Source: Acidimicrobiia bacterium
Lineage (GTDB): Bacteria; Acidobacteriota; Vicinamibacteria; Vicinamibacterales; CAVVIG01
Assembly (NCBI GenBank): GCA_016871175.1
Contig: VFZL01000002.1
Coordinates: 124,001 to 188,000 of the forward strand
Direction: 5' to 3'
DNA length: 64,000 bases
Of this stretch, positions 1-64,000 are shown piece after piece. Position 1 is the stretch's first letter. Every line of letters begins with the position of its first letter. The position numbers were made by a program, and so were the translations under genes. The notes under the pieces are model-generated. The model was not told the DNA's origin, searched no databases, and was given only the letters and a program-made list of their open reading frames with translations.

Positions 1-259
1 GTGAGAGCGTCAACGTCACCTTTCGCCAGTCATCGACCATAGCCTCACCTTGGCGCGCTCCGCGGCGCGGCGGGATGCGGTCCGCCGCCCGGCCGCGAGA
101 CTGCGGTGATTCTACCGATCCCGCAGCGAACGAGGCGCAGAAAATCAACAGCTCGAGCCGCAGCCTCCCTCTCGGCTTCGGCACGGCCACGCGGGACGCC
201 CTGTGCTTGCGCGGGCTGCCGGGGTCGCACGACAATGGGCCGCGTGAAAGGACATCATC
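1..259. other. Left edge, no gene recognised
   Basis: The first 259 bases are GC-rich. They hold only short open frames whose composition looks like random high-GC sequence. A purine-rich AAAGGA element just before base 260 serves the next gene. I see no RNA gene or mobile element; a promoter for the next gene is expected here but not identifiable. Confidence 0.4.
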
Positions 260-859
260 ATGCTGAACGCTCGTTTCCTCATGTTCGTCGCGTGTTCGCT
301 CGGCGCGTGGCTGTGGGCCGCGCCGCTCGCAGCTCAGCAACCCACGGCCGCACCGCCGATGACGATGACCATCACCGGGTTCCCGGACGGAGGGCAGATT
401 CCAGTGAAGTTCAGCCAGGCCGCACCCGGGGCTGCCCCTGGTGAGGGGACGTCACCGGCGATCACCTGGGCCAATGTCCCTGCTGGCACCCAGAGCTTCG
501 TGATCAACATGCGCGACATGGACGTGGCCCGGAACAAGACCACCGAGGATCAGGCGCACTGGGTGGTGTGGAACATTCCTGCCGCCACGAAAGGGTTGCC
601 CGAAGGCGTCGCCAAGGGCTCACAGTTGCCGGACGGCAGCTATCAGATCAGCGCCACGGGTCCGGTGTACCGAGGCCCGGGTGCGCCAGCGACCGGTCCG
701 ATGCACCACTACATGTTCGAGCTGTTCGCGCTCGACACGAAGCTGGACGTCAGGCCCACGGCCGACGCATTCGAGACGCGCGCGGCCGTCATGAAGGCGA
801 TGCAGGGGCACGTCCTCGGAAAGGCTGTCTACGGCGGGCTGTTCAAGCGTCCGCAGTAG
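260..859 (+). CDS. Secreted YbhB/YbcL-family (PEBP) protein
   Basis: A 199-residue protein with a Sec signal peptide over about residues 1-26 (hydrophobic core, then AAPLAAQQ). The rest matches the bacterial phosphatidylethanolamine-binding/Raf-kinase-inhibitor-like fold. Family hallmarks are SPAITWANVP at about 65-74, HWVVWNIP at 100-107, and the anion-binding region YRGPG (137-141) with GPMHHYMFELFALD at about 146-159. PEBP proteins bind anionic or lipid ligands, but the physiological role of the YbhB group is unsettled. Here it would act in the periplasm. The ATG follows an AAAGGA Shine-Dalgarno. It converges on the FMN-binding gene across a short palindrome. Family assignment is firm; the ligand is unknown. 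Confidence 0.88.
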   Translation: MLNARFLMFVACSLGAWLWAAPLAAQQPTAAPPMTMTITGFPDGGQIPVKFSQAAPGAAPGEGTSPAITWANVPAGTQSFVINMRDMDVARNKTTEDQAHWVVWNIPAATKGLPEGVAKGSQLPDGSYQISATGPVYRGPGAPATGPMHHYMFELFALDTKLDVRPTADAFETRAAVMKAMQGHVLGKAVYGGLFKRPQ

Positions 860-894
860 AGAGCCTGACGCGTCGACGAGACCGCGATGCCGCC

Positions 895-909
895 CGGGGC
901 GAAGCCCCG
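895..909. repeat. Palindrome CGGGGC-GAA-GCCCCG between convergent genes
   Basis: A perfect 6-bp GC stem with a 3-base loop lies in the 55-base gap between two convergent genes. It could act as a bidirectional terminator hairpin, although there is no U-run. The same stem recurs at 2013, 61549 and 63862, so it is also a member of a dispersed palindrome family. Confidence 0.5.
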
Positions 910-914
910 ACTGA

Positions 915-1454
915 TTAACGCGCGGCGGCGTCGGGTGGTGTCAGGAGCGCGCGCGCGATCTTGCGCGCGCCGTTACGTATGCTGCGAGTCGCGCTGTTCA
1001 CCGTGATCGTCGCGCGCGAGATCGCCTCGACGTCCGCGCCGACCTTGAACGGCGATCGGACGTCCTTGCCGACGAACTGCTTCGCGAACTCCGGCTTGTC
1101 CACCGAGAAATACCCGTACGGTTCGCGGTGCGCGGTGACGACAACCCCAGTCAGCATGCCTTTGACATCGATGCCGACGAGCATCTGAATCGGACCGTCG
1201 TAGCCGCGCTCGAGCGGTTCGAGGTCGATCGTCCAGAAGGCGTAGCCGACCGGCGCCTTCTGTGCGTCCGAGCCGTAGACGGTGAAGTGGGGCGGGTTGC
1301 CTTCCTTGGCCGAGAACGTGGCCGCCGTCGGAAAGAGCCGCTTGAGCCGTTGCTCTAGGAGTCCGCTCTCTGATCCCTGCCCGCCGATCACGAGACTGCC
1401 AGCTGTGAATGTGTGGACGACGCACGCGAAGAACGGCAGATGGCGAACGCGCAT
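915..1454 (-). CDS. Exported FMN-binding domain protein (NosR/RnfG-like)
   Basis: A 179-residue protein with an N-terminal signal or anchor (about residues 5-25). The rest is a single FMN-binding domain of the NosR/NqrC/RnfG type. VGIDVKGMLTGVVV at about 93-106 fits the strand core. AISRATITVNSA at about 144-155 fits the flavin-attachment motif, with T149 as the candidate for covalent phosphoester FMN. Canonical Rnf/Nqr proteins have S/T-G-A-T; here it is SRAT, a variant I believe occurs in NosR-like proteins. Such domains carry electrons on the periplasmic face. No rnf, nqr or nos genes lie nearby, so the partner is unknown. Confidence 0.72.
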   Translation of the reverse strand: MRVRHLPFFACVVHTFTAGSLVIGGQGSESGLLEQRLKRLFPTAATFSAKEGNPPHFTVYGSDAQKAPVGYAFWTIDLEPLERGYDGPIQMLVGIDVKGMLTGVVVTAHREPYGYFSVDKPEFAKQFVGKDVRSPFKVGADVEAISRATITVNSATRSIRNGARKIARALLTPPDAAAR

Positions 1455-1548
1455 GTCCTCGCATTATGGCGTCTCTCGAAAGATCCGATCAAGGAATCAC
1501 CCGGCAAGCGCCTTGAACTGACTACAATTGCGCGATGCGGAGGACGGG

Positions 1549-2007
1549 ATGACGACACGAGGCGGGATCGCCGTTGGTGTGAGTTGCTGTGCCCTGCTTG
1601 CGAGCGTCGCCGCGCAGGGCCCAGGGCCGTCACTGAGTGCCGTCAAGACGCTCCAATGCGCGCTCACGCTTCAGACTGCCGGGAGTTGGAAGAGTACGGA
1701 GCCGCAGTCTGAGACCAAGCCGATCCGAATGGCGCTCCGCTACGAGGAGGTCGACACGGACGATGGGACGGCACGCTTCGTCGGGTCGTCCGGCCGTACT
1801 GATGTCGCGGCGCGCTTCGTGAGGGACGCGCTGACCTTCATTCACTCGGGTACCGACGGCTCCGTCGCGCTCACCACCGTGTCCCGATCCGCCCCAGACG
1901 GTAAGTGGCTCGCGGTCCACACCCGCCACGAGTTCAGCGAGACCTCGTCAACGGGTGTCACGCTCGGACCTGCGCAGTACTACGGGACCTGCACGATCGA
2001 GCGTTGA
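1549..2007 (+). CDS. Small secreted protein of unknown function
   Basis: A protein of 152 residues from the ATG at 1549, chosen because GGAG sits 6-7 bases upstream; an in-frame TTG 21 bases earlier lacks this. It has a short signal peptide ending near VAAQG. The mature part is about 130 residues, with cysteines near both ends (LQCALTLQT and YGTCTIER) that could form one disulfide. I recognise no family. It converges on the CBM9/DUF5916 gene across a palindromic repeat. Confidence 0.6.
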   Translation: MTTRGGIAVGVSCCALLASVAAQGPGPSLSAVKTLQCALTLQTAGSWKSTEPQSETKPIRMALRYEEVDTDDGTARFVGSSGRTDVAARFVRDALTFIHSGTDGSVALTTVSRSAPDGKWLAVHTRHEFSETSSTGVTLGPAQYYGTCTIER

Positions 2008-2012
2008 TGCAT

Positions 2013-2040
2013 CGGGGCTGCGCCCCGAACCCCGGCTCGG
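2013..2040. repeat. 28-bp dispersed repeat with CGGGGC-TGC-GCCCCG hairpin
   Basis: A perfect 6-bp stem (2013-2018 with 2022-2027) is followed by aaccccggctcgg. The whole 28-base unit is repeated without change at 63862-63889. It lies between convergent genes, so a transcription-termination role is plausible. Presence at both ends of the window marks it as a dispersed intergenic element. Confidence 0.65.
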
Positions 2041-2131
2041 CCGCTCGCGGGGCCCGATGCGCGGTTCCGTCGCGGGCGCGGCCGTCGCGCGGTCGACTTG
2101 GGTGTGTGCGCTGCCGCGCGACCGTCTCGCG

Positions 2132-4468
2132 TCAATCCAGCAGATCGAACATCCGTGAGAACTTGATGATGAACGATCGGTCCATGCGCTCGGCGCGCGG
2201 AATCAAATCGTAGAGGCCGCGCGTATCGGTGTAGACCACGAACAAGCCGGTGTTGGCCGCCTGAAGCAGCCCGAATCGAAGGTTCATCGACCAGAGATCA
2301 GTCTGGTTGTTGTATTGCACGAGGGCCTGGAGGAATGCGCGGGTCGTGAACGAGTACGACACGCTCGTGCGAATAAGATTGACCGTGAACGAGGCCACCG
2401 GGAGCGTCACGTCGTTCGCCTGATGCGAGATCTCGGTGTTGAATGTTTCGCCGATTCGCGCCCGGACGCTGGACTGCAAGGTCCGACGAGTGCCGCCAAA
2501 GAACCCGCCGAGGAACGTCGTGACGCGGAAGCTGACTGGCGCGCCCTGATTGGTGAAAAACACCAGGTTCGCCTCCTTGTGCCGATAGTCCCCAGGGGGG
2601 ACGAACACGCGCGGGAAGATCTCGAACGGCGCGCGCACACCCTCCTGCGTCAGGTTCATGCCCGTGTGCATCTCGGCGCCGTTCTTCCACTGCCAGTGCA
2701 TATCGATGTGGTGGAAGCCGGTCTCCTGCATGCCGTCGAGCCCCCAGTACGCGCGATACAGCGTGTGCGGACGGAGCTCCTGGATCCGCATGAAGTTGGC
2801 CGGTCGAAACCGCGTCATCACGAACGCGTCGCCTTTGCGGTACGCGCGCCGATTAATGAACCCGGCTTCCGGATTGAACTGATCGCCGACTTCCTGGTAC
2901 CCGGCGTTGACATCGACGCGCTGGAGTTGCGTGCGCGACCGGACGTTGAACGCGTCGGTTCGCCCGCCGCAGCTCGCTGCTCGGCACGGCGTCTGTGTCT
3001 TCGAGAGGAATCCCGTGACGACGGAATTCTGTCGAATGCCGAGACGGCCATCTATCGAGTACGTTCGGTTGTAGTCCGATGCAGAACTGAACTGGCCCCT
3101 GCCTTGACGATTGACGATCAACATACCGAGCGACGATCGATTCGGCAGGTCGCGGCTCAATCGAACGACGCCAAAGTTGTTGCTCGGGACGACACCGCGG
3201 TTGATACTCCGAAAGTCCATCTCCTCCGTCTGCATGTTGAGCAGGCCGACGTTGAAGCGGCCCGCTTTTCCGGACACACGGGCACCCGCCACGATCGGAA
3301 TCCGCTGTCCCGTGGACGAGATGCCGATCCGGCGACTAAAGAAGAGATCCACCTCGCCCGGATTGCCGACCGTGAAGAACCCGGAGTTTTCGAGGAAGAA
3401 GGGGCGCTTTTCAGGGAAGAAGAGACTGAAGCGATCCAGGTTGACCTGCTGGTCGTCCACTTCGACCTGGGCGAAGTCGGTGTTGACCGTCCCGTCGAGC
3501 GCCAGGCTCGGCGTCAGGTTGTACTTGAGGTCGACACCGACGTTTTGCTGCAGATCCGTCGGTACCCTCCCGTTCAGTGGCTTTTCCCCGCTCGCAATCG
3601 CGTTGCCCAGCGCGTACGGCGTCACGCGCAGCGTGCGGAGTATGGGGGCTTGAACCCCCACCATCGATCCCGCGAGCGATACACGATTCAAGTCGTACTG
3701 GCGGGGAATCTGCGCCCAGTATGACCGCTCGTTGCGGCGTCGAATGTTGCGTTGGAAGTTCAATCCCCACGTGTGTCCCGAGCCGCCAGGAAAGCGCAGG
3801 GTGCGAAACGGAATCGCGAACTCCGCGGTCCAGCCGAGGTCCGTGATTGTCGTCTGGACGCGCCACGCGCCGTCCCAGTTCAAGTTGAAGCCGCCGCCCG
3901 ACCCGGACATCTGCTGCCCGAATCGCAAGCCTCCACCGCCTTGACCCTCGTTTGTCACTTGACCGTCGTACTCGATGCCGGCTGGATTGGTCCCGAAGAT
4001 GAAACCGTTCTGCGTGTCGCGATAGGTGTCGAACAGCATCCGGAAGCTGTCGGTCTCGTCCAGGTCCGCGTCGCGGCGCGCGTCCGACACGACGATCGAG
4101 CCGGGGTCGTTGTCATAGCAGACGACCCCCACGTACAGCGTTTCTGCGTCGAAGACGACCCGCACCTCGGTACGCTCCGAGGCCGGCTGCCCCTGATCGG
4201 GTTGCTCCTGCCAGAAATCCGTGATCGGCACGGCGTTCTGCCAGATCGACTCGCCCAGCACGTCGCCGTCGATGGTCGGCCCCTCGTTGACACGGCTCGC
4301 AGACAAGACCGGGCGCGGGCGCAACGCGAAAAGACCGGCGGCCGCCGGCGCCTGTCCCTGCGGCCGTTGCGCCAGAGCGTTTGCGACCAGCAGCGAGGCG
4401 ATCGCGGTCCCGCACAAGAAGGTTCGTCGTACAGAGGTCACTCGAAGCATCGTGCAGATCGGGATCAT
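2132..4468 (-). CDS. CBM9-like / DUF5916 outer-membrane-type protein
   Basis: A 778-residue exported protein; an internal ATG at 4450 gives a tighter signal peptide and may be the true start, since neither has a clear Shine-Dalgarno. After the signal (AIASLLVANALAQ) comes a carbohydrate-binding-module-9-like domain at about 55-200, with PTIDGDVLGESIWQNA and VVFDAETLYVGVVCYDND. The rest, about 240-778, is the DUF5916 region, rich in alternating strands such as FNVGLLNMQTEEMDF and resembling an outer-membrane barrel. Known CBM9 domains bind sugar ends, but many DUF5916 proteins have no tested ligand. It is the last gene of a minus-strand block, almost touching the thioesterase gene. Binding or passage of glycans is inference. 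Confidence 0.8.
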   Translation of the reverse strand: MIPICTMLRVTSVRRTFLCGTAIASLLVANALAQRPQGQAPAAAGLFALRPRPVLSASRVNEGPTIDGDVLGESIWQNAVPITDFWQEQPDQGQPASERTEVRVVFDAETLYVGVVCYDNDPGSIVVSDARRDADLDETDSFRMLFDTYRDTQNGFIFGTNPAGIEYDGQVTNEGQGGGGLRFGQQMSGSGGGFNLNWDGAWRVQTTITDLGWTAEFAIPFRTLRFPGGSGHTWGLNFQRNIRRRNERSYWAQIPRQYDLNRVSLAGSMVGVQAPILRTLRVTPYALGNAIASGEKPLNGRVPTDLQQNVGVDLKYNLTPSLALDGTVNTDFAQVEVDDQQVNLDRFSLFFPEKRPFFLENSGFFTVGNPGEVDLFFSRRIGISSTGQRIPIVAGARVSGKAGRFNVGLLNMQTEEMDFRSINRGVVPSNNFGVVRLSRDLPNRSSLGMLIVNRQGRGQFSSASDYNRTYSIDGRLGIRQNSVVTGFLSKTQTPCRAASCGGRTDAFNVRSRTQLQRVDVNAGYQEVGDQFNPEAGFINRRAYRKGDAFVMTRFRPANFMRIQELRPHTLYRAYWGLDGMQETGFHHIDMHWQWKNGAEMHTGMNLTQEGVRAPFEIFPRVFVPPGDYRHKEANLVFFTNQGAPVSFRVTTFLGGFFGGTRRTLQSSVRARIGETFNTEISHQANDVTLPVASFTVNLIRTSVSYSFTTRAFLQALVQYNNQTDLWSMNLRFGLLQAANTGLFVVYTDTRGLYDLIPRAERMDRSFIIKFSRMFDLLD

Positions 4469-4469
4469 A

Positions 4470-4916
4470 TCAGCCGGGCTGGTGGCGGGATAGCGGCTCG
4501 AGCGCAGAGCGAATCACCGTCGGGATTGGGACAGGCACGCGTGTGTCCCGATCGACATACACATGCACGAAGCGCCCAATGGCACACGGCTCGTCGTCGC
4601 CTGCGCGGAAGAGCGCGATCCGGTAGACCACGCTTGTCGAGCCCAGTCGCTCGATCGCGAGGGCCGCGTCGATCGCATCAGGAAAGGACAACGGCTTCAA
4701 GAACTGACATCCCGTTTCGGCGACAATCCCGATCGCGGGGAGCGCACGAATATCGGTGCCCGTCGCGTCGAGGAGAAACCCATTCACCGCCGTATCGAAG
4801 AACGAGTAATACGCGACGTTGTTGACGTGACCGTAGTGGTCGTTGTCCATCCACCGGGTCTGAATGGGACGCAGCACGGGGAAGTCCGCTCGGCGCAGAA
4901 GGGGGATGGCTGGCAT
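4470..4916 (-). CDS. Hotdog-fold acyl-CoA thioesterase (YbgC/4HBT-like)
   Basis: A 148-residue protein from the ATG at 4916 (MPAIPLLRR); an upstream ATG at 4970 would add a run unlike the family. RWMDNDHYGHVNNVAYYSFFD at about 21-41 is the 4HBT catalytic signature, with D26 in the place of the nucleophile/base Asp and GHVNN following. Length is normal for this cytoplasmic family, which hydrolyses acyl-CoA or aryl-CoA thioesters. It follows the flavoprotein and Cfa-like genes on the same strand (74-base gap), so an acyl-lipid context is likely. The acyl group is not predictable. Confidence 0.85.
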   Translation of the reverse strand: MPAIPLLRRADFPVLRPIQTRWMDNDHYGHVNNVAYYSFFDTAVNGFLLDATGTDIRALPAIGIVAETGCQFLKPLSFPDAIDAALAIERLGSTSVVYRIALFRAGDDEPCAIGRFVHVYVDRDTRVPVPIPTVIRSALEPLSRHQPG

Positions 4917-4990
4917 TGCGCAAGGGTACTGCAGGGAGTGGGCAGAGACGAGGCCGCAGACGCTGAGCACCGAACCGGCGCGCCGCTATG

Positions 4991-6124
4991 TCATCGCGCG
5001 CTCCCCGAGCGCACGAACCAGCGATCGAGGACGAGGTGGCGGACGAGCCACGTGGAGGCGAGCAGTGCGGGTGCAAGTCGAGGGGCGAGTCGCGCGGCGG
5101 TCGATCGGGTCGCCGACTGTCGGTGGAGCGTTGCGTGCCGCATGCGTGCCGTGAGCCGCCGTTCGTACGGCGACAGTCGATCGCGGGTGAACCTGCCTCC
5201 GCGTAGGGTAGCTTCGACGATCGTCTGGGCCGCGAGCAGGCCGGATTCGACGGCGGGCCGAATGCCCTCGCCACTCTCCGGATATGCGAGCCCCGCCGCA
5301 TCGCCCACCAGCAGCACGCCATCGTCGACCACACGAGGCCGGCGATCCGATCCCAGCCGATAGGCGTGGCCACGCCACGGGCTGCCGCTGCCCAGCCCCA
5401 CGATTCGCCGGTCGTTCAGGAACTCCGCAAATGCCTCAATGTCGTCAGGAACCGGCGGCGCGAAGGGTGCGCGGCCGTAGCGCCCGAATCCGATGTTCAC
5501 GAACGCTTGCTTCGGAAAACACCATCCGTAGCCGGTGAGGTCGGGCGTGAAATACAGATCGACCAGTTCCGGGTCGGCACGCGCGCCCCAGCGTAGGCTG
5601 GCGCGCGGGACCTCGATCTCCTGCGCCGCGACGACTGGTGGGCGGTCCTCCGCTGGCGCGAGCGCACGAGCCGCCGGACAGAGGTGGTCGCAGGCGCCGA
5701 CCAACATCGGCGCCTGCAGGCCGCCGTTGACGATCCACGAACCGCTGTGGCGCTCGAGACGATCGACGGCGGTGCTCTGGATCACGCGCGCACCGGAGCG
5801 ATTGAGCAGGAAGTGATCGAACTCGCACCGGCGGATGCCGTAGCTCACCGGTCGGTCGTACCGGACCACCGCCTCTCGGTTTCGTCCGATCCGTCCAACC
5901 CGAAAACCGGTGGTCGGCTGTAGTGTGCGCCCATGCGCGTACTCCGTCACGTCGACATCGAGTGCCGAGAGCACTTGCGGCGTGACCCACCCTGCGCACA
6001 CCTTGTCTCGTGGGAACCTCGCCCGGTCCACGACCACGACATCGAGGCCAGCGTGGCGCAGACCCCAGGCGCACGAAGAGCCAGCGGGTCCACCGCCAAC
6101 GACGACGACATCGCAGGTGTCCAT
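4991..6124 (-). CDS. Geranylgeranyl-reductase-like FAD oxidoreductase
   Basis: A 377-residue flavoprotein. The N-terminal Rossmann motif VVVVGGGPAGSSCAWGLRHAG and RARFPRDKVCAGWV fit the geranylgeranyl reductase family, which reduces isoprenoid or other lipid double bonds. The second FAD motif is VLLVGDAAGLAYPESGEGIRPAVESG at about 272-297. GACDHLCPAARAL sits where related proteins carry GAxGHxCPVAR. The start is only 6 bases after the stop of the Cfa-like methyltransferase gene, so the two are very probably cotranscribed and translationally coupled. A lipid-acting reductase or dehydrogenase is the best guess; a menaquinone or polyprenyl substrate is equally possible. Confidence 0.82.
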   Translation of the reverse strand: MDTCDVVVVGGGPAGSSCAWGLRHAGLDVVVVDRARFPRDKVCAGWVTPQVLSALDVDVTEYAHGRTLQPTTGFRVGRIGRNREAVVRYDRPVSYGIRRCEFDHFLLNRSGARVIQSTAVDRLERHSGSWIVNGGLQAPMLVGACDHLCPAARALAPAEDRPPVVAAQEIEVPRASLRWGARADPELVDLYFTPDLTGYGWCFPKQAFVNIGFGRYGRAPFAPPVPDDIEAFAEFLNDRRIVGLGSGSPWRGHAYRLGSDRRPRVVDDGVLLVGDAAGLAYPESGEGIRPAVESGLLAAQTIVEATLRGGRFTRDRLSPYERRLTARMRHATLHRQSATRSTAARLAPRLAPALLASTWLVRHLVLDRWFVRSGSAR

Positions 6125-6130
6125 GAGGCC

Positions 6131-7339
6131 TTACCCGCTCACACGCGTCCAGGGGACGGCGTTGCTCGTGCCGCGCGAGATGACGACCTGGAACAACTGC
6201 ATCCACCCGGTCGTGAACGCGGCCTCGGAGCCGGTGAGATACAGACGCCACGCACGGACGAACGGCTCATCGAACATCGTCCGCACGCGATCCGCGGACT
6301 GCTCGAACCGCTCGCGCCAATGCCGCAACGTCAGTGCGTAGTGCAAGCGGAGGTTCTCGACGTCGAGCACGGAGAAGTCCGCGGGCTCGAGGACGTGTTC
6401 GCAGAGTTCCCGAAGCGTCGGTGGGTAGCCGCCAGGGAAGATCCGCTTGCGGATCCAGCGGTTCAACGGGGCCGGACGGTTGCGTCCGATGAAGTGGAGG
6501 AGACCTCGACCATTCGGCGTCATCACGCGATCCATGACGTGCGCGAGGGCGCCGAGCTGGTTGAGGCCGACGTGCTCGATCATGCCGACCGATACGAAGA
6601 CGTCGTACGTGCCGGTCACCGTGCGATAGTCGCCATCGAAGAATCGAGCGCGATCGGCCAGCCCTTCGGAGGCCGCGCGCTCGCGGGCCCATGCCAGCTG
6701 TGCTGAGGAGAGGTTGAAGGCGTCGACCGTCACGCCGTAGTGCCTGGCCATGTGGAGTGCGAGAGCCCCCCAGCCGCATCCGGCTTCCACGACCCGCTCG
6801 CCCGGCTGCAAACGTAGCTTCCGGCACACGAGGTCCATCTTGGCTGCCTGCGCCTCGTCCAGGGTCACATCGCGCCTGGGGAAGTAGGCGCAGGTGTAGA
6901 CCAGCTCTCGGTCCAGCCACAAGCGGTAGAACTCGTTGCCGAGGTCGTAGTGATGGTGCACGTTCGATCGCGCGAGCTGCAATGTGATCGATTGGCGCCG
7001 CGCCGACCACCCGCGTGGCGCTTTGGTGACGCGATACATGGCCTCGAGCAGCGCGCGCAGATCGCCGTCGCCGTCGACGGCGCCGGCCATGTACGTCTCA
7101 CCGACGTACAGCTGCGGGTCCCACAGCCATGACCACAGCGCGCGTCGGCGCTTGAAGTGCACGGTCGCAAGCGGAGCCGTCTTCGGGCCGCTTGCGACGC
7201 CGTCCCACAGCACGAACCGCACCGGTACGCCGTGCACCGACCGTTGAAGCTGCTTCAACGCCCATCGATCGGCGGGGGTCGACCGCAAGGTGACGTCGTG
7301 AGCCGTGAACGTGTGGCGTCGAGTGGCATCAAGGCTCAT
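6131..7339 (-). CDS. Cyclopropane-fatty-acid synthase family methyltransferase
   Basis: A 402-residue SAM-dependent enzyme of the CFA synthase/mycolic-acid methyltransferase family. Conserved elements in order: HHYDLGNEFYRLWLD (129-143), LVYTCAYF with the family cysteine at 150, the SAM loop VVEAGCGWGALALHMA (183-198), VSVGMIEHVGLNQ with E255, and LHYALTLRHWRERF at 332-345. The enzymes transfer a methylene or methyl group to cis double bonds in membrane phospholipid acyl chains. Length and motifs look complete. Directly downstream is the GGR-like flavoprotein. Paired methyltransferase/flavoprotein genes make 10-methyl fatty acids in some actinobacteria; whether this pair does something similar is inference. 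Confidence 0.88.
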   Translation of the reverse strand: MSLDATRRHTFTAHDVTLRSTPADRWALKQLQRSVHGVPVRFVLWDGVASGPKTAPLATVHFKRRRALWSWLWDPQLYVGETYMAGAVDGDGDLRALLEAMYRVTKAPRGWSARRQSITLQLARSNVHHHYDLGNEFYRLWLDRELVYTCAYFPRRDVTLDEAQAAKMDLVCRKLRLQPGERVVEAGCGWGALALHMARHYGVTVDAFNLSSAQLAWARERAASEGLADRARFFDGDYRTVTGTYDVFVSVGMIEHVGLNQLGALAHVMDRVMTPNGRGLLHFIGRNRPAPLNRWIRKRIFPGGYPPTLRELCEHVLEPADFSVLDVENLRLHYALTLRHWRERFEQSADRVRTMFDEPFVRAWRLYLTGSEAAFTTGWMQLFQVVISRGTSNAVPWTRVSG

Positions 7340-7508
7340 GGCTCGAAACTAACAGCTCACAAGTTCCTAGGCAACGTGTGTGCCACGGCCCAGCCCGGCA
7401 TTTCCCGGCCGAAGGGCCCGCCAGGTCCGCCGTGGCCGACCCCGTCGCCAGAAATCCGCCGGCCCGCCACAGGGCGTGCGGGGCAGGCCTGGCTGCTGTA
7501 CGTCCTTG

Positions 7509-7538
7509 TTGTGACAAACATGGGCTGGGCCGTATAAC
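7509..7538 (+). promoter_or_regulatory. Candidate sigma70-type promoter upstream of the DUF6152 gene
   Basis: TTGTGA (7509-7514) and TATAAC (7533-7538) are separated by 18 bases, matching 4/6 and 5/6 of the consensus hexamers. It stands out as an AT-richer patch in GC-rich DNA, in the divergent gap before the five-gene plus-strand run. Acidobacteriota promoters are poorly defined, so this is a candidate only. Confidence 0.4.
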
Positions 7539-7625
7539 ATCCGCACGGTAGGCGGTCGCGCCAAATTGTCCCGCGGGGGGTTGGAGATGACTCGTGCGGA
7601 GGCGGGGCTCCGTGGAGAGGTGGCA

Positions 7626-8057
7626 ATGCTCACACGTCTTTGTCTTGCCGTCGCCTCGTTGGCCGTGATGGCGACGGGTGTGCCTGTCATGGCCCATCAC
7701 GCGTTCGCCGCGGAGTTCGACGGCACCAAGCCGGTCACGCTCAAGGGCAAGGTCACGCGCATGGACTGGATCAACCCGCATGCGTGGCTGTACCTGGATG
7801 TCCGGATGCCGGACGGCAAGGTCGTCAATTGGGGCGTTGAGGGTGGGGCGCCGAACGCGCTCCTCCGGCGCGGGTGGAACAAGAATTCCGTGATGCCTGG
7901 CGCGGAGGTCACCGTCGAAGGGTTCCGCGCGAAGGACGGATCGAACCGCGCGAACGGGCGGCAGGTGACGATGGCAGATGGGAAGAAGTTGTTCATCGGT
8001 TCGTCGGGCACGGGCGCGCCTCTCGACGGTCGTGATCCCAGCGAACAGAAGAAGTAG
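7626..8057 (+). CDS. DUF6152-family secreted protein
   Basis: A 143-residue protein from the ATG at 7626, preceded by GGAGAGG; an in-frame ATG 60 bases upstream would put extra residues before the signal peptide. The signal ends at about MAHHAFAAEFD. The mature part matches the DUF6152 pattern: HHAFAAEFD, then LKGKVTRMDWINPHAWLYLDV and GAEVTVEGFRAKDGSNRANGR. It is probably a small periplasmic OB-like beta protein; the His-rich mature N-terminus could bind metal (inference). It begins a tight run with two secreted paralogs (gaps of 9 and 7 bases), which suggests a shared role, unknown. Confidence 0.78.
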   Translation: MLTRLCLAVASLAVMATGVPVMAHHAFAAEFDGTKPVTLKGKVTRMDWINPHAWLYLDVRMPDGKVVNWGVEGGAPNALLRRGWNKNSVMPGAEVTVEGFRAKDGSNRANGRQVTMADGKKLFIGSSGTGAPLDGRDPSEQKK

Positions 8058-8066
8058 AGGCCTGTC

Positions 8067-9035
8067 ATGACAACTCGAACGCGTCTCGCGATCGCGGGTG
8101 TAGCGCCGGTCGTCCTCATGGCGTTCGTCACCGTCGCGGGACAGAACCAGCCTCCAGAGGTCAAGGGGAGTGCGCCAGCCGCGGGCTGGGTCCAGCCCCG
8201 CACGCCGGACGGTCAGCCCGACATCCAGGGCATGTGGACCAACTACACGAACACGCCGTTCGAGGTGTTCGACCAGAGCGACCGGCCGGATTTCTACGGC
8301 GGTGACATCGACGGCCGGGGCGCTGGAACCGGCCCGAATAGCTTCCTCAACGACATGCAGGGGCGAAAGTTCACCAAAGGCCGCGCGCTCGTCGTGGACC
8401 CGCCAAGCGGACGAGTGCCGATCATGGAATGGGCCGAGAAGCAGCGCGACTATCGGCTGCTGCACATTCAGGACGACTGGGTGAACTTCACCCCGTGGGA
8501 GCGCTGCATCACCCGCGGCGTGCCCGGCGGCATCTTCCCGCCCGGATACGGTGCGGGCTACCAGATCGTGCAGGGTCCCGGATACGTAGCGATCATCTAC
8601 GAGATGATTCATGAAGCGCGGATGATTCCGGTCGATGGACGTCCGCACCTCCACTCGAACGTCAAACTGTGGAACGGTGACTCGCGCGGGCGCTGGGAGG
8701 GCAACACGCTCGTGGTCGACGTGACCAACTACAACGACAAGGGGAACGTTGCGACCAACGTGGCCACCCAGCGCGTGCGGTCCATCCCGCAAAGCGATCA
8801 GTTGCACGTGGTCGAGCGGTTCACCCGCGTGGACGAAAAGACGATCAACTACGAGGCCACCATCGAGGATCCGAAGGTCTTCACCGCGCCGTGGAAGGTG
8901 GCCATGCCAATGACCCTCGAGCCGGACTACAAGATGTTCGAGTACGCCTGCCACGAGGGAAACCACGCCGTGCCCAACACACTGAGCGCCGGGCGCGCGG
9001 CGGACAAGGGCACCCGAGCGAAGACTTCACAGTAG
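8067..9035 (+). CDS. Secreted protein, DUF6152-associated family (copy A)
   Basis: A 322-residue protein with a Sec signal (to about VTVAGQ). Its mature sequence begins with the family-like TPDGQPDIQGMWTNY. Shared with the next gene are PDG(Q/K)P(D/N)(I/L)xGxW, G(R/K)WEG(N/D)TLVVD, LHVVERFT and YEATIEDPKVFT(A/R)PWK, so the two are paralogs. I know this family only as uncharacterised secreted proteins, often beside DUF6152, with no catalytic signature visible. AGAGG lies upstream of the ATG, and the gap to the DUF6152 gene is only 9 bases. Confidence 0.72.
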   Translation: MTTRTRLAIAGVAPVVLMAFVTVAGQNQPPEVKGSAPAAGWVQPRTPDGQPDIQGMWTNYTNTPFEVFDQSDRPDFYGGDIDGRGAGTGPNSFLNDMQGRKFTKGRALVVDPPSGRVPIMEWAEKQRDYRLLHIQDDWVNFTPWERCITRGVPGGIFPPGYGAGYQIVQGPGYVAIIYEMIHEARMIPVDGRPHLHSNVKLWNGDSRGRWEGNTLVVDVTNYNDKGNVATNVATQRVRSIPQSDQLHVVERFTRVDEKTINYEATIEDPKVFTAPWKVAMPMTLEPDYKMFEYACHEGNHAVPNTLSAGRAADKGTRAKTSQ

Positions 9036-9042
9036 ACCAGTC

Positions 9043-9924
9043 ATGCCGCATGTGGTGAAGCACGCCTTCGTATCGATCGCAGCGGCGGGGATGGCGGTGG
9101 CGATGGCGAGTTGCCAGTCAGTGCCGCAGCCTGCCGCCTCCCAGGCCGCCGCGGCGGCCGCGACGAACATCCCGCGCCAGCCGGACGGCAAGCCGAACCT
9201 GAATGGCATCTGGCAGACCATCGGCTCGGCGCATTGGGACCTCGAGAACCATATCGCGCGTAGCGGTCCGGTGTTGGAGCTCGGCGCGATTGCCGCCGTT
9301 CCGGCCGGCATGAGCGTCGTCGAGGGCGACACCATTCCGTATCAGGAGTGGGCGTCCAAGAAGAAGCAGGAAAACTACGACAACTGGCTCACGCTCGATC
9401 CCGAGGTGAAGTGCTACCTCCCGGGCATCCCTCGCGCGACTTACATGCCCTTCCCGTTTCAGATTCTCCAGTCCCACAACAGCGACATGGTGATGGCATA
9501 CGAATACGCGAGCGCGAGCCGCGTCATCAAGATGGGCCCGACCGAGCCGCCACCCGTCGACACGTGGATGGGGCAGTCCACCGGCAAGTGGGAGGGCGAC
9601 ACGCTCGTCGTCGATACCATCGGCTTCAACGATCGCACGTGGTTCGATCGCGCCGGCAACTTCCACAGCGAGGCACTGCACGTCGTCGAGCGCTTCACGC
9701 CGAAGACCTCGGACCTGATCGAGTATGAAGCGACGATCGAGGATCCGAAGGTCTTCACCCGTCCGTGGAAGATCCGGGTCCCGCTCTATCGACGCCAGGA
9801 CAAGAACGCGCAGCTCCTGGAGTTCAAGTGTGTCGAGTTCGTCGAAGAGATGATGTACGGTCATCTGCGGAAGAAGACCGGCAAGGAGAAGCCATTCGCA
9901 GCCGCCCGGATGCGCTGGCCCTAG
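9043..9924 (+). CDS. Lipoprotein paralog of the preceding secreted protein (copy B)
   Basis: A 293-residue protein. The N-terminus MPHVVKHAFVSIAAAG ends in AMASC-QSV, a reasonable lipobox with C24 as the lipidated residue, so this copy is probably membrane-anchored whereas copy A is soluble. It shares PDGKPNLNGIW, GKWEGDTLVVD, LHVVERFTPK and YEATIEDPKVFTRPWK with copy A. The start lies 7 bases after copy A's stop. It contains VKCYLPGIPRATYMPFP, a conserved-looking segment of unknown role. Function unknown; a soluble/anchored pair acting on one ligand is inference. Confidence 0.72.
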   Translation: MPHVVKHAFVSIAAAGMAVAMASCQSVPQPAASQAAAAAATNIPRQPDGKPNLNGIWQTIGSAHWDLENHIARSGPVLELGAIAAVPAGMSVVEGDTIPYQEWASKKKQENYDNWLTLDPEVKCYLPGIPRATYMPFPFQILQSHNSDMVMAYEYASASRVIKMGPTEPPPVDTWMGQSTGKWEGDTLVVDTIGFNDRTWFDRAGNFHSEALHVVERFTPKTSDLIEYEATIEDPKVFTRPWKIRVPLYRRQDKNAQLLEFKCVEFVEEMMYGHLRKKTGKEKPFAAARMRWP

Positions 9925-10011
9925 TGGGCGTGCGCCCGTCGCGCGTGGAGTCGCGCACGCGGCGCCGCGAGGGTCGGCTCGGGGGTGTGGGGCGTCGCCA
10001 GGGAGGTCACT

Positions 10012-11325
10012 ATGCAACAGGGCCGGCGGGTGGCGGCGACGAGCGCTGCGATTGCGCTAGGCACAGTGGTGAGCGCGGTCCTCACCGCCAGCACGCCCGT
10101 GCCTGCACAGCAACAGGAACCACCGAACCCGGTAGCGGCGACCACGGCGAGCGCCGCGCCTCCTGAACAGCCCATCGTCGTCGTCACCGACGGTCAGCGA
10201 CGGCTGCGCGTCGTTCCGCTCGCGCGCGGGTTGTCGCATCCGTGGGGGATGACGCTGCTGCCAGGTGGTCGCAGCCTGCTGGTGACCGAGCGACCCGGCC
10301 GCCTGCGGATCGTGCGCGACGGCGTTCTCGATCCGACGCCGATCGCTGGAGTTCCCGCCGTCAACCCCACCTTCATCGGCGGCTTGAACGACGTCGCCAT
10401 TCATCCGTCGTTCGCCGAGAACCAGTTCGTCTATCTGACGTACTCGAAAGATGGCCCGCGCGGTGTGACGCTCGCACTCGCGCGAGCCAAGTTCGACGGC
10501 AAGGCGCTCACCGACGTGCGCGACATCTTCGTCGCCGAAGCGTGGGAAGTCCCAGGCGCGCAATCGGGGGGAGGCGGGACCTTCGGCGGGCGAATGCTGT
10601 TCGGCCCTGACGGCCTGCTCTATGTCACCGTCGGCGATCGGGACGTCAAGGTTCTGACCGATGACCCATCGGTACGGAGTCGGGCGCAGAGTCTTCGCAG
10701 CCATACAGGGAAGGTGCTTCGGCTGCGAGACGATGGGAGTGTGCCGCCGGACAATCCGTTCGTTGGGCGTGCCGACGCGCTGCCGGAGATCTTCACGTAC
10801 GGGCACCGCAACCCGTACGGACTCGCGTTCCACCCGCAGATCGGCGCGCTCTGGGAGTGTGAGTTCGGCCCGATGGGCGGTGACGAGCTGAACGTGCTCG
10901 TGGCGGGTCGCAACTACGGCTGGCCGCTGGTCTCGCTTGGCAAGAACTACAGCGGCCTGCCCGTTTCCGAGGATCCGTGGTGGCGGCCCGGGATCGAGAT
11001 GCCAGCGTATGCCTGGAATCCGTCCGCCAATCCCACGAACATCCTCTTCTATACGGGTTCCTCGTTCGCGGGCTGGCGCAACAGTTTGTTCGTCAGCGGC
11101 CTCGGAAGCAAGCAGATCCAGCGGTTGACGCTCAACCGGCAGGGCGCGATCGTGGGCCGACCGGAGGTCTTGCTGGCCCAGCTGGGCCTGCGGTTCCGTG
11201 ATATCCGTCAGAGCGCCGACGGATCATTGTACGTCCTCACGGAAGGGCGACCGTCGGGCAACGATGACGTGGATGGATCGGTGCTTCGGATCGAACCGGC
11301 GCCGGCTGCATCAGAGAAGCCGTGA
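10012..11325 (+). CDS. PQQ-dependent sugar dehydrogenase (soluble aldose dehydrogenase type)
   Basis: A 437-residue exported protein from the ATG at 10012, preceded by GGGAGGT. The signal covers about residues 1-34. It has the glucose/sorbosone dehydrogenase six-bladed propeller, with GGRSLLVTERPGRLRIV, GLNDVAIHPSFAEN, LFGPDGLLYVTVGDRD, YGHRNPYGLAFHP (the PQQ-binding His/Arg region) and ECEFGPMGGDELNVL. Related soluble sGDH/Asd enzymes oxidise aldose sugars at C1 in the periplasm and pass electrons to quinones or cytochromes. I saw no PQQ biosynthesis genes in the window. It is separated by 87 bases from the paralog genes and probably shares their transcript. Confidence 0.88.
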   Translation: MQQGRRVAATSAAIALGTVVSAVLTASTPVPAQQQEPPNPVAATTASAAPPEQPIVVVTDGQRRLRVVPLARGLSHPWGMTLLPGGRSLLVTERPGRLRIVRDGVLDPTPIAGVPAVNPTFIGGLNDVAIHPSFAENQFVYLTYSKDGPRGVTLALARAKFDGKALTDVRDIFVAEAWEVPGAQSGGGGTFGGRMLFGPDGLLYVTVGDRDVKVLTDDPSVRSRAQSLRSHTGKVLRLRDDGSVPPDNPFVGRADALPEIFTYGHRNPYGLAFHPQIGALWECEFGPMGGDELNVLVAGRNYGWPLVSLGKNYSGLPVSEDPWWRPGIEMPAYAWNPSANPTNILFYTGSSFAGWRNSLFVSGLGSKQIQRLTLNRQGAIVGRPEVLLAQLGLRFRDIRQSADGSLYVLTEGRPSGNDDVDGSVLRIEPAPAASEKP

Positions 11326-11382
11326 GAGGTGGTCGGCGCCGGCGGGCGAGAGCCGAGCGCAGAGAGGAAGCTGGGAGCTCGT

Positions 11383-11766
11383 ATGGCGATTGTGGGCGCG
11401 CACATGTTGCTGTACACACAGGAGGCGGAAGCGCTTCGCGCCACGCTCCGAGACGTCTTTCAGCTGCCGTACGTGGATGCGGGCGACGGCTGGTTGATCT
11501 TTGCGCTACCGCCGTCTGAGCTGGGGGTGCACCCGGCCGGGGGGCCGACGTACGATTCTGGCGTTCGGCATCAAGCGTCGTTCATGTGCGACGACATTCA
11601 CGCCACTGTCGCAGATCTCACAGCCAAGGGCATCAGCTTCGAGGGCGAGCCGCGGGATGAGGGCTACGGCATCACCATCATGATGACGCTGCCCGGAGGA
11701 GTTCGGGTCCAGCTCTACCAGCCGCGCCACGCGATGGCGATCACGCCCGCGTCCGTGCGCCGGTGA
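11383..11766 (+). CDS. VOC-superfamily (glyoxalase-like) protein
   Basis: A 128-residue protein from the ATG at 11383 (GGGAG upstream). It has the split beta-alpha-beta-beta-beta layout of the vicinal-oxygen-chelate fold: GAHMLLYTQEAEALRATLRD at the start of module 1, then CDDIHATVADLTAKGISFEG and MMTLPGGVRVQLYQPRH in module 2. The usual metal ligands are plausible (H near the N-terminus, E or Q on late strands) but not certain. There is no signal peptide, so it is cytosolic. It is last in the run and ends 14 bases from the convergent threonine-aldolase-like gene. Substrate unknown. Confidence 0.75.
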   Translation: MAIVGAHMLLYTQEAEALRATLRDVFQLPYVDAGDGWLIFALPPSELGVHPAGGPTYDSGVRHQASFMCDDIHATVADLTAKGISFEGEPRDEGYGITIMMTLPGGVRVQLYQPRHAMAITPASVRR

Positions 11767-11780
11767 CACGACGCGCCCGG

Positions 11781-12959
11781 TCACGCCGAGAGCGCACCGT
11801 CGAACGCCTGCATCAACTCCGACACGGGTCGTCGAACGATGGTTTCGTTGGTCGCGATGAGAAACGTCGCACCAGCGTTGGCCGCGCCCAACACGACTCC
11901 GCGCGATGCGAGCCGCTGGCGAAAGACGGCTGAGTCGACGCCTCGTACCGTCAGCCGCATCAGGTTCGTCCCGCTGGGCTCACGCGCAACCGAGAACTGC
12001 GGGTGCTGATTCAGGCGCGAGGAGAGAGCTTCGGACGCGTGAATGGCGCGCCGATACCGCTCCCCAAATCCGTCGACGTAGTGGAGAGCCACGGCGGCCG
12101 ATGTCCAGGCCTCGCTCAACCCGCCGCCGAACATGCGGCGTGTGTGGTACATCCCGTCGAGCAGGTCGCGCGGTCCGGCGAGGATGGCGCCGAACGACGC
12201 GTTCAAGTACTTGTAGAGCGAAACGTATACCGTGTCGAATGGCTTGGCGTACTCGGCGACGGCCGTTCCCGTGTAGTCAGACTCGAGGAAGAGCCGCGCC
12301 CCGTCGAGGTGCAACCGCATGCCGGCGCGCCGCGCGAGCGTGATGACCGCCGCCCGCTCGGCCGGGTCGAAGACCTGCCCCCGCATGCGGCGGACGGGGC
12401 TCTCGATCGACACGACGCCGATTCGCGTGTCGACGCGTCCCGTCGCATTCAGGTCGATCAGCCGCTGCAGCTCAGCGGAGGTGAATGACGCGCGGCCCTC
12501 TGCGAGAGGCATCAGCGTGATGTTGCTCAGCGCCTGCACGCAATCGCCGCTGTCCAGATAGATGTGGCTCTCGGCTTGGACTACTGCGCGCCCGCGTCCG
12601 CCCGCCAGCGCCCGGATCGCCAGGTTGTTCGCCAGCGTGCCGGTGGGCATGAAGATGGCGCGCTCCTTCCCCAGGAGTGTCGCCATGCGTGATTCGAGCT
12701 CCTCCACCACGCCGCCGAGGATGTAGCTGTCGGACACGATGCCGCGATCGGCCAAGGTCGTGAGGACGTGCGCGTACTGCCGCGGTGTGAGCCCTAATCC
12801 GTCGCCCGTCAAACGAACGGTGGTGTCTTTGGCGGGATCGTCCGCAGCGACCTGGGGCGCGCCCATGGCGTGGACCTGCGGGACCGGAATCCATGCTGCC
12901 GCCGAGACCGTGCCAAGTGCACTCGCGCCGCCCAGCTTGAACAGACGCCGACGTCCCAT
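11781..12959 (-). CDS. Threonine-aldolase-like PLP enzyme with Tat signal
   Basis: A 392-residue protein from the ATG at 12959, preceded by GAGAGG. The N-terminus MGRRRLFKLGGASALGT is a twin-arginine-type signal followed by a hydrophobic stretch, so export in folded, PLP-loaded form is predicted. The body is the beta-eliminating lyase/threonine aldolase fold: FMPTGTLANN (103-112), SHIYLDSG (131-138), HLDGARLF with the PLP-N1 aspartate D219, and VSLYKYLNASFGAILAG with the Schiff-base lysine K250. These enzymes cleave beta-hydroxy amino acids, giving glycine and an aldehyde. A Tat-exported member is unusual. It lies 160 bases downstream of the halogenase-like gene on the same strand. Confidence 0.83.
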   Translation of the reverse strand: MGRRRLFKLGGASALGTVSAAAWIPVPQVHAMGAPQVAADDPAKDTTVRLTGDGLGLTPRQYAHVLTTLADRGIVSDSYILGGVVEELESRMATLLGKERAIFMPTGTLANNLAIRALAGGRGRAVVQAESHIYLDSGDCVQALSNITLMPLAEGRASFTSAELQRLIDLNATGRVDTRIGVVSIESPVRRMRGQVFDPAERAAVITLARRAGMRLHLDGARLFLESDYTGTAVAEYAKPFDTVYVSLYKYLNASFGAILAGPRDLLDGMYHTRRMFGGGLSEAWTSAAVALHYVDGFGERYRRAIHASEALSSRLNQHPQFSVAREPSGTNLMRLTVRGVDSAVFRQRLASRGVVLGAANAGATFLIATNETIVRRPVSELMQAFDGALSA

Positions 12960-13118
12960 GCCTCTCGAGAACGCGCCTTTCACGTGCAAGCGAGCCTCAC
13001 CTTCGCACGGAGTATAGCAGCCAGCCGGCGCGGGCCACCGCCCTGACGGGCCAGGAGCTTTCACCACTCGAGACCCAGCAGTACGCTGCCCTTGCACTCC
13101 GCCGGATGACGGAAGAGT

Positions 13119-14624
13119 TCAAGCGGGTGTGCTCGACCCGGCGGCAAACGGCGCGGGCACGAGCACCCCCTCGGCGACCAACACAGACAGCGCGCGGAGG
13201 AAGTCGGTCACGGGCACCGGCGCGACATGTCGACAGTACGTGTCGAACAGATCCGCGACGGTCCGGCCGTCCTGCGAGGCACGTCCCAGCGCAAGAAGGT
13301 CGACGCCGGCGACGTACCGAAGGGGAGTCAGCGGCGTGCGAATCGCCTCTTCCACGATGATCTCGTGGCCGCGAACGACGCTATAGGGGACGAGACGAGC
13401 CGCGTGGTTCCATCGCCAGCGCACCTCGTCTGCGGTGCGAAGACGCTCGTGCGCGGCTTTGACGTCGGGTCCGCGGAGCAGGGCGTTGACGTCGGGCACG
13501 GCGTTGGCCGTGTCCCGTGCCAACGCTCGTCTGGTCCAGAACGGACTGGGGTGGTACGCGGCCGCTTGCTCCGCAAACTCGAGCGTGCGCGCCCGCTCAG
13601 CGGCGTACACCTCATGCTCACGGCGAGTGAAGTGGTCGAACGCGATTCCGGCGCGCGACGAGTCGACGAGCGCCGTGTGCAGCGCGACGGCTCCGAGCCA
13701 ACCTGAGGCGAGCGCCTTCTTCACGCCGAACGAGGAGAGCGGGTCGATGCAGCAGGCCGCGTCGCCGACGAGCAGGAAGGTCGGTCCTGCCATGATCGTC
13801 GCCGTGTACATGGAGGCGTCACAGGCCCACACACGCTCGAGCGTCGCGCCAGTCGTGCTGGCGCCGACGTGCCGCGTCTTGTCCAACTCCTTCGCGTAAG
13901 CGCGCGCGATCGGACCTCGCGACGTACGCGTCGTGGCGGCGTCGACCACCACGGCGACCTGCCGCGCCGACGGGCTCGATCCGAGCGACCATCCCCAGCC
14001 GTCCTCATAGGTTTCGACCAAGGTCCTGTCGCCATAGTTCTCTGGCCACGCCCCGTCGTGGTGCCAGAGCCCGAGGTATGCCTGCATCCGGTGAGCGGGG
14101 TCATAGCGACGCAGCCCTTGGCGGGCGACAACGCCGGTTCGTCCCGAGGCGTCGACCACGAATCGTGCCCGAACGCTCTGGGAGGTGCCGGCAGTCTCGT
14201 AATAGACTTGGGCCGGATCGCTCCCCTCACATGAGACCGACCGCACGGTCGCTGGCAGGATCTCGGCGCCGGCTGTTTCGGCTTCTCGGAGCAGCAGCGC
14301 GTCGAGCTCTGGTCGGAGGACCTGAAGGCCGTGGCTGGCGCCATCAGCGTCGAAGGTTTCGTCGCGGCCGTCGGCGAGCCCCCACCACACAACATTGCCG
14401 CGGTTGGCAGGGAAGCCGTGTCGCTCGATCGCGCTGAGCACGCCGATCGCCTGCATCAGTTTGCGACCGCTCGGAGGAATGGACTCGATCTGACCGCGCG
14501 TCGGCGCGCGCGGCCGGTTCAAGACGGCGATTCGGTGGCCCCAGGAGGCCAGGAGCCTGGCGATGGCGCTCCCGGCTGGGCCGCCCCCAATCACGACGAC
14601 ATCGAGGCAAGGCTCCGCGCTCAT
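13119..14624 (-). CDS. Halogenase-like FAD-dependent oxidoreductase
   Basis: A 501-residue protein from the ATG at 14624; a longer frame would overlap the divergent neighbour. VVVIGGGPAGSAIARLLASWGH is the FAD loop and LVGDAACCIDPLSSFGVKKAL the second FAD motif, in the style of tryptophan-halogenase/LodB-like flavoproteins. DGWGWSLGSS sits where flavin halogenases carry WxWxIP, but the isoleucine-proline is lost and no halogenase lysine is obvious. A C-terminal extension of about 150 residues is present. It may be a modification flavoprotein (LodB-like, maturing another enzyme) or a monooxygenase. It sits directly upstream of the Tat threonine-aldolase-like gene. Substrate unknown. Confidence 0.72.
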   Translation of the reverse strand: MSAEPCLDVVVIGGGPAGSAIARLLASWGHRIAVLNRPRAPTRGQIESIPPSGRKLMQAIGVLSAIERHGFPANRGNVVWWGLADGRDETFDADGASHGLQVLRPELDALLLREAETAGAEILPATVRSVSCEGSDPAQVYYETAGTSQSVRARFVVDASGRTGVVARQGLRRYDPAHRMQAYLGLWHHDGAWPENYGDRTLVETYEDGWGWSLGSSPSARQVAVVVDAATTRTSRGPIARAYAKELDKTRHVGASTTGATLERVWACDASMYTATIMAGPTFLLVGDAACCIDPLSSFGVKKALASGWLGAVALHTALVDSSRAGIAFDHFTRREHEVYAAERARTLEFAEQAAAYHPSPFWTRRALARDTANAVPDVNALLRGPDVKAAHERLRTADEVRWRWNHAARLVPYSVVRGHEIIVEEAIRTPLTPLRYVAGVDLLALGRASQDGRTVADLFDTYCRHVAPVPVTDFLRALSVLVAEGVLVPAPFAAGSSTPA

Positions 14625-14739
14625 CAGATGCTTGTCCGAACGGCCTTGGCCGTCCGCCGATGCACTGGCCGCTCGCCGATTGTGCCACCAGTTGGTCGTG
14701 TGCTGACGTAAAGGTCTGACCTCTCCACACCGATAGGCC

Positions 14740-15177
14740 GTGAGAACCGTGCCTACGCGTCTTGTCCTGCTGGCAGCGTTGACCCTGGTGGTTGCAGGCG
14801 CTGAACCTCGAACCTCCCCAGCACTCGCGTGGGTGGACTGCGCGCCATGGGACGGGCCCGCGTTCAGCGTCGTCGTCGGACGCCCTGGCGACAAGACGGT
14901 CGATCCGGAGCGGCCCTGGCTGAGCATCGCGATTTGGCATCCGGTCGGCTCACGTCATGGCGTGACGTACCGGTTCCCGGACAACGAAGGGAAGACCGGC
15001 GCCGTGTCTTTCGAGGGCTCCGCCTTCCCAGGCGCGTCCGGTAACGTGAGCTTTCCGCGCGCAACGCCCGCAGACAAGATTCACGGCAGGTTCGATCTCG
15101 TCGCGCCGAACGGTCGCCGTCTCTCCGGCCAGTTTCGGGGCGACTGGCAGTCCCGCCAGATGTTCTGCGGCACGTAA
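14740..15177 (+). CDS. Small secreted protein of unknown function
   Basis: A 145-residue protein from the GTG at 14740, with a signal peptide to about VVAGAEP or SPALA. The mature domain of about 115 residues has C34 and a penultimate-region cysteine (MFCGT) that could pair in a disulfide. IHGRFDLVAPNGRRLSGQFRGDW near the end resembles small secreted beta-sheet proteins. I do not recognise a family. It is divergent from the halogenase-like gene, with a 115-base intergenic space. Confidence 0.58.
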   Translation: MRTVPTRLVLLAALTLVVAGAEPRTSPALAWVDCAPWDGPAFSVVVGRPGDKTVDPERPWLSIAIWHPVGSRHGVTYRFPDNEGKTGAVSFEGSAFPGASGNVSFPRATPADKIHGRFDLVAPNGRRLSGQFRGDWQSRQMFCGT

Positions 15178-15384
15178 CGGTCTACGCCCTCGGCGGCCAA
15201 CGCCACCGCACGTTGAAGGCGTCCGGCGGCAGCGTGAGCGCCGCGACGACGTCGGCTAGGTCAGCTTCGCCACTGTGGGGACCACCAGGTTCTCGCGGCG
15301 GGTGTTTGGGGTTGAGCGCGAATCGGCGAGACGAACAAACAGCGAATGCGCTAGGCTCCCGCCCAGCGTCGGAACACGCAGGCC

Positions 15385-17028
15385 GTGGAAGACAGGCTTC
15401 TTCATCTCGACGTTCTGATCCTCGACTGCCAGGCCACCGCTGCCGCCCCTCGCGGTCATCTGCTCGAGGTCGGATGGACGCGCCTGACGTCGATGGCGGT
15501 CGCGCGCGCGCAGACCTGTCTCGTGGCGCTTCCTGAGGGCGCGCGGATCCCACCGGCGGTCGCTCGAATCACCGGGATCTCCGACGCGATGGTGCGCACC
15601 GGGCAGGACAGACTCACCGTGTGGGCACACGTCGCTCGCGAAACCGCCCGTCTGCCGCGGCCGGCGCCGACGGTCATCCATTTCGCGCGCTTCGAACGGC
15701 CCTTCCTGACTTCGCTGGCCCCCGTGGCCGACTCGCCTCTGCTCGACGTGATCTGCACGCATGAAGTCGCACGCAGACTCTTACCCGATCTGCCCCGCCG
15801 GTCGCTGCGCGCGTTGGCCGGCTACTTCGGACAAGCCGTCGGGCCGCTGCGTCGCAGCGCGGACCACGTCGAAGCGACCGCCTACGTGTGGCGTGCCCTG
15901 GTGGCGCTCCTGGAGTCGCACGGCGTCACGACGTGGAACGCCCTCCGCGCCTGGTTCGCTGCCCCGACCGATCGCCCATCGCATCGCTCGAGGCGGGTGT
16001 GGCCGATCGCGCGTGAGCTGCGGCTCGACCTGCCTGACGCTCCCGGAGTCTACCGCCTGCTGCGCCGCAGCGGCGATGTGCTCTACATCGGCAAAGCCGT
16101 GTCGCTTCGGCGGCGTGTCAACAGCTACTTCCGTCACCAGACCGGCGTGTCCGAGCGGATGCTCGAGATGCTGACCCATGCCCGCGACGTCTCGTTCCAG
16201 CTCGTGTCGACGGCGCTGGAGGCCGCCCTGCTCGAGCCCGACGAGATCAAGCGCCACCGCCCTCCGTACAACATCGCGCTCACCGAAGACGATCGGATGC
16301 TGTGGTTCGCTTCGGCCGATTTCGCGCAGCGAGCCACATGCCCTTCAGACGCCCGTCGGGTGGGCCCGATCGCATCTCCGGACACCATCGATCGTTTCGC
16401 GGCCCTCGCGCACGATCGTGCCGATGTCCTGTCGCAAGGCCGTTGGGGTCCTGACGCCGCCACGTTCGAGGCCGGACTGACCCGACTGCGCGACGCGCAT
16501 CGCGAGTTGAAGCGCATGGATTGCGCGCCGCGCGCGCGGCTGTTGCGCCTCGGCGTCGGGTTGTGGCGTGAAGGCCGGCGTGATCATGACCTGGATCACG
16601 ACGATGCGGAGCGCGAGAGCCGAGAGCTGCCCTGGACCCCGGAACTCGTCGAACGCGCGCTCGAGTGGATCGCCGTGCGCGCGATCCTCGCACGACGCCG
16701 TGCGCGCTGGCTCACGCGTCTCATGGACGCCGCGATCGTGTGGCGCGAGCCTGGTAGCGACCGGACGCGCCTGTTGATGCTGGAGCGAGGCGACGTGGTG
16801 TCGTGCACCGACACATCGCCGGACCGAGGCGTGCCACTGGCCCCCGGCCGCGAACGGCCCGAGGCGGAGCAGCGCGCGGCGCTGACGCTGGCACGCTACG
16901 ACCGCCTGCGCGTGGTGACCACGGAGCTGAAGCGGGTGATAGCCGCCGGCGGGTTCGTGGCAGTCCACCAGCGCACGAGGCCGGCTCTCACCGGCGCGCG
17001 GCTAGATGCCGCGCTGTCCAAGGTGTGA
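15385..17028 (+). CDS. Degenerate DEDDh-exonuclease domain fused to GIY-YIG nuclease (UvrC-N/Cho-like)
   Basis: A 547-residue protein (GTG start). Residues about 8-175 have the DnaQ/epsilon exonuclease fold, but catalytic positions are changed: D14 is kept while the DxE glutamate is Q16 (ILDCQATA), HxxxFD is HFARFE (E104), and the HxxxxD pair aligns with R156 and H161 (RRSADH). Residues about 217-298 are a UvrC-type GIY-YIG domain with good motifs: PGVYRLL, VLYIGKAVSLRRRV, EAALLEPDEIKRHRPPYN, with metal-ligand glutamate E279. The C-terminal 250 residues are Arg-rich and unassigned. DnaQ-UvrC fusions and Cho cut damaged DNA; here incision is plausible and exonuclease activity doubtful. Confidence 0.8.
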   Translation: MEDRLLHLDVLILDCQATAAAPRGHLLEVGWTRLTSMAVARAQTCLVALPEGARIPPAVARITGISDAMVRTGQDRLTVWAHVARETARLPRPAPTVIHFARFERPFLTSLAPVADSPLLDVICTHEVARRLLPDLPRRSLRALAGYFGQAVGPLRRSADHVEATAYVWRALVALLESHGVTTWNALRAWFAAPTDRPSHRSRRVWPIARELRLDLPDAPGVYRLLRRSGDVLYIGKAVSLRRRVNSYFRHQTGVSERMLEMLTHARDVSFQLVSTALEAALLEPDEIKRHRPPYNIALTEDDRMLWFASADFAQRATCPSDARRVGPIASPDTIDRFAALAHDRADVLSQGRWGPDAATFEAGLTRLRDAHRELKRMDCAPRARLLRLGVGLWREGRRDHDLDHDDAERESRELPWTPELVERALEWIAVRAILARRRARWLTRLMDAAIVWREPGSDRTRLLMLERGDVVSCTDTSPDRGVPLAPGRERPEAEQRAALTLARYDRLRVVTTELKRVIAAGGFVAVHQRTRPALTGARLDAALSKV

Positions 17029-17362
17029 CGCGCGCGGCGTTCGCGTCGCGTTCGCCGGGTTCCCGTATACACGGGGGATTCGCGATCGATTCCAGGCCGT
17101 CTTCGCCCAGGCGGTCCGCGGCGCGTGACGACGTCCGGTCTGGCGCGCGACGAGTGCATCCGCGCCACGCCCGACGATGCGTTGTCCAGCTCCGCTGCGT
17201 CGGCGACGTCCGCGCGTCACTGACCGCCGAAGCGCCGCGGTTGATGGCGGGACATCGGAACGTCACGCCCGCGGAATCTGTTATTCCAGTGCCGCGCCAC
17301 GGCCATGAACTCGAGCAGGAATCGCGCGACGCCGACGTGGACCTGCATTCCCGCGATCCGCC
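17029..17362. other. 334-base gap, no gene recognised
   Basis: This gap lies between two convergent genes. It contains a short hairpin-like cccgt-atac-acggg near 17062 and no convincing open frame. A 46-codon minus-strand stretch ending near 17220 (with FLLEFMAVARHWNNRF) is too short to call and shows no recognisable relative; a gene remnant cannot be excluded. Confidence 0.4.
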
Positions 17363-18331
17363 TTAACGCTTGACAGACTCGCCGCGTGGTTCGCCGATGC
17401 GATGCCGCCCGAGAAACACACGGATGGCTTTATAGGCTCGCTCCATCTCGTGAGTCTTAAACCCGCCGTGGCCGCCGCCCTCGACCGTGATCAGCTCGTT
17501 CGGCACGCCGGCTCCATCCAGAGCTTTGTGCAGCCGCGTGGCCTGGTCGTAAGGCACCACCGGATCGGCGCTGCCGTGAATGGTCAAGACCGGTGGGAGC
17601 CCACGCCGCACGTACGTTGTTGGGGAGACTCGTTTCGCCGTGGTCGCGCGGTCCGGAGCGCTACCGAGCCAGGCCTCGGTGAAATTTCCGGATGATCCGG
17701 GCTTGCGCTTCATCAAATCCTCCACGTCGGTGATGCCATACCAATTGATGACGCCGGCAACCGTCAACTCGCGGGTCGAGAGCTCGCCGGTCGTCCAGGT
17801 GCGGCGTCGATCACCGGGACACTGGCGATCGAGTCCGGCCGATTCGGGTAGGAACCCGGTTGTGAGCGCGAGATGGCCGCCCGCCGAGTTGCCGGTGACC
17901 ACAATGTTGTCAACGTCGAAGTTGTACTGCTTCGCGTTCTGATTCACCCATCGCAACGCACATCGGCAATCCTCGACGGCAGCCGGTGCGTGGGCAACAT
18001 CTGCCATGCGGTACTCAACGTTCACGACCGCCCAACCCATCTCGAGGTACGGCAGGAACGCAAACAACGAGCTGTCCTTCGAGCCATTGGTCCAGCCACC
18101 GCCGTGGAAGTAGACGAGCGTGGGCGTCGCGCTGGCAGCGGTCGGCCGATACACGTCGAGCTTGAGGTCCCAGCCAGCCGCGCGCAGATAGGTGACGTTC
18201 GGCGTGAGGCTGTAGCTGTCCGCTACGTGGATGAACTTGGTTGGTGCGTCGACGGTCTGCGCGACCGCAAGGCCGACACGTGCGATGCACGAGAGGATGA
18301 TGCTGATCGCGACCATGGCAAAGCGTGTCAT
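17363..18331 (-). CDS. Secreted alpha/beta-hydrolase (BD-FAE/HSL-type esterase)
   Basis: A 322-residue protein from the ATG at 18331, preceded by GGGAGAA, with a signal peptide to about AVAQ. The esterase/lipase fold has the oxyanion-hole motif YFHGGGW (74-80), nucleophile elbow VTGNSAGGH with S149, the acid in IHGSADPVVPYD, and a terminal histidine in GGGHGGF. This is the carbohydrate-acyl/feruloyl-esterase-like group of periplasmic serine esterases; the physiological ester is unknown. Two cysteine pairs (DCRC and DRQC) may form disulfides. It stands about 130 bases downstream of the antiporter gene on the same strand. Confidence 0.85.
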   Translation of the reverse strand: MTRFAMVAISIILSCIARVGLAVAQTVDAPTKFIHVADSYSLTPNVTYLRAAGWDLKLDVYRPTAASATPTLVYFHGGGWTNGSKDSSLFAFLPYLEMGWAVVNVEYRMADVAHAPAAVEDCRCALRWVNQNAKQYNFDVDNIVVTGNSAGGHLALTTGFLPESAGLDRQCPGDRRRTWTTGELSTRELTVAGVINWYGITDVEDLMKRKPGSSGNFTEAWLGSAPDRATTAKRVSPTTYVRRGLPPVLTIHGSADPVVPYDQATRLHKALDGAGVPNELITVEGGGHGGFKTHEMERAYKAIRVFLGRHRIGEPRGESVKR

Positions 18332-18461
18332 CGAGGTTTCTCCCTGTGTGTTTGGCAGCGTGTTCGAAGTCGACGAGTCTGGTCGGTGTTGGACAGGCCA
18401 CTCGTACTCGTCGCAGGAGCTCCTAGCGGCTGACGTCAGGTCAGCCACGGGCGATTGTGGA

Positions 18462-20159
18462 CTACGGCCGAGTCGAAGGGGCGGGTTCATACAAGGTGTG
18501 TCGCAGTTCTCCCGTCAGGTAGTCGATTTCGTCGCCTGACCGGTTCAAGAGCGTGAGCGCTCGACGCACCATCTCGACGCCGCCCTCGAATTCAGGCTGA
18601 ACGACGGCGTCGACGCGCAACGTTCGGAGGTCAGCGATGTGCTTCGCGGCGACGGCACGCGCGACGACGAAGACTCGAGGACTGATCTGCCTGGCCCGCT
18701 CAATCCCCAGGCTGATCGATTTCCAGTCGGGCACCGCCAACACGAGCATGCGGGCGTGAACGATCCCAGCCGCCCGCAAGATGTCCTCGTGGCCAACATC
18801 GCCCCACAGGGCGGGCACGCCCTCATCGATGGCACGGGTCACCGTCTCGTGGTGCAGGTCGATGACGGCAAACGGGACTCCCGCACGCTGGAGCGCGTCG
18901 ACCACCGCGTGCCCCGTTCGCCCGAAGCCCGCCACCACGACATGATCCTCCAAGACCGGCAGAGGCGGCTCGCCCAGTGGTCTGGGAGACGCACGTCGGC
19001 GTCGCCGCACCCAGGCGCGCGCCACCGGTAGGAGCCCTGGAAACACCACCGGCGAGAGGGCCATGGATAGTACCGTGCACGTCAAGGCCAGATTGTAGGT
19101 GTCGTCGCCGATGAACTGGCCGGCGCGCCCGGCGCGTGCCAACACGAAGCTGAACTCGCCGATCTGCGACAGTCCGAGACCCACGATCCAGTGTGCCAGG
19201 TTGCCGTAGCCGAACACGCGCGCGAGCAGCCCACAGATCAGGGCCTTGCCCGTCACGATCGCCACGACGAGGACCACGACCTCCCGGGCGTGGGTCAAGG
19301 CGTAGGCGGGATCGAACAGCATGCCCACCGTCACGAAGAACAAGAGGCCGAAGACGTCCCGCAGCGGGCCGATGTCGGCCAGAGCCTGGTGGCTGAGCTC
19401 CGACTCGCTGAGGACCATGCCCGCCACGAACGCGCCGATCGCGAACGACAGCCCGAGCTGATACGCCACGGATCCGATGCCGACGCCGGCCGCGACCACC
19501 GCGATCAGGAACAGCTCGCGGGACTCCAATCGTCCGACACGACGCAGCAGGGACGGCAGGACTCGCGTTCCGACGAACACCATCCCGAGGAGAAACAGCG
19601 CTGCCACCCCAGCCGCCCCGGCCACGCCCGCCCACACTTCGCCGCCGCGTCCGAGCTGCGGCAGGACGATCAGCATCGGCACAACCGCAAGGTCCTGGAC
19701 GACGAGGAGGCCGACCATCACCCGGCTCGCCAGCGTTGTGGTCGTCCCCGTCGTCGCCAGGACCTTCAGCACGACCATCGTGCTCGACAGTGCCACCATC
19801 GCACCGAACCACGCCGCATCGCTCCTGGGCATTCCCGTGATGGCCATCGCGACGCCGGCGCCGAAGAGGGCCGTCAGGACGATCTGGATGGGGCCGCCGA
19901 TCAGCGCGATCCGACGGACCGGCCGAAGGTCGCGGAGGGAAACCTCGAGCCCAAGTGCGAACAGAAGCAGCGCCACGCCGACTTCGGCGAGGAACTCGAT
20001 GTCCTCGAAGTGTATGACGGTCGGCCCCGCTGTGTGCGGGCCGACCGCGATGCCAGCGGCGACGTAGCCGACTAGGAGCGGAAGGCGAAGCGCGCGGGCC
20101 CCGAGCGCCCCGACGAACCCCGCGACGACGATGAGTACGAAATCGTCAGCGATCCCCAT
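18462..20159 (-). CDS. CPA2-family K+/H+ antiporter, KefB-like
   Basis: A 565-residue protein from the ATG at 20159 (MGIADDFVLIVVAGF), the start that begins directly at the first membrane segment. About 12 helices span residues 1-380, with the CPA2 transport core around LSESELSHQALADIGPLRDVFGLLFFV and IGEFSFVLARAG. A cytoplasmic TrkA-N/RCK domain follows at about 400-520, with DHVVVAGFGRTGHAVVDAL as the nucleotide-binding loop. The family exchanges K+ (or Na+) for protons under RCK control. No KefF/KefG-type accessory gene lies nearby. The divergent gap to the next gene is about 250 bases. Confidence 0.88.
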   Translation of the reverse strand: MGIADDFVLIVVAGFVGALGARALRLPLLVGYVAAGIAVGPHTAGPTVIHFEDIEFLAEVGVALLLFALGLEVSLRDLRPVRRIALIGGPIQIVLTALFGAGVAMAITGMPRSDAAWFGAMVALSSTMVVLKVLATTGTTTTLASRVMVGLLVVQDLAVVPMLIVLPQLGRGGEVWAGVAGAAGVAALFLLGMVFVGTRVLPSLLRRVGRLESRELFLIAVVAAGVGIGSVAYQLGLSFAIGAFVAGMVLSESELSHQALADIGPLRDVFGLLFFVTVGMLFDPAYALTHAREVVVLVVAIVTGKALICGLLARVFGYGNLAHWIVGLGLSQIGEFSFVLARAGRAGQFIGDDTYNLALTCTVLSMALSPVVFPGLLPVARAWVRRRRRASPRPLGEPPLPVLEDHVVVAGFGRTGHAVVDALQRAGVPFAVIDLHHETVTRAIDEGVPALWGDVGHEDILRAAGIVHARMLVLAVPDWKSISLGIERARQISPRVFVVARAVAAKHIADLRTLRVDAVVQPEFEGGVEMVRRALTLLNRSGDEIDYLTGELRHTLYEPAPSTRP

Positions 20160-20413
20160 GATTCGCAGCCTACTGGGCACCGCCGGCAGGCGACCGTCGG
20201 TCTGCAGGGCGGTCACCCCGTCGCCCAGCTGCGCGTCGATCCATCCGGAGGCGCTGTCTCTTCGCGCGTTCTGTAGCGGAAGTCGCTGATGGGACTTCCG
20301 TGGGTCCTCTGTCCGCGTCCCCGTAGACGTGGACCTTCTCGCGAAGGATTGTCACCCGCTCTGGCCTCCAACGAGGTGCGTCCGCACCAGCGCCAACCAT
20401 CAGGGGGTTCAAC

Positions 20414-21184
20414 ATGAGCGTGCGTCGATCGTCAACCTGGATTCGCAGCGTCCTCTTCTCCGTTGCCGTCGTCGCGGTCCTCGCGCCACTGGCTGCCGGC
20501 CAGCGATTGTTGTTGCCCCGACCGTTTCCGGTCGCCGAGTTGTTCCTCGAGCTCAACAACACTGACGGCGACCTCGGGATGCATTCCAACCTGGATGGCG
20601 GCGGTTGGACGCAACTCGAAGTGGAGGGACCAAGTGGCCGTCCACTCCTGGGGATTGTCACCACTGGTCCCCTCCGGCGGCAAGCGCTGACGCAGCTTTC
20701 GTTCGAGAGTACGGAGCCGCCCTTCGACGAGCTCGACCCGGACGTGTTCTTTCGTCGCTTCCCAGAGGGCACCCATGAGATTTCGGCTCGAGCGCAGGAC
20801 CAAGAGTACGAGAGCCGAGTCTACCTCTCGCATGTCCTTGCGGCACCCGCCGAGGCCACTGTGCCAGGTCAGCCTGCCGCAGAGAGTTGCACGTCGGAAC
20901 CCTTGCCGGAGGTGTCCGGTCCGGTCCTCATCGACTGGCAACCGGTGACGGCCTCGCATCCGGAGCTGGGACGACCCGGGCAGGTCACGATCTCACGCTA
21001 TCAGCTCTTCGTCCAGCAGGATGACACGAAGCTGAGCCTTGACCTTCGACCGGACGTGACGGAGTTCGAGATCCCGGCGAGCCTTACTGTGGCAGGCGGC
21101 GTGTTCAAGTTCGAGATCATCGCGCGAACGACAACCGGGAACAACACGGCGATCGAAAGCTGTTTTCGCGTGCCGAAACGCTGA
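20414..21184 (+). CDS. Secreted protein with Asp-rich loop and Fn3-like C-terminus
   Basis: A 256-residue protein with a signal peptide (to about APLAAGQ), the ATG following GGGGG. NNTDGDLGMHSNLDGGGW at about 48-65 looks like a short calcium-loop-type acidic segment. The C-terminal part, PVLIDWQPVTASHPELGRPGQVTISRYQLFV, fits a beta-sandwich of fibronectin-III type. Cysteines at CTSEP and SCFRVPKR could pair. I do not recognise a named family or enzyme motif; a secreted binding protein is the cautious reading. Confidence 0.6.
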   Translation: MSVRRSSTWIRSVLFSVAVVAVLAPLAAGQRLLLPRPFPVAELFLELNNTDGDLGMHSNLDGGGWTQLEVEGPSGRPLLGIVTTGPLRRQALTQLSFESTEPPFDELDPDVFFRRFPEGTHEISARAQDQEYESRVYLSHVLAAPAEATVPGQPAAESCTSEPLPEVSGPVLIDWQPVTASHPELGRPGQVTISRYQLFVQQDDTKLSLDLRPDVTEFEIPASLTVAGGVFKFEIIARTTTGNNTAIESCFRVPKR

Positions 21185-21285
21185 GGCACGCGCCTCGCGC
21201 GCGCGCGGATGACCAACCCTCGGCACCATCTCGGCGAGTTGCGAAGCGATACCCGGGGTGGACCGAGGCGCACCCGCCGATGCCC

Positions 21286-21831
21286 TTACTCCAACGGCTG
21301 GATCCGGACGAACATCTGCGTCAGGAAGTCCGGATACCAAATCGTCGGCGGCGTCGTCGAGTTGTCGATCCACTGGAAGCGATTGAGCGCGATCGGCTCG
21401 TCGTTTTCGTAGCAACACGTAGGCGTTGCCAGATAGGCGACCAGATCGGAGAGACCTGCCTCGCTGAGCGTGTGGCGGAACGCGGGCATCCTCGGGCCGC
21501 CGTTCTTGATCCTGGCGGTGACAGCGTCTTGGGTCTTCATGCGCGAGACCACACTCCCGAGCGCAGGTCCGACCAAACCGCTCTTGTCGCCTTTGCGACC
21601 GCCCTGGTTGTGGCACATCCAGCACTTGTAGAAATAGATCGTTTCACCCCGAGCCGCGCCGCTCGACGCAACCTCGTTGTTGGTGAGGACCTCGTACGTA
21701 CGTTGATACCGGTCGACGAGCGCAGTCTCTGAGGGACTGCGTGGCGTCTGCTGTGACGCGAGCGAGACGACGAAGAGGTCGCACATCAAGACGGCGATGA
21801 GGATCGGCTGAGACGTTCGAGGTCGTGTCAT
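21286..21831 (-). CDS. Exported monoheme cytochrome c
   Basis: A 181-residue protein with a signal peptide (about 1-26). One heme-attachment site is seen, YKCWMCHNQGG with C70, C73 and H74, and M115 in NGGPRMPAFRH is a sensible sixth ligand. KSGLVGPALGSVVSR fits class I cytochrome c, and LSEAGLSDLVAYLATP is the C-terminal helix. About 45 extra C-terminal residues include a CC pair and an aromatic-rich tail, which is unusual. It is a periplasmic electron carrier; the partner could be any of the dehydrogenases in the window, with no direct operon link. Confidence 0.85.
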   Translation of the reverse strand: MTRPRTSQPILIAVLMCDLFVVSLASQQTPRSPSETALVDRYQRTYEVLTNNEVASSGAARGETIYFYKCWMCHNQGGRKGDKSGLVGPALGSVVSRMKTQDAVTARIKNGGPRMPAFRHTLSEAGLSDLVAYLATPTCCYENDEPIALNRFQWIDNSTTPPTIWYPDFLTQMFVRIQPLE

Positions 21832-21985
21832 CTCCTTCTCCTCCGATGCGGTGGCGTGGGCCCGTGCCGCGGCCGTTGCGGGGCGAAGCCAGGGGGCCGA
21901 AAGATCGGGTTGAACTCGTGCCCGGCACCCTCAAGGCACGCCAGGCGCGACCCCGCGTGCGAGCCCCATCGCCCATATCGCGTTT

Positions 21986-23662
21986 TCAGACGGCGGGTCC
22001 ACGGGCGCCAGTGGTGGCCTGCCACAGCGTGAGCGCGGCGCGCGCCTTCCAGATCGACTCGAGTACGGCTGACACGTGCTGATCGTCGGAGAACGGACTG
22101 AGGATGTACGACTTCAGCGCCACGATCGGCTCACCGTACGTCGTCTTGCGATAGCAATCCGTCATCGAGATGACGACACCCTGCCCCTGGAGCGCGTCGG
22201 CTTGAACCAGCTCGAAAATCCGACGGTTGTACTCGTTGTGCGCCAGCAGTTGTGCGCGACAAGCCGGATCGGTCCGCTCCTGCTCGGGCACGCTGAACGT
22301 ATCCACGCCGTCCGGATACACGCGGAACAACGTCACCGGTCCGAAGTTCTCGCTGTTGAGAACGGTCGTGGACGCGTGCCCGTCCAACTGCTCACGCAGT
22401 TCCTCCGCCATCGAAACGACGTGACCGAGCAGCGCTTGGAGCCCCTGCCGGCCAAAGAGCCGGAGGTTGGCCAGTGCGGCCAGTGGGCCTGTCCCAGCGC
22501 GCGTGGTCTCGAGCGTGAATCGACCCGGATGGCGCGTGCCGGACTGGAAGATGTACGGCGTGTCTTCGGACCGGTGCGCCAGACGCTCGAGATCGCGGCC
22601 GTCCTTCACCAACACCGCGCTCGAGACGTACGGGGCGAAGCCCGTCTTGTGGAAGTCGACCCCGACCGAATCGGCGAGGCGCAGGTGTCGAATGCGTCGC
22701 GCGGTGCCCGCGAGCGCGCGCACGGTCCGATGGCGAAAGCCGAGCGGATTGCGATCCGGATCGTAATCATTGAAGACACTCCACGCCCAGCCGATCACGG
22801 CGTCCGCGTGGATATGGGGGGTGTAATCGAGGCGATGCTCGCGAACAACGGCGTCACGGACTTTCACCATGCCTGCGAGATCGTCGAGGCCGAAGGCATC
22901 GGTCGTGCCCATGGTAGCCATGATGCACGCCACGCGTTGACCCGAGACAACGATGCGCTTGAGCGTCTGTTCGAACGCATCGAGACGGATCTGATTGTCC
23001 TCCGTCGTCGGCACGCGCACGAGCTGCTCTTCGCCGAGCCCGAGCCAATTCACGATCATCAAACAGGCATAGTGGGCCTGATCCGAGCAGATGACGACGG
23101 CTGGCTCGCGGAGGCCCTGGCGCCGGGCGTCGGGCAGCGCTTTGTCCAGACCAATCTTGGCGCCGTACAACATGGTTCCCGTGCCGCCGAACGTGAACAC
23201 TCCGTCCGACGTCGCCGGGTCGTAGCCGATGAGCGATCCGGTCATGGCGATGGCTTCGACTTCCGCCAGCGCGATTTGCTGCGACGTCTCTTCGCTCACC
23301 AGATTCGGGTTGTAGATCGATGGGAGGAGCCCGCCGATGATGCTGGGAATTGTCGGAGACGGGACGACGTTGATCTGTGCGCGGGGATGACCCCAGATGA
23401 ACATCCCCGAGAAGTGCCTCACCAGATCCGCAGTGACCGCCTCGAGTGAGCTGGGCGCGTCCGCGACCTGTTGCTGACGTGCGGCGTCGTAGTCCAGGGT
23501 GACGGGCACGCCCAACATCGGTGCCACCGACTTCAGCGCGTCAAGCTGGTCGAGGGCTCGGAGAAACGAGAACACGAAGTACGCGTCGTGCATCCGGTCG
23601 GAAACGGGCGCCGGAAACGCGGTCCGCAGTTGGGCGACGAGATCCTTGTAGGGCTGCGTCAT
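21986..23662 (-). CDS. PLP-dependent group II decarboxylase family protein
   Basis: A 558-residue protein from the ATG at 23662. It carries group II amino-acid-decarboxylase motifs: FTFGGTGTMLYGAK (156-169), the ring-stacking histidine in SDQAHYACL, MGTTDAFGLDDL, HIHADAVIGW with the PLP-N1 aspartate D287, and VGVDFHKTGFAPY with the Schiff-base lysine K339. Enzymes of this fold decarboxylate glutamate, aromatic or sulphur amino acids; the substrate cannot be read here. It is divergent from a sodium/solute symporter with about 176 bases between starts, which would suit a substrate/product exchange pair (inference). Confidence 0.83.
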   Translation of the reverse strand: MTQPYKDLVAQLRTAFPAPVSDRMHDAYFVFSFLRALDQLDALKSVAPMLGVPVTLDYDAARQQQVADAPSSLEAVTADLVRHFSGMFIWGHPRAQINVVPSPTIPSIIGGLLPSIYNPNLVSEETSQQIALAEVEAIAMTGSLIGYDPATSDGVFTFGGTGTMLYGAKIGLDKALPDARRQGLREPAVVICSDQAHYACLMIVNWLGLGEEQLVRVPTTEDNQIRLDAFEQTLKRIVVSGQRVACIMATMGTTDAFGLDDLAGMVKVRDAVVREHRLDYTPHIHADAVIGWAWSVFNDYDPDRNPLGFRHRTVRALAGTARRIRHLRLADSVGVDFHKTGFAPYVSSAVLVKDGRDLERLAHRSEDTPYIFQSGTRHPGRFTLETTRAGTGPLAALANLRLFGRQGLQALLGHVVSMAEELREQLDGHASTTVLNSENFGPVTLFRVYPDGVDTFSVPEQERTDPACRAQLLAHNEYNRRIFELVQADALQGQGVVISMTDCYRKTTYGEPIVALKSYILSPFSDDQHVSAVLESIWKARAALTLWQATTGARGPAV

Positions 23663-23838
23663 GTCCCGGTCAGTGTAGCGCTCCCGAGTCACCTCGTCCC
23701 CGGATCTCGGTGCGCACGACGCACAACGCGCTGTCGACCCCTGTGAGTTGGCACAAAAGGGCCTCGTCCATCGGCTAGGCTGGAGCCCGTTCCGCCCTCT
23801 TTCGCCGCGAGGGTTGCCCGAGTACAGTTTGCCTTTGA

Positions 23839-25326
23839 ATGACAACGCTCGACATATCGGTGGTGGCCGTGTATCTCCTCGCGGTCCTCGCGGTCAACCG
23901 CCGGTGGGCCGACAGCGTCGACGCCTCTGCCTGGCTCACGTCGAGGAACTCCATTGGCACTGGTTTTCTTGTCTTCACCGTGGTGTCGACCAACGTGGGC
24001 GCCGGCACCATCATCGGCACCGCGGGCGCCACGGCGCACCTAGGCATCGGGCTCGGCGTGACCTACGGCGTGGGCGTCATGATCGGGTTCTGGATCATGG
24101 CCGTCATGACCCGGCGGATTCGCGCGATCGCGCCGAGCCACGAGCGGTCTTCCTTCTCTGAGTTCTTCCGTCGACGCTACTCGCCGGCTGTGGGCGTGGC
24201 GGTGGGCCTCGCCATTGCGTTCCTCTACTTCTTCTACCTCGCGGCCCAGTTTCGGGCGCTCAGCGGCATCCTCGAAGTGTGGGGCGGATGGGACACGCGC
24301 ATCGCCGGAGTCGCCGCGGCGTTCCTCGTCATCTGGATGACGGCCGGCGCCGGCATCCGCAGCGACATGTACACCGATGCGTTGCACTTCTGGGCGATGG
24401 TCGTGACGATGGTGGCGATCGTGGTGATCGAGCTCGCGCGACAGGGCGGCGCGAACGGCGTCGTCGCAGCGCTCATCGCTCAACAGCGATGGGAACCGCT
24501 CGCGAATCCGTACACGTTCGCGGGGCCGACGTTTGTGTGGCTCGGCATCGGCACCGGCGCGCTCCTCGGACTACCGGCCATGGAGAACTGGCAGCGGATC
24601 GACGCCGCGATCGACACGCGGGGTGCACGGCGAGCCTTTCTGTGGGCCGGACTCCTCAACGCACTCTTCTTTGCGGCCGCCGTGACGCTCGGCCTCGTCG
24701 CCGCGGCGGCGCTGCCGGCAGACACCCCGTCGAATCACGTCCTGTTCAAGCTCATCCAGTATTCGTTGCCGCCCGGGCTGGTCGGTTTGGCAGTGGTGGG
24801 GCTCTTCGCGGCGCTGATGTCGACCGCCAACACGATGCTCATGGTCGCGGTGGCCGTGTTGCTGTCAGACATCCTGTACGGGGATAGAGACGCGCTCCCG
24901 GAGGTGCCGAACCTGCTGCGCACGACGCGTCGACTGACGTGGGCCGTGGGACTCACGGGGTTGGCCATTGCGTTTTTACAGCCGCAGATCGTCAGCCTGA
25001 TTCAGACGGCCCTCTGGGGATCCGGCATCTTGCTTCCGGCGATCGTCGGAGGCCTGTTCTGGTCGCGCGCGAACGCCGCGGCGGCCCTCGGGAGCATCGT
25101 CGTCGGATTTCCGCTGAACTTCGGCCTGTCGTTCGTGCCCGGTCTGCAGGATACCGCATGGATTCCGGCGCTCGGCGCCGCCACCGCCGTGTTCGTGGGG
25201 TTGTCGCTCGTCCGGCGGGGCCAAACACTCGGCGAGCTCCCGGACGGCGACAGCCGCGCGGATGTCACCATCTCCGCTGTGCGGGTCAACGCCGTGGACG
25301 CTGTTGTTTCAGACAAATCACCCTGA
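23839..25326 (+). CDS. Sodium:solute symporter (SSS) family transporter
   Basis: A 495-residue membrane protein with about 13 hydrophobic helices. SSS-family features are TSRNSIGTGFLVFTVVSTNVGAGTIIG at the sodium-site helix, GIRSDMYTDALHFWAM, and the later VVGLFAALMSTANTMLMV. These carriers couple Na+ to uptake of sugars, amino acids or carboxylates in the inner membrane. It is divergent from the PLP decarboxylase, so an amino-acid-related solute is a reasonable guess but not shown. The start ATG lacks a strong Shine-Dalgarno. Confidence 0.87.
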   Translation: MTTLDISVVAVYLLAVLAVNRRWADSVDASAWLTSRNSIGTGFLVFTVVSTNVGAGTIIGTAGATAHLGIGLGVTYGVGVMIGFWIMAVMTRRIRAIAPSHERSSFSEFFRRRYSPAVGVAVGLAIAFLYFFYLAAQFRALSGILEVWGGWDTRIAGVAAAFLVIWMTAGAGIRSDMYTDALHFWAMVVTMVAIVVIELARQGGANGVVAALIAQQRWEPLANPYTFAGPTFVWLGIGTGALLGLPAMENWQRIDAAIDTRGARRAFLWAGLLNALFFAAAVTLGLVAAAALPADTPSNHVLFKLIQYSLPPGLVGLAVVGLFAALMSTANTMLMVAVAVLLSDILYGDRDALPEVPNLLRTTRRLTWAVGLTGLAIAFLQPQIVSLIQTALWGSGILLPAIVGGLFWSRANAAAALGSIVVGFPLNFGLSFVPGLQDTAWIPALGAATAVFVGLSLVRRGQTLGELPDGDSRADVTISAVRVNAVDAVVSDKSP

Positions 25327-25443
25327 ATCCGGTCGAATTATTGCCGTTCCGGTTCCTGCCCCTGGTGTAGGATCCCACCCAATTCCCATGCAGTCCCGGG
25401 GAAGGCCGCTGGTCGGCCAAGCGTCCAGAGAGGGCTACGATCT

Positions 25444-27852
25444 ATGGTCAGACGTCTCGGAGTTGTTTCGCTGGTCGTCGGCGTCATCCTCGCCGGAGCG
25501 GGCCATGCGGCCGCGGCCACCGCGGGTCAGACCGCAGCGCCCGGATCCAAGGCGCAGACGTCCCCGGCCCCACCCACCAGGGCCGTCCTCGACAAATACT
25601 GTGTCACCTGCCACAGCGAGCGGCTGAAGACCGGTGGATTGACCCTGCAGAAGGTCAATGTGGACGACATCCCGGTCGGAGCGGAGCTCTGGGAGAGGGT
25701 CGTGCGGAAATTGCGCACCGGATCGATGCCGCCAGCAGGCGCGCCTCGGCCGGATGCCGCCACTCTGGGGGCCATTGCCACGTGGCTCGAGGACGAAATC
25801 GATCGCGACGCGATCGCGCGACCTCGGCCGGGCCGCACGGAAGCGCTGCATCGCTTGAACCGATCCGAGTACCAGAACGCGGTCCGCGACGTGCTCGCGC
25901 TCGACGTGGACGCCGCGGCGCTCGTCCCGGCGGACGATCAGAGCTACGGCTTCGACAACATCGCCGGCGTGCTCAAGATGTCGCCGACGCTGCTCGAGCG
26001 GTACATGGAGGCTTCCAGGACGATCAGCCGCCTCGCCGTGGGCGCCGCCGTGCCACCCACCGCGGAGACATTCCGCGTCAAGTCGGATCTCTCGCAATAT
26101 GAACACCTGGCCGACCTGCCGTTCGGAACCCGCGGCGGGATGGCGTTCGAGTATCACTTCCCAAGGGACGGCGAGTACTCGTTCAAGGTGGACATGCTCG
26201 ATCTGTTTTCTGGCGCTCAGTTGAAGGAGCCGCATCAGCTCGAGATCGCGATCGACGGTCAGCGTGTCCACGTGTTCCGGCTCGTGCCGAAGGACTCGAA
26301 AGAGGAGGCGGCGTATTCCACCACGGCATCGCTCGAGACACGGGCGAGCGTGAAGGCCGGTCCTCACCACGTCACGGCCACCTTCATCAAGAAGACCAAC
26401 GCGCTGGCTGAGTCCACGCGCGAGCCGTTCGCGCGGCCGCACGGTGAAGGGGACTTCTTGCTGTACCAGCCGCACATCGGCACGGTGACGGTCGCGGGTC
26501 CGTTCAGCGCGAGCGCTGTCGGCGACACGCCCAGCCGGCGCCGCATCTTCACATGCCGACCCACGTCGGTAGCCGATGAAGACGTGTGCGCCCGGAAGAT
26601 CATCTCGACGCTGGCGCGCCGGGCCTATCGGCGTCCGGTCGCCGATGCGGACGTGCAGCCGCTCCTCACGTTCTATCGAGAGGCGAAAACCGGCCGAGGA
26701 TTCGATGGCGGCATCGAGCGGGCGATCCAAGCGCTGCTCGTGAGCCCGTCGTTCCTTTATCGCGTCGAGCGTGAGAGTGCGAGCGCATCATCCTCCGGTG
26801 TGTATCGCGTGTCGACCATCGAGCTGGCGTCGCGGCTGTCGTTCTTCCTCTGGAGCAGTATTCCGGATGACGAGCTGCTGACGGTGGCGACCCAGGGACG
26901 TCTTTCGGATCCCACGGTGCTGGCTGCGCAGGTTCGGCGGATGCTCAAGGATCCGAAGTCCGCGGCGCTTGCGTCGAACTTCGCGGCGCAGTGGCTCCGG
27001 CTCCGAAACCTCGAGGGCGCCACCCCGGACGATGTGATCTTCCCGAACTTCACGGACAACCTCCGCACGGAGTTCGTCAAGGAAACCGAGCTCTTCTTCC
27101 AAAGCATCGTCCAAGAGGATCGCGGCGTCGTCGAGCTGTTGACGGCGGACTACACGTTCCTCACCGAGCGGCTCGCCAAGTTCTACGACGTCCCCCACGT
27201 CTACGGCAGCGGGTTCCGGCGCGTGAGGCTGACCGACGAACGGCGTCGCGGACTGCTGGGACAGGGGAGCATCCTCACGGTGACGTCGTATGGCGACCGC
27301 ACCTCGCCGGTGGGACGTGGCAAATGGGTTCTCGAGAACGTGCTCGGAACGCCGCCGCCACCGCCGCCGCCAAACGTGCCCGCGCTGCAGGAGAACGGGA
27401 CCAACGGCAAGCTGCTGTCCATGCGCGAGCGGATGAGCGCGCACCGTGCGAACCCGGTGTGCGCGAGCTGCCACTCGCGGATGGATCCGCTCGGGTTCGC
27501 CTTGGAGAACTTCGACGCGACCGGCCGTTGGCGCCTACGAGGCGATGACGGGCGGACGGTGGACGCGTCGGGGGCGATGCCCGACGGCACGAAGTTCGAC
27601 GGGCCGGTTGAGCTGCGGGCGCAGCTGGTCAAGAACGCGGAGCAGTTCGTGACCGTCGTCGCCGAGAAGTTGTTGACTTATGGACTTGGGCGAGGGGTCG
27701 AGTACTACGACGCGTCGTCGGTCCGGCGCGTCGTGCGGGGTGCGGCGCAGAGCAAGTACCGATTCTCGGACGTCATCATTGGGCTCGTGACGAGCACACC
27801 ATTTCAGATGCGCGCGGTCCCCGAGGCGAAGGTCCAGGCAATCGCGAATTGA
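25444..27852 (+). CDS. DUF1592/DUF1588-type cytochrome-like protein (PSD/PSCyt family)
   Basis: An 802-residue exported protein. The signal spans about 1-27, then comes a c-type heme site YCVTCHSER (C53, C56, H57). Next are segments typical of DUF1587 (LHRLNRSEYQNAVRDVLALD), a ligand-like sandwich at about 200-345, DUF1595 and DUF1592 (FLYRVERE, STIELASRLSFFLWSSIPDDELL), DUF1588 (LGQGSILTVTSYGDRTSPV) and DUF1585 at the end. A second CxxCH, VCASCHSRMDPLGFALENFD (C673, C676, H677), lies in the DUF1588 region. This family is abundant in Planctomycetes and Acidobacteriota, with unproven function, probably extracytoplasmic electron transfer. AGAGG precedes the ATG. It is followed 49 bases on by its usual DUF1552 partner. 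Confidence 0.9.
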   Translation: MVRRLGVVSLVVGVILAGAGHAAAATAGQTAAPGSKAQTSPAPPTRAVLDKYCVTCHSERLKTGGLTLQKVNVDDIPVGAELWERVVRKLRTGSMPPAGAPRPDAATLGAIATWLEDEIDRDAIARPRPGRTEALHRLNRSEYQNAVRDVLALDVDAAALVPADDQSYGFDNIAGVLKMSPTLLERYMEASRTISRLAVGAAVPPTAETFRVKSDLSQYEHLADLPFGTRGGMAFEYHFPRDGEYSFKVDMLDLFSGAQLKEPHQLEIAIDGQRVHVFRLVPKDSKEEAAYSTTASLETRASVKAGPHHVTATFIKKTNALAESTREPFARPHGEGDFLLYQPHIGTVTVAGPFSASAVGDTPSRRRIFTCRPTSVADEDVCARKIISTLARRAYRRPVADADVQPLLTFYREAKTGRGFDGGIERAIQALLVSPSFLYRVERESASASSSGVYRVSTIELASRLSFFLWSSIPDDELLTVATQGRLSDPTVLAAQVRRMLKDPKSAALASNFAAQWLRLRNLEGATPDDVIFPNFTDNLRTEFVKETELFFQSIVQEDRGVVELLTADYTFLTERLAKFYDVPHVYGSGFRRVRLTDERRRGLLGQGSILTVTSYGDRTSPVGRGKWVLENVLGTPPPPPPPNVPALQENGTNGKLLSMRERMSAHRANPVCASCHSRMDPLGFALENFDATGRWRLRGDDGRTVDASGAMPDGTKFDGPVELRAQLVKNAEQFVTVVAEKLLTYGLGRGVEYYDASSVRRVVRGAAQSKYRFSDVIIGLVTSTPFQMRAVPEAKVQAIAN

Positions 27853-27901
27853 AGAGTGATGATCGAAGATTGAAGATTGGGAAACGGACGAGGAGCCAAG
27901 C

Positions 27902-29251
27902 ATGTTTGTGACCAAGATGGCGTTGCCGCGGCGGACGTTCCTGCGTGGGATGGGTGTGAGCCTTGCGCTGCCGTTCCTGGACGCGATGGTGCCGGCGTTG
28001 GTTCCCGTCGCGAAGGCGGCCGAGATCCCGCGCCGGCTCGGGTTCGTGTACATCCCCAACGGCGCTGCGATGCCCTTCTGGCAGCCGAATGGCGAAGGTG
28101 TCCTGACCGAGCTCTCGCCCACGCTCAAGGTGCTCGAACCGTTCCGCGACCAGGTGATCGTCCCGATCGGTCTCAGCCAGAAGCAGGCGGAGTCGTTCGG
28201 CGACGGCAATGGCGAGCACTCGCGCGCGGGTACCGTCTGGTTGAGCGGCGTGCACCCGAAGCACACCGAAGGCGCCGACGTCCGCAACGGCCCGACTGCC
28301 GATCAAATCGCCGCCATGGAGCTCGGAAAGAACACTGCGCTCCGCTCGCTCGAGTTGGCGATGGAGCAGACGTACCTCATCGGCAACTGCGACAACGGCT
28401 ACAGCTGCGTCTACACGAACAGCATCTCCTGGCGGACCGCGACCGATCCGAATCCGATGGAGACCAATCCGAGGATCGTGTTCCAGCGTTTGTTCGGAGA
28501 TGGCGGATCGGCAGCGGATCGGTTGGCGCAGGCACGCCACGACCGCAGCATTCTGGATTGGGTGACCGCGGACCTCGCGAAGCTGCAGACCAGTCTGGGC
28601 GCCGCCGATCGCCACATCCTCGGCGACTATGTCGACTCGGTCCGTGAGCTCGAGCGCCGCATTCAGGTCGCCGAGCGGCAGGCGGGCGAGTCACCCCTCA
28701 CCTTGCCGGACCGACCGGTGGGTGCGCCGGAGTCGTACGACGAGCACGCCAAGCTGATGTTCGATCTCACGGCGCTCGCCTTCCAGGCGGATATCACACG
28801 CGTGTTCGTGTTCACGCTCGGAAAGGAACAGACCAATCGAGCGTACCCAGAGCTCGGTGTGGTCGGCGCGCATCACGCGATCTCCCACCATCAGAAGGAT
28901 CCGGTGAAGCTGGAGCAGGCGGCGAAGATCAACACGTACCACTTGTCGCTCACCGCGCACTTCCTCGACAAGCTGAAGTCCACGAAGGAAGGCGACGGCA
29001 CGATGCTCGACAACACGTTGGTGCTCCACGGCGGCGGCATCAGCGACGCGGATCAGCACTCGCACATCGACTTGCCGCTGGTCCTGGTTGGCGGAGCAGG
29101 CGGGCTGAAGGGCGGGCGTATCCTTCGCCATTCAGTGGACACGCCGATGAACAACCTGCTGCTGTCCATGCTCGATCGCGTCGGCGTGCCAGCCGAGAGG
29201 TTCGGCGACGCGACCGGCCGGCTGCAGCTGGCGCCACTGTCAGGGGTGTAG
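27902..29251 (+). CDS. DUF1552 protein with Tat signal (copy A)
   Basis: A 449-residue protein whose N-terminus, KMALPRRTFLRGMGVSLALP (RR at 10-11), is a textbook twin-arginine signal; GAGGAG precedes the ATG. The body is the DUF1552 family: FVYIPNGAAMPFW, NTALRSLELAMEQ, CDNGYSCVYTNSISW, and the late HGGGISDADQHSHIDLPLVLVGG. The last resembles the metal-binding end of DUF1501/alkaline-phosphatase-like proteins. These are almost always found beside DUF1592 proteins, as here. Periplasmic; function not established. Copy B is at 62478-63830. A single base separates its stop from the ankyrin gene. Confidence 0.9.
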   Translation: MFVTKMALPRRTFLRGMGVSLALPFLDAMVPALVPVAKAAEIPRRLGFVYIPNGAAMPFWQPNGEGVLTELSPTLKVLEPFRDQVIVPIGLSQKQAESFGDGNGEHSRAGTVWLSGVHPKHTEGADVRNGPTADQIAAMELGKNTALRSLELAMEQTYLIGNCDNGYSCVYTNSISWRTATDPNPMETNPRIVFQRLFGDGGSAADRLAQARHDRSILDWVTADLAKLQTSLGAADRHILGDYVDSVRELERRIQVAERQAGESPLTLPDRPVGAPESYDEHAKLMFDLTALAFQADITRVFVFTLGKEQTNRAYPELGVVGAHHAISHHQKDPVKLEQAAKINTYHLSLTAHFLDKLKSTKEGDGTMLDNTLVLHGGGISDADQHSHIDLPLVLVGGAGGLKGGRILRHSVDTPMNNLLLSMLDRVGVPAERFGDATGRLQLAPLSGV

Positions 29252-29252
29252 C

Positions 29253-30791
29253 ATGAAATCCACCACGGGCGTGTGGCTGTTGACCGGTTTGCTCGGTGCG
29301 GCCCCCGCTGTGTACGCGGCCGGGGATCCCGCCGTGCTCGACGCCGTCAGGCGCGGCGACGTGACGGCGATGCGCGCGTTGCTGAAGTCTCGCGCGGACG
29401 TCAACGCGCCGTCTCCGGATGGGACGACGGCGCTGCACTGGGCTGCGAGCCGGAATGACGTCGAAGCGGTGAATCTCCTGATTCGCGCCGGCGCTGACGT
29501 CAAGAAGGCCAACCGGTATGGCGTCACCCCGCTCCTGCTCGCGTGTGAAACCGGCGGACCGGAAACCGTTCAGGCCCTGCTCAAGGCGGGCGCGAGCGCG
29601 AACGAGAGCCTGCCCGAGGGAGAAACCGCGCTCATGGTTGCGGCGCGCAGCGACAAGCCCGAGGTGCTCAAGCTGCTCGTCGCGTCCGGTGCCACGGTGG
29701 ATGCGCGCGAGAAGTGGCGCGGACAGACGGCGATGATGTGGGCCGCCGCCGAGGGGCATGCCGGCGTGATCAAGACCCTGGTCGAGCTCGGTGCGGACGT
29801 CAAGGCGAGAACGGACGGCGGATTCACGCCGTTCCTCTTTGCGGCGAGGGCTGGAAGGATCGAGGCCGTGAAGGCGCTGCTCGCTGCCGGCGCGGACATC
29901 AACGACGCGATCCAGCCGAAGGGCTCTCCGACGCCGACGCTGATGAGCGGTGTCACCGTCGGTGGAGCCACGGCTCTTCGTCCGTCTGGAAACGGCGCTG
30001 GCACGAGCGCGCTCATCCTCGCGCTGATGAACAAGCGGTGGGATCTGGCCGTGACGCTCGTCGAGAGTGGCGCGGATCCCAACGACGCACGCGTCGGCTG
30101 GGCGCCGCTTCACGAACTCGCGTACATCCGGAGGCCGAACCTCGGGAAGGGGCTGCCCTCCGCCGAGGAGCGCGAGTACCGCGACACCCTGGAGGTCGCC
30201 AAGGCGCTCATCGATCGCGGCGCACACGTCAATGCCCGTCAGGCCATCGAGCGTCGCGACGGAGCGCGCAATGACCTGAATCGCGTCGGCGCCACGCCGC
30301 TGCTGCTGGCCGCCAAGCACGCGGACGTGCCGTTCATGAAGTTTCTCGCGTCGCATGGCGCTGACCCGAAGATCGCAACGGGCGACGACACGTCGTTGCT
30401 CATGGCCGCGTCCGGCGTGGGCGTCTTCAACGTTGGCGAGAGCGCTGGCACGAACGAGGAGGCGTTCGAGGCGACGAAGCTTGCGTGGGAGCTCGGCAGC
30501 ACCGACGTGAACGCGGCGGACGCCACTGGCTGGACCGCCCTCCACGGCGCCACGAAGCGCGGATCCAGGGACATCACGCGCTTTCTGATCGAGCAAGGGT
30601 ACAGCGCCTTCGACTCGAAGACGAAGGAAGGCTGGACCGCACTGCGCATCGCGGACGGCGTGTTCGTCGGCGCGACGGTGAAGCGCTCCGACGAGACCGC
30701 CGAACTCATCCGAGAGATGATGCGAGCGCGCGGGCTGACGCCACCCGAGAAGGTGGTCAACGACGTCGCGGATCGACAGCCGGCGAAGTAA
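29253..30791 (+). CDS. Secreted ankyrin-repeat protein
   Basis: A 512-residue protein with a signal peptide ending near VYAAGD. Most of the mature part is ankyrin repeats: about nine with the TALHWAA / G.TPLLLA / ADV.A pattern, for example DGTTALHWAASRNDVEAVNLLIRAGADV split across 46-73, and a final GWTALHGATKRGSRDITRFLIEQG. A less regular stretch at about 220-300 breaks the array. Ankyrin repeats bind proteins; a chaperone or scaffold role for the two upstream proteins is inference. Its start follows the DUF1552 stop after one base, so the genes are coupled. Confidence 0.88.
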   Translation: MKSTTGVWLLTGLLGAAPAVYAAGDPAVLDAVRRGDVTAMRALLKSRADVNAPSPDGTTALHWAASRNDVEAVNLLIRAGADVKKANRYGVTPLLLACETGGPETVQALLKAGASANESLPEGETALMVAARSDKPEVLKLLVASGATVDAREKWRGQTAMMWAAAEGHAGVIKTLVELGADVKARTDGGFTPFLFAARAGRIEAVKALLAAGADINDAIQPKGSPTPTLMSGVTVGGATALRPSGNGAGTSALILALMNKRWDLAVTLVESGADPNDARVGWAPLHELAYIRRPNLGKGLPSAEEREYRDTLEVAKALIDRGAHVNARQAIERRDGARNDLNRVGATPLLLAAKHADVPFMKFLASHGADPKIATGDDTSLLMAASGVGVFNVGESAGTNEEAFEATKLAWELGSTDVNAADATGWTALHGATKRGSRDITRFLIEQGYSAFDSKTKEGWTALRIADGVFVGATVKRSDETAELIREMMRARGLTPPEKVVNDVADRQPAK

Positions 30792-30851
30792 TCGCCACGA
30801 CGACACGCCGCGAAAGGGCGCGCCCGCCGGAAGGGTCGTCGATGTCACGTC

Positions 30852-31331
30852 CTAGCAGGCGGTGCTCCACTGGGCGCAGTCCTTCGGCTCTGTGCCCTTG
30901 ATCTCCACGAAGATCGACCGTGACGGCTTGGCCGTCGCGGCTTCAACCTCGGCATGCGGACCCAAGCCCGCCTTAGTGAACGAGAGGCCACCACGGTTCG
31001 CGGGCGTTAATCGCTGGGTGGCCCCCGTCCCCGTCGAGCTGACGATCTTCTGGAGATCGGGTCCAAGCACCTCGATCGTGCCGGGCTCCACCTGGAACGT
31101 CAGGATGTCGCGCAGGTGCTTGTGGACGAACGGCGTCTTCGGACGTCCGATCTGCTCCCAGACGATAACCTGATCGTTCTCGAAGATCTTCGTCGCGCCC
31201 TCACGCGGAAATTGGGGTGGCCACTTCTGCGGCCCCTTCGCGGGCTGTGCCGCCACCACGCCAGCCAGGCCGGCGATCGCCATGCAGCTCGCGAGCGCGA
31301 ACCAGAGTCGTTGTCGTGAGATGAGACGCAT
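30852..31331 (-). CDS. Exported cupin-like protein
   Basis: A 159-residue protein with a signal peptide to about VVAAQP. The mature part fits a single cupin-type barrel: KIFENDQVIVWEQ at about 49-61, then TPFVHKHLRDILTFQVEPGTIEV, where HKH could supply metal ligands, and a later LSFTKAGLGPHAEVE strand pair. The usual G(X)5HXH signature is only partly present, so enzyme activity is uncertain. C-terminal cysteines (DCAQWSTAC) may form a disulfide. The start is 3 bases after the amidohydrolase stop, so the two are cotranslated. Confidence 0.68.
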   Translation of the reverse strand: MRLISRQRLWFALASCMAIAGLAGVVAAQPAKGPQKWPPQFPREGATKIFENDQVIVWEQIGRPKTPFVHKHLRDILTFQVEPGTIEVLGPDLQKIVSSTGTGATQRLTPANRGGLSFTKAGLGPHAEVEAATAKPSRSIFVEIKGTEPKDCAQWSTAC

Positions 31332-31334
31332 CGA

Positions 31335-32678
31335 TCACCTCGCCAATTTGTTGCCTGCGATCCACACCGAGTCGATCTCGCGCGTGTGACGGATGTCTGT
31401 CAGCGGATTCGCGGTAAGGACGATCAGGTCCGCCCACTTGCCGCGCTCGAGCGTGCCCAGGTCGTCGATGCGAAGTGCTCGCGCCGCGGCCCCAGTAGCC
31501 GAGACCAGAGCTTGCATCGGGCTCAGCCCGGCCTTGACCATCAGCTCAATCTCTCGATGCTCGTTGTAGCCTTGCCAGCGGCCCACCACGGCGCCGCTAT
31601 CGGTTCCCATCGCCACCGTCACGCCACCATCGACGAGGAGCTTCACATTCCGCATGCCCTGCTCGAGGGATTTCTTCGTCATCTGGGCTTCGGAGCTCCC
31701 GCGGATCTTGTCGTGGAAAGTCGGAGCGGAGACCTCCTTGAGATCGAAGCGGAAGGTGGCGATGCCTTTCTGGAAGAACGGCTCCTTGACGTAGGTGGGG
31801 CCTGATTCAAATTCGAACACGGCCACGTCGCGAGTCAAGGTCGGAATGTACCCGACGTTCTTCGCCTTCAGCGTGGCAATGAACGCCTTGTCGACGTCCT
31901 GATCACGAATGCTGTGAGCGATGACGTCGAGACCCGCGTCGACCAGCTGCTTTGCTTGATCGAGGTAGAAGAGGTGTGCCGCCACCCGCAGCTTGTGCTT
32001 GTGCGCTTGCTCGATGACGGCGCGGTAGACATCCGGTGCCATGTCGCCTGCCGTCTTGAACTGCGTGGGGCTGCCTGTTCGCGAGCCGTCGGCGAATGCC
32101 AGCCGATTCATGCGCGTCTTGACCATGTTCACGCGCTGCGAAGCGACTTTGTCGACCTTCTGCCTGGCGTCGTCGACCGACTCGCCGACCACCGCGGCGC
32201 CGGCGGTGTACAGACGCGCCCGATCGAGCGCTCCGCGTGCCTGTTCTTCGTGGAGCTTGACACTCTCGACGCCATCGTCGCCGAGGCTCTGGAGGGTCGT
32301 CACGCCGTATCCAGCGTAGAGGCGGAGCTGCTGGAGGATCTGCTCACGCAGCGGAAGGGCCTTGTCGCCAGCACCCAGATGTCCATGCGCGTTGATGAAC
32401 CCGGGCACGATGGTCCTGCCCGTGAGGTCGACGGTGGTCGCACCGGCCGGTGGGGTGACGGCGGACGACGGACCGACGGACTCGATGCGACCGCCGTTGA
32501 TGACGATGGTGGCGCGCTCGATAGCGGGGCGTCCCGTGCCATCGATGAGGCGCGCATTCGCCAGGGCGACGGCAGCACCCGCGCTGGCCTGCGCCTGTGG
32601 ACGAACGCTCGCGAAAGGTAGGAGCGCCAGGATCCCGCATGCGGTCACGAGCACGCGTGTCCGCCAGACCTTCTTCAC
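31335..32678 (-). CDS. Exported metal-dependent amidohydrolase
   Basis: A 447-residue protein (GTG start with a perfect GAGGAGG upstream) and signal peptide. It is an amidohydrolase-superfamily TIM barrel of the imidazolonepropionase/prolidase-like group: VPGFINAHGHLG (H98, H100 as first metal ligands), AAHLFYLD and VIAHSIRDQD for the later histidines, and AMGTDSGAVVG for the aspartate. ALNARL-like strands and ARALRIDDLGTLERGKWADLIVL close the composite domain. The family hydrolyses C-N bonds in cyclic amides or dipeptides; the substrate is unknown. It lies between the degenerate MBL-fold gene and the cupin gene. Confidence 0.86.
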   Translation of the reverse strand: MKKVWRTRVLVTACGILALLPFASVRPQAQASAGAAVALANARLIDGTGRPAIERATIVINGGRIESVGPSSAVTPPAGATTVDLTGRTIVPGFINAHGHLGAGDKALPLREQILQQLRLYAGYGVTTLQSLGDDGVESVKLHEEQARGALDRARLYTAGAAVVGESVDDARQKVDKVASQRVNMVKTRMNRLAFADGSRTGSPTQFKTAGDMAPDVYRAVIEQAHKHKLRVAAHLFYLDQAKQLVDAGLDVIAHSIRDQDVDKAFIATLKAKNVGYIPTLTRDVAVFEFESGPTYVKEPFFQKGIATFRFDLKEVSAPTFHDKIRGSSEAQMTKKSLEQGMRNVKLLVDGGVTVAMGTDSGAVVGRWQGYNEHREIELMVKAGLSPMQALVSATGAAARALRIDDLGTLERGKWADLIVLTANPLTDIRHTREIDSVWIAGNKLAR

Positions 32679-32713
32679 GTGACACCTCCTCGCGCGAGAT
32701 CGGCGGAACGACC

Positions 32714-33661
32714 TTACTTTCCGAGCTCGCGGTAGATCTTCTCGATGTTCTCTTTCGCTCGGGACAGGTCGTAGCCCTTGTAACGCTCAGGCATCTGCAG
32801 CGTGGCGGCCGCCTGCTCGGCCGTCTTGCCAGCCGCGAAGGCCTGACGCACCGATGCGACGAAGTCCTTCAGGAACTCTGAGTATTCTTGCGTCTCGGCC
32901 CAGGTCATCGTTCGGGGGTTGGCAAAGATGGCGGACGGCGATCTTGGGTCGGCCATTGAGGCCGACGCGTCGACCCGTCCAGTCGTGACACGCGCGATGT
33001 TCTTCAGCTCTGCCACGGCTTTGGCCACGGTCTCCGCGATTGCGATCACGCTACCGCCGTTGGCGGTGTCGACAGCCGGCAGCGCTTTCGACGGGAAGAG
33101 GTCGCCGAAGTGCGCGAGCCGCTTTTCGGGGAAGACGACGACGAGGTCACCGTCGGTGTAGGCGTTGCCGAAGTAGTAGAGATCGATCCGATCCAGGCCG
33201 TCGAGCAGCGTCAGGCGGTCGGTCACGATCTTGTTGGGCAACGCCCTCGCGTTCGGTCCCTTGAAGGCGTCCAAACTCTCCATGCGTGCCTTCGTGTTCG
33301 AGTGGGCGACGATCTCCTTTGCCGTCGGATAGTCGACGTTGCCGCTCACGTGCTCCGGACTGGCGTGGGTGTTGATGATCGTGACGACCGGTTGGTCGGT
33401 GACGCCCTGGATGTTCTCGACCACCAACTTGCCCCATCCGACCGGCTTGTTGTCGACGAGCAAGACGCCCTCGTCGCGCATCAATGCGAGGATGTTGTTG
33501 TTGCCGGTCAAGACGTACAGGATGTCGCGGACGTTCAGCGTCTGCATCTTGACGACGCGCGCGTCTTGCGCGTGCGCAACGCCCATCGCCGCCGCGATGG
33601 ACACCACGACCAGCGTTACGCCACACGCAATTGGGGCGACCCATCGACGTTGACGGTTCAC
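32714..33661 (-). CDS. Metallo-beta-lactamase-fold protein with degenerate metal site
   Basis: A 315-residue protein from a GTG at 33661 with AAGGAG upstream. Its signal peptide ends near VAHAQD. The MBL fold is clear (NNNILALMRDEGVLLVDNKP, IINTHASPEHVSGNVDYP, LYYFGNAYTDGDLVVVFPEKRLAHFGDLF), but ligands are changed. HxHxDH reads H99-A-S101-P-E103-H104, the third-motif histidine is Y168, D187 is kept, and the last histidine is R229 in VTTGRVD. Related periplasmic MBL proteins keep all of these. Hydrolase activity is doubtful; a binding role is possible. It is in one run with the quinoprotein, amidohydrolase and cupin genes. Confidence 0.82.
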   Translation of the reverse strand: MNRQRRWVAPIACGVTLVVVSIAAAMGVAHAQDARVVKMQTLNVRDILYVLTGNNNILALMRDEGVLLVDNKPVGWGKLVVENIQGVTDQPVVTIINTHASPEHVSGNVDYPTAKEIVAHSNTKARMESLDAFKGPNARALPNKIVTDRLTLLDGLDRIDLYYFGNAYTDGDLVVVFPEKRLAHFGDLFPSKALPAVDTANGGSVIAIAETVAKAVAELKNIARVTTGRVDASASMADPRSPSAIFANPRTMTWAETQEYSEFLKDFVASVRQAFAAGKTAEQAAATLQMPERYKGYDLSRAKENIEKIYRELGK

Positions 33662-33713
33662 GTCTGCTTCTCCTTGTCGTCGCGGGGCCACCACGGCCCC
33701 CATGCGTCGCGCC

Positions 33714-35141
33714 CTACGATCCGTCCGCCGCCAGCGACGCGCAGATGATTTCTTCGTCGTTGCGCGCGTAGATGTGGCGATTGGCGTAAGCGGGGTACAC
33801 CCAGTTCACATGCACGAGCTGGCGGCGGTTCTGCGGCTGTGACGTCGGTTTGATCAGATTCGTGCGGCTAATCTCTTGGTAGCCGGAGGGATCCGGCTTG
33901 ACGATGATGAGCTCGCCGCGGTCGTTGTTGATGAACAGCCGATCGCCATGGCGTACGATCACGCCCGATGCCCAGCGCGCGCGCTCCTTCGTCACCGCCT
34001 GCGTTTCCCACACCCGTTCGCCCGTGGACGCCTTCAGGCACCGGAACTGGCCGTAGCTGCAGATGCCGTAGATGTAGTCGCCGATGATGACTGGCGTCGT
34101 GATCACCGCGTGCAGGCCGTCGGTCTGGATTTCGCTGTCGCTCTTGCCCTTCCACTTCACCGAGGCGCTCGGCCTCTTGGGGTCGAGCGTCAGCATCATC
34201 GGGCCGTCGTAGAACGTGGTGAAGAAGAGCTGCTGTCTGTCGAGCACCGGGATCGCGACCGTCATCGATCCCCCGACCTTGTACGGCTGGTCCCAGTACT
34301 GCTTGCCCGTCTCTGGATCGAGCGATGCCACCGCACCCGGATACCAGATGATCAACTGTCGAACGCCGCCGGCGTTGACGATGACCGGCTGTGCGACGCC
34401 GAGATCTGCCTCCGTCGATAGCGCCCGCCAGACTTCCTTGCCCGTCATCTTGTCGAATGCGACGACTTTCGCGTCCGGCTTCCCATCGCGGCGGCCGTCG
34501 ACGAGCGCGATGAGCAGGCGACCGTCCACGAGCGGTGAGCTCGCGAAGCCCCAGTCGAATGCCCACTTGAGTCGATCGGCGCCGTAGTCCTTCGCGAAGT
34601 CCTTCTGCCAGAGGATGGCGCCCGTCCTGACGTTGAGACAGAGCAGCTTCCCATCCGCGCCGACGACGTACACGCGGTCCTCGTCCACGGTGGGCGTCGC
34701 GCGCGGGCCGGTGGGCCATTGGATGCCGCGGTAGTCGGCGATCCACTCTTGGATCCACAGGATCTTCCCGGTCTTCTCGTCGAGTGCGAGGGCGCGCTCG
34801 GTACCCTTGGGTTTGTTCGTCTCCTCCCAATCGAGCACGAACACGCGTCCGTCCGCGATGGCCGGACCCGTGTAGCCCGCCTTGATCGGGGTCCGCCACA
34901 GCACCTTCAGTCCGCTTTCGGGAAACTTGTCCAGGATGCCGGTTTCGCGCCAGACGTTGAGCCGACCCTTGCCGCCGACCTCAGGCCAGTCCTCGACGCC
35001 CCTCGCGGGTGCCCCGGTTGCGCGTTGCGCGAGCGCACCGAACATCTGTGACGGCGTCAGCGCGGCAAGGCCCGTGCCCGTGCAGAGCAAGCGAAGCAGG
35101 TCGCGGCGGGTTGTCAGCAGTGAGCCGCTGTCACCAAGCAT
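33714..35141 (-). CDS. Tat-exported PQQ-like beta-propeller protein
   Basis: A 475-residue protein from the ATG at 35141 (AGGAGG upstream). TTRRDLLRLLCTGTGLAALTP is a twin-arginine signal with R12-R13. The mature part is a PQQ-enzyme-type propeller with repeated strands such as VFVLDWEETN, RALALDEKTGKILWIQEW, LLCLNVRTGAILWQKDF, VVAFDKMTGKEVWRAL and CLKASTGERVWETQ. I see no quinoprotein disulfide pair or clear active-site Asp, so it may be a propeller scaffold rather than a dehydrogenase. It heads the run MBL-like, amidohydrolase, cupin (52-base gap to the next gene). Confidence 0.83.
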   Translation of the reverse strand: MLGDSGSLLTTRRDLLRLLCTGTGLAALTPSQMFGALAQRATGAPARGVEDWPEVGGKGRLNVWRETGILDKFPESGLKVLWRTPIKAGYTGPAIADGRVFVLDWEETNKPKGTERALALDEKTGKILWIQEWIADYRGIQWPTGPRATPTVDEDRVYVVGADGKLLCLNVRTGAILWQKDFAKDYGADRLKWAFDWGFASSPLVDGRLLIALVDGRRDGKPDAKVVAFDKMTGKEVWRALSTEADLGVAQPVIVNAGGVRQLIIWYPGAVASLDPETGKQYWDQPYKVGGSMTVAIPVLDRQQLFFTTFYDGPMMLTLDPKRPSASVKWKGKSDSEIQTDGLHAVITTPVIIGDYIYGICSYGQFRCLKASTGERVWETQAVTKERARWASGVIVRHGDRLFINNDRGELIIVKPDPSGYQEISRTNLIKPTSQPQNRRQLVHVNWVYPAYANRHIYARNDEEIICASLAADGS

Positions 35142-35261
35142 GGGACGGTCCTCCTGAGCGTCGAGATCCGGGCAAAAGGTAGCACAGACATTCCGAGGCG
35201 GCAATGCGGGAAAGAGCCGAGCGCTGAGAGCTGGAGAAGGTGAGACGTGAGGACTCGACCA

Positions 35262-35681
35262 CTAGATGTGCCTGAGCTCCAGGGCCTTGAGCACTGCCCG
35301 CGTGCGGTCGCGCACGCCGAGCTTGGACAAGATGCTTGACGCATGGTTCTTGATCGTGCCTTCGGCCGATCCCAGCGCCTCGGCAATCTCTTTGTTGCTG
35401 TAGCCGCCGGCCATCAGCCGCAGGATTTCGACCTCGCGCTTCGTCAGGGGATCGGGTGGGCTCAGCGCGTCGAAGTCGCTTTGCATCCGCTGGAATCCGC
35501 GGAGGACGCGCTCGGTCACCGCCGGCCGGACGACGGATCCGCCCGCCGCGACGGTGCGGACCGCGTCGGTCAGCACTTCGAGCGACACGTCCTTCAAGAG
35601 ATAGCCTTTCGCGCCTGCTTTCACGCCCTCGAGCAGCACCTCATCATCGTCAAACGTCGTGAGCAGGATGATGGGCGGAGC
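35262..35681 (-). pseudogene. 3' fragment of a NarL/FixJ-family response regulator
   Basis: About 140 codons encode the end of a receiver domain (PPIILLTTFDDDEVLLEGVKAGAKGYLLKD, split at 20 residues in the original numbering) and a complete LuxR-type HTH: LTKREVEILRLMAGG, YSNKEIAEALGSAEGTIKNH, ASSILSKLGVRDRTRAVLKAL. The first two-thirds of the receiver, including the phospho-accepting aspartate, is absent. Upstream of about 35681 the same strand encodes an unrelated TonB-receptor N-terminus in a different frame. So this is a truncated gene fused at a breakpoint. It has no evident start; expression would need an internal initiation codon. Confidence 0.8.
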
Positions 35682-36712
35682 TGGTCGAGGCCGACACTCT
35701 TCACCGTGCCGACGAGCCACAGACGATCCCGCAGCGCTAGACCCGAGATCGTTCCGCCCGTATCGAAGATATGAAGGATCTTCGCGCCAGGCACGATGTT
35801 GGGATTCGCGGCCAGGGCGCGGGCGGGCACGGCGGCCAAGAGGTCGCGCCGCAGCTCGGGCGTGAGGTTGTTCGACTGGAAGTTCTGATTCGATCCGTTG
35901 GCCATGAAGGATCCGCGGAACGCGTTCGATCCGGTCTTCGTGATCATGTTGTAGACGATGCCGCCGCGCGTGTTCTCGGCAGATCCGTTCGAAGTCTGAT
36001 AGTTGATCTCCTCGAACATGAACGGGTCGTAGTACATCGTCACGTTGCCCGTGGCGCCGACGGCGGCGTCGATGTTCATGCCGTCGATCTGATACTGGGA
36101 CTCGCCATTCGGGTTGCTGCCGTGGACGGTGATCTTCGACTGTTGGAACGATTCGGACCCGCCCACGTCGTACTTGTTCATCACGATGCTGGGCACGACA
36201 CGCGCGATGCCCCACAGATCGTTCGTTCCCGGTAACGTGTCGAGCACCTGGCGGTCCATGACGGTCTGGTTGAGACCGGTCGTCGTGTCGAGCAGCGGGG
36301 CCTGCCCCGACACCGTGATCGATTCACTCACGTCGCCCAGCTCCAACTGGATGTCCGCACGGGCTGTGGCAGCCGCGTTGACCACGATGTCCGAAATCAC
36401 CACAGGGCGGAACCCGGTGAGCTGCCCGCGGACGCTGTAGCGCCCCGGCACCAGGCGGACGAACTGGTAGGCGCCGCGCTCGTCGGTCACCGTCTCCTGA
36501 CTGCCGCCGATGGTGCCTGGATTGGACAGGGTGACCGCCACGCCAGGCAGCACGGCGCCCGACGCGTCCGACACCGATCCCGCGATCGCCCCAACACCCT
36601 GCGCGAGCGACGCCTCGGAATCGGCCAGGAAGAGGAGAGTGAGAATCACGGGGAGCGTGAACGCTCGTGGGCGTCGCGCGGCAGAGAGTGCAGCGGTCAT
36701 GGCGGGAGGCAT
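35678..36712 (-). pseudogene. 5' fragment of an Oar-like TonB-dependent receptor
   Basis: About 345 codons from ATG 36712 (or 36700) encode a signal peptide (LTLLFLADSEASLAQ), a carboxypeptidase-regulatory domain (VGAIAGSVSDASGAVLPGV, GAYQFVRLVPGRYSVRGQL), the plug (DRQVLDTLPGTNDLWGIAR, SQYQIDGMNIDAAVGATG, NMITKTGSNAFRGSF) and the first barrel strands. After LWLVGTVKSVGLDQL the sequence turns into response-regulator DNA, and this frame stops at 35621. Family members run to about 1000 residues, so roughly two-thirds is missing. It is the third receptor in this minus-strand run. Either a real deletion or an assembly join made the fusion. Confidence 0.85.
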
Positions 36713-36847
36713 AGTGCGGCGGTCCAGGTTCAGCTGCAATACCCGTGACCAGGTAGTGCGATGGTCGAGTCGGTTCTCGCGGGGACGCACGTCGGTTCAT
36801 CGCGGCCGCGAGCGACGGTCACCGACCACAAGACCAAGGTCCACTGA

Positions 36848-38746
36848 CTAGCGACTCACGGCTACGCTCTCGAAGTTGCGCCGCGCGTCAGCGTGATTCG
36901 GGTCGATTGCGATCGCGCGGCGGAAGTGCTCGATCGCTTCCGGGGTGCGCCCCGTCAGGCGAAGGCTCTCGCCCAGGTTGTTGTGGACATCTGCGGAATC
37001 AGGGAGGAACGCTGCCGCCTGCCGCAGATGACCGACGGCCTCCTCGAGCCGCCGTGTGGCGCGATAGATCTGACCGAGGTTGTTGTGCGCTTCGCCGTAG
37101 TCGGATCGGGCGCGAATCGCCTCGCGGTAGTGCTCTACAGCCTGACTCAGGTTGCCCTGCGACGCGGATATCACGGCGAGGTTGTAGTGCGCGCCGGCTG
37201 CATTGGAGTCGAGGCGTACCGCGGTGCGGAGATGATCAACCGCCTCTCCGAGGCGACCGGTCTGGAGCAGCACCGCTCCAAGGTTGATATGCGCGGAGAC
37301 ATGGTTCGGCGCGACTGCGAGCGCACGGCGATACAGCTCCGCGGCCTCTGGCAGCCGTCCCTGGTCCTTGAGTGCGCCGCCGAGACCGTACAGCACGCGC
37401 GCGTTGCGCGGCTGTTTGCGCAACAGGTACCGGAAGTGGGCCTCCTGCAGCTGCAGGCGCTCCGCTGGACTCTGCAGCTCCACCTGGAGCTGTAGGTGGG
37501 CCATCTCGTCCGACGATCGGTTTCCCGATCTGATTCGAACCGGCGGATGGTGTTGCTGAGCAGCGTTCCCAGCCGAATTGTCGTACACCCACCGCATGTG
37601 GACGCTGCTGCCCTTCGGGAGCGTCATCGGCTCGCTGAGCCGATAGACATCCTGCCACTTGAAGTCCCAACGATCGATGCGCAGCAGCGGTCGTGTCAAA
37701 CCGTCGGGCAGTGTGGCCGAGGCCGACAGGCTCTTCCCGAGGAAGTGCGCGTGCGGATACACGGCATGCACGCGAACGTCGACCGGGAGCTCGAACCGAT
37801 CCTCGAGGACGAAATCCGATACGCCGGGCGGGATGTCCAACTGATCGTCGGCATCGAGCATCAATACGTACAGCGGCGTGCGCGACTCCGACTCGGATGC
37901 GAAGTAGAGACCGATTGACGGCTCGATGATCTCTGGTTTGCCAGACGGCAGCATGTGCAATTGCAGGATCAGGTCCGAGCCCGCTGGAAGCTTCCAGGCC
38001 GCACCCTTCACGCCCGGGAAGGGATGCATACCGGGCGTCCAGCCGATGAGGCTTCCATCCGGCATGTAGGCATCGCCCATCTCCATCCCCTCGAACCCGG
38101 GCTGACCGTCGCCTTGATCGCGACGGCGCGAGGTGCGGAGATCGTCGACAGCCATCTGCGCGTGGTGCACGTACTTCGCATTGCCCGGTCGTAGTTCGAC
38201 GGTGCGGACGTGCCGCGAAGAAGTCAGAGGCAGCGGCACGACGAAGTTTCGCCAGATGTCGCTCGACTCGGCTGGCAGTGTGTAGGCCCTCGGCAAGCCC
38301 ACGACGAGGTCTGGCGTTCCAAGCTGCCAGCCACCCAGGTTGGATGGCGCAGGTGGCAGCTCCATCGGATTGCCCTCCGCCGCGCCTTCGTCGACCCAAC
38401 GCTGCAGCAGATCGCGTTGTTGCGGCGTGAGCCGTCGTTCACCGAGGAAGGAGCCGTAGCCCGGCTCCGGCAGCCACGGTGGCATCACCGCGTTCCGCGT
38501 GACCTCCGCGATGGTCCGCGTGCGAGTCTTGACGCTTTGATAGTCGAGCACGCTGAACGGCGCCGAGCCGCTCGGATGATGGCACGCAGCACACTTCTCA
38601 TAGAGAAGTGGCGCGACATCGCGCGAGAAGGTGACAGGTGCGGACTGCGCGGTGTGAGGAGCCGGTGAATCGGGTGCGCGGTCGCACGCGCCGAAGGTGA
38701 GAAGCGCCGCTACAACGAGCCCGACACGAGAGGACAGAGCGCTCAC
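36848..38746 (-). CDS. Lipoprotein: cytochrome c + copper-monooxygenase-like + TPR
   Basis: A 632-residue protein with GTG start and lipobox LLTFGAC-D (C21). Residues 40-60 hold a heme site, YEKCAACHHPSG (C52, C55, H56), in a cytochrome-like domain. Residues about 160-420 look like the peptidylglycine/dopamine monooxygenase fold: KYVHHAQMAVDDL (H194-H195), LILQLHMLPSG (H264), AVYPHAHFLGKSL (H332, H334) and VHMRWVYDNS. Residues 430-630 are about six TPR units, e.g. AHYNLAVISASQGNLSQAVEHY. Such fusions are found in Acidobacteriota and Planctomycetes; function is unproven but copper-dependent oxidation at the membrane is plausible. It follows the second TonB receptor after 83 bases. Confidence 0.83.
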   Translation of the reverse strand: MSALSSRVGLVVAALLTFGACDRAPDSPAPHTAQSAPVTFSRDVAPLLYEKCAACHHPSGSAPFSVLDYQSVKTRTRTIAEVTRNAVMPPWLPEPGYGSFLGERRLTPQQRDLLQRWVDEGAAEGNPMELPPAPSNLGGWQLGTPDLVVGLPRAYTLPAESSDIWRNFVVPLPLTSSRHVRTVELRPGNAKYVHHAQMAVDDLRTSRRRDQGDGQPGFEGMEMGDAYMPDGSLIGWTPGMHPFPGVKGAAWKLPAGSDLILQLHMLPSGKPEIIEPSIGLYFASESESRTPLYVLMLDADDQLDIPPGVSDFVLEDRFELPVDVRVHAVYPHAHFLGKSLSASATLPDGLTRPLLRIDRWDFKWQDVYRLSEPMTLPKGSSVHMRWVYDNSAGNAAQQHHPPVRIRSGNRSSDEMAHLQLQVELQSPAERLQLQEAHFRYLLRKQPRNARVLYGLGGALKDQGRLPEAAELYRRALAVAPNHVSAHINLGAVLLQTGRLGEAVDHLRTAVRLDSNAAGAHYNLAVISASQGNLSQAVEHYREAIRARSDYGEAHNNLGQIYRATRRLEEAVGHLRQAAAFLPDSADVHNNLGESLRLTGRTPEAIEHFRRAIAIDPNHADARRNFESVAVSR

Positions 38747-38760
38747 TCGCTGATCATAGG

Positions 38761-38825
38761 CGGGCAGGGAGGTAGGCGGGTAGGGTGCCTCGCTCCTCCT
38801 GCTTGCTTACCGGCCTACCTGCCCG
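38761..38825. repeat. Imperfect inverted repeat of GGCAGG/TAGG units
   Basis: The arm CCGGCCTACCTGCCCG at 38810-38825 pairs imperfectly with CGGGCAGGGAGGTAGGCGGG at 38761-38780, giving a long GC-rich hairpin just 3' of the second receptor gene. A similar element lies at 45051-45124. It may work as a terminator or attenuator between receptor and lipoprotein genes (inference). Confidence 0.5.
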
Positions 38826-38829
38826 AACG

Positions 38830-41800
38830 TCAGAAAGAAAACCGCCCGCCGAACTGCACCTGAAACGAGATCGGCAACGTCGTTGTGGACCCGATGCCGC
38901 CGAGATAGCCGATCGGCTGGTTGTAGGTGGCCGGCGCAAAGGCATTGCCGCCGAAGCTATTCCCGAAGTTCGCCCGGTTCAGCATGTTGTAGAACTCGGC
39001 GAAGAGCGACAGCCGACGCGACGTGGCCAGGTCGATGTGCTTCGTCACACGCGCGTTCATGCTCACGAGCGCCTTGCCGCGCGCGTTGTACGGACCGAGC
39101 GGGTTTCCGTTGGCGTCCCGCAGGTAGAGCGAACCGGTTCCGGCCGGGTTCACGGCGCTGTACTGCGTGTACGGGCGGGCGGACGCGGCCGTGAACGAGG
39201 GCGCCACGTCGATGCCGTAAGCCAGTGGCACGACACCGGCCACGGTGACCCGATGCCGCTCATCCACCAGCGTTGGTCCCCACTCGTAATCTGCGTAGAT
39301 ATCTCCCCCCAGCGTGTTGAGTACCTCCGGACCCACGTGCCCGCCTTGTGTGGTGAAGTCGGTGGATCCGCCCATGCCGCGCGCCCAGGCCAGCGTGTAG
39401 TTCACGGTCAACGCCGTCTGGGCCAAGCGGCGCTCGAAGTGGACGTCTATGCCGTCGTACTTGCCGTCATTGCAGGAGCACAACACCGTTGATGGCCCGA
39501 GGAGCGCCGGGTCGCCGTACACCCGTTGCAGATCGGCTGCCAGGGCTCGCACCCGACCGGTGGCCGGGTTGTTGTCGTGATCGATCAACGGATTGATCTC
39601 GAGAGCCCGCCATCCATTCTTCGTTTCGACGTGCAGGTAGTCCACCGAGAGGACCGTGGTCGGCGAGAACAGATGCGAGAAGCCAAGAGAGGAATTGATG
39701 GAGTAGGCGTCGGCGAAGTCAGGCGTGTACCACGCGCCGGTCGCGTTTCCCCCGCGCAGGAACTCGGTCGCAGAGAACGGTGGACCAGGCGGCAGCGGGC
39801 TCACGCCGTAGACGTAGTTGGCCAGGGCTCCAGAGCCGATTGCCGAGTTGGCCAACGTCGATCGGAGGTACACCGTCTCCTGCTGCTCGAGGTTCCGCGC
39901 ATAGGCCGAGGTGATGATGCCTGTGGCGTAGAACACACCGAAGCTCCCGCGGACGACGTCGGTGCCGTCGCCCTTGGCGTCCCACGCGGCGCCGAGGCGC
40001 GGACCGAAGTTGTTGGTGTCGGTCTTCGGCAGGGCGCCGTACGGATGGCCGATGTCCTTGAGGACCTTATAGGTGCGGCTCTGATCCCAGCAGCACTGGT
40101 TGCTCATCCTGTTGAGGTCGTATCGCAGGCCCAGGTTGAGCGTCACACGCTGGGCGATCTTCCAGTCGTCCTGGACGAACCCGGCGAAGAAGAACGCCTT
40201 GTTCGACCACGCGTCCACCGGCGCAAGGCTCGTCTGGGTGATCGAGCGAACGATGCCGGGCGTTCGGAAGCCCTGAGGATACCGGCCGTTCGTGTTGTTG
40301 AGGATCACCGACGGATCATCGAAGAAGGTGATGTTGCCAGGGCTCTGGGTCATCAGGTTGGCGTAGAACGTCGGCAGCTTGGCGTAGTCCACGCCGAACT
40401 TCACCGAGTGGTTGCCAATCTGCTTCGAGAGGTTGTTCATGAACTCCAGCTTGGTCTCGTAGTTCACCCAGCTTGGCTGCGCGAAGTTCGGCTGCGCGGA
40501 CCCCACCGACGGAAAGTTGAGCCGCCGTGGTACGCAGGCAGCCAGATCCATGCAGGAGAATCCGCTGACGTCATCGTGCAGGTAGTAGGCCCACTGAGCC
40601 CGGAATTCGTTGACGGTGCTCGGATTGATGATCCATGTCCAGCCGCCGGCGGCCGAGTAGAGGTTCTGATCGTTGCGCTGCGCGAATGGGTTCGATTTCC
40701 AGAGGGCGTGCGTGTTGTTCAGCGCGTTGTTGTCCACGTAGCCGTACTGCGCCATGTAGCGCACGAACCCGTTGTGATTCTGGGCGAGCTGGAAGTTGAC
40801 CTTGCTCTGGAACAGGAGGTCCCGGAAGGGTTGCGGCACGGCGCCGCTCGCCTCCACGCCGATGCCGAGGCCCTCCATGATGCGCAACTCGTTGATCTGG
40901 CGCTCGGAGCGGGGGAGCTGGAAATCCTGAATGATCCGCTCGGTGGCGCCGAAGAACCACATTCTGTCCTTCATCAGCGGGCCGCCGAGTGACCCTCCGA
41001 ACTGGAATCGCTTGAAGGGCTGCTCTCCGAAACCGCCGTTCTCCCGTTTCGAGAAGTAGTCTGTGGCGATGAGCGATTCGTTGCGGCCGAAGACGAAGCC
41101 GGTGCCCTTGAACAGGTTCGTCCCGGACTTGCTGGCGAGCACGACCACGGTCGATCCTCGCCCGTACTCGGCCTGGAACCCAGCGCCGAGCGCGCGGAAC
41201 TCTTCGATGCCGTCAAGGCTCAGCTGAACCAAGGTCCCGCCGTCCTGGTCTTCCTTGTTGTCGACGCCGTCGACATACATGTTGTAACTACGGCCCGTGT
41301 TGCCCGCGAACGACACGTAGCCTGCCGCATGTCCGTGTGAACCGCTCGCTGGTATCTCACGAGCGCCGGGCAGGAGCGTCATCATCGCGGCGAGGCTTCG
41401 GTTCACCATCGGGAGCTGCTGCACCTCGGTCTGGCGAATCGTGGACGACACGAGCGCCTGGGTGGTCTCGACCAGAGGAATCGACCCGGCGACGGTGAGC
41501 GTTTCTGAGAGGCCCGCGAGACCGAGCTTGAAGTCTTGAGTCACCGTGGAGCCCGCGATGAGCTCGACGGTCCGACTGGCGGGCGCAAACCCCGACAGAT
41601 CGGTCGTGACCTCGTACGTGCCGCGGTCGAGCGCAGGCACGCTGAACAGACCCTGCTCGTTGGTCACCGTGGACCGCGTCGCCCCGGTGTTGACGTTCTT
41701 CAGATTGATCGTGACGCCCGGGAGAACGGCATCACCTTGATCGACGATGCGACCGGTGATGGTGCCGGTTTGCGCGAAGACCGTAGCCGACAAGCTCAGC

Positions 41801-41835
41801 AGAACGCCGAAAGCGACCGCCAATCGATGCGCCAT
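38830..41835 (-). CDS. TonB-dependent receptor, Oar-like (tandem copy 2)
   Basis: About 1001 residues from the ATG at 41835, with GGAGGG upstream. Signal peptide to about VFAQTG; carboxypeptidase-regulatory domain about 25-105 (ITGRIVDQGDAVLPGVTI, QGLFSVPALDRGTYEVTT); plug about 115-240 (QQLPMVNRSLAAMMTLLPGA, GRSYNMYVDGVDNKEDQDGG); then a 22-strand-type barrel ending in FQVQFGGRFSF, whose terminal Phe is the usual BAM signal. It would import a substrate through the outer membrane using TonB energy; none can be named. It matches the upstream copy along nearly its whole length, so the two arose by tandem duplication. Main differences are scattered substitutions in barrel loops. Confidence 0.92.
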   Translation of the reverse strand: MAHRLAVAFGVLLSLSATVFAQTGTITGRIVDQGDAVLPGVTINLKNVNTGATRSTVTNEQGLFSVPALDRGTYEVTTDLSGFAPASRTVELIAGSTVTQDFKLGLAGLSETLTVAGSIPLVETTQALVSSTIRQTEVQQLPMVNRSLAAMMTLLPGAREIPASGSHGHAAGYVSFAGNTGRSYNMYVDGVDNKEDQDGGTLVQLSLDGIEEFRALGAGFQAEYGRGSTVVVLASKSGTNLFKGTGFVFGRNESLIATDYFSKRENGGFGEQPFKRFQFGGSLGGPLMKDRMWFFGATERIIQDFQLPRSERQINELRIMEGLGIGVEASGAVPQPFRDLLFQSKVNFQLAQNHNGFVRYMAQYGYVDNNALNNTHALWKSNPFAQRNDQNLYSAAGGWTWIINPSTVNEFRAQWAYYLHDDVSGFSCMDLAACVPRRLNFPSVGSAQPNFAQPSWVNYETKLEFMNNLSKQIGNHSVKFGVDYAKLPTFYANLMTQSPGNITFFDDPSVILNNTNGRYPQGFRTPGIVRSITQTSLAPVDAWSNKAFFFAGFVQDDWKIAQRVTLNLGLRYDLNRMSNQCCWDQSRTYKVLKDIGHPYGALPKTDTNNFGPRLGAAWDAKGDGTDVVRGSFGVFYATGIITSAYARNLEQQETVYLRSTLANSAIGSGALANYVYGVSPLPPGPPFSATEFLRGGNATGAWYTPDFADAYSINSSLGFSHLFSPTTVLSVDYLHVETKNGWRALEINPLIDHDNNPATGRVRALAADLQRVYGDPALLGPSTVLCSCNDGKYDGIDVHFERRLAQTALTVNYTLAWARGMGGSTDFTTQGGHVGPEVLNTLGGDIYADYEWGPTLVDERHRVTVAGVVPLAYGIDVAPSFTAASARPYTQYSAVNPAGTGSLYLRDANGNPLGPYNARGKALVSMNARVTKHIDLATSRRLSLFAEFYNMLNRANFGNSFGGNAFAPATYNQPIGYLGGIGSTTTLPISFQVQFGGRFSF

Positions 41836-41925
41836 GCGCGGCAACCCTCCGCTGATGAATAGAGGGTGGCCTGTCGAGTCGTACGGTGGACTCTAGAGCC
41901 ACTCCCGAGCCTACCGGGAAACGCG

Positions 41926-44900
41926 CTAGAACGAGAACCGCCCGCCGAACTGCACCTGGAACGAAATCGGCAACGTCGTCGTCGAGCCGATGCCCCCAAG
42001 GTAGCCGTTCGGCTGATTGTAGGTGGCCGGCGTGAAGGCGTTGCCGAAGTAGTTGTTGCCGAAGTTCGCACGGTTCAGGATGTTGTAGAACTCGGCGAAG
42101 AGGGAGAGCCGGTTCCCGTTCGGCAAGTCGAGCTGCTTTGTCACACGAGCATTGGCGCTGATGAGTGCCTTGCCTCGTGCGTTGTAGGGGCCGGCCGGAT
42201 TCCCGTTCTCGTCGCGCACGTACAGGAGGCCGGAGCCCTGCGGATTGACGGCACTGTACTGTGTGTACGGACGTGCTGAGGCAGCCGTAAACGACGGCGC
42301 GACGTCAATCTTGAGCGGGAGCGGAATGACGCCGGCGACGGTCACCCGATGCCGTTCGTCCATCAGCGTCGGACCCCATTCGTAGTCCTCGTAGATCCGC
42401 CCGCCCAGCGTGTCGATGACCTCGGGGCCGACGTGCCCGCCTTGCGTGGTGAAGTCGGTCGACCCACCCATGCCGCGCGCCCACGCCAGGGTGTAGTTCA
42501 CGGTCAGCGCGGTTTGCGCGAGACGCCGCTCGAAGTGCACGTCCACACCGTCGTACTTGCCTTCATTGCAGGAGCACAGCACCTGCGTCGGTCCGAGTCG
42601 CGCGGGGTCGCCGTACACCCGCTGTAGATCCGCGGCGAGCGCTCGCACGCGTCCCGTCGCGGGGTTGTTGTCGTGATCGATGAGCGGATTGATCTCGAGC
42701 GACCGCCACCCGTTCTTGGTTTCGACGTGGAGGTAGTCCACGGAGAGGACAGTGGTCGGCGAGAAGAGATGCGAAAAGCCGGCAGACGAGTTGATCGAGT
42801 AGGCGTCAGCGAAGTCTGGCTTGTACCAGGAGCCCGTCGTGTTGCCGCCTACCGGGAACTCCGTGACCGCGAACGGTGGGGCTGGTGGCAACGGGCTGAC
42901 GCCGTAGACGTAGTTCGCGAGCGGACCCGAGCCGATCGCCGAGTTCGCGATGGTCGATCGGATGAACACGGTGTCCTGCTGCTCGAAGTTGCGCACGTAC
43001 GCGGACGTGATAATGCCGGTGGCGTAGAAGACGCCGAAGCTGCCGCGGACGACGTTCTTGCCGTCGCCGTTCACGTCATACGCAGCGCCGAGCCGAGGAC
43101 CGAAGTTGTTGGTATCAGTCTTCGGCAGCGCACCGTACGGATGGCCGATGTCCTTGAGGATCTTGTAGCTGCGGCTCCGGTCCCAGCAGCACTGGTTGCT
43201 CATCTGGTTGAGGTCGTAGCGCAGGCCCAGGTTGAGTGTCATCTTGGGCGAGACCTTCCAGTCGTCCTGTACGAACCCGGCGAAGAAGAACGCCTTGTTC
43301 GACCAGGCATCCACGGGAGCCAGACTGCTTTGCGTGATGGATCGCACGATGCCCGGCGTCTGGAATCCTTGTGGATAGCGGCCGTTGGTGTTGTTGAGGA
43401 TGACCGAGGGGTCATCGAAGAACGCAATATTCCCAGGGGAGAACACCATCAGGTTCGCGTAGAAGGTTGGCAGCTTCGCGTAGTCTACGCCGAACTTGAA
43501 CGAGTGGTTCCCGACCTGCTTCGAGAAGTTGTTCATGAACTCGAGCTTGGTCTCGTAGTTCACCCACCGATCCTGCGCGAAGAATGGACGATCGGAGGTC
43601 ACCGACGGGAACTGCAGTCGCTGCGGCACGCAGCGCGCGAGGTCCATGCAGGGGACGCCGTTGATGTCCTCGTGCAGGTAGTAGGCCCACTGCGCGCGGA
43701 ACTCGTTGACGGTGCTCGAATTGATGATCCACGTGTGGCCGCCGGCCAGCGAATACAGGTTCTGATCATTCCGTTGAGCGAAGGGGTTGGCGGCCCACAA
43801 CGCGTTGTTGACGGCGAGGGCGTTGTTGTCGACGTAGCCGTACTGCGCCATGTAGCGGACGAAGCCGTTCTGGTTCTGCGAGAGCTGGAAGTTGACCTTG
43901 CCCTGGAAGAGCAGGTCTCGGAACGGCTGCGGCACCGCGGCGCCGGCCACGACGCCGATGCCCAGGCCCTCCATAACACGCAGCTCACGGACGATGCCCT
44001 CGGATCGCGGAAGCTGGAAATCCTGAATGATCCGCTCGGTGGACGTGAAGAACCACGCCTTGTCCTTCCTCAGAGGGCCGCCCAACGATCCGCCGAACTG
44101 GAAGCGCTTGAACGGCTGTTCACCGAGACCGCGATTCTCCGGCTTGGAGAAGTAGTCGGTCGCGATGAGCGATTCGTTGCGGCCGAAGACGAACCCGGTG
44201 CCCTTGAACAGGTTCGTCCCGGACTTGCTGGCGAGGACGACGACCGTGGATCCACGGCCGTACTCGGCCTGGAATCCGGCGCCCAGCGCGCGGAACTCTT
44301 CGATGCCGTCAAGGCTCAATTGGACCAAGGTCCCGCCGTCCTGGTCCTCCTTGTTGTCGACGCCGTCGACATACATGTTGTAGCTGCGACCCGTGTTGCC
44401 CGCGAACGACACGTAGCCCGCCGCATGGCCATGAGATCCGCTCGCCGGCACCTCGCGCGCGCCAGGCAGCAGGGTCATCATGCCCGCGAGGCTCCGATTG
44501 ACCATCGGGATCTGCTGCACCTCGGTCTGCCGGATCGTGGAGGACACGAGCGCCTGCGTGGTCTCGATGAGCGGGATCGATCCGGCCACCGTCAAGGTCT
44601 CGGAGAGTCCTGCGAGACCGAGCTTGAAGTCCTGCGTCACCGTCGAGCCAGCGATGAGCTCGAGGGTGCGGCTGGCGGCCGCGAACCCCGAGAGGTCGGT
44701 CGTGATTTCGTACCGCCCGCGCTCGAGAGCGGGCACCGTGTAAAGCCCTTGCTCGTTCGTCACCGTTGAGCGGCTGGCGCCGGTATCGACATTTCGCAAG
44801 TTGACGGAGACGCCAGGGAGAACCGCATCATCCTGATCGACGACGCGACCGTTGATCGTGCCTGTTTGCCCGAGCACCGTGGACGCGGAGCCGAGCAGCA

Positions 44901-44937
44901 GGAGCGCACTGAGCGCCGCCGCTAGCCGATGAACCAT
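41926..44937 (-). CDS. TonB-dependent receptor, Oar-like (tandem copy 1)
   Basis: A 1003-residue protein; GGAGG lies 8 bases before the ATG at 44937. It has the same layout as copy 2: signal to about VLGQTG, carboxypeptidase-regulatory domain, plug with QQIPMVNRSLAGMMTLLPGA and NMYVDGVDNKEDQDGGTLVQ, and barrel ending FQVQFGGRFSF. Most residues are identical to copy 2. Differences cluster in the signal peptide and in putative surface loops, for example VPCMDLARCVPQRLQFP versus FSCMDLAACVPRRLNFP. It lies 208 bases after the c-heme propeller gene. Two similar transporters side by side suggest dosage or loop diversification for related ligands. Confidence 0.92.
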   Translation of the reverse strand: MVHRLAAALSALLLLGSASTVLGQTGTINGRVVDQDDAVLPGVSVNLRNVDTGASRSTVTNEQGLYTVPALERGRYEITTDLSGFAAASRTLELIAGSTVTQDFKLGLAGLSETLTVAGSIPLIETTQALVSSTIRQTEVQQIPMVNRSLAGMMTLLPGAREVPASGSHGHAAGYVSFAGNTGRSYNMYVDGVDNKEDQDGGTLVQLSLDGIEEFRALGAGFQAEYGRGSTVVVLASKSGTNLFKGTGFVFGRNESLIATDYFSKPENRGLGEQPFKRFQFGGSLGGPLRKDKAWFFTSTERIIQDFQLPRSEGIVRELRVMEGLGIGVVAGAAVPQPFRDLLFQGKVNFQLSQNQNGFVRYMAQYGYVDNNALAVNNALWAANPFAQRNDQNLYSLAGGHTWIINSSTVNEFRAQWAYYLHEDINGVPCMDLARCVPQRLQFPSVTSDRPFFAQDRWVNYETKLEFMNNFSKQVGNHSFKFGVDYAKLPTFYANLMVFSPGNIAFFDDPSVILNNTNGRYPQGFQTPGIVRSITQSSLAPVDAWSNKAFFFAGFVQDDWKVSPKMTLNLGLRYDLNQMSNQCCWDRSRSYKILKDIGHPYGALPKTDTNNFGPRLGAAYDVNGDGKNVVRGSFGVFYATGIITSAYVRNFEQQDTVFIRSTIANSAIGSGPLANYVYGVSPLPPAPPFAVTEFPVGGNTTGSWYKPDFADAYSINSSAGFSHLFSPTTVLSVDYLHVETKNGWRSLEINPLIDHDNNPATGRVRALAADLQRVYGDPARLGPTQVLCSCNEGKYDGVDVHFERRLAQTALTVNYTLAWARGMGGSTDFTTQGGHVGPEVIDTLGGRIYEDYEWGPTLMDERHRVTVAGVIPLPLKIDVAPSFTAASARPYTQYSAVNPQGSGLLYVRDENGNPAGPYNARGKALISANARVTKQLDLPNGNRLSLFAEFYNILNRANFGNNYFGNAFTPATYNQPNGYLGGIGSTTTLPISFQVQFGGRFSF

Positions 44938-45050
44938 TGAGGGACCTCCGATCGAAACACATTCCCACAGGAACTCTGCCGGCGCAAGCGGGCGAAGGCA
45001 ATGTGAACCGCGATCTGGTCACATCTGACTGCGAGCGCTGTCTCTCGCCA

Positions 45051-45124
45051 GGCAAGTCGGCAAGCAGGTAGGTGGTTGGGTTGAAGTCCGACGTTACTCC
45101 TTCCTACCAGCCTGCCCGCCTGCC
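45051..45124. repeat. Imperfect inverted repeat of GGCAAG/CAGGTAGG units
   Basis: GGCAAGTCGGCAAGCAGGTAGG at about 45051-45072 opposes CCTACCAGCCTGCCCGCCTGCC at 45103-45124, making an imperfect long stem. It sits between the propeller gene's stop and the first receptor's start. Its makeup resembles the element at 38761-38825, so the two probably form one family. Confidence 0.5.
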
Positions 45125-45145
45125 TGCTTTGGCTGCCTAGCTGTT

Positions 45146-47215
45146 TCACTTGGCCAGCGGATTCGGGCGCATCTGGAACTTGACGGCCTTCTGCTTCGCG
45201 CCCTTGCCGCCTTCCAGGTGCCATGCAGCGTAGGTCGAATAGGTAGACCAGAAGCCCTTGCCCTTCCAGCCGGCCTTCGGATCGTCGATGCGACCGACGG
45301 CCGAACGCGAGAAGAAGCCGAGCGGATACGGCACGCGCAGCGTGACGAACTGCCTGGTCTTCGGCACGAAGGCTTCAATCGAGTCGGTGTTGACGTTGCC
45401 GTACACGGGCACGTCCGGCCCGAGGCCGAGCGTGTCGTGCTCGTCGAGCTGCGTCAGATAACTCTCGTCAGAGAAGATGGTCGGCGCGTTCGCGTAGGTC
45501 GCGCCGTCGCGGCGGTAGAACGTCCAACCCTCCGGGCAGCTCTGACCGGTGGCGTTCGGTCCGGTCGTCACCTTGCACTTGCTACGGTCGAAGGCCGACA
45601 GGTGGCCGCTGCCGCGCCAGTTCTGCCACACGACCCCGTTGCGATCGACGTGGATGCCGCCGGTGCCGTACGCGGGGGGCGTGACGCCGGTCGGCGGAGC
45701 CTCGAACACCTCGCCCTTGCAGGTCGCCGGCGGGTTGTTGCCGCGCTCGAGCCGGACCAGCTTGTTGTCGTTCGGTCCGATGCCGGAGCACCACGCGGCG
45801 CCGTCCTTCGGGTTGATCGACACGGAATAGCAGCTGAAGGCCACCTGCCGATCCTTGTTCGGATCGATGGGCTCCTTCACCTTCGTGTAGTCGCCGATCC
45901 GCCCGTCGCCAGTCGTATCGAGCACGGCCGGGCACCAGCCCTGCGAGGTCTCGGCGTTCTTCGTCTTCTCGTAGGCGTTGAGATCGAGCCAGCCGATCGC
46001 GTTGTTCATGCCGAAGAACATGATCCCGTCGCGCGTGATCTGGTTGTGATCGGCGGTGAAGCAGGTATCGACCTCGCTGAACTGCTTCGTCTTCGGGTCG
46101 TACATCATGACCTGCCGACCGCCGGTGTCGAGCGGGTGGTACTTGCCGAAGGCGTTCGATGAGCAGTACGCGGGGTTCTTGGCGTCGCGAATTCGTCCGG
46201 TGAACCACACGCGGCCTTGCGCGTCGATGGCGGCGCTACGCGGATCGGAGTATCGCTCCCAGATCTGCTGCTGGTCCCAGTACGGCGACGGCTGCGGTGA
46301 GGTGCCGGTCTTCGAAGCCTTTGTCGGCACCTTGATCGACGTCGATCGATGCTCCAGCGGATCGACGACGAGCAAGAGATCGGTTGGCTGGCTCACGCCG
46401 TACATTGGGCCATTGGCGTTCACGGTCGGTCGGTGCAGGTTGGTCGGGGCACCATCGGTGCGCCCATCGAGCTCTGAACCCCACTCCCACCAGGTGACCA
46501 CGAGGTTGCGCTCGGCACCGCTTGGCCGCGGCGGCGCGACGTTCGGCGCCTCACCCTTGGCGATCCGCTCCGTCCAGTTCGACAGCATCGCGCGCTGTTC
46601 ACCCAGCCGCTTGAAGTTCGCCCCCATCGCCGGACCGACCGGACCCATCTGCGTGCGGCGATCCCACGCTTCGAGGTGCGTCTTGGCCTGCGCCATGACA
46701 CTCGCAGGGATCTCGCGCGTCGCCTTGCTGCCCAGCTGATGGCAGTTCAGGCATCCGCGGATTTCGTCGGTGACTCGACGGGGTTCGAGCGCTCCCTGGG
46801 GGATCTCCGCCATCGAGAGCCACCACGCCGCGGGATAGACCGCCGCCGCCGCGCGGGGGTTCGGCGCGAGCGTCGCCTTGAGGTTCAACTGTTGGCCGGG
46901 TCGCGCGGTCTGTCGGGCTGAGTCGACCAGTCCGTAGCCGCGGACGAACACCTGATAGCTGCTGCGCGGGAGATCGGGCACGACGTACCGACCCTGTGCG
47001 TCGGTGACGACGATGCGGGCCATCTTCGTCGGGAGCTCCGTCGACTCCGCGATGACCCACACACCCGCCTCCGGACCCTTGGAGCTGGTGACTGTCCCGC
47101 CGATGTCGTCGGCGTCGATGGCCACGCCCCCTTGCTGTGCCTGTACCCATGTCAACGACATCGCCGCGACCAGCGCCACTCCCGCCGCCGCTGCCGCTCG
47201 TCCTTTCGCACGCAT
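45146..47215 (-). CDS. Exported carboxypeptidase-regulatory / c-heme / propeller protein (copy A)
   Basis: A 689-residue protein from the ATG at 47215 (GGAGGGGG upstream). After the signal (to about VQAQQG), residues 35-115 are a carboxypeptidase-regulatory-like domain (DDIGGTVTSSKGPEAGVWVI, DAQGRYVVPDLPRSSYQVFV). A heme c site follows at C155-L-N-C158-H159 (RGCLNCHQLGSKATREIP). The remainder, about 230-670, looks like a streptogramin-lyase-type propeller, with repeated PxxxAIDAQGRVWFTG and GGIHVDRNGVVWQNWRGSG. WHLEGGKGAKQKAVKFQMRPNP closes it. Copy B at 56758 shares all of this. The product is periplasmic and likely redox-active. It is the first gene before the tandem TonB receptors. Confidence 0.8.
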   Translation of the reverse strand: MRAKGRAAAAAGVALVAAMSLTWVQAQQGGVAIDADDIGGTVTSSKGPEAGVWVIAESTELPTKMARIVVTDAQGRYVVPDLPRSSYQVFVRGYGLVDSARQTARPGQQLNLKATLAPNPRAAAAVYPAAWWLSMAEIPQGALEPRRVTDEIRGCLNCHQLGSKATREIPASVMAQAKTHLEAWDRRTQMGPVGPAMGANFKRLGEQRAMLSNWTERIAKGEAPNVAPPRPSGAERNLVVTWWEWGSELDGRTDGAPTNLHRPTVNANGPMYGVSQPTDLLLVVDPLEHRSTSIKVPTKASKTGTSPQPSPYWDQQQIWERYSDPRSAAIDAQGRVWFTGRIRDAKNPAYCSSNAFGKYHPLDTGGRQVMMYDPKTKQFSEVDTCFTADHNQITRDGIMFFGMNNAIGWLDLNAYEKTKNAETSQGWCPAVLDTTGDGRIGDYTKVKEPIDPNKDRQVAFSCYSVSINPKDGAAWCSGIGPNDNKLVRLERGNNPPATCKGEVFEAPPTGVTPPAYGTGGIHVDRNGVVWQNWRGSGHLSAFDRSKCKVTTGPNATGQSCPEGWTFYRRDGATYANAPTIFSDESYLTQLDEHDTLGLGPDVPVYGNVNTDSIEAFVPKTRQFVTLRVPYPLGFFSRSAVGRIDDPKAGWKGKGFWSTYSTYAAWHLEGGKGAKQKAVKFQMRPNPLAK

Positions 47216-47423
47216 GCGTGACCCCCTCCGCCTTGTCGAATGCTGCCGGCGCCGCAGAGGCTCAACTGCGGGGCGCCGTCGCCCACAGAAAGCAGCTGTA
47301 CTGTGTGGACGGTCCCGGAACGGTGTCAACTGCTTTCTGGCCGGTCATCGCTGACTCAACCACACACCGGGGCAGAGCTTTCCCAACGCCCGAGGACCCA
47401 AGAACCGACTACGATCCCTGACG

Positions 47424-48071
47424 GTGTTCACCCGCATCGAAACCGAGCTCACGACGGCCGCGACGGATGTGGTGTTGGGGCTGCTGTGTGCAGGCCTTGC
47501 GGTCGGCCTGGCGACGATTCCGGCCCAGGCCCCGTGGAAGCGCCATGTGTGGATTGCCGCACTGCTCTGCATGGCTGTGGGATCGGCGCTCGGCGCCGTC
47601 GCGCACGGGTTTACTCTGAGCGAGGGTGCGAGGAATGCGTTGTGGAAGCCGCTGTACCTGTCGCTCGGTCTCGCGGTTGCCCTGGTCGTGGTGGCCGCCG
47701 TCTGCGATTGGTCTGGCGAGGCGGCGGCTCGGCGCGTGTTGCCGTGGGCCCTCGCCGCGGCGATTGTGTTCTTCGCTGCCAGCCAATGGCTCGGTGGCGC
47801 GTTTCTGATCTTCGTCGTGTACGAATCGGTGGCCACGCTCATCGCCCTCGCGATCTACACGTCGCTTGCGCGACGAGGCGGTCTGCCAGGTGCGGCGCTC
47901 ATCGCGACCGGACTCGTCCTGACGCTTGCCGCGGCGCTGGTACAAATCAGCAGCCTCAGCGCGCGCGTGGCCGTGCGCTTCGACCACAACGGGCTGTTCC
48001 ACCTCGTCCAAATCGTCGCGATCACGGTCATGGTCGCCGGCGTCAGGGCGAGTCTTCGGGCTGGATTCTAG
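47424..48071 (+). CDS. Seven-helix membrane protein, DUF6962-like
   Basis: A 215-residue, very hydrophobic protein (GTG start) with about seven transmembrane segments. Polar conserved-looking residues are HGFTLSEGARNALWKPLYL between helices 2 and 3, and RFDHNGLFHLVQIVAI at the last helix, whose D-H-x4-H recalls the CREST/ceramidase-like hydrolase pattern. That link is tentative. I know similar proteins only as uncharacterised. It converges on the response regulator across 38 bases containing two copies of gagctcaccg (48071-48080, 48088-48097). Confidence 0.6.
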   Translation: MFTRIETELTTAATDVVLGLLCAGLAVGLATIPAQAPWKRHVWIAALLCMAVGSALGAVAHGFTLSEGARNALWKPLYLSLGLAVALVVVAAVCDWSGEAAARRVLPWALAAAIVFFAASQWLGGAFLIFVVYESVATLIALAIYTSLARRGGLPGAALIATGLVLTLAAALVQISSLSARVAVRFDHNGLFHLVQIVAITVMVAGVRASLRAGF

Positions 48072-48109
48072 AGCTCACCGGGTTCAAGAGCTCACCGCTA
48101 AAGCCGGGA

Positions 48110-48874
48110 CTATGAACTGACCGTCTTCTTGGTGACCTCGGCCTCCACCACAAACCGATACCCCACGCCTCGAACGGTGAGGAGGTGCTTGGGCTCCGCG
48201 GGCTTGTCCTCGATGTAGCGTCGGAGCCGGACGATGAAGTTGTCGATGGCGCGGGTGTCGGTGTCCTCGTGCAAGCCCCAGACGTTCTCGAGGATCGTTT
48301 TGCGGGACACGGGTTTCCCTGCGTGCACGACGAGATAGCGCAGTAGCGATGCCTCCATCAACGTCAGCGGCACATGGCGGTCTCCGGCCCGCAGCTCGAG
48401 CCGATCGAAGTCGATCACCTTGCCAGCGAACACGAAGCGATCGGCCGCCGGCCCGGACGAGCCCGTCACGGAGCCGCCATGCGTTGCCGGTGCGCGTCGT
48501 GACCAGTCACGACGTCGAAGCAGACCGTTCACGCGAGCGAGCAGGATGGACAACTCGAAAGGCTTCGGCAGGTAATCGTCCGCGCCCATCTCGAAACCGC
48601 GAAGCACGTCCTCCGGGCGATTCCGCGCCGTGAGCATCAAGATGGGGACGTAGTTGCCACCGCGCCGGAGCTCGGATGCCACCGCGAACCCGTCGATGCC
48701 CGGCAGCATCACGTCCAGCACGATGAGATCCACCGAGTGCGGATCCGACGAAAGACGGTCGAGCGCCGCTTCCCCATCCTCGACGACCGAGACGTCGTAA
48801 CCATCGGCCTCGAGGTTGAATCGCAGACCGTCTGCCAGATGTCGTTCGTCTTCGACGATGAGGATGTGGCTCAT
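48110..48874 (-). CDS. OmpR/PhoB-family response regulator
   Basis: A 254-residue protein. The receiver has acidic pocket VEDE (7-10), phospho-acceptor D54 in LIVLDVMLPG, T in LMLTARN and the lysine in YLPKPF. A Ser/Gly/Ala-rich linker of about 25 residues leads to the winged-helix DNA-binding domain: LTLMEASLLRYLVVHAGKPV, DTRAIDNFIVRLRRYIED, LLTVRGVGYRF. Its start overlaps the upstream histidine-kinase stop by 4 bases (ATGA), so it is translationally coupled to that kinase as a two-component system. Targets are not identifiable; the adjacent desaturase or receptor run are candidates by position only. Confidence 0.92.
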   Translation of the reverse strand: MSHILIVEDERHLADGLRFNLEADGYDVSVVEDGEAALDRLSSDPHSVDLIVLDVMLPGIDGFAVASELRRGGNYVPILMLTARNRPEDVLRGFEMGADDYLPKPFELSILLARVNGLLRRRDWSRRAPATHGGSVTGSSGPAADRFVFAGKVIDFDRLELRAGDRHVPLTLMEASLLRYLVVHAGKPVSRKTILENVWGLHEDTDTRAIDNFIVRLRRYIEDKPAEPKHLLTVRGVGYRFVVEAEVTKKTVSS

Positions 48875-49797
48875 GACGGCGGAGCGGCGGGCAACTGCAC
48901 GGTGAAGGTACTTCCCTGGCCGGGACCGGCGCTCTCCGCGAACACCTTGCCCCCGTGCCGCGCGATGACGGACCGCACGATGAACAGACCGAGCCCGGTG
49001 CCCTTGACGCGGGTCGTGACGATATCAGGCGCGCGGTAGAAGCGCTTGAAGATGCGCTTCAGCTCGGCTTGCGGGATGCCGACGCCTCGATCCCGGACGC
49101 GCAGCGTCGCCTGTGCCGTATCCGTGTGCTCGAGCTCCACGGTGACCCGAGGCTCGAGACCGGCGTACTCGGGACCAGAGTACTTGATCGCGTTGTCGAC
49201 CAGGTTCGACACCGCCGCCCGAAGGTCGTCCTCGTCACCAAGGATCCGCGGCGGTGTGTCGGTGGCCAGTACCTCCCGATACGCCAGCGCCGCGTCGGAC
49301 AGGTGATGCCGCGTTCGGGCCAACGACAGGCACTCCGTGACGAGCGTCCGGAGATCGACCGGCGCAAACTGCCGGCGCTTGAGGCGCGTCCCGCCCTGTC
49401 CGGCGCGCAGCACTTGCTCGATGGTCTGTAACAGGCGATCGCTGTCGTCGATCATCACCCGGTAGAACTCCTGCCGCCGCGCCTCGTCGATCTGGCGACT
49501 CTGCAGCGTCTGGAGGTAGAGGCGAATCGACGCGACCGGCGTCTTCAGCTCGTGGGTGACCGCGTTGATGAAGGCGTCGTGATGCTCGTTCCGCCGGATC
49601 TCGCGGACCAGGAAGATGGTATTCAGGACGACCCCGGCGATGATGAGCGGGAAGACCAGGATCCCCACGACAAGCAGACCGGCCTGACGCCAGTTGACCA
49701 CAATCCAGCTGACGTTGAGCGCGATGGCTCCTCCTGCCAGAAGGATGCCCAGCCCGATGAAGACCGCGATCGACTTGCGCCGGCCTCCGGAGGTCAT
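48871..49797 (-). CDS. Membrane sensor histidine kinase
   Basis: A 309-residue protein from the ATG at 49797 with GAGGGA upstream. Two transmembrane helices (about 9-32 and 38-63) with almost no periplasmic loop between them argue for sensing within the membrane or through a partner. The H-box is INAVTHELKTPVASIR with phospho-histidine H82, the N-box NLVDNAIKYSG, the G1 box RDRGVGIPQ and the G2 box KGTGLGLFIVRSV. It lacks HAMP and PAS domains. It phosphorylates the coupled response regulator. It begins about 70 bases downstream of the desaturase gene on the same strand, so membrane-fluidity sensing is an attractive but unproven idea. Confidence 0.9.
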   Translation of the reverse strand: MTSGGRRKSIAVFIGLGILLAGGAIALNVSWIVVNWRQAGLLVVGILVFPLIIAGVVLNTIFLVREIRRNEHHDAFINAVTHELKTPVASIRLYLQTLQSRQIDEARRQEFYRVMIDDSDRLLQTIEQVLRAGQGGTRLKRRQFAPVDLRTLVTECLSLARTRHHLSDAALAYREVLATDTPPRILGDEDDLRAAVSNLVDNAIKYSGPEYAGLEPRVTVELEHTDTAQATLRVRDRGVGIPQAELKRIFKRFYRAPDIVTTRVKGTGLGLFIVRSVIARHGGKVFAESAGPGQGSTFTVQLPAAPPS

Positions 49798-49865
49798 TCC
49801 CTCAAGAATAGCGCAGGCAGGCAGGGTCCTTGCGACGTGCGACGTGCGTGTTTGCCTCTGGGCTG

Positions 49866-50762
49866 CTAGGCCGCCTCTTCGTTCGGCACTTGGGCCACCT
49901 TGGCGACCTTGACGTCCCACACCAGCCCGACGGCGCGCAGGAGCTTCAGCGACAGCCAGGTGACGTCGACCTCGTACCACACCAAGCCATGCCGCGCCGA
50001 GACGGGGTGGGCGTGGTGATTGTTGTGCCAGCTCTCCCCGAAGGTCAGGAGCGACGCCCACCAGGTGTTGCGCGAATCGTCCTTCGTGGCGAATCGCCGG
50101 CTGCCCCAGATGTGCGTCGCGGAGTTGATCAGCCACGTCGCGTGCAGGCCGACGACCACCCGAAGGAAGATACCCCAGTTCACGAGGCTCCAGCCGCCAA
50201 CAGCGAGCAGGATGAACCCGAGCGCCGTCAACGGCACCCAGTGATACGTGGTCAGCCAGCGATAGAAGGGATCCTTCGCGAGGTCGGGCGCGTAGCGCCC
50301 CATGCGCACCGTGTCGTTGTGAGCGGTATCACCGAAGAGCACCCAGCCGATGTGCGCCCAGAAGCCGCTGACGCGCGGTGTGTGGGGATCCTGCGGTTGA
50401 TCCGAGTGCTGATGATGCAGTCGATGCGTGGCGACCCAGAAGATGGGTCCGCCCTCGAGCGTGAGCGTGCCGCACAGCGCCAAGAAGTACTCGAACCACT
50501 TCGACGTCTTGAAGCCGCGATGCGTGTGCAGCCGGTGATAGCCCATGCTGATGCCGAGGCCGACCGACACCCAGTACAGCGCCGCACACGTCCAGAAGTT
50601 TGTCCACGAGAACGAGAACAGCGCGACCGCCGCCTGGATGTGGAACCAGAGGAGCACGAGTCCGGTCAGGTAGTTGACTTTCGCGTACCGCTGCGTGTCT
50701 TGGTAGGGATCGGCGATGGCGTCCACGCCAGGTTGGTCGGTCGCGACGTCGGCAGTGTGCAT
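49866..50762 (-). CDS. Acyl-CoA/acyl-lipid delta-9-type fatty acid desaturase
   Basis: A 298-residue integral membrane protein with the three diiron histidine boxes of stearoyl-CoA-desaturase-like enzymes: HRLHTH (76-81), HRLHHQHSD (113-121) and ESWHNNHHAHP near 250. Hydrophobic pairs lie at about 30-70 and 165-200. It introduces a cis double bond into acyl chains at the cytoplasmic membrane face. An asparagine (TWLINSATH) that supports the diiron site is present. A CGGAG lies before the ATG. The histidine kinase gene follows on the same strand after about 70 bases. The CFA-like enzyme at 6131 acts on similar double bonds, though far away. Confidence 0.9.
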   Translation of the reverse strand: MHTADVATDQPGVDAIADPYQDTQRYAKVNYLTGLVLLWFHIQAAVALFSFSWTNFWTCAALYWVSVGLGISMGYHRLHTHRGFKTSKWFEYFLALCGTLTLEGGPIFWVATHRLHHQHSDQPQDPHTPRVSGFWAHIGWVLFGDTAHNDTVRMGRYAPDLAKDPFYRWLTTYHWVPLTALGFILLAVGGWSLVNWGIFLRVVVGLHATWLINSATHIWGSRRFATKDDSRNTWWASLLTFGESWHNNHHAHPVSARHGLVWYEVDVTWLSLKLLRAVGLVWDVKVAKVAQVPNEEAA

Positions 50763-50894
50763 TCAGCGCTCCGTGTGGGCTCCAACTAGGAGTATCGACA
50801 CGTTACGCGGACCGCCGTCCACCGACTGTAACAGTTCCGTAATACCTCACTCTTCGCGGAACGCGCTGGTGTTGCACTAGAATCCTGTCTGCCC

Positions 50895-53270
50895 ATGTCC
50901 CGGGATGTCCGAGTCGATTCGCGCAGCGCAGTGCACACCGTGCTGGTGTCGCTCTTCTTCGTCTCTGGATTCGTGGCGCTGCTGTACCAGGTGATTTGGC
51001 AACGGCTTCTCGGCCTTGTCACCGGTCTCGACCTCTACGCCGTCACGCTCATCGTCGCGGTCTTCATGTTCGGGATGGGGGCGGGGAGTTTTGGGGGTGG
51101 CGCCGTGGCGGATCGGTTGCCCGTGCGGCGATTGCTCGCGCTGTTCGCCCTCTCGGAAGCGGTCATTGCCGTCTTCGCGCTGGCGAGCACGTGGCTGTAT
51201 CACGACGTGCTGTACGGCTTGGCCGTGCAGCCCGGGGCGTCGTCCTCGGTATTGGCTGGTGTGGGCGCCGCCACGTTGCTCATCCCGACCTTCTTCATGG
51301 GCATGACCTTACCGGTGCTGAGCCGCGCGCTCGCCGAATCGCTGACCGCCGCCCCGTCGCGAATCGCGAGATTGTATGGATGGAACACCTTGGGTGCCGC
51401 GGCGGGCGCCTGGGTCGGGAGCGCGGCTGTGATCCGGACGTGGGGCTACGACCGCAGCCTTTGGCTGGGTGCGGCGGTGAACCTGGCGGCGGCCGCCACG
51501 ACGTGGTGGCTATCGACGCGGATGACGGGCGGTGCCGATGGCGGCTCTCGCCCGACCGCTGGGGGTCGTGCGAGGCCGGCCGATTCCGGCGCGACCGGCG
51601 ATGTGTGGGCGACCACGCCAGCGGTCACGGTCGAGCCATCAGGGCCGCTCGATCAGGGCGGGGCGGCCTGGTCGTGGCGGACGTGGGTGGCGCTCTACTT
51701 CGTCTCCGGATTCATCGCGCTCGGTCTCGAGCTGGTGTGGTTCCGCATGCTCGGGGTGATCCTGAAATCGACCGCTTTCACGTTCCCCCTCCTGCTCGGT
51801 TTCTACCTGCTCGGCGTTGGCGGCGGTAGCCTGATCGGCCGGTCGCTTGCCGCACGGACCAGGCGACCGACCCGCTGGTTCCTGGTCGCGCAGGCGGCGG
51901 TGGGGCTCTATGCGGGTTCGTCTGTCGCGCTCTTGATCTGGGGGCTGCGCACGGTGCCCCAGCTCGCGTCGGCGCGGGCCTACCTCGCCCAGTACGATCC
52001 GATCGATTTCTCGTTCAACTTCCTGGAGCTGGAAACCCGACAGGTCGCCCTGTACATCGGTGGGCCGGCCTTGCTCATCCTGCCCCCGACGCTCTTGATG
52101 GGGATCAGCTTCTCGCTGCTCCAACGCGGCGTGCAGCGCAACTGGGCCGAAGTAGGTCGACGTGTAGCGGCGCTGCAGACCGCCAACATTCTGGGGTCGA
52201 CGCTCGGCACGATTCTCGTCGGGGTCGTCCTCATCGATCGGATTGGCACCTCGGGCACGCTCCAGTGGTTGACGGCCGGCAGTGGGTTGTTCCTCGCGTT
52301 GGCGGTCCTCGATCGGTTCGCGTCTCACGGCGCGGCGCTGCGGGGCGCAGCGGCCGCGGTCGGATTGGCGGTCGCCGTCGGCACGGCGTGGGCCATTCCA
52401 TCGGCGCCGACGTTCTGGGGACAACTCCATGCCGTGCCCGAGTCGCGCATCATCCATCAAGAGGACGGGACAGGGGTGGCCGTGCTGACGAGCCCAGATC
52501 CGTTCTTTCGACGCCGCACCGACGTGTATGTGAACGGACTCGGGCAGAGCACGATCCCTTTCGACGGCGTGCACTCATTCCTCGGGTTGGTCCCGGCCCT
52601 GCTCCATGCGGCGCCGAAAAGAATCGCGATCATCGGCTTGGGGTCTGGTGATACGTGGTACTCCGCCGCTGGTCGGGCGGAGACCGAGGTCATCAAGTGC
52701 GTGGAGATCATCGGCGGGCAGATCCAGACGCTCCGCGAATTGCACGCGCGAACGGGGTACGTCGGCCTCGGCACGCTCTTCAGCGACCCCCGATTCATGT
52801 TCACCGTGGGCGATGGTCGTCGCCTCGTCATGCAAAGTGAGGCACCGTACGACATCATCGAGGCGGACGCCCTTCGCCCGAGCAGCGCGTATTCGGGCAA
52901 TCTCTATTCGCGTGAGTACTTCGAACTGCTGCGTGACCGGCTCGCGCCGGGTGGCCTTGCCGTGACGTGGGTGCCGACCCCGCGCATCCAGGAGACGTTC
53001 GCGTCCGTATTCCCGCACGTGGCCGAGGTCACGCCGATGTTGATCGGCAGTAACCAGGCGATCGTCTTCGATCCGGCCGCGGTGCGCGCGCGCGCCACGC
53101 GTCCCGAGACCGCGCGTCACTACGCGCAGGCCGGCATCGACCTCGAGAAGCACCTGGCGGATCTCGTGTCGACGTTTCGCCACGTATCGCAGGGCCTCGC
53201 TCCGGCCACTGTCCCTGAACATTTGCTCAACACGGATCTCTTCCCTCGAGATGAGCTCCGGGCCCGCTAA
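50895..53270 (+). CDS. Fused MFS-like membrane domain / spermidine-synthase-like protein
   Basis: A 791-residue protein. Two related membrane halves occur at about 12-210 (LFFVSGFVALLYQVIWQRLLG) and 270-500 (LYFVSGFIALGLELVWFRMLG), with a poorly conserved Gly/Ala/Pro linker. The C-terminal 280 residues are a spermidine-synthase/SAM-methyltransferase-like Rossmann domain: VYVNGLGQSTIPFDGVHSFL, RIAIIGLGSGDTWYSA, CVEIIGGQI, DGRRLVMQSEAPYDIIEADA. Such fusions are common in bacteria; polyamine synthesis is doubtful and aminopropyl or other transfer is unverified. The start lies close to a TAGAAT hexamer at 50878, giving a very short leader if that is the -10 box. Confidence 0.82.
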   Translation: MSRDVRVDSRSAVHTVLVSLFFVSGFVALLYQVIWQRLLGLVTGLDLYAVTLIVAVFMFGMGAGSFGGGAVADRLPVRRLLALFALSEAVIAVFALASTWLYHDVLYGLAVQPGASSSVLAGVGAATLLIPTFFMGMTLPVLSRALAESLTAAPSRIARLYGWNTLGAAAGAWVGSAAVIRTWGYDRSLWLGAAVNLAAAATTWWLSTRMTGGADGGSRPTAGGRARPADSGATGDVWATTPAVTVEPSGPLDQGGAAWSWRTWVALYFVSGFIALGLELVWFRMLGVILKSTAFTFPLLLGFYLLGVGGGSLIGRSLAARTRRPTRWFLVAQAAVGLYAGSSVALLIWGLRTVPQLASARAYLAQYDPIDFSFNFLELETRQVALYIGGPALLILPPTLLMGISFSLLQRGVQRNWAEVGRRVAALQTANILGSTLGTILVGVVLIDRIGTSGTLQWLTAGSGLFLALAVLDRFASHGAALRGAAAAVGLAVAVGTAWAIPSAPTFWGQLHAVPESRIIHQEDGTGVAVLTSPDPFFRRRTDVYVNGLGQSTIPFDGVHSFLGLVPALLHAAPKRIAIIGLGSGDTWYSAAGRAETEVIKCVEIIGGQIQTLRELHARTGYVGLGTLFSDPRFMFTVGDGRRLVMQSEAPYDIIEADALRPSSAYSGNLYSREYFELLRDRLAPGGLAVTWVPTPRIQETFASVFPHVAEVTPMLIGSNQAIVFDPAAVRARATRPETARHYAQAGIDLEKHLADLVSTFRHVSQGLAPATVPEHLLNTDLFPRDELRAR

Positions 53271-53471
53271 GGACCCGGAGATCAATAAAAGTGCCCCTCA
53301 ACGATTTCCTTCCAGCCTCGCGGGCGTCCTCACCCCGACGGTCCCGTCGCCTTGCCAGCACGATGAGCCGACGATGCACCGGGCGCGCAGGGGACGCCGA
53401 TTGATGGATAATCTTCCCGCCGCGTCCGCATGCATCCGGTTCTGAGGTGTTGTTTTTCTTAGGAGGTAGCC

Positions 53472-54524
53472 ATGTCCTGGCGTCACGTCACGGTGGCCGC
53501 GCTCGTCTCCGGTCTCGTTGCCGGTTCCATCGTCGTTCTGGATCCGCAGGTGCGCGCGGCTGAGCCGCGTCCGTCCGCCCAGCAGGCGCCGCCTGCCGAT
53601 CCCGTGCAGAGCCCGGGGCCGTCAGCGGCCCGTTACCCGCGGAACGCCGATGAGTTCGACGCCTACTTCAAGAAGGTGGCGAACTGGGGTCGCTGGGGGA
53701 AAGACGACCAGTTCGGCACCCTCAACCTGATCACGCCGGAGAAGCGGAAACAGGCGGCTTCGCTCGTCAAGGTCGGTCAGTCGGTCGGGCTGGCGCACGT
53801 CGCCATCACGGAGAAGACCCCTGACAACCCGTCTCCCTACGAGCACACGATGAACCGCGGGTTTACGAGCGACACGCTTCGTGTGTCGTTCCACGGCTAC
53901 GCGCATAGCCACATGGACTCCCTGTGCCACATGCTCTACAAGGGCCAGACCTACAACGGGCACGCGACCGGAGAGGTGAACACCGAGAAGGGCTGCACCA
54001 AGCTCAGTATCCAGAACATGCGGAACGGCTACGTGACGCGTGGCATCTTGATGGACATTCCGCGGCTCAAGGGTGTGCCGTATCTCGAACCGGGCACGCC
54101 GATCTTCGTCGAGGATCTCGAGGCGTGGGAGAAGAAGGCAGGCGTCAAGGTGGCGTCCGGCGACGCCCTGCTGATTCGAACGGGCCGCTGGGCACGTCGC
54201 GAGAAGCTCGGTCCGTGGACGATTGGCCAGAATGAAGCCGGGTTGCATGCGTCAACGGTGCAGTGGCTGAAAGATCGCGGCGTGTCGCTCATCGGCAGCG
54301 ACAGCGCGCTCGACGTGACGCCGTCGCTCGTCGACAGTCAGGCGCTGCCGGTCCACGTGCTCGTGATCGCCGCGCTTGGCCTGAATATCCTCGACAATCA
54401 ATACCTCGAGCCGCTCGGTGAGCTCGCGGCGAAACAGAATCGCTGGGAGTTCATGCTCACCGTCGCCCCCGTGCCCGTCGCTGGCGGCACCGGGTTCCCC
54501 GTCAACGCGTTGGCGACGTTTTGA
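53472..54524 (+). CDS. Exported cyclase-family (kynurenine-formamidase-like) protein
   Basis: A 350-residue protein with AGGAGG before the ATG and a signal peptide (to about VRAAEP). The cyclase-family metal motif is SFHGYAHSHMDSLCHMLY, with H147-x-D149-x3-H153 as the Zn/Mn ligands. GDALLIRTGRW and HASTVQWLKDRGVSLIGSDSALDV are typical later motifs. The family includes metal-dependent formamidases and cyclic-ester or isatin hydrolases; the substrate is unknown here. It is exported, unlike kynurenine formamidase. A 22-base gap separates it from the Tat DUF3237 gene, so the two are probably an operon. Confidence 0.85.
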   Translation: MSWRHVTVAALVSGLVAGSIVVLDPQVRAAEPRPSAQQAPPADPVQSPGPSAARYPRNADEFDAYFKKVANWGRWGKDDQFGTLNLITPEKRKQAASLVKVGQSVGLAHVAITEKTPDNPSPYEHTMNRGFTSDTLRVSFHGYAHSHMDSLCHMLYKGQTYNGHATGEVNTEKGCTKLSIQNMRNGYVTRGILMDIPRLKGVPYLEPGTPIFVEDLEAWEKKAGVKVASGDALLIRTGRWARREKLGPWTIGQNEAGLHASTVQWLKDRGVSLIGSDSALDVTPSLVDSQALPVHVLVIAALGLNILDNQYLEPLGELAAKQNRWEFMLTVAPVPVAGGTGFPVNALATF

Positions 54525-54546
54525 AGACGCAGTGGGAGGTCTCTCA

Positions 54547-55074
54547 ATGCCATCCAAGCTGAGCCGACGCGATTTGGCGAAGTTGGGCGCCGGGGCGATC
54601 GCAGGATTGAGCGGCCTGAGCCTTCCGACGAAAGTCGAGGCTCAAGGACCGAGCACGGAACGACCGGCGGCGCTCAAGTCCGAGTTCTTGCTCGACATGA
54701 TTCTCGAGACCGGTGGACTCGGGAGCGGACCCGTGGGTTCTCGGAACATCGTTGCGGTGACGGGCGGGACGTTCGAAGGCCCGAAGCTCAAGGGCACGGT
54801 CCTCGGGCCGGGGGCAGACTGGGTCACCACTGTGAACCCCGCCCTGCGCGTGCTGGACGTCCGGACGATCTTCGTGACCGACGACAACCAGCGGATCTAC
54901 GTGACGTATCGTGGCGTGATCTCGACGCCGCAGGGGCAACCGATGTACTGGCGGACAACCCCGGTGTTCGAGACGAGCTCAGAGAAATACGCGTGGCTGA
55001 ACGGCATCGTTGCCGTCGGCGTGCCGTTCACCGTGCCGAGTCGCGTGAGTTATCGGGTGTTCCAGATTCTGTAG
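54547..55074 (+). CDS. DUF3237-family protein with Tat signal
   Basis: A 175-residue protein from the ATG at 54547 (GGGAGGT upstream). KLSRRDLAKLGAGAIAGLSG is a twin-arginine signal with RR at 7-8. The mature domain is DUF3237: FLLDMILETGG, VAVTGGTFEGPKLKGTVLGPGADWVT, VDVRTIFVTDDN-type strands, and IYVTYRGVISTPQG. The fold is a small antiparallel beta barrel with no proven activity. It directly follows the exported cyclase, so a joint role on one cyclic or aromatic substrate is plausible. Confidence 0.8.
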   Translation: MPSKLSRRDLAKLGAGAIAGLSGLSLPTKVEAQGPSTERPAALKSEFLLDMILETGGLGSGPVGSRNIVAVTGGTFEGPKLKGTVLGPGADWVTTVNPALRVLDVRTIFVTDDNQRIYVTYRGVISTPQGQPMYWRTTPVFETSSEKYAWLNGIVAVGVPFTVPSRVSYRVFQIL

Positions 55075-55266
55075 CTCCGCGTTCCCGGAGGCGCTGCCCT
55101 CCGCTGAGCCTGGCGACCACTGACGCGCGCGAGCGACGTCGTCCGTCATGCGGAGGCCTGTGCCAGGGGTCCCGCATGAGTTTCCTGGTCGCGCGCGGCC
55201 GGACCGTGCGCCCTTCGCTTCGCCGCGGGCTGAGCCTGAATCAGCCATACAGCCACGAAGCGGGCA

Positions 55267-56635
55267 TCACACGGTCGAGGGCACGGCGGGCGGCGCCAGC
55301 CCCCACGGCGTGCCGGCACCCGCCGGTACGCGCCGCGCGAGCACGCGCCAGGCGACGGCCGGCGACAACAACGTGGGCGGCGGCGCGAGCAGGTTCAGCA
55401 CGTCGAAGAACTTCCGGCACACTATTGCATCCTCGGACGCGACCGCGTGGACCCGATTGAGGTACCGGTTGAGCAGCGCCGACCCGGGCGGACGCGTTCC
55501 CTCGACCTCCGGATACCGGAGATCCTCCCCGGTGGCGATCGTCCACGGGATGTCCACGATCCGGCGCGCGCACCGGTAAAAGCGCGCAGCGAGGCCATCC
55601 ACGCCGGCGGCCAGCGTCTCCTCAATCGCCTTCGCCTCCATGGCCGCAGTCGACATCCCCTGCCCGTAGATCGGATTGAAGCTGCAGACGGCGTCGCCGA
55701 TGACCACATAGCCGTTCGGGAATCGCGCCATCCGCTCGTACAGCCGGCGCTGGTTGGCCGGGAAGCGATAGGTCGTGATCGGACCCATCGGCTCGACCCC
55801 AGCGACGAGGTCGTGGACGGCCGACACCGGCAGCGACGCCGCGTACGCACGCCAAGCCGGTGGATCAGTCGGCGGATAGTCGCCCAGCGTGCTCACCCAG
55901 CGCGACCCTTCGGCCGCGAGCACAGCGCCGTATCGCCGGCTGAGCGGCGGCGTGCCGGCGATGATGCCACCCATCGAGCTGAAGAAGTCGCCCGGGCGCC
56001 GCTCGAACACCGCGGTCGCGTAGCCGACGTCCACCTTCACCGTGCGCGTGTCCGGCCGGCCGAAGCCCCAGCCGTCCAGCCACGTCGGCGAATTGCGACC
56101 CGCGTCCACTCGCATCGACGACGAGGTCGGCGGTGATCGTCTCGTCGGGTCCGCCCTCGCGCGTGCGCACGGTCAGCCCGGTCACACGGCCCGCCGCCGG
56201 GTCGAAGACCGGCTTCACCGCGGACGTCCCGTCCAGGAATGTGACGTTGCTCAGCGCGCGCACCCTGCTCCGGATCGCGCGCTCGAGGCACGGCCGGCTG
56301 ACGACGATGCCTCATAGACCCGCATCGTGTCTCAGCTTCCACTTCCCGAACTGAAACCAGAGGAAGTCGCCGCCGACGTCGCCTCGCGGTGCACCGATCG
56401 CCTCGAGCTCGTCCATCAGGCCCGCGAAGTACGCGTCCATGATCCGGTAGCCGCTCGTGAGGAGCCCGTGGGCGTGCGCCGCCTGCGGCACCCCCTTCCG
56501 GAGTTCGGCGGTGTCGGCCAGCCGATCGCGATCGACGATGGTGCCGGATCTGAACGTGGAGCTGATCGCCCGGGCCGCGAGCAGACCGCTCATGCTCGCA
56601 CCGAGTACTACCGCCGAGTCGCGCCGGTCTGCCAT
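55267..56635 (-). pseudogene. FAD-dependent monooxygenase gene with nonsense and frameshift lesions
   Basis: From ATG 56635 (CGGAG upstream) the product starts SAVVLGASMSGLLAARAIS (FAD loop) and runs to WKLRHDAGL. A TGA at 56312-56314 then interrupts it in frame; translation past it, GIVVSRPCLERAIRSRVRAL, is the expected continuation, so a CGA-to-TGA change fits. A second lesion near 56091-56094 shifts the frame: VVDASGRGSQ is followed by SPTWLDGWGFGRP one frame over, as if one base was inserted. The rest continues intact, with GYVVIGDAVCSFNPIYGQGMS as the second FAD motif, to 55267. The intact protein would be about 455 residues. Decay or sequencing error are both possible. Confidence 0.82.
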
Positions 56636-56757
56636 GTGCTGCTCCGTTCCCATTACTTCGTGGCGCGCCCGGCGCGAGCTGATCGAGGGAGATCCGCTCA
56701 AGCCGCCGCACCGCGTCCTGGAGTCCCGCAGGTCTGGGTATCGACTCAAGGCTTCCG

Positions 56758-58926
56758 TCAGCGAGCGAGCGGATCCGGCCGCAGCTGGAACTTCACCAGT
56801 CCACTACGCGCGCTCTTCCCGCCTTCGAGGTGCCACACGAGATTGGTGCCGTAGTCGGCCCATACGCCGTGACCTTTCCAGCCGGTCTTCGGATCGTCGA
56901 TGCGACCGTCGAGACCGCGCGAGTAGAACCCGAGCGGATACGGCACGCGAAGCGTCACGAACTTGCCGGCCTTCGGATCGAGCGCGAGCAGCGAGTCAGA
57001 TCCCGATCCGTTGAGCATCGGCACGTTCGGTCCCATGCCCAGCGTGCCGAACTGATCGACCCAGTTGTAGTACGCGAAGTCAGAGCTGCCAGGGAGGTTC
57101 GTACCCTTCATCTGTGGTCCCGGCGCTGGATACAGCGTCCAGCCTTCCTTGCACTGCTGACCGGTCGCGTTCGGACCGTTGAAGACCTTGCACTTGCGGC
57201 GGTCGAACGAGCCGAGGTGCGGTCCGCCCGAGAGCCCCACCCACACCACGCCGTTGCGATCGATGTCGACACCTCGCGGCGCGTGTCCGGCGATGCCGTC
57301 GGCACGCGTCTGGTCGAACGGCGGTTCGTACACTTCTGTCCTGCACGTCTCGGGCGGGTTGTTGCCGAGCTCCATCCGGTGAATGCGGCCCGGCACGCCA
57401 GGCGTGCCCCACCACACCGCGCCGTCGATGGGGCTGGCCACGATGCCGTACGGGAAGCCGGCAATCCGCATGTCCTTGCTGGGATCGCGGGCGACGTTGG
57501 GTTCCGTGTAAGGCCCGATCTTGCCGTCGCCGTTGGTGTCCACGACCATCGGACACCAGCCTTGCGACTTCTCGGCGCTGCCAGACGCGTCGAAGTCCGC
57601 AGTGCGCACCCAGCCGATCACGTTGGAATCACCGGAGAAGTAGAGCGTGTGCTGCTTGTCCTCGCCGAACTGCAGATGGTGCGTGCTGAAGCAGGTGTCG
57701 ACCGGTGTGCTCTTACCGGTTTTCGGGTCGTACAAGGACGCCTGCCGAGAGCTCGTCTTCAGCGGGAAGTTCTTCGCGAAGGGGTTGGTGGCCGAGGTGC
57801 AATACGAGGGATTCTGCGCCGGCCGTACGGCGGCGGTGGCCCACACCCGCTGCTTGTGGTCCATCATCGGGTTGTGCGGGTGAATCGTGTTGTTGAAGAT
57901 GACCTCACTGCCGAAGTACGCCGACGGGACATCCACCTTCGCCGGCATGTACGACGGGGCGCCCGACGCGATCGTGGCGATCGGGATCTCGCCCGCGGCG
58001 TGCTCGACGGGGTCCACCCATAGCAGCTTGTCCTTCGTGAAGTCGACACCGTAGATGCGCCCGTTCGCGTTCAGCGTCGGGTTGCGCTTGTCGGTCGCCA
58101 CCTCGTCGTGGACGTACGATGTCGCGGTGCCCCAATCCCACATCGTCAAAACCAGGTTGCGTTCGAGGCCCTGTGGCCGTGGCGGCTGCGGCGGCACCTC
58201 GCCGGCGGCGATCCGATCGGACCAATCGGCGAACATCTGGAGCGCGCGCTGCCGCCCGAAGCGATTGAGCGCCGCGCTCATCTGCGGTCCACGCTGGCCG
58301 GCTTGTAGGCGCCGATCCCACGCCTCGATGCTGGACCGTCCAGTCTTGTGGAACTCGGGAATCTCGCGGGTCGGCTTGTTGCCCATCTGGTGGCACAGCT
58401 GGCATCCGTCCTTGAGCGCCGTGATCCAATCGGCCTGCGTCTTCATGGTCGGCGCGATGCCGTTCCCGTTGGGCCCCGTTCCTGGGAACTCCTCTTTAGG
58501 GGGAATCCTGATGAGCGAGTACCAGTAGTCGGCCGGATAGATCTCGGCCGCCGCTCTGGCGGTCGGCGCGATCGTCGCGGTGAGGTTGACGCGCTGACCT
58601 GGCGACGATTTCACTGGCGCGGAATCGACGAGCCCATAGCCGCGAACCCAGAGGCTGTAGCTGCCGCGCGGCAAGTCGGGCACGATGTACCGGCCCTGAT
58701 CGTCGGTGACGACGATCTTGCGGAGCTTGGTTTTCGTGTCGGTCGTTTCAGCGATGACCCACACGCCAGCCTCGGGGCCCTTGGTGCTCGCCACCACGCC
58801 GCCGATGTCGTCGGGGTCGATGGTCACAGCGCCGGCCGCCGGCGCCTGCGCGCGCGTCGCGATGGACGAGAGCGCCGTCAGGCTGGCGATGACGACGGCC
58901 GAAACCACACGCATCAGTCGAGTCAT
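56758..58926 (-). CDS. Exported carboxypeptidase-regulatory / c-heme / propeller protein (copy B)
   Basis: A 722-residue protein from the ATG at 58926 (TGAGGA upstream). Same plan as the gene at 45146: signal (to about ATRAQAP), regulatory domain about 40-122 (DDIGGVVASTKGPEAGVWVI, QGRYIVPDLPRGSYSLWVRG), heme site C175-Q-L-C178-H179 (GCQLCHQMGNKPTREIP), and propeller with DIDRNGVVWVGLSGG, FNGPNATGQQCKEGWT and the closing YPLGFYSRGLDGRIDDP and WHLEGGKSARSGLVKFQL. It has about 30 extra residues before the heme. It is not next to a TonB receptor but is divergent from the lipocalin-like gene. Periplasmic redox or binding role is inferred. Confidence 0.8.
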   Translation of the reverse strand: MTRLMRVVSAVVIASLTALSSIATRAQAPAAGAVTIDPDDIGGVVASTKGPEAGVWVIAETTDTKTKLRKIVVTDDQGRYIVPDLPRGSYSLWVRGYGLVDSAPVKSSPGQRVNLTATIAPTARAAAEIYPADYWYSLIRIPPKEEFPGTGPNGNGIAPTMKTQADWITALKDGCQLCHQMGNKPTREIPEFHKTGRSSIEAWDRRLQAGQRGPQMSAALNRFGRQRALQMFADWSDRIAAGEVPPQPPRPQGLERNLVLTMWDWGTATSYVHDEVATDKRNPTLNANGRIYGVDFTKDKLLWVDPVEHAAGEIPIATIASGAPSYMPAKVDVPSAYFGSEVIFNNTIHPHNPMMDHKQRVWATAAVRPAQNPSYCTSATNPFAKNFPLKTSSRQASLYDPKTGKSTPVDTCFSTHHLQFGEDKQHTLYFSGDSNVIGWVRTADFDASGSAEKSQGWCPMVVDTNGDGKIGPYTEPNVARDPSKDMRIAGFPYGIVASPIDGAVWWGTPGVPGRIHRMELGNNPPETCRTEVYEPPFDQTRADGIAGHAPRGVDIDRNGVVWVGLSGGPHLGSFDRRKCKVFNGPNATGQQCKEGWTLYPAPGPQMKGTNLPGSSDFAYYNWVDQFGTLGMGPNVPMLNGSGSDSLLALDPKAGKFVTLRVPYPLGFYSRGLDGRIDDPKTGWKGHGVWADYGTNLVWHLEGGKSARSGLVKFQLRPDPLAR

Positions 58927-59076
58927 AACGTCCTCAGGAAAGAGCCAGCGCCTATTCTGCACCCTCGCCGCCCATTTTCAAGCCCGAACCCCCGACCCGC
59001 GAATCCCCGGATCCAGAAACCGTCCACCCCCCCCGAACCTGAGAACCTTCGAACTCCTTCAACCCTTTACGACGCG

Positions 59077-59082
59077 TATACT
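59077..59082 (+). promoter_or_regulatory. Candidate -10 box TATACT before the lipocalin-like gene
   Basis: TATACT at 59077-59082 matches 5/6 of the sigma70 -10 hexamer and lies 22 bases before the ATG, in a C-rich intergenic stretch (58980-59040, with an 8-C run). No well-spaced -35 hexamer is visible, so support is weak. Confidence 0.3.
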
Positions 59083-59104
59083 CGCCTCAGAAAGCGAGGC
59101 ACGT

Positions 59105-60076
59105 ATGCAGCGAATGGGTGTGGCCCTCCTGGCGTGGTTGCTCCTGGCCCCGGCCGATGCTCTCGCCCAGCGCGAAGGCGCCACGGGCGCGGCGGCCCTG
59201 AAGGACCAATTCATCGGAACCTGGAGGCTGGTCGGCGTCGAGCAGCGGAACGCGAAGGGCGAAGTCGTGCCGCGCGCGGCGGGTGTGGCCGAGCGCACCG
59301 GGTACATCATCTACGACCCGGCTGGATACATGGCGGTGTCGATCATGCCGGTCGGCCGAAAGAAGTATGCCGGGCCGCAGGCGACTGAGGCCGAAGCCCT
59401 AGCGGCCATCAGCGGGTACGCGGCGTATTTCGGAGCGTTCTCGATCGACGCCGCCGCCAAGACGGTCACGCATCATCTGCAAGGCAGCCTCGACCCCGGC
59501 ATGGCGCCGGATCAGGTGCGCCGCTTCGAGTTGACCGGCAATCGGATCACGCTGAAGCCACCACCTGCGGCCAACGGCAACCAGTCCGCGCTCACGTGGG
59601 AGCGGATGCCTGACCTTGCGAATCCTACGGCGGAGCAACGCAAGTTCTTCGGCTTCTGGAAGCTGATCTCGAACGAGCGTAAGAATCAGAAGGGTGAGAT
59701 CCTTGCGTCCAACCCTGGACAGACGGGCTACATCATCTATACGCCGGCGGGCTTCATGATGGTTCACATGGTGCAGCCGAACCGGAAGAGGTACGCGGGC
59801 GCGCAGCCGACCGGCGCCGAGGCGAAGGAGGCGCTCGCAAAGTACACAAACTACTTCGGTCCCTTCATCGTCCACGCGACCGATGGGTACGTCGTGCACG
59901 ATCAATACGGGTCGGTGAACGTTGGTCGAAACGGCTATGGTCCGCTGCAGCGTTTCTACACGTTCGCGGGCAATCGACTGCTGCTGCAGCCGCCGAAGAC
60001 CGACACGCCCGATGGCCAGACGCTCCAGGGCACGATTACGTGGGAGAAGGCGCCCACGATGTCCGGAACGAGGTAG
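59105..60076 (+). CDS. Secreted protein with two lipocalin-like domains
   Basis: A 323-residue protein from the ATG at 59105, with GAGG upstream. The frame stays open 5' of this, but there only non-coding-like, C-rich sequence is found. The signal ends near DALAQRE. Two homologous halves follow. Half 1 (about 35-170) starts FIGTWRLVGVEQRNAKGEVV and includes GYIIYDPAGYMAV. Half 2 (about 185-320) starts FFGFWKLISNERKNQKGEIL and includes GYIIYTPAGFMMV. Each is a lipocalin-like (Lipocalin_5 type) barrel, so an internal duplication. Such domains bind small hydrophobic molecules; ligand unknown. It is followed by the LVIVD protein after 38 bases, probably as an operon. Confidence 0.83.
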   Translation: MQRMGVALLAWLLLAPADALAQREGATGAAALKDQFIGTWRLVGVEQRNAKGEVVPRAAGVAERTGYIIYDPAGYMAVSIMPVGRKKYAGPQATEAEALAAISGYAAYFGAFSIDAAAKTVTHHLQGSLDPGMAPDQVRRFELTGNRITLKPPPAANGNQSALTWERMPDLANPTAEQRKFFGFWKLISNERKNQKGEILASNPGQTGYIIYTPAGFMMVHMVQPNRKRYAGAQPTGAEAKEALAKYTNYFGPFIVHATDGYVVHDQYGSVNVGRNGYGPLQRFYTFAGNRLLLQPPKTDTPDGQTLQGTITWEKAPTMSGTR

Positions 60077-60114
60077 GAATCGTGGCGCTGAGCCACACGT
60101 GAAAGGTAGGACCC

Positions 60115-61536
60115 ATGCGTCGACTCCTATTCGCGGCGCTCGCGGTCGCGCTGGTGTCGCTGCCTGCGGGTCCATCCGCTCAACAACGGCCAGGCCGGGT
60201 CGAGAAGGCGAACATGGAGCTCGTCGGGTTCGACGATCTCCAGGCCCGCAGCGCATATCAGCCGCTCATACGCCAGCAGGGCGGGCGTTGGATCGCGTAT
60301 GTCGGCCACCATGGCGGTGCCGCGCCCAATCCGTTGACGAATCGTCGAGAGCCCAACGGCACGTCGATTCTGGATGTGACCAATCCCAAGCAGCCTCGAT
60401 ACCTCGCGCACATTCCCGGCGAGGCAGGGCAGGGCGAGGCAGGCGGCGCGCAGATGGTCCGCGTGTGCGACGGCAGCCAGCTCCCGCGAGCGGACCGGAA
60501 CAAGGTCTACCTCCTGCGGACGATCGGCAACACCGGTCACGAGATCTGGGATGTGACCGATCCGACCAAGCCGGTGCACGTCACGGTGGTTGTCAGCGGT
60601 CTCCGCGGGACTCACAAGAACTGGTGGGAGTGCGACACGGGCATCGCCTACTTGGTGTCGGGCGCGCCCGGATGGCGCACCGATCGTATGACGCTCATCT
60701 ACGACTTGAGCGATCCAGCCAAGCCGGTGTTCGTCCGCGAGTTCGGACTGCCCGGCCAGCAAGCGGACGGCGCTGGGCCGCCGCCCACGGGCCTGCACGG
60801 CCCGATCTCGACAGGACCCAAAGGCAATCGCGTGTACTTCGGCTACGGCACCAGCGCCGGTGGCGTCGTCCAGATCGTCGACCGCGAGAAGCTCCTGAAC
60901 GGCCCCAAGGAGCCGACCAACCAGAACCTCTTGTCTCCCCAGATCGGTCGCTTGGATCTTCCGCCGAACGTGGGCGCGCACACGGTGTTCCCCGTCCTCC
61001 GTGTCGAGATTCCGGAATTCGGCAGACAGTCCGACACGGGTGTTCGCGACTTCATCGTCATCACGAACGAGTCGACGGCGAACGAATGCCGAGAAGCGAG
61101 GCAGATGGTCTGGGTGGCGGATATCACTGCGGAGTCGAAGCCGTTCGGCGTCGCCAATTGGACGGTGCCGGAGGCGAGCGGCGGGTTCTGTGGCCGTGGC
61201 GGCCGGTTCGGCACGCACTCGTCGAACGAGAACTTCACGCTCGTCTATTACGGCCGCGTGATGTTCTTCGCGCACTTCAACGCGGGCGTGCGCGCGGTCG
61301 ACATTCGCGATCCGTTTCACCCCAAGGAGATCGGCTTCTACATTCCCGCCATCACCGAGAAGACCGACAAGCGCTGCGTGGGGACCGCGCCGAACGAGCG
61401 CTGCAAGGTAGCGATCCAGACCAACAACGTCGAAGTCGACGACCGCGGCTACATCTACATCGTCGATCGCGCGAACACGGGGATGCACATCCTGGAGCTC
61501 ACCGGCGCCGCGCGCAAGGTCGCCAACCTTCCTTAA
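60115..61536 (+). CDS. Secreted LVIVD-repeat propeller protein
   Basis: A 473-residue protein with AGGTAGG before the ATG and a signal peptide (to about PSAQQRP). LVIVD-type blades appear as TSILDVTNPKQPRYLAHIPG, HEIWDVTDPTKPVHVTVV, TLIYDLSDPAKPVFVREFG, VRAVDIRDPFHPKEIGFY and IYIVDRANTGMHILEL, giving a six- or seven-bladed propeller. Cysteines (MVRVCDG, NWWECD, NECREA, GGFCGRG, KRCVG, ERCKV) are numerous and suggest disulfides. No catalytic motif is evident; a binding or adhesive role outside the cytoplasm is likely. Downstream is the palindrome-rich gap. Confidence 0.85.
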   Translation: MRRLLFAALAVALVSLPAGPSAQQRPGRVEKANMELVGFDDLQARSAYQPLIRQQGGRWIAYVGHHGGAAPNPLTNRREPNGTSILDVTNPKQPRYLAHIPGEAGQGEAGGAQMVRVCDGSQLPRADRNKVYLLRTIGNTGHEIWDVTDPTKPVHVTVVVSGLRGTHKNWWECDTGIAYLVSGAPGWRTDRMTLIYDLSDPAKPVFVREFGLPGQQADGAGPPPTGLHGPISTGPKGNRVYFGYGTSAGGVVQIVDREKLLNGPKEPTNQNLLSPQIGRLDLPPNVGAHTVFPVLRVEIPEFGRQSDTGVRDFIVITNESTANECREARQMVWVADITAESKPFGVANWTVPEASGGFCGRGGRFGTHSSNENFTLVYYGRVMFFAHFNAGVRAVDIRDPFHPKEIGFYIPAITEKTDKRCVGTAPNERCKVAIQTNNVEVDDRGYIYIVDRANTGMHILELTGAARKVANLP

Positions 61537-61548
61537 ACCTTCCTTAGT

Positions 61549-61760
61549 CGGGGCTCCGCCCCGAACCCCCGCCTTCGCGCGAAGCGCTTCGGCGGGCCGC
61601 CGTAGCCTTGGCGGAGGCTGGCCGGCTCAGTCGCTGCGCGGGGGCCCGACGCTCCGTTCCGCTCCTTCGCCCCTCGACGCTGCTCGGGGCGACCCTGAGC
61701 CTGTCGAAGGGTCGCGGGCGCGCCGTGCGCGCCGCCGTTGTGCGGCTGGCGCAACGAGCA
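61549..61760. repeat. Mosaic of short palindromic intergenic repeats
   Basis: This non-coding stretch joins several units: CGGGGC-TCC-GCCCCG (61549-61563); overlapping palindromes TTCGCGCGAA (61574-61583) and GAAGCGCTTC (61581-61590); a GCCGCCGTAGCCTTGGCGGAGG tract near 61598-61619; and a cctgagcctgtcgaaggg unit (61694-61711) facing ccctcgacgctgctcgggg (61671-61689). The last resembles a palindromic element widespread in environmental genomes. There is no transposase. It lies 3' of the LVIVD gene. Confidence 0.6.
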
Positions 61761-61788
61761 AACGTTCTCGTTCGGGGCCTCATTACGA

Positions 61789-61840
61789 TCTAGCGAGGCT
61801 GCACCTCAGACCCACGAGCATGTGGCTCCGCCTCGCTAGA
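61789..61840. repeat. 11-bp perfect inverted repeat TCTAGCGAGGC
   Basis: TCTAGCGAGGC at 61789-61799 is exactly complementary to GCCTCGCTAGA at 61830-61840, with a 30-base loop. It may be a hairpin, a protein-binding site, or the ends of a tiny non-autonomous element. Confidence 0.6.
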
Positions 61841-61875
61841 CCAAACATCTATCACAGCCGCGCTGACGCGCGGGC

Positions 61876-61927
61876 GGCCTTGACCCGAAACTTGACTCAA
61901 AAAATCAGATTCGACCGGGTCAAGGCC
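61876..61927. repeat. 12-bp perfect inverted repeat GGCCTTGACCCG with A/T-rich loop
   Basis: GGCCTTGACCCG at 61876-61887 pairs exactly with CGGGTCAAGGCC at 61916-61927. The 28-base loop includes an AAAAAA run and a second TTGACTCA motif. It lies 15 bases from the stop of the retropepsin-like gene, so it may terminate that gene's transcript, or it may be an insertion-element end. Confidence 0.6.
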
Positions 61928-61942
61928 TCTAGTCGTTGAGGT

Positions 61943-62257
61943 TCAGCGGGGCCGGGCCGAGCAGGCGAGCACCATGCGCATCGGCTGCAGCTTCCGGCTG
62001 AGCGGATTGAGCATGAGGGCTAGCGTTTCGAGAGTCACGGCCCCGAGCAATGCCTCGTCTTCGGTCTCACCGAGCACCACCGGTGACGTCGCTCGACGTC
62101 CCTCGACCTCGAAGACCGCTTCGCTCACGCCGCGTGTTAGCGATGTCCCATCGGCCAGGACGAAGTCGAGCTCGCGGCTTGGCTTGAGGCCGAGCGCCTT
62201 CCAATCCGCCCGGCGCAGAACTGAGTACACCGCGCCGGAGTCGATTAGGAATCGCAC
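61943..62257 (-). CDS. Retropepsin-like clan AA aspartic protease, start uncertain
   Basis: At least 104 residues from a GTG at 62257. MRFLIDSGAVYSVL holds the D-S-G-A form of the DTG aspartate motif; LDFVLADGTSLTRGVSEAVF and ALLGAVTLETLALMLNPLSRKL follow as in small bacterial retropepsin-like proteins. These act as dimers. The GTG leaves no N-terminal strand before the DSG, whereas relatives have about 20-25 residues there. Reading back gives GLAYVDGRVSAPNRRQRPRR, preceded at 62318-62320 by ATA where ATG would be expected. So the true start is a mutated or non-canonical ATA, or the gene is impaired. Cytosolic; partner unknown. Confidence 0.68.
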   Translation of the reverse strand: MRFLIDSGAVYSVLRRADWKALGLKPSRELDFVLADGTSLTRGVSEAVFEVEGRRATSPVVLGETEDEALLGAVTLETLALMLNPLSRKLQPMRMVLACSARPR

Positions 62258-62477
62258 TCGTCTCGGGCGTTGACGGCGGTTCGGCGCAGAGACACGTCCG
62301 TCGACGTACGCTAACCCTATGCGCGCATGCTACCACGCTCGATGTGCTCAATGGCCCGGCCGCGATCTCCTGAAGTGCCCGTTCGAGCGCGGTCACGTGC
62401 GTGGCACGAAACCCGGGCCGGTGCAGTCATCAGGCCACGCCCGCTTCATGCAGGTCCAGCGCCGCTTGGTTCGGGCG

Positions 62478-63830
62478 CTAGAGAGACAGCGCTTCGAGCT
62501 CCGCCTTGCCGGTGCTGGTGCCGAGCTTCTCGAACGGCACGCCGAGGCGATCCATCAGCGTGAGCAGCAGGTTGGTGTGCGGCGTGCCTTTCGGGAACAC
62601 GACGTGACGTCCCGGACGCGAGCCGGCGCCGCCACCGAGGATGGCGATCGGCAGGTTGGTCGGGTCGTGCTGGTTACTGTTCGACATGCCGGCGCCATAG
62701 ACGAGCGCCATGTGATCGAGCAAAGACCCGTCGCCATCGGCCGTGTTCTTCAGCTTCTCGACATACTCGGAGAAGAGCTCAACGTGGAACGTGTTGATCT
62801 TCTGGAGCTTCTCGAGCATCTCCGGCTCGTCGCGGTGATGCGACGTCGGGTGGTGCGCATCGGGCACGCCGATTTCGGGATAGGTGCGGCCGCTGATCTC
62901 GCGCGCCATCATGAAGGTGCTGACGCGCGTCATGTCCGTGCGATGCGCGAGGATGTTCAGGTCGAACATCAGCCGCGCGTGGTCGGCATAGACTGCCGGC
63001 ACGCCCGCCGGCTGGTCCAGCGCCGGCAGTTCCGTGGCGCTCTGCTGCTCGGCAATCTCGATGCGCCGTTCGACATCACGGACCGCCTCGAGATACTCAC
63101 CCAGCCGCGTGCGGTCACGCGGACCAAGCTCGCGCTCGAGCTCCGCCACGCGGTCGCTCACCGAATCGAGGATGCTGCGCTTGCCCTGGGCGCGGGCCAG
63201 GCGCACGCGCTTGTCCGTGCTGCCGCTGTCTCCGAAGAGCTGCTCGAAGACGGCGCGCGGGTTGTACTCCATCGGCAGCGGCGTCGTGTCGCTCTTCCAC
63301 GAGATCGTGTTCGTGTAGACGCACGAGTACCCGACGTCGCAGGATCCTGACGTGTCGCGGCTTTCGAGCGCCATCTCCAACGACGGAAGCAGCGTCTGCC
63401 TGCCAATCTCCTGCGCCAGGATTTGGTCGGCGGAGACTCCGCCGCGAAGGCTGTACTCCCCGGACCGTGAGGTGACGCCGCCGTCACCGCTCGTGACGCC
63501 GCTCAGAAACCCCGTCGATCGTCCGGCGTGGGACCCGCCGCCTTGGACGTTGTTCAGACCGCTGACGATGAGCAGCTTGTCGCGATAGGGTTCGAGGGAC
63601 TTGATGATCGGCGTGAACTCGAAGCCGGTCCCTTCCTTGGCGGGTGTCCAGGCGCGCATCGCGATGCCGTTGGGCACGTACACCACGCTGAAGCGACGCA
63701 ATCCGCTCGCCGACGACTTGGTCAGAGCCGTTGCGGCCGGCACCATCGCGTCGAGCAAAGGCAACGCGAGGGTGGCGCCCAGGCCTCGCAGGAATGTCCG
63801 CCGTGGGAGGGCCATCTTGGAGATGAACAT
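62478..63830 (-). CDS. DUF1552 protein with Tat signal (copy B)
   Basis: A 450-residue protein from the ATG at 63830, with GGAG about 8 bases upstream. KMALPRRTFLRGLGATLALP is a Tat signal nearly identical to copy A at 27902. Body motifs are shared: VVYVPNGIAMRAW, LPSLEMALESRD, CDVGYSCVYTNTISWKS, and DAHHPTSHHRDEPEMLEKLQKIN. The late segment reads YGAGMSNSNQHDPTNLPIAILGGG. Its usual DUF1592 partner would lie upstream on this strand, beyond the right edge of the window. Between the start and the edge is the dispersed 28-bp palindrome. Periplasmic, function unproven. Confidence 0.9.
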   Translation of the reverse strand: MFISKMALPRRTFLRGLGATLALPLLDAMVPAATALTKSSASGLRRFSVVYVPNGIAMRAWTPAKEGTGFEFTPIIKSLEPYRDKLLIVSGLNNVQGGGSHAGRSTGFLSGVTSGDGGVTSRSGEYSLRGGVSADQILAQEIGRQTLLPSLEMALESRDTSGSCDVGYSCVYTNTISWKSDTTPLPMEYNPRAVFEQLFGDSGSTDKRVRLARAQGKRSILDSVSDRVAELERELGPRDRTRLGEYLEAVRDVERRIEIAEQQSATELPALDQPAGVPAVYADHARLMFDLNILAHRTDMTRVSTFMMAREISGRTYPEIGVPDAHHPTSHHRDEPEMLEKLQKINTFHVELFSEYVEKLKNTADGDGSLLDHMALVYGAGMSNSNQHDPTNLPIAILGGGAGSRPGRHVVFPKGTPHTNLLLTLMDRLGVPFEKLGTSTGKAELEALSL

Positions 63831-63861
63831 AGTCTCTACTCCTACTCCTCTATCGATTAAT

Positions 63862-63889
63862 CGGGGCTGCGCCCCGAACCCCGGCTCGG
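63862..63889. repeat. 28-bp dispersed palindromic repeat, second copy
   Basis: Identical to 2013-2040, with stem CGGGGC-TGC-GCCCCG. It sits just upstream of the DUF1552 copy B start and so probably 3' of an off-window gene on the minus strand. The remaining 63890-64000 shows no gene. Confidence 0.65.
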
Positions 63890-64000
63890 ACACCTGCGGG
63901 AGCCCCTATGCCCCGCGCCGCTTCCTCGCTCTTCGCCTCTGCCCGCAGTGAACCTTGCGGCCTCTCGACTGGATTCGAGGCGACCGCGGACTCTGACTCA

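Follow-up and report, generated by a model that had tools for sequence, protein, structure and literature searches.

In bacteria, deletion between two genes is a general source of pseudogene pairs, in which two truncated genes meet at one point and share little sequence there. Two types of intact gene are relevant to the locus described here: receptors that match both PF13620 and PF25183 (OMP_b-brl_4), known as Oar-like receptors, and response regulators of the NarL/DesR/VraR type. In the window, by which we mean the whole 64,000-nucleotide stretch of DNA analysed, a piece of each is joined on the minus strand (Table 1). We read this arrangement, with a probability of about three in four, as a genuine and fairly recent deletion or rearrangement scar that joins two broken genes. 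The receptor stump shares the start, CarboxypepD_reg and about 345 aligned residues with Oar-like receptors, but has no barrel and stops at the position that corresponds to residue 332 of L111, a full-length paralog in the same genome. The regulator stump shares the GerE helix-turn-helix (HTH) and the last third of the receiver with NarL/DesR/VraR-type regulators, but misses about 75 first residues with the aspartate and has no cognate histidine kinase directly beside it, its neighbours being the receptor stump and a beta-propeller gene. From deletion-made pseudogene pairs the locus does not differ notably; the join is known from the assembly alone. The titles and abstract openings of the literature matches listed describe no similar scar.

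Table 1. Features at and around the join, in window coordinates
Feature	Position	Strand	Basis or remark
Regulator 3' stump: last third of receiver, intact LuxR-type (GerE) HTH, stop	35262..35678	minus	Pfam and homology
Receptor-frame run-on, out of frame, in regulator DNA	35621..35680	minus	Ends at TGA 35623-35621
Join	35676..35683	minus	Receptor similarity stops and regulator similarity starts; both frames overlap
Receptor 5' stump: start, CarboxypepD_reg, following region; barrel missing	35681..36712	minus	50-58% identity to receptors; CarboxypepD_reg 6e-18
Downstream neighbour: PQQ_2/BamB-type beta-propeller, intact	33714..35141	minus	Closest to own family
Upstream neighbour: TPR repeats and weak copper-monooxygenase C-terminal match, intact	36848..38746	minus	Pfam and family search

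The chimera is present in the sequence far beyond chance, because at the join identity switches from one group of relatives to the other and the protein matches end, and because the Pfam domains are split between the two pieces. Against three full-length regulator genes, the 60 bases 3' of the join showed 70-85% identity and the 60 bases 5' of it 38-43%; for random 60-mers from the window the median was 38% and the 95th percentile 45%. On the receptor side, identity to three receptors fell from 47-53% ahead of the join to 38-40% beyond it, a weaker contrast without a random control of its own that is backed by the receptor protein matches, which also end at the join. Pfam placed CarboxypepD_reg (6e-18) in one piece, and GerE (4.5e-19) with a partial Response_reg in the other. 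The receptor frame runs from an ATG at 36712 to its TGA with no internal stop, and the longest ORF that holds it spans 36790-35621 (389 aa). A second ORF of 317 aa, in a different minus-strand frame, ends with TAG at 35262. The two parental frames are out of frame with each other at the join, the exact base of which is ambiguous by a few bases, CTCCG being compatible with both sides. The first-pass annotation had proposed a chimera of a receptor and a response regulator, with a switch between 35676 and 35690 and both genes truncated at one point in different frames. The identity flip at 35676-35683 confirms the chimera and falls inside that interval, and the homology limits and the frames bear out the common, out-of-frame truncation.

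Some 345 codons from the 5' end of an Oar-like CarboxypepD_reg/beta-barrel receptor make up the receptor stump, with CarboxypepD_reg at residues 43-124. Pairwise alignment to receptors of 50-58% identity placed the end of homology at GLDQLR (about 35677-35681), past which most relatives continue with VGSYN, YLLGNY or a similar motif. In L111 the barrel model PF25183 starts at residue 349; the stump was cut before this part and lacks the C-terminal outer-membrane beta-barrel. A signal, a regulatory domain, a plug and the first barrel strands had been proposed for this piece at the outset; our comparison with the paralog does not bear out the barrel strands, since its barrel model starts past the cut. 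A product of the stump would presumably be unable to insert as, or form, a barrel. Pfam gave no match to a Plug domain in the fragment or in L111, which is of the same subfamily.

The window itself aside, the 13 best receptor matches in order of E-value were 51-58% identical to the stump, the next match being at 41%, and were spread over 8 of the 27 family genomes, own genome included. A comparison with relatives for a full-length receptor had been suggested earlier, and it turned up open frames of 944-1364 aa without a stop in 11 of the 13. The remaining two were a copy on contig C10 of the own genome, with stops, and one with a 446-aa frame. A stop interrupts the frame of the C10 copy (G000 C10:49327-52191; L112) within its N-terminal half (SAEVS*GG), so that this gene looks broken as well. 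Two partial matches lower in the ranking, G010 C12 (48% over 250 residues) and G005 C262 (52% over 168), could be further members of this receptor group. Two look-alike full-length Oar-like receptors lie in tandem just upstream in the window (38830-41844 and 41926-44937). In the sister genome G001, an Oar-like relative of these two (73% and 71% identity) lies close to the TPR gene, and the genes there are arranged differently. The best relative of the TPR gene was 52% identical, in a search that, like that with the receptor stump, covered the family.

What remains of the NarL/DesR-type response regulator is a 3' portion of ~138 codons. Its homology begins at CCG CCC (35678), with the protein matching from PPIILLTTF onward, and continues to the terminal TAG. 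GerE was matched over profile positions 1-56 of 57 and Response_reg only over positions 69-111 of 111 (the last 43), in agreement with the earlier description of this piece as the last third of a NarL-type receiver with an intact LuxR HTH. Compared with the regulator of the same-order genome G111, the first 75 residues are missing, including the phospho-acceptor aspartate stretch (DVVLLDVRMP in G111), and the stump is also without a start of its own. Its best NCBIfam match was to the MadR family, far below cut-off, and the best solved chains were those of VraR (5hev and 4gvp). The folds of both stumps, receptor and regulator, are known ones. Both stumps are best read as pseudogenes, because the receptor would lack its barrel and the regulator both its phospho-acceptor aspartate and its own start.

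Full-length counterparts of the regulator occur outside the family. At E <= 1e-25 it was matched in 11 of 162 genomes of the order, namely the own genome and ten others, and in none of the other 26 genomes of the family. The best same-order identities were 84, 84, 80 and 79%, with the 84% copies in another family, and in other families of the order the regulator is full length at 213 aa. We fetched eight same-order loci, and in six of these a kinase match lies just upstream of a regulator aligned over 213 residues, which is the kinase/regulator pair that the first-pass annotation had advised looking for in relatives. HisKA_3 and HATPase_c were matched in the G111 kinase, and a full receiver in the G111 regulator. 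Besides G111 itself, four full-length kinase matches were 39-60% identical to the G111 kinase, and a partial one (L229) was 47% identical over 70 residues. In the other two loci the regulator was either whole with the contig ending at once (L228) or cut by the contig end (L224, G091 contig C370, 2880-3281). The cut in L224 falls within about six codons of the scar breakpoint, probably by chance.

Among Pseudomonadota, kinase and regulator matches were both present, gene order aside, in 80 of 80 loci (the best 80 of 556 relatives). A receptor match around the regulator was found neither in these 80 nor in the eight same-order loci, the 15 receptor or flank loci compared held no match to the regulator stump, and no intact row of receptor, kinase and regulator occurred among the loci examined. 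The Pseudomonadota loci prompted us to consider a Xanthomonadales-type origin of the regulator, which we dropped because closer relatives (up to 84%) occur within the order and because of the placement of the stump in a tree. In this tree of 27 of the 89 rows, for which the bootstrap had not settled, the stump grouped with five same-order rows (93/93) and 18 Pseudomonadota rows stood apart (98/95).

Under our preferred reading, an Oar-like receptor gene and a kinase/regulator pair downstream on the same strand would have been cut and rejoined at the join. What went missing would be the barrel of the receptor (~600 codons), the kinase in full and ~75 codons from the start of the regulator. If the genes once stood in a row, the loss would amount to about 3.2 kb (612 + 388 + 75 codons), or 2.1 kb without an intervening kinase. 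The few bases shared at the join (CTCCG) would be compatible with illegitimate recombination. A deletion had been proposed from the start and is still the best reading, but the part of that proposal that called for one contiguous deletion gained no ancestral arrangement from the loci examined. We infer a single deletion and its size only as the simplest path, because no locus has receptor, kinase and regulator in a row.

We searched the own assembly (96.8% complete) for the missing parts and found no close copies of the kinase or of the receiver N-terminus. The G111 kinase gave three matches, the best at 34% on contig C17, and the G111 receiver N-terminus gave 36 with a highest identity of 46%. 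Of the receiver matches at 46%, one (C75:167-394) is close to the end of its contig. A search with the barrel half of the own paralog gave 38 matches, the top four by identity being the paralog itself (C2), C30 (49%), C10 (47%) and a 95-residue tail on C74 (45%). At 2801-5351, the 5.8-kb contig C74 (L208) carries this orphan C-terminal receptor tail, an rve-type integrase ORF and a weak HTH_Tnp_1 match below cut-off. The tail belongs to the same receptor subfamily (43-54% identity to 7 of 7 members compared). It is at most a candidate for the lost half of the window's receptor: nothing ties it to that copy, and a gap of about 500 residues would remain between the two pieces. It is possible that the rearrangement was more complex than one deletion, because an orphan tail of the subfamily sits on a contig with a transposase-type gene.

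The genes around the join were compared with those of relatives. The beta-propeller was 80 and 78% identical to copies in G021, 75% to G016, 74% to G001 and 73% to G018, all in the family, and at most 67% identical to those in other families of the order. Together with the metallo-beta-lactamase-like gene at 32714-33703 it forms a pair that is kept in four of five family loci (L119-L122, not L123). In L119, L121 and L123, where more than 2 kb upstream is present, neither a receptor nor a regulator-stump match stands beside this pair. Further downstream, the amidohydrolase-like protein encoded at 31338-32678, one of two genes tested there, had its best match in another family (G128, 57%, versus 54% in its own). 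The regulator stump has a GC content of 0.650 and a GC3 of 0.837 and resembles seven window genes (GC 0.63-0.66, GC3 0.76-0.86), unlike three f12 copies (GC 0.69-0.72, GC3 0.87-0.97).

A join of this kind could also be made in the assembly, by a chimeric read or a misjoin between two loci that in the organism lie apart and are undamaged. We consider this unlikely. The draft is fragmented, with 85 contigs, which would suit such an error, but assemblers need more shared bases for a k-mer misjoin than the few at this join, and the join region has no second copy in the genome at E <= 0.001 (of five matches, only the window covers query position ~1033). An artefact would likewise account for a regulator that has no close kin in the other family genomes and 84% kin in another family, and for the absence of an intact three-gene row. 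However, the composition of the stump is that of its own contig, and searches of the rest of the assembly gave no close copy of either lost half. If the regulator piece were foreign, two joins would have to fall within ~540 bases, since the next gene downstream has its closest relatives in its own family (80% versus at most 67%). The same gene (73-80% in its own family) argues against a cross-species contig chimera in which everything below 35680 is foreign; the amidohydrolase-like gene, with a best match elsewhere, fits an artefact but does not decide that question. With no repeat at the join, matched composition and a family-type gene directly downstream, the contig misjoin that the first-pass annotation had named as an alternative is less likely than a real scar, though still its rival.

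The regulator stump is little decayed. It has no stop in 140 codons and a dN/dS of 0.10-0.21 against six of eight same-order rows. Of 82 columns in which at least 95% of the 88 other rows agree, it differs at one; 80 of those rows are the Pseudomonadota sequences (best 80 of 556 relatives). The same count for six same-order rows was 2/84, 2/81, 3/84, 2/84, 8/83 and 3/81. Among the five nearest same-order rows dN/dS was 0.05-0.11, and in pairs with the most distant, L217, it was 0.15-0.20, which makes the branch of the stump a somewhat fast one. Three-taxon arithmetic gave a dN/dS of ~0.19 for the stump branch versus 0.03-0.07 for the two nearest kin, and if all of the excess is neutral, ~14% of the stump branch would be neutral. 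Constraint on this branch may thus have relaxed somewhat. Because the stump is so little decayed, the truncation looks recent on the scale of the branch, or else the HTH looks to be still constrained.

Such conservation, together with the intact HTH and the lack of stops, would also be expected if the stump were still translated as a receiver-less, constitutive LuxR-type DNA-binding protein, of ~120 aa through coupling at a GTGA overlap or of 74 aa from an ATG at 35486. Stand-alone GerE-type proteins of similar size exist (solved chain GERE 1fse, 74 aa). We regard a functional remnant as very improbable, however, as recent truncation explains the conservation equally well and inspection by eye revealed no convincing ribosome site. 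An in-frame regulator GTG at 35624 does overlap the receptor-frame stop TGA at 35623-35621, but it is an ancestral valine codon that is also in the G111 copy, so the overlap was inherited rather than evolved, and we give coupling little weight. We hold it to be more doubtful still that a kinase-controlled regulator became a receiver-free DNA-binding protein made from the receptor promoter by GTGA translational coupling; if this were true, the targets of the regulator would be rewired to the receptor's expression signal.

With a genuine scar as the preferred reading, the locus is an ordinary one with two dead stumps, and it holds no new biology unless the regulator stump is made. For annotation, it serves as a warning: a gene caller that took the 389-aa ORF for a "TonB-dependent receptor" or the 317-aa ORF for a "response regulator" would be wrong both times. 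The scar may also record the ongoing loss of a regulator with a patchy distribution.
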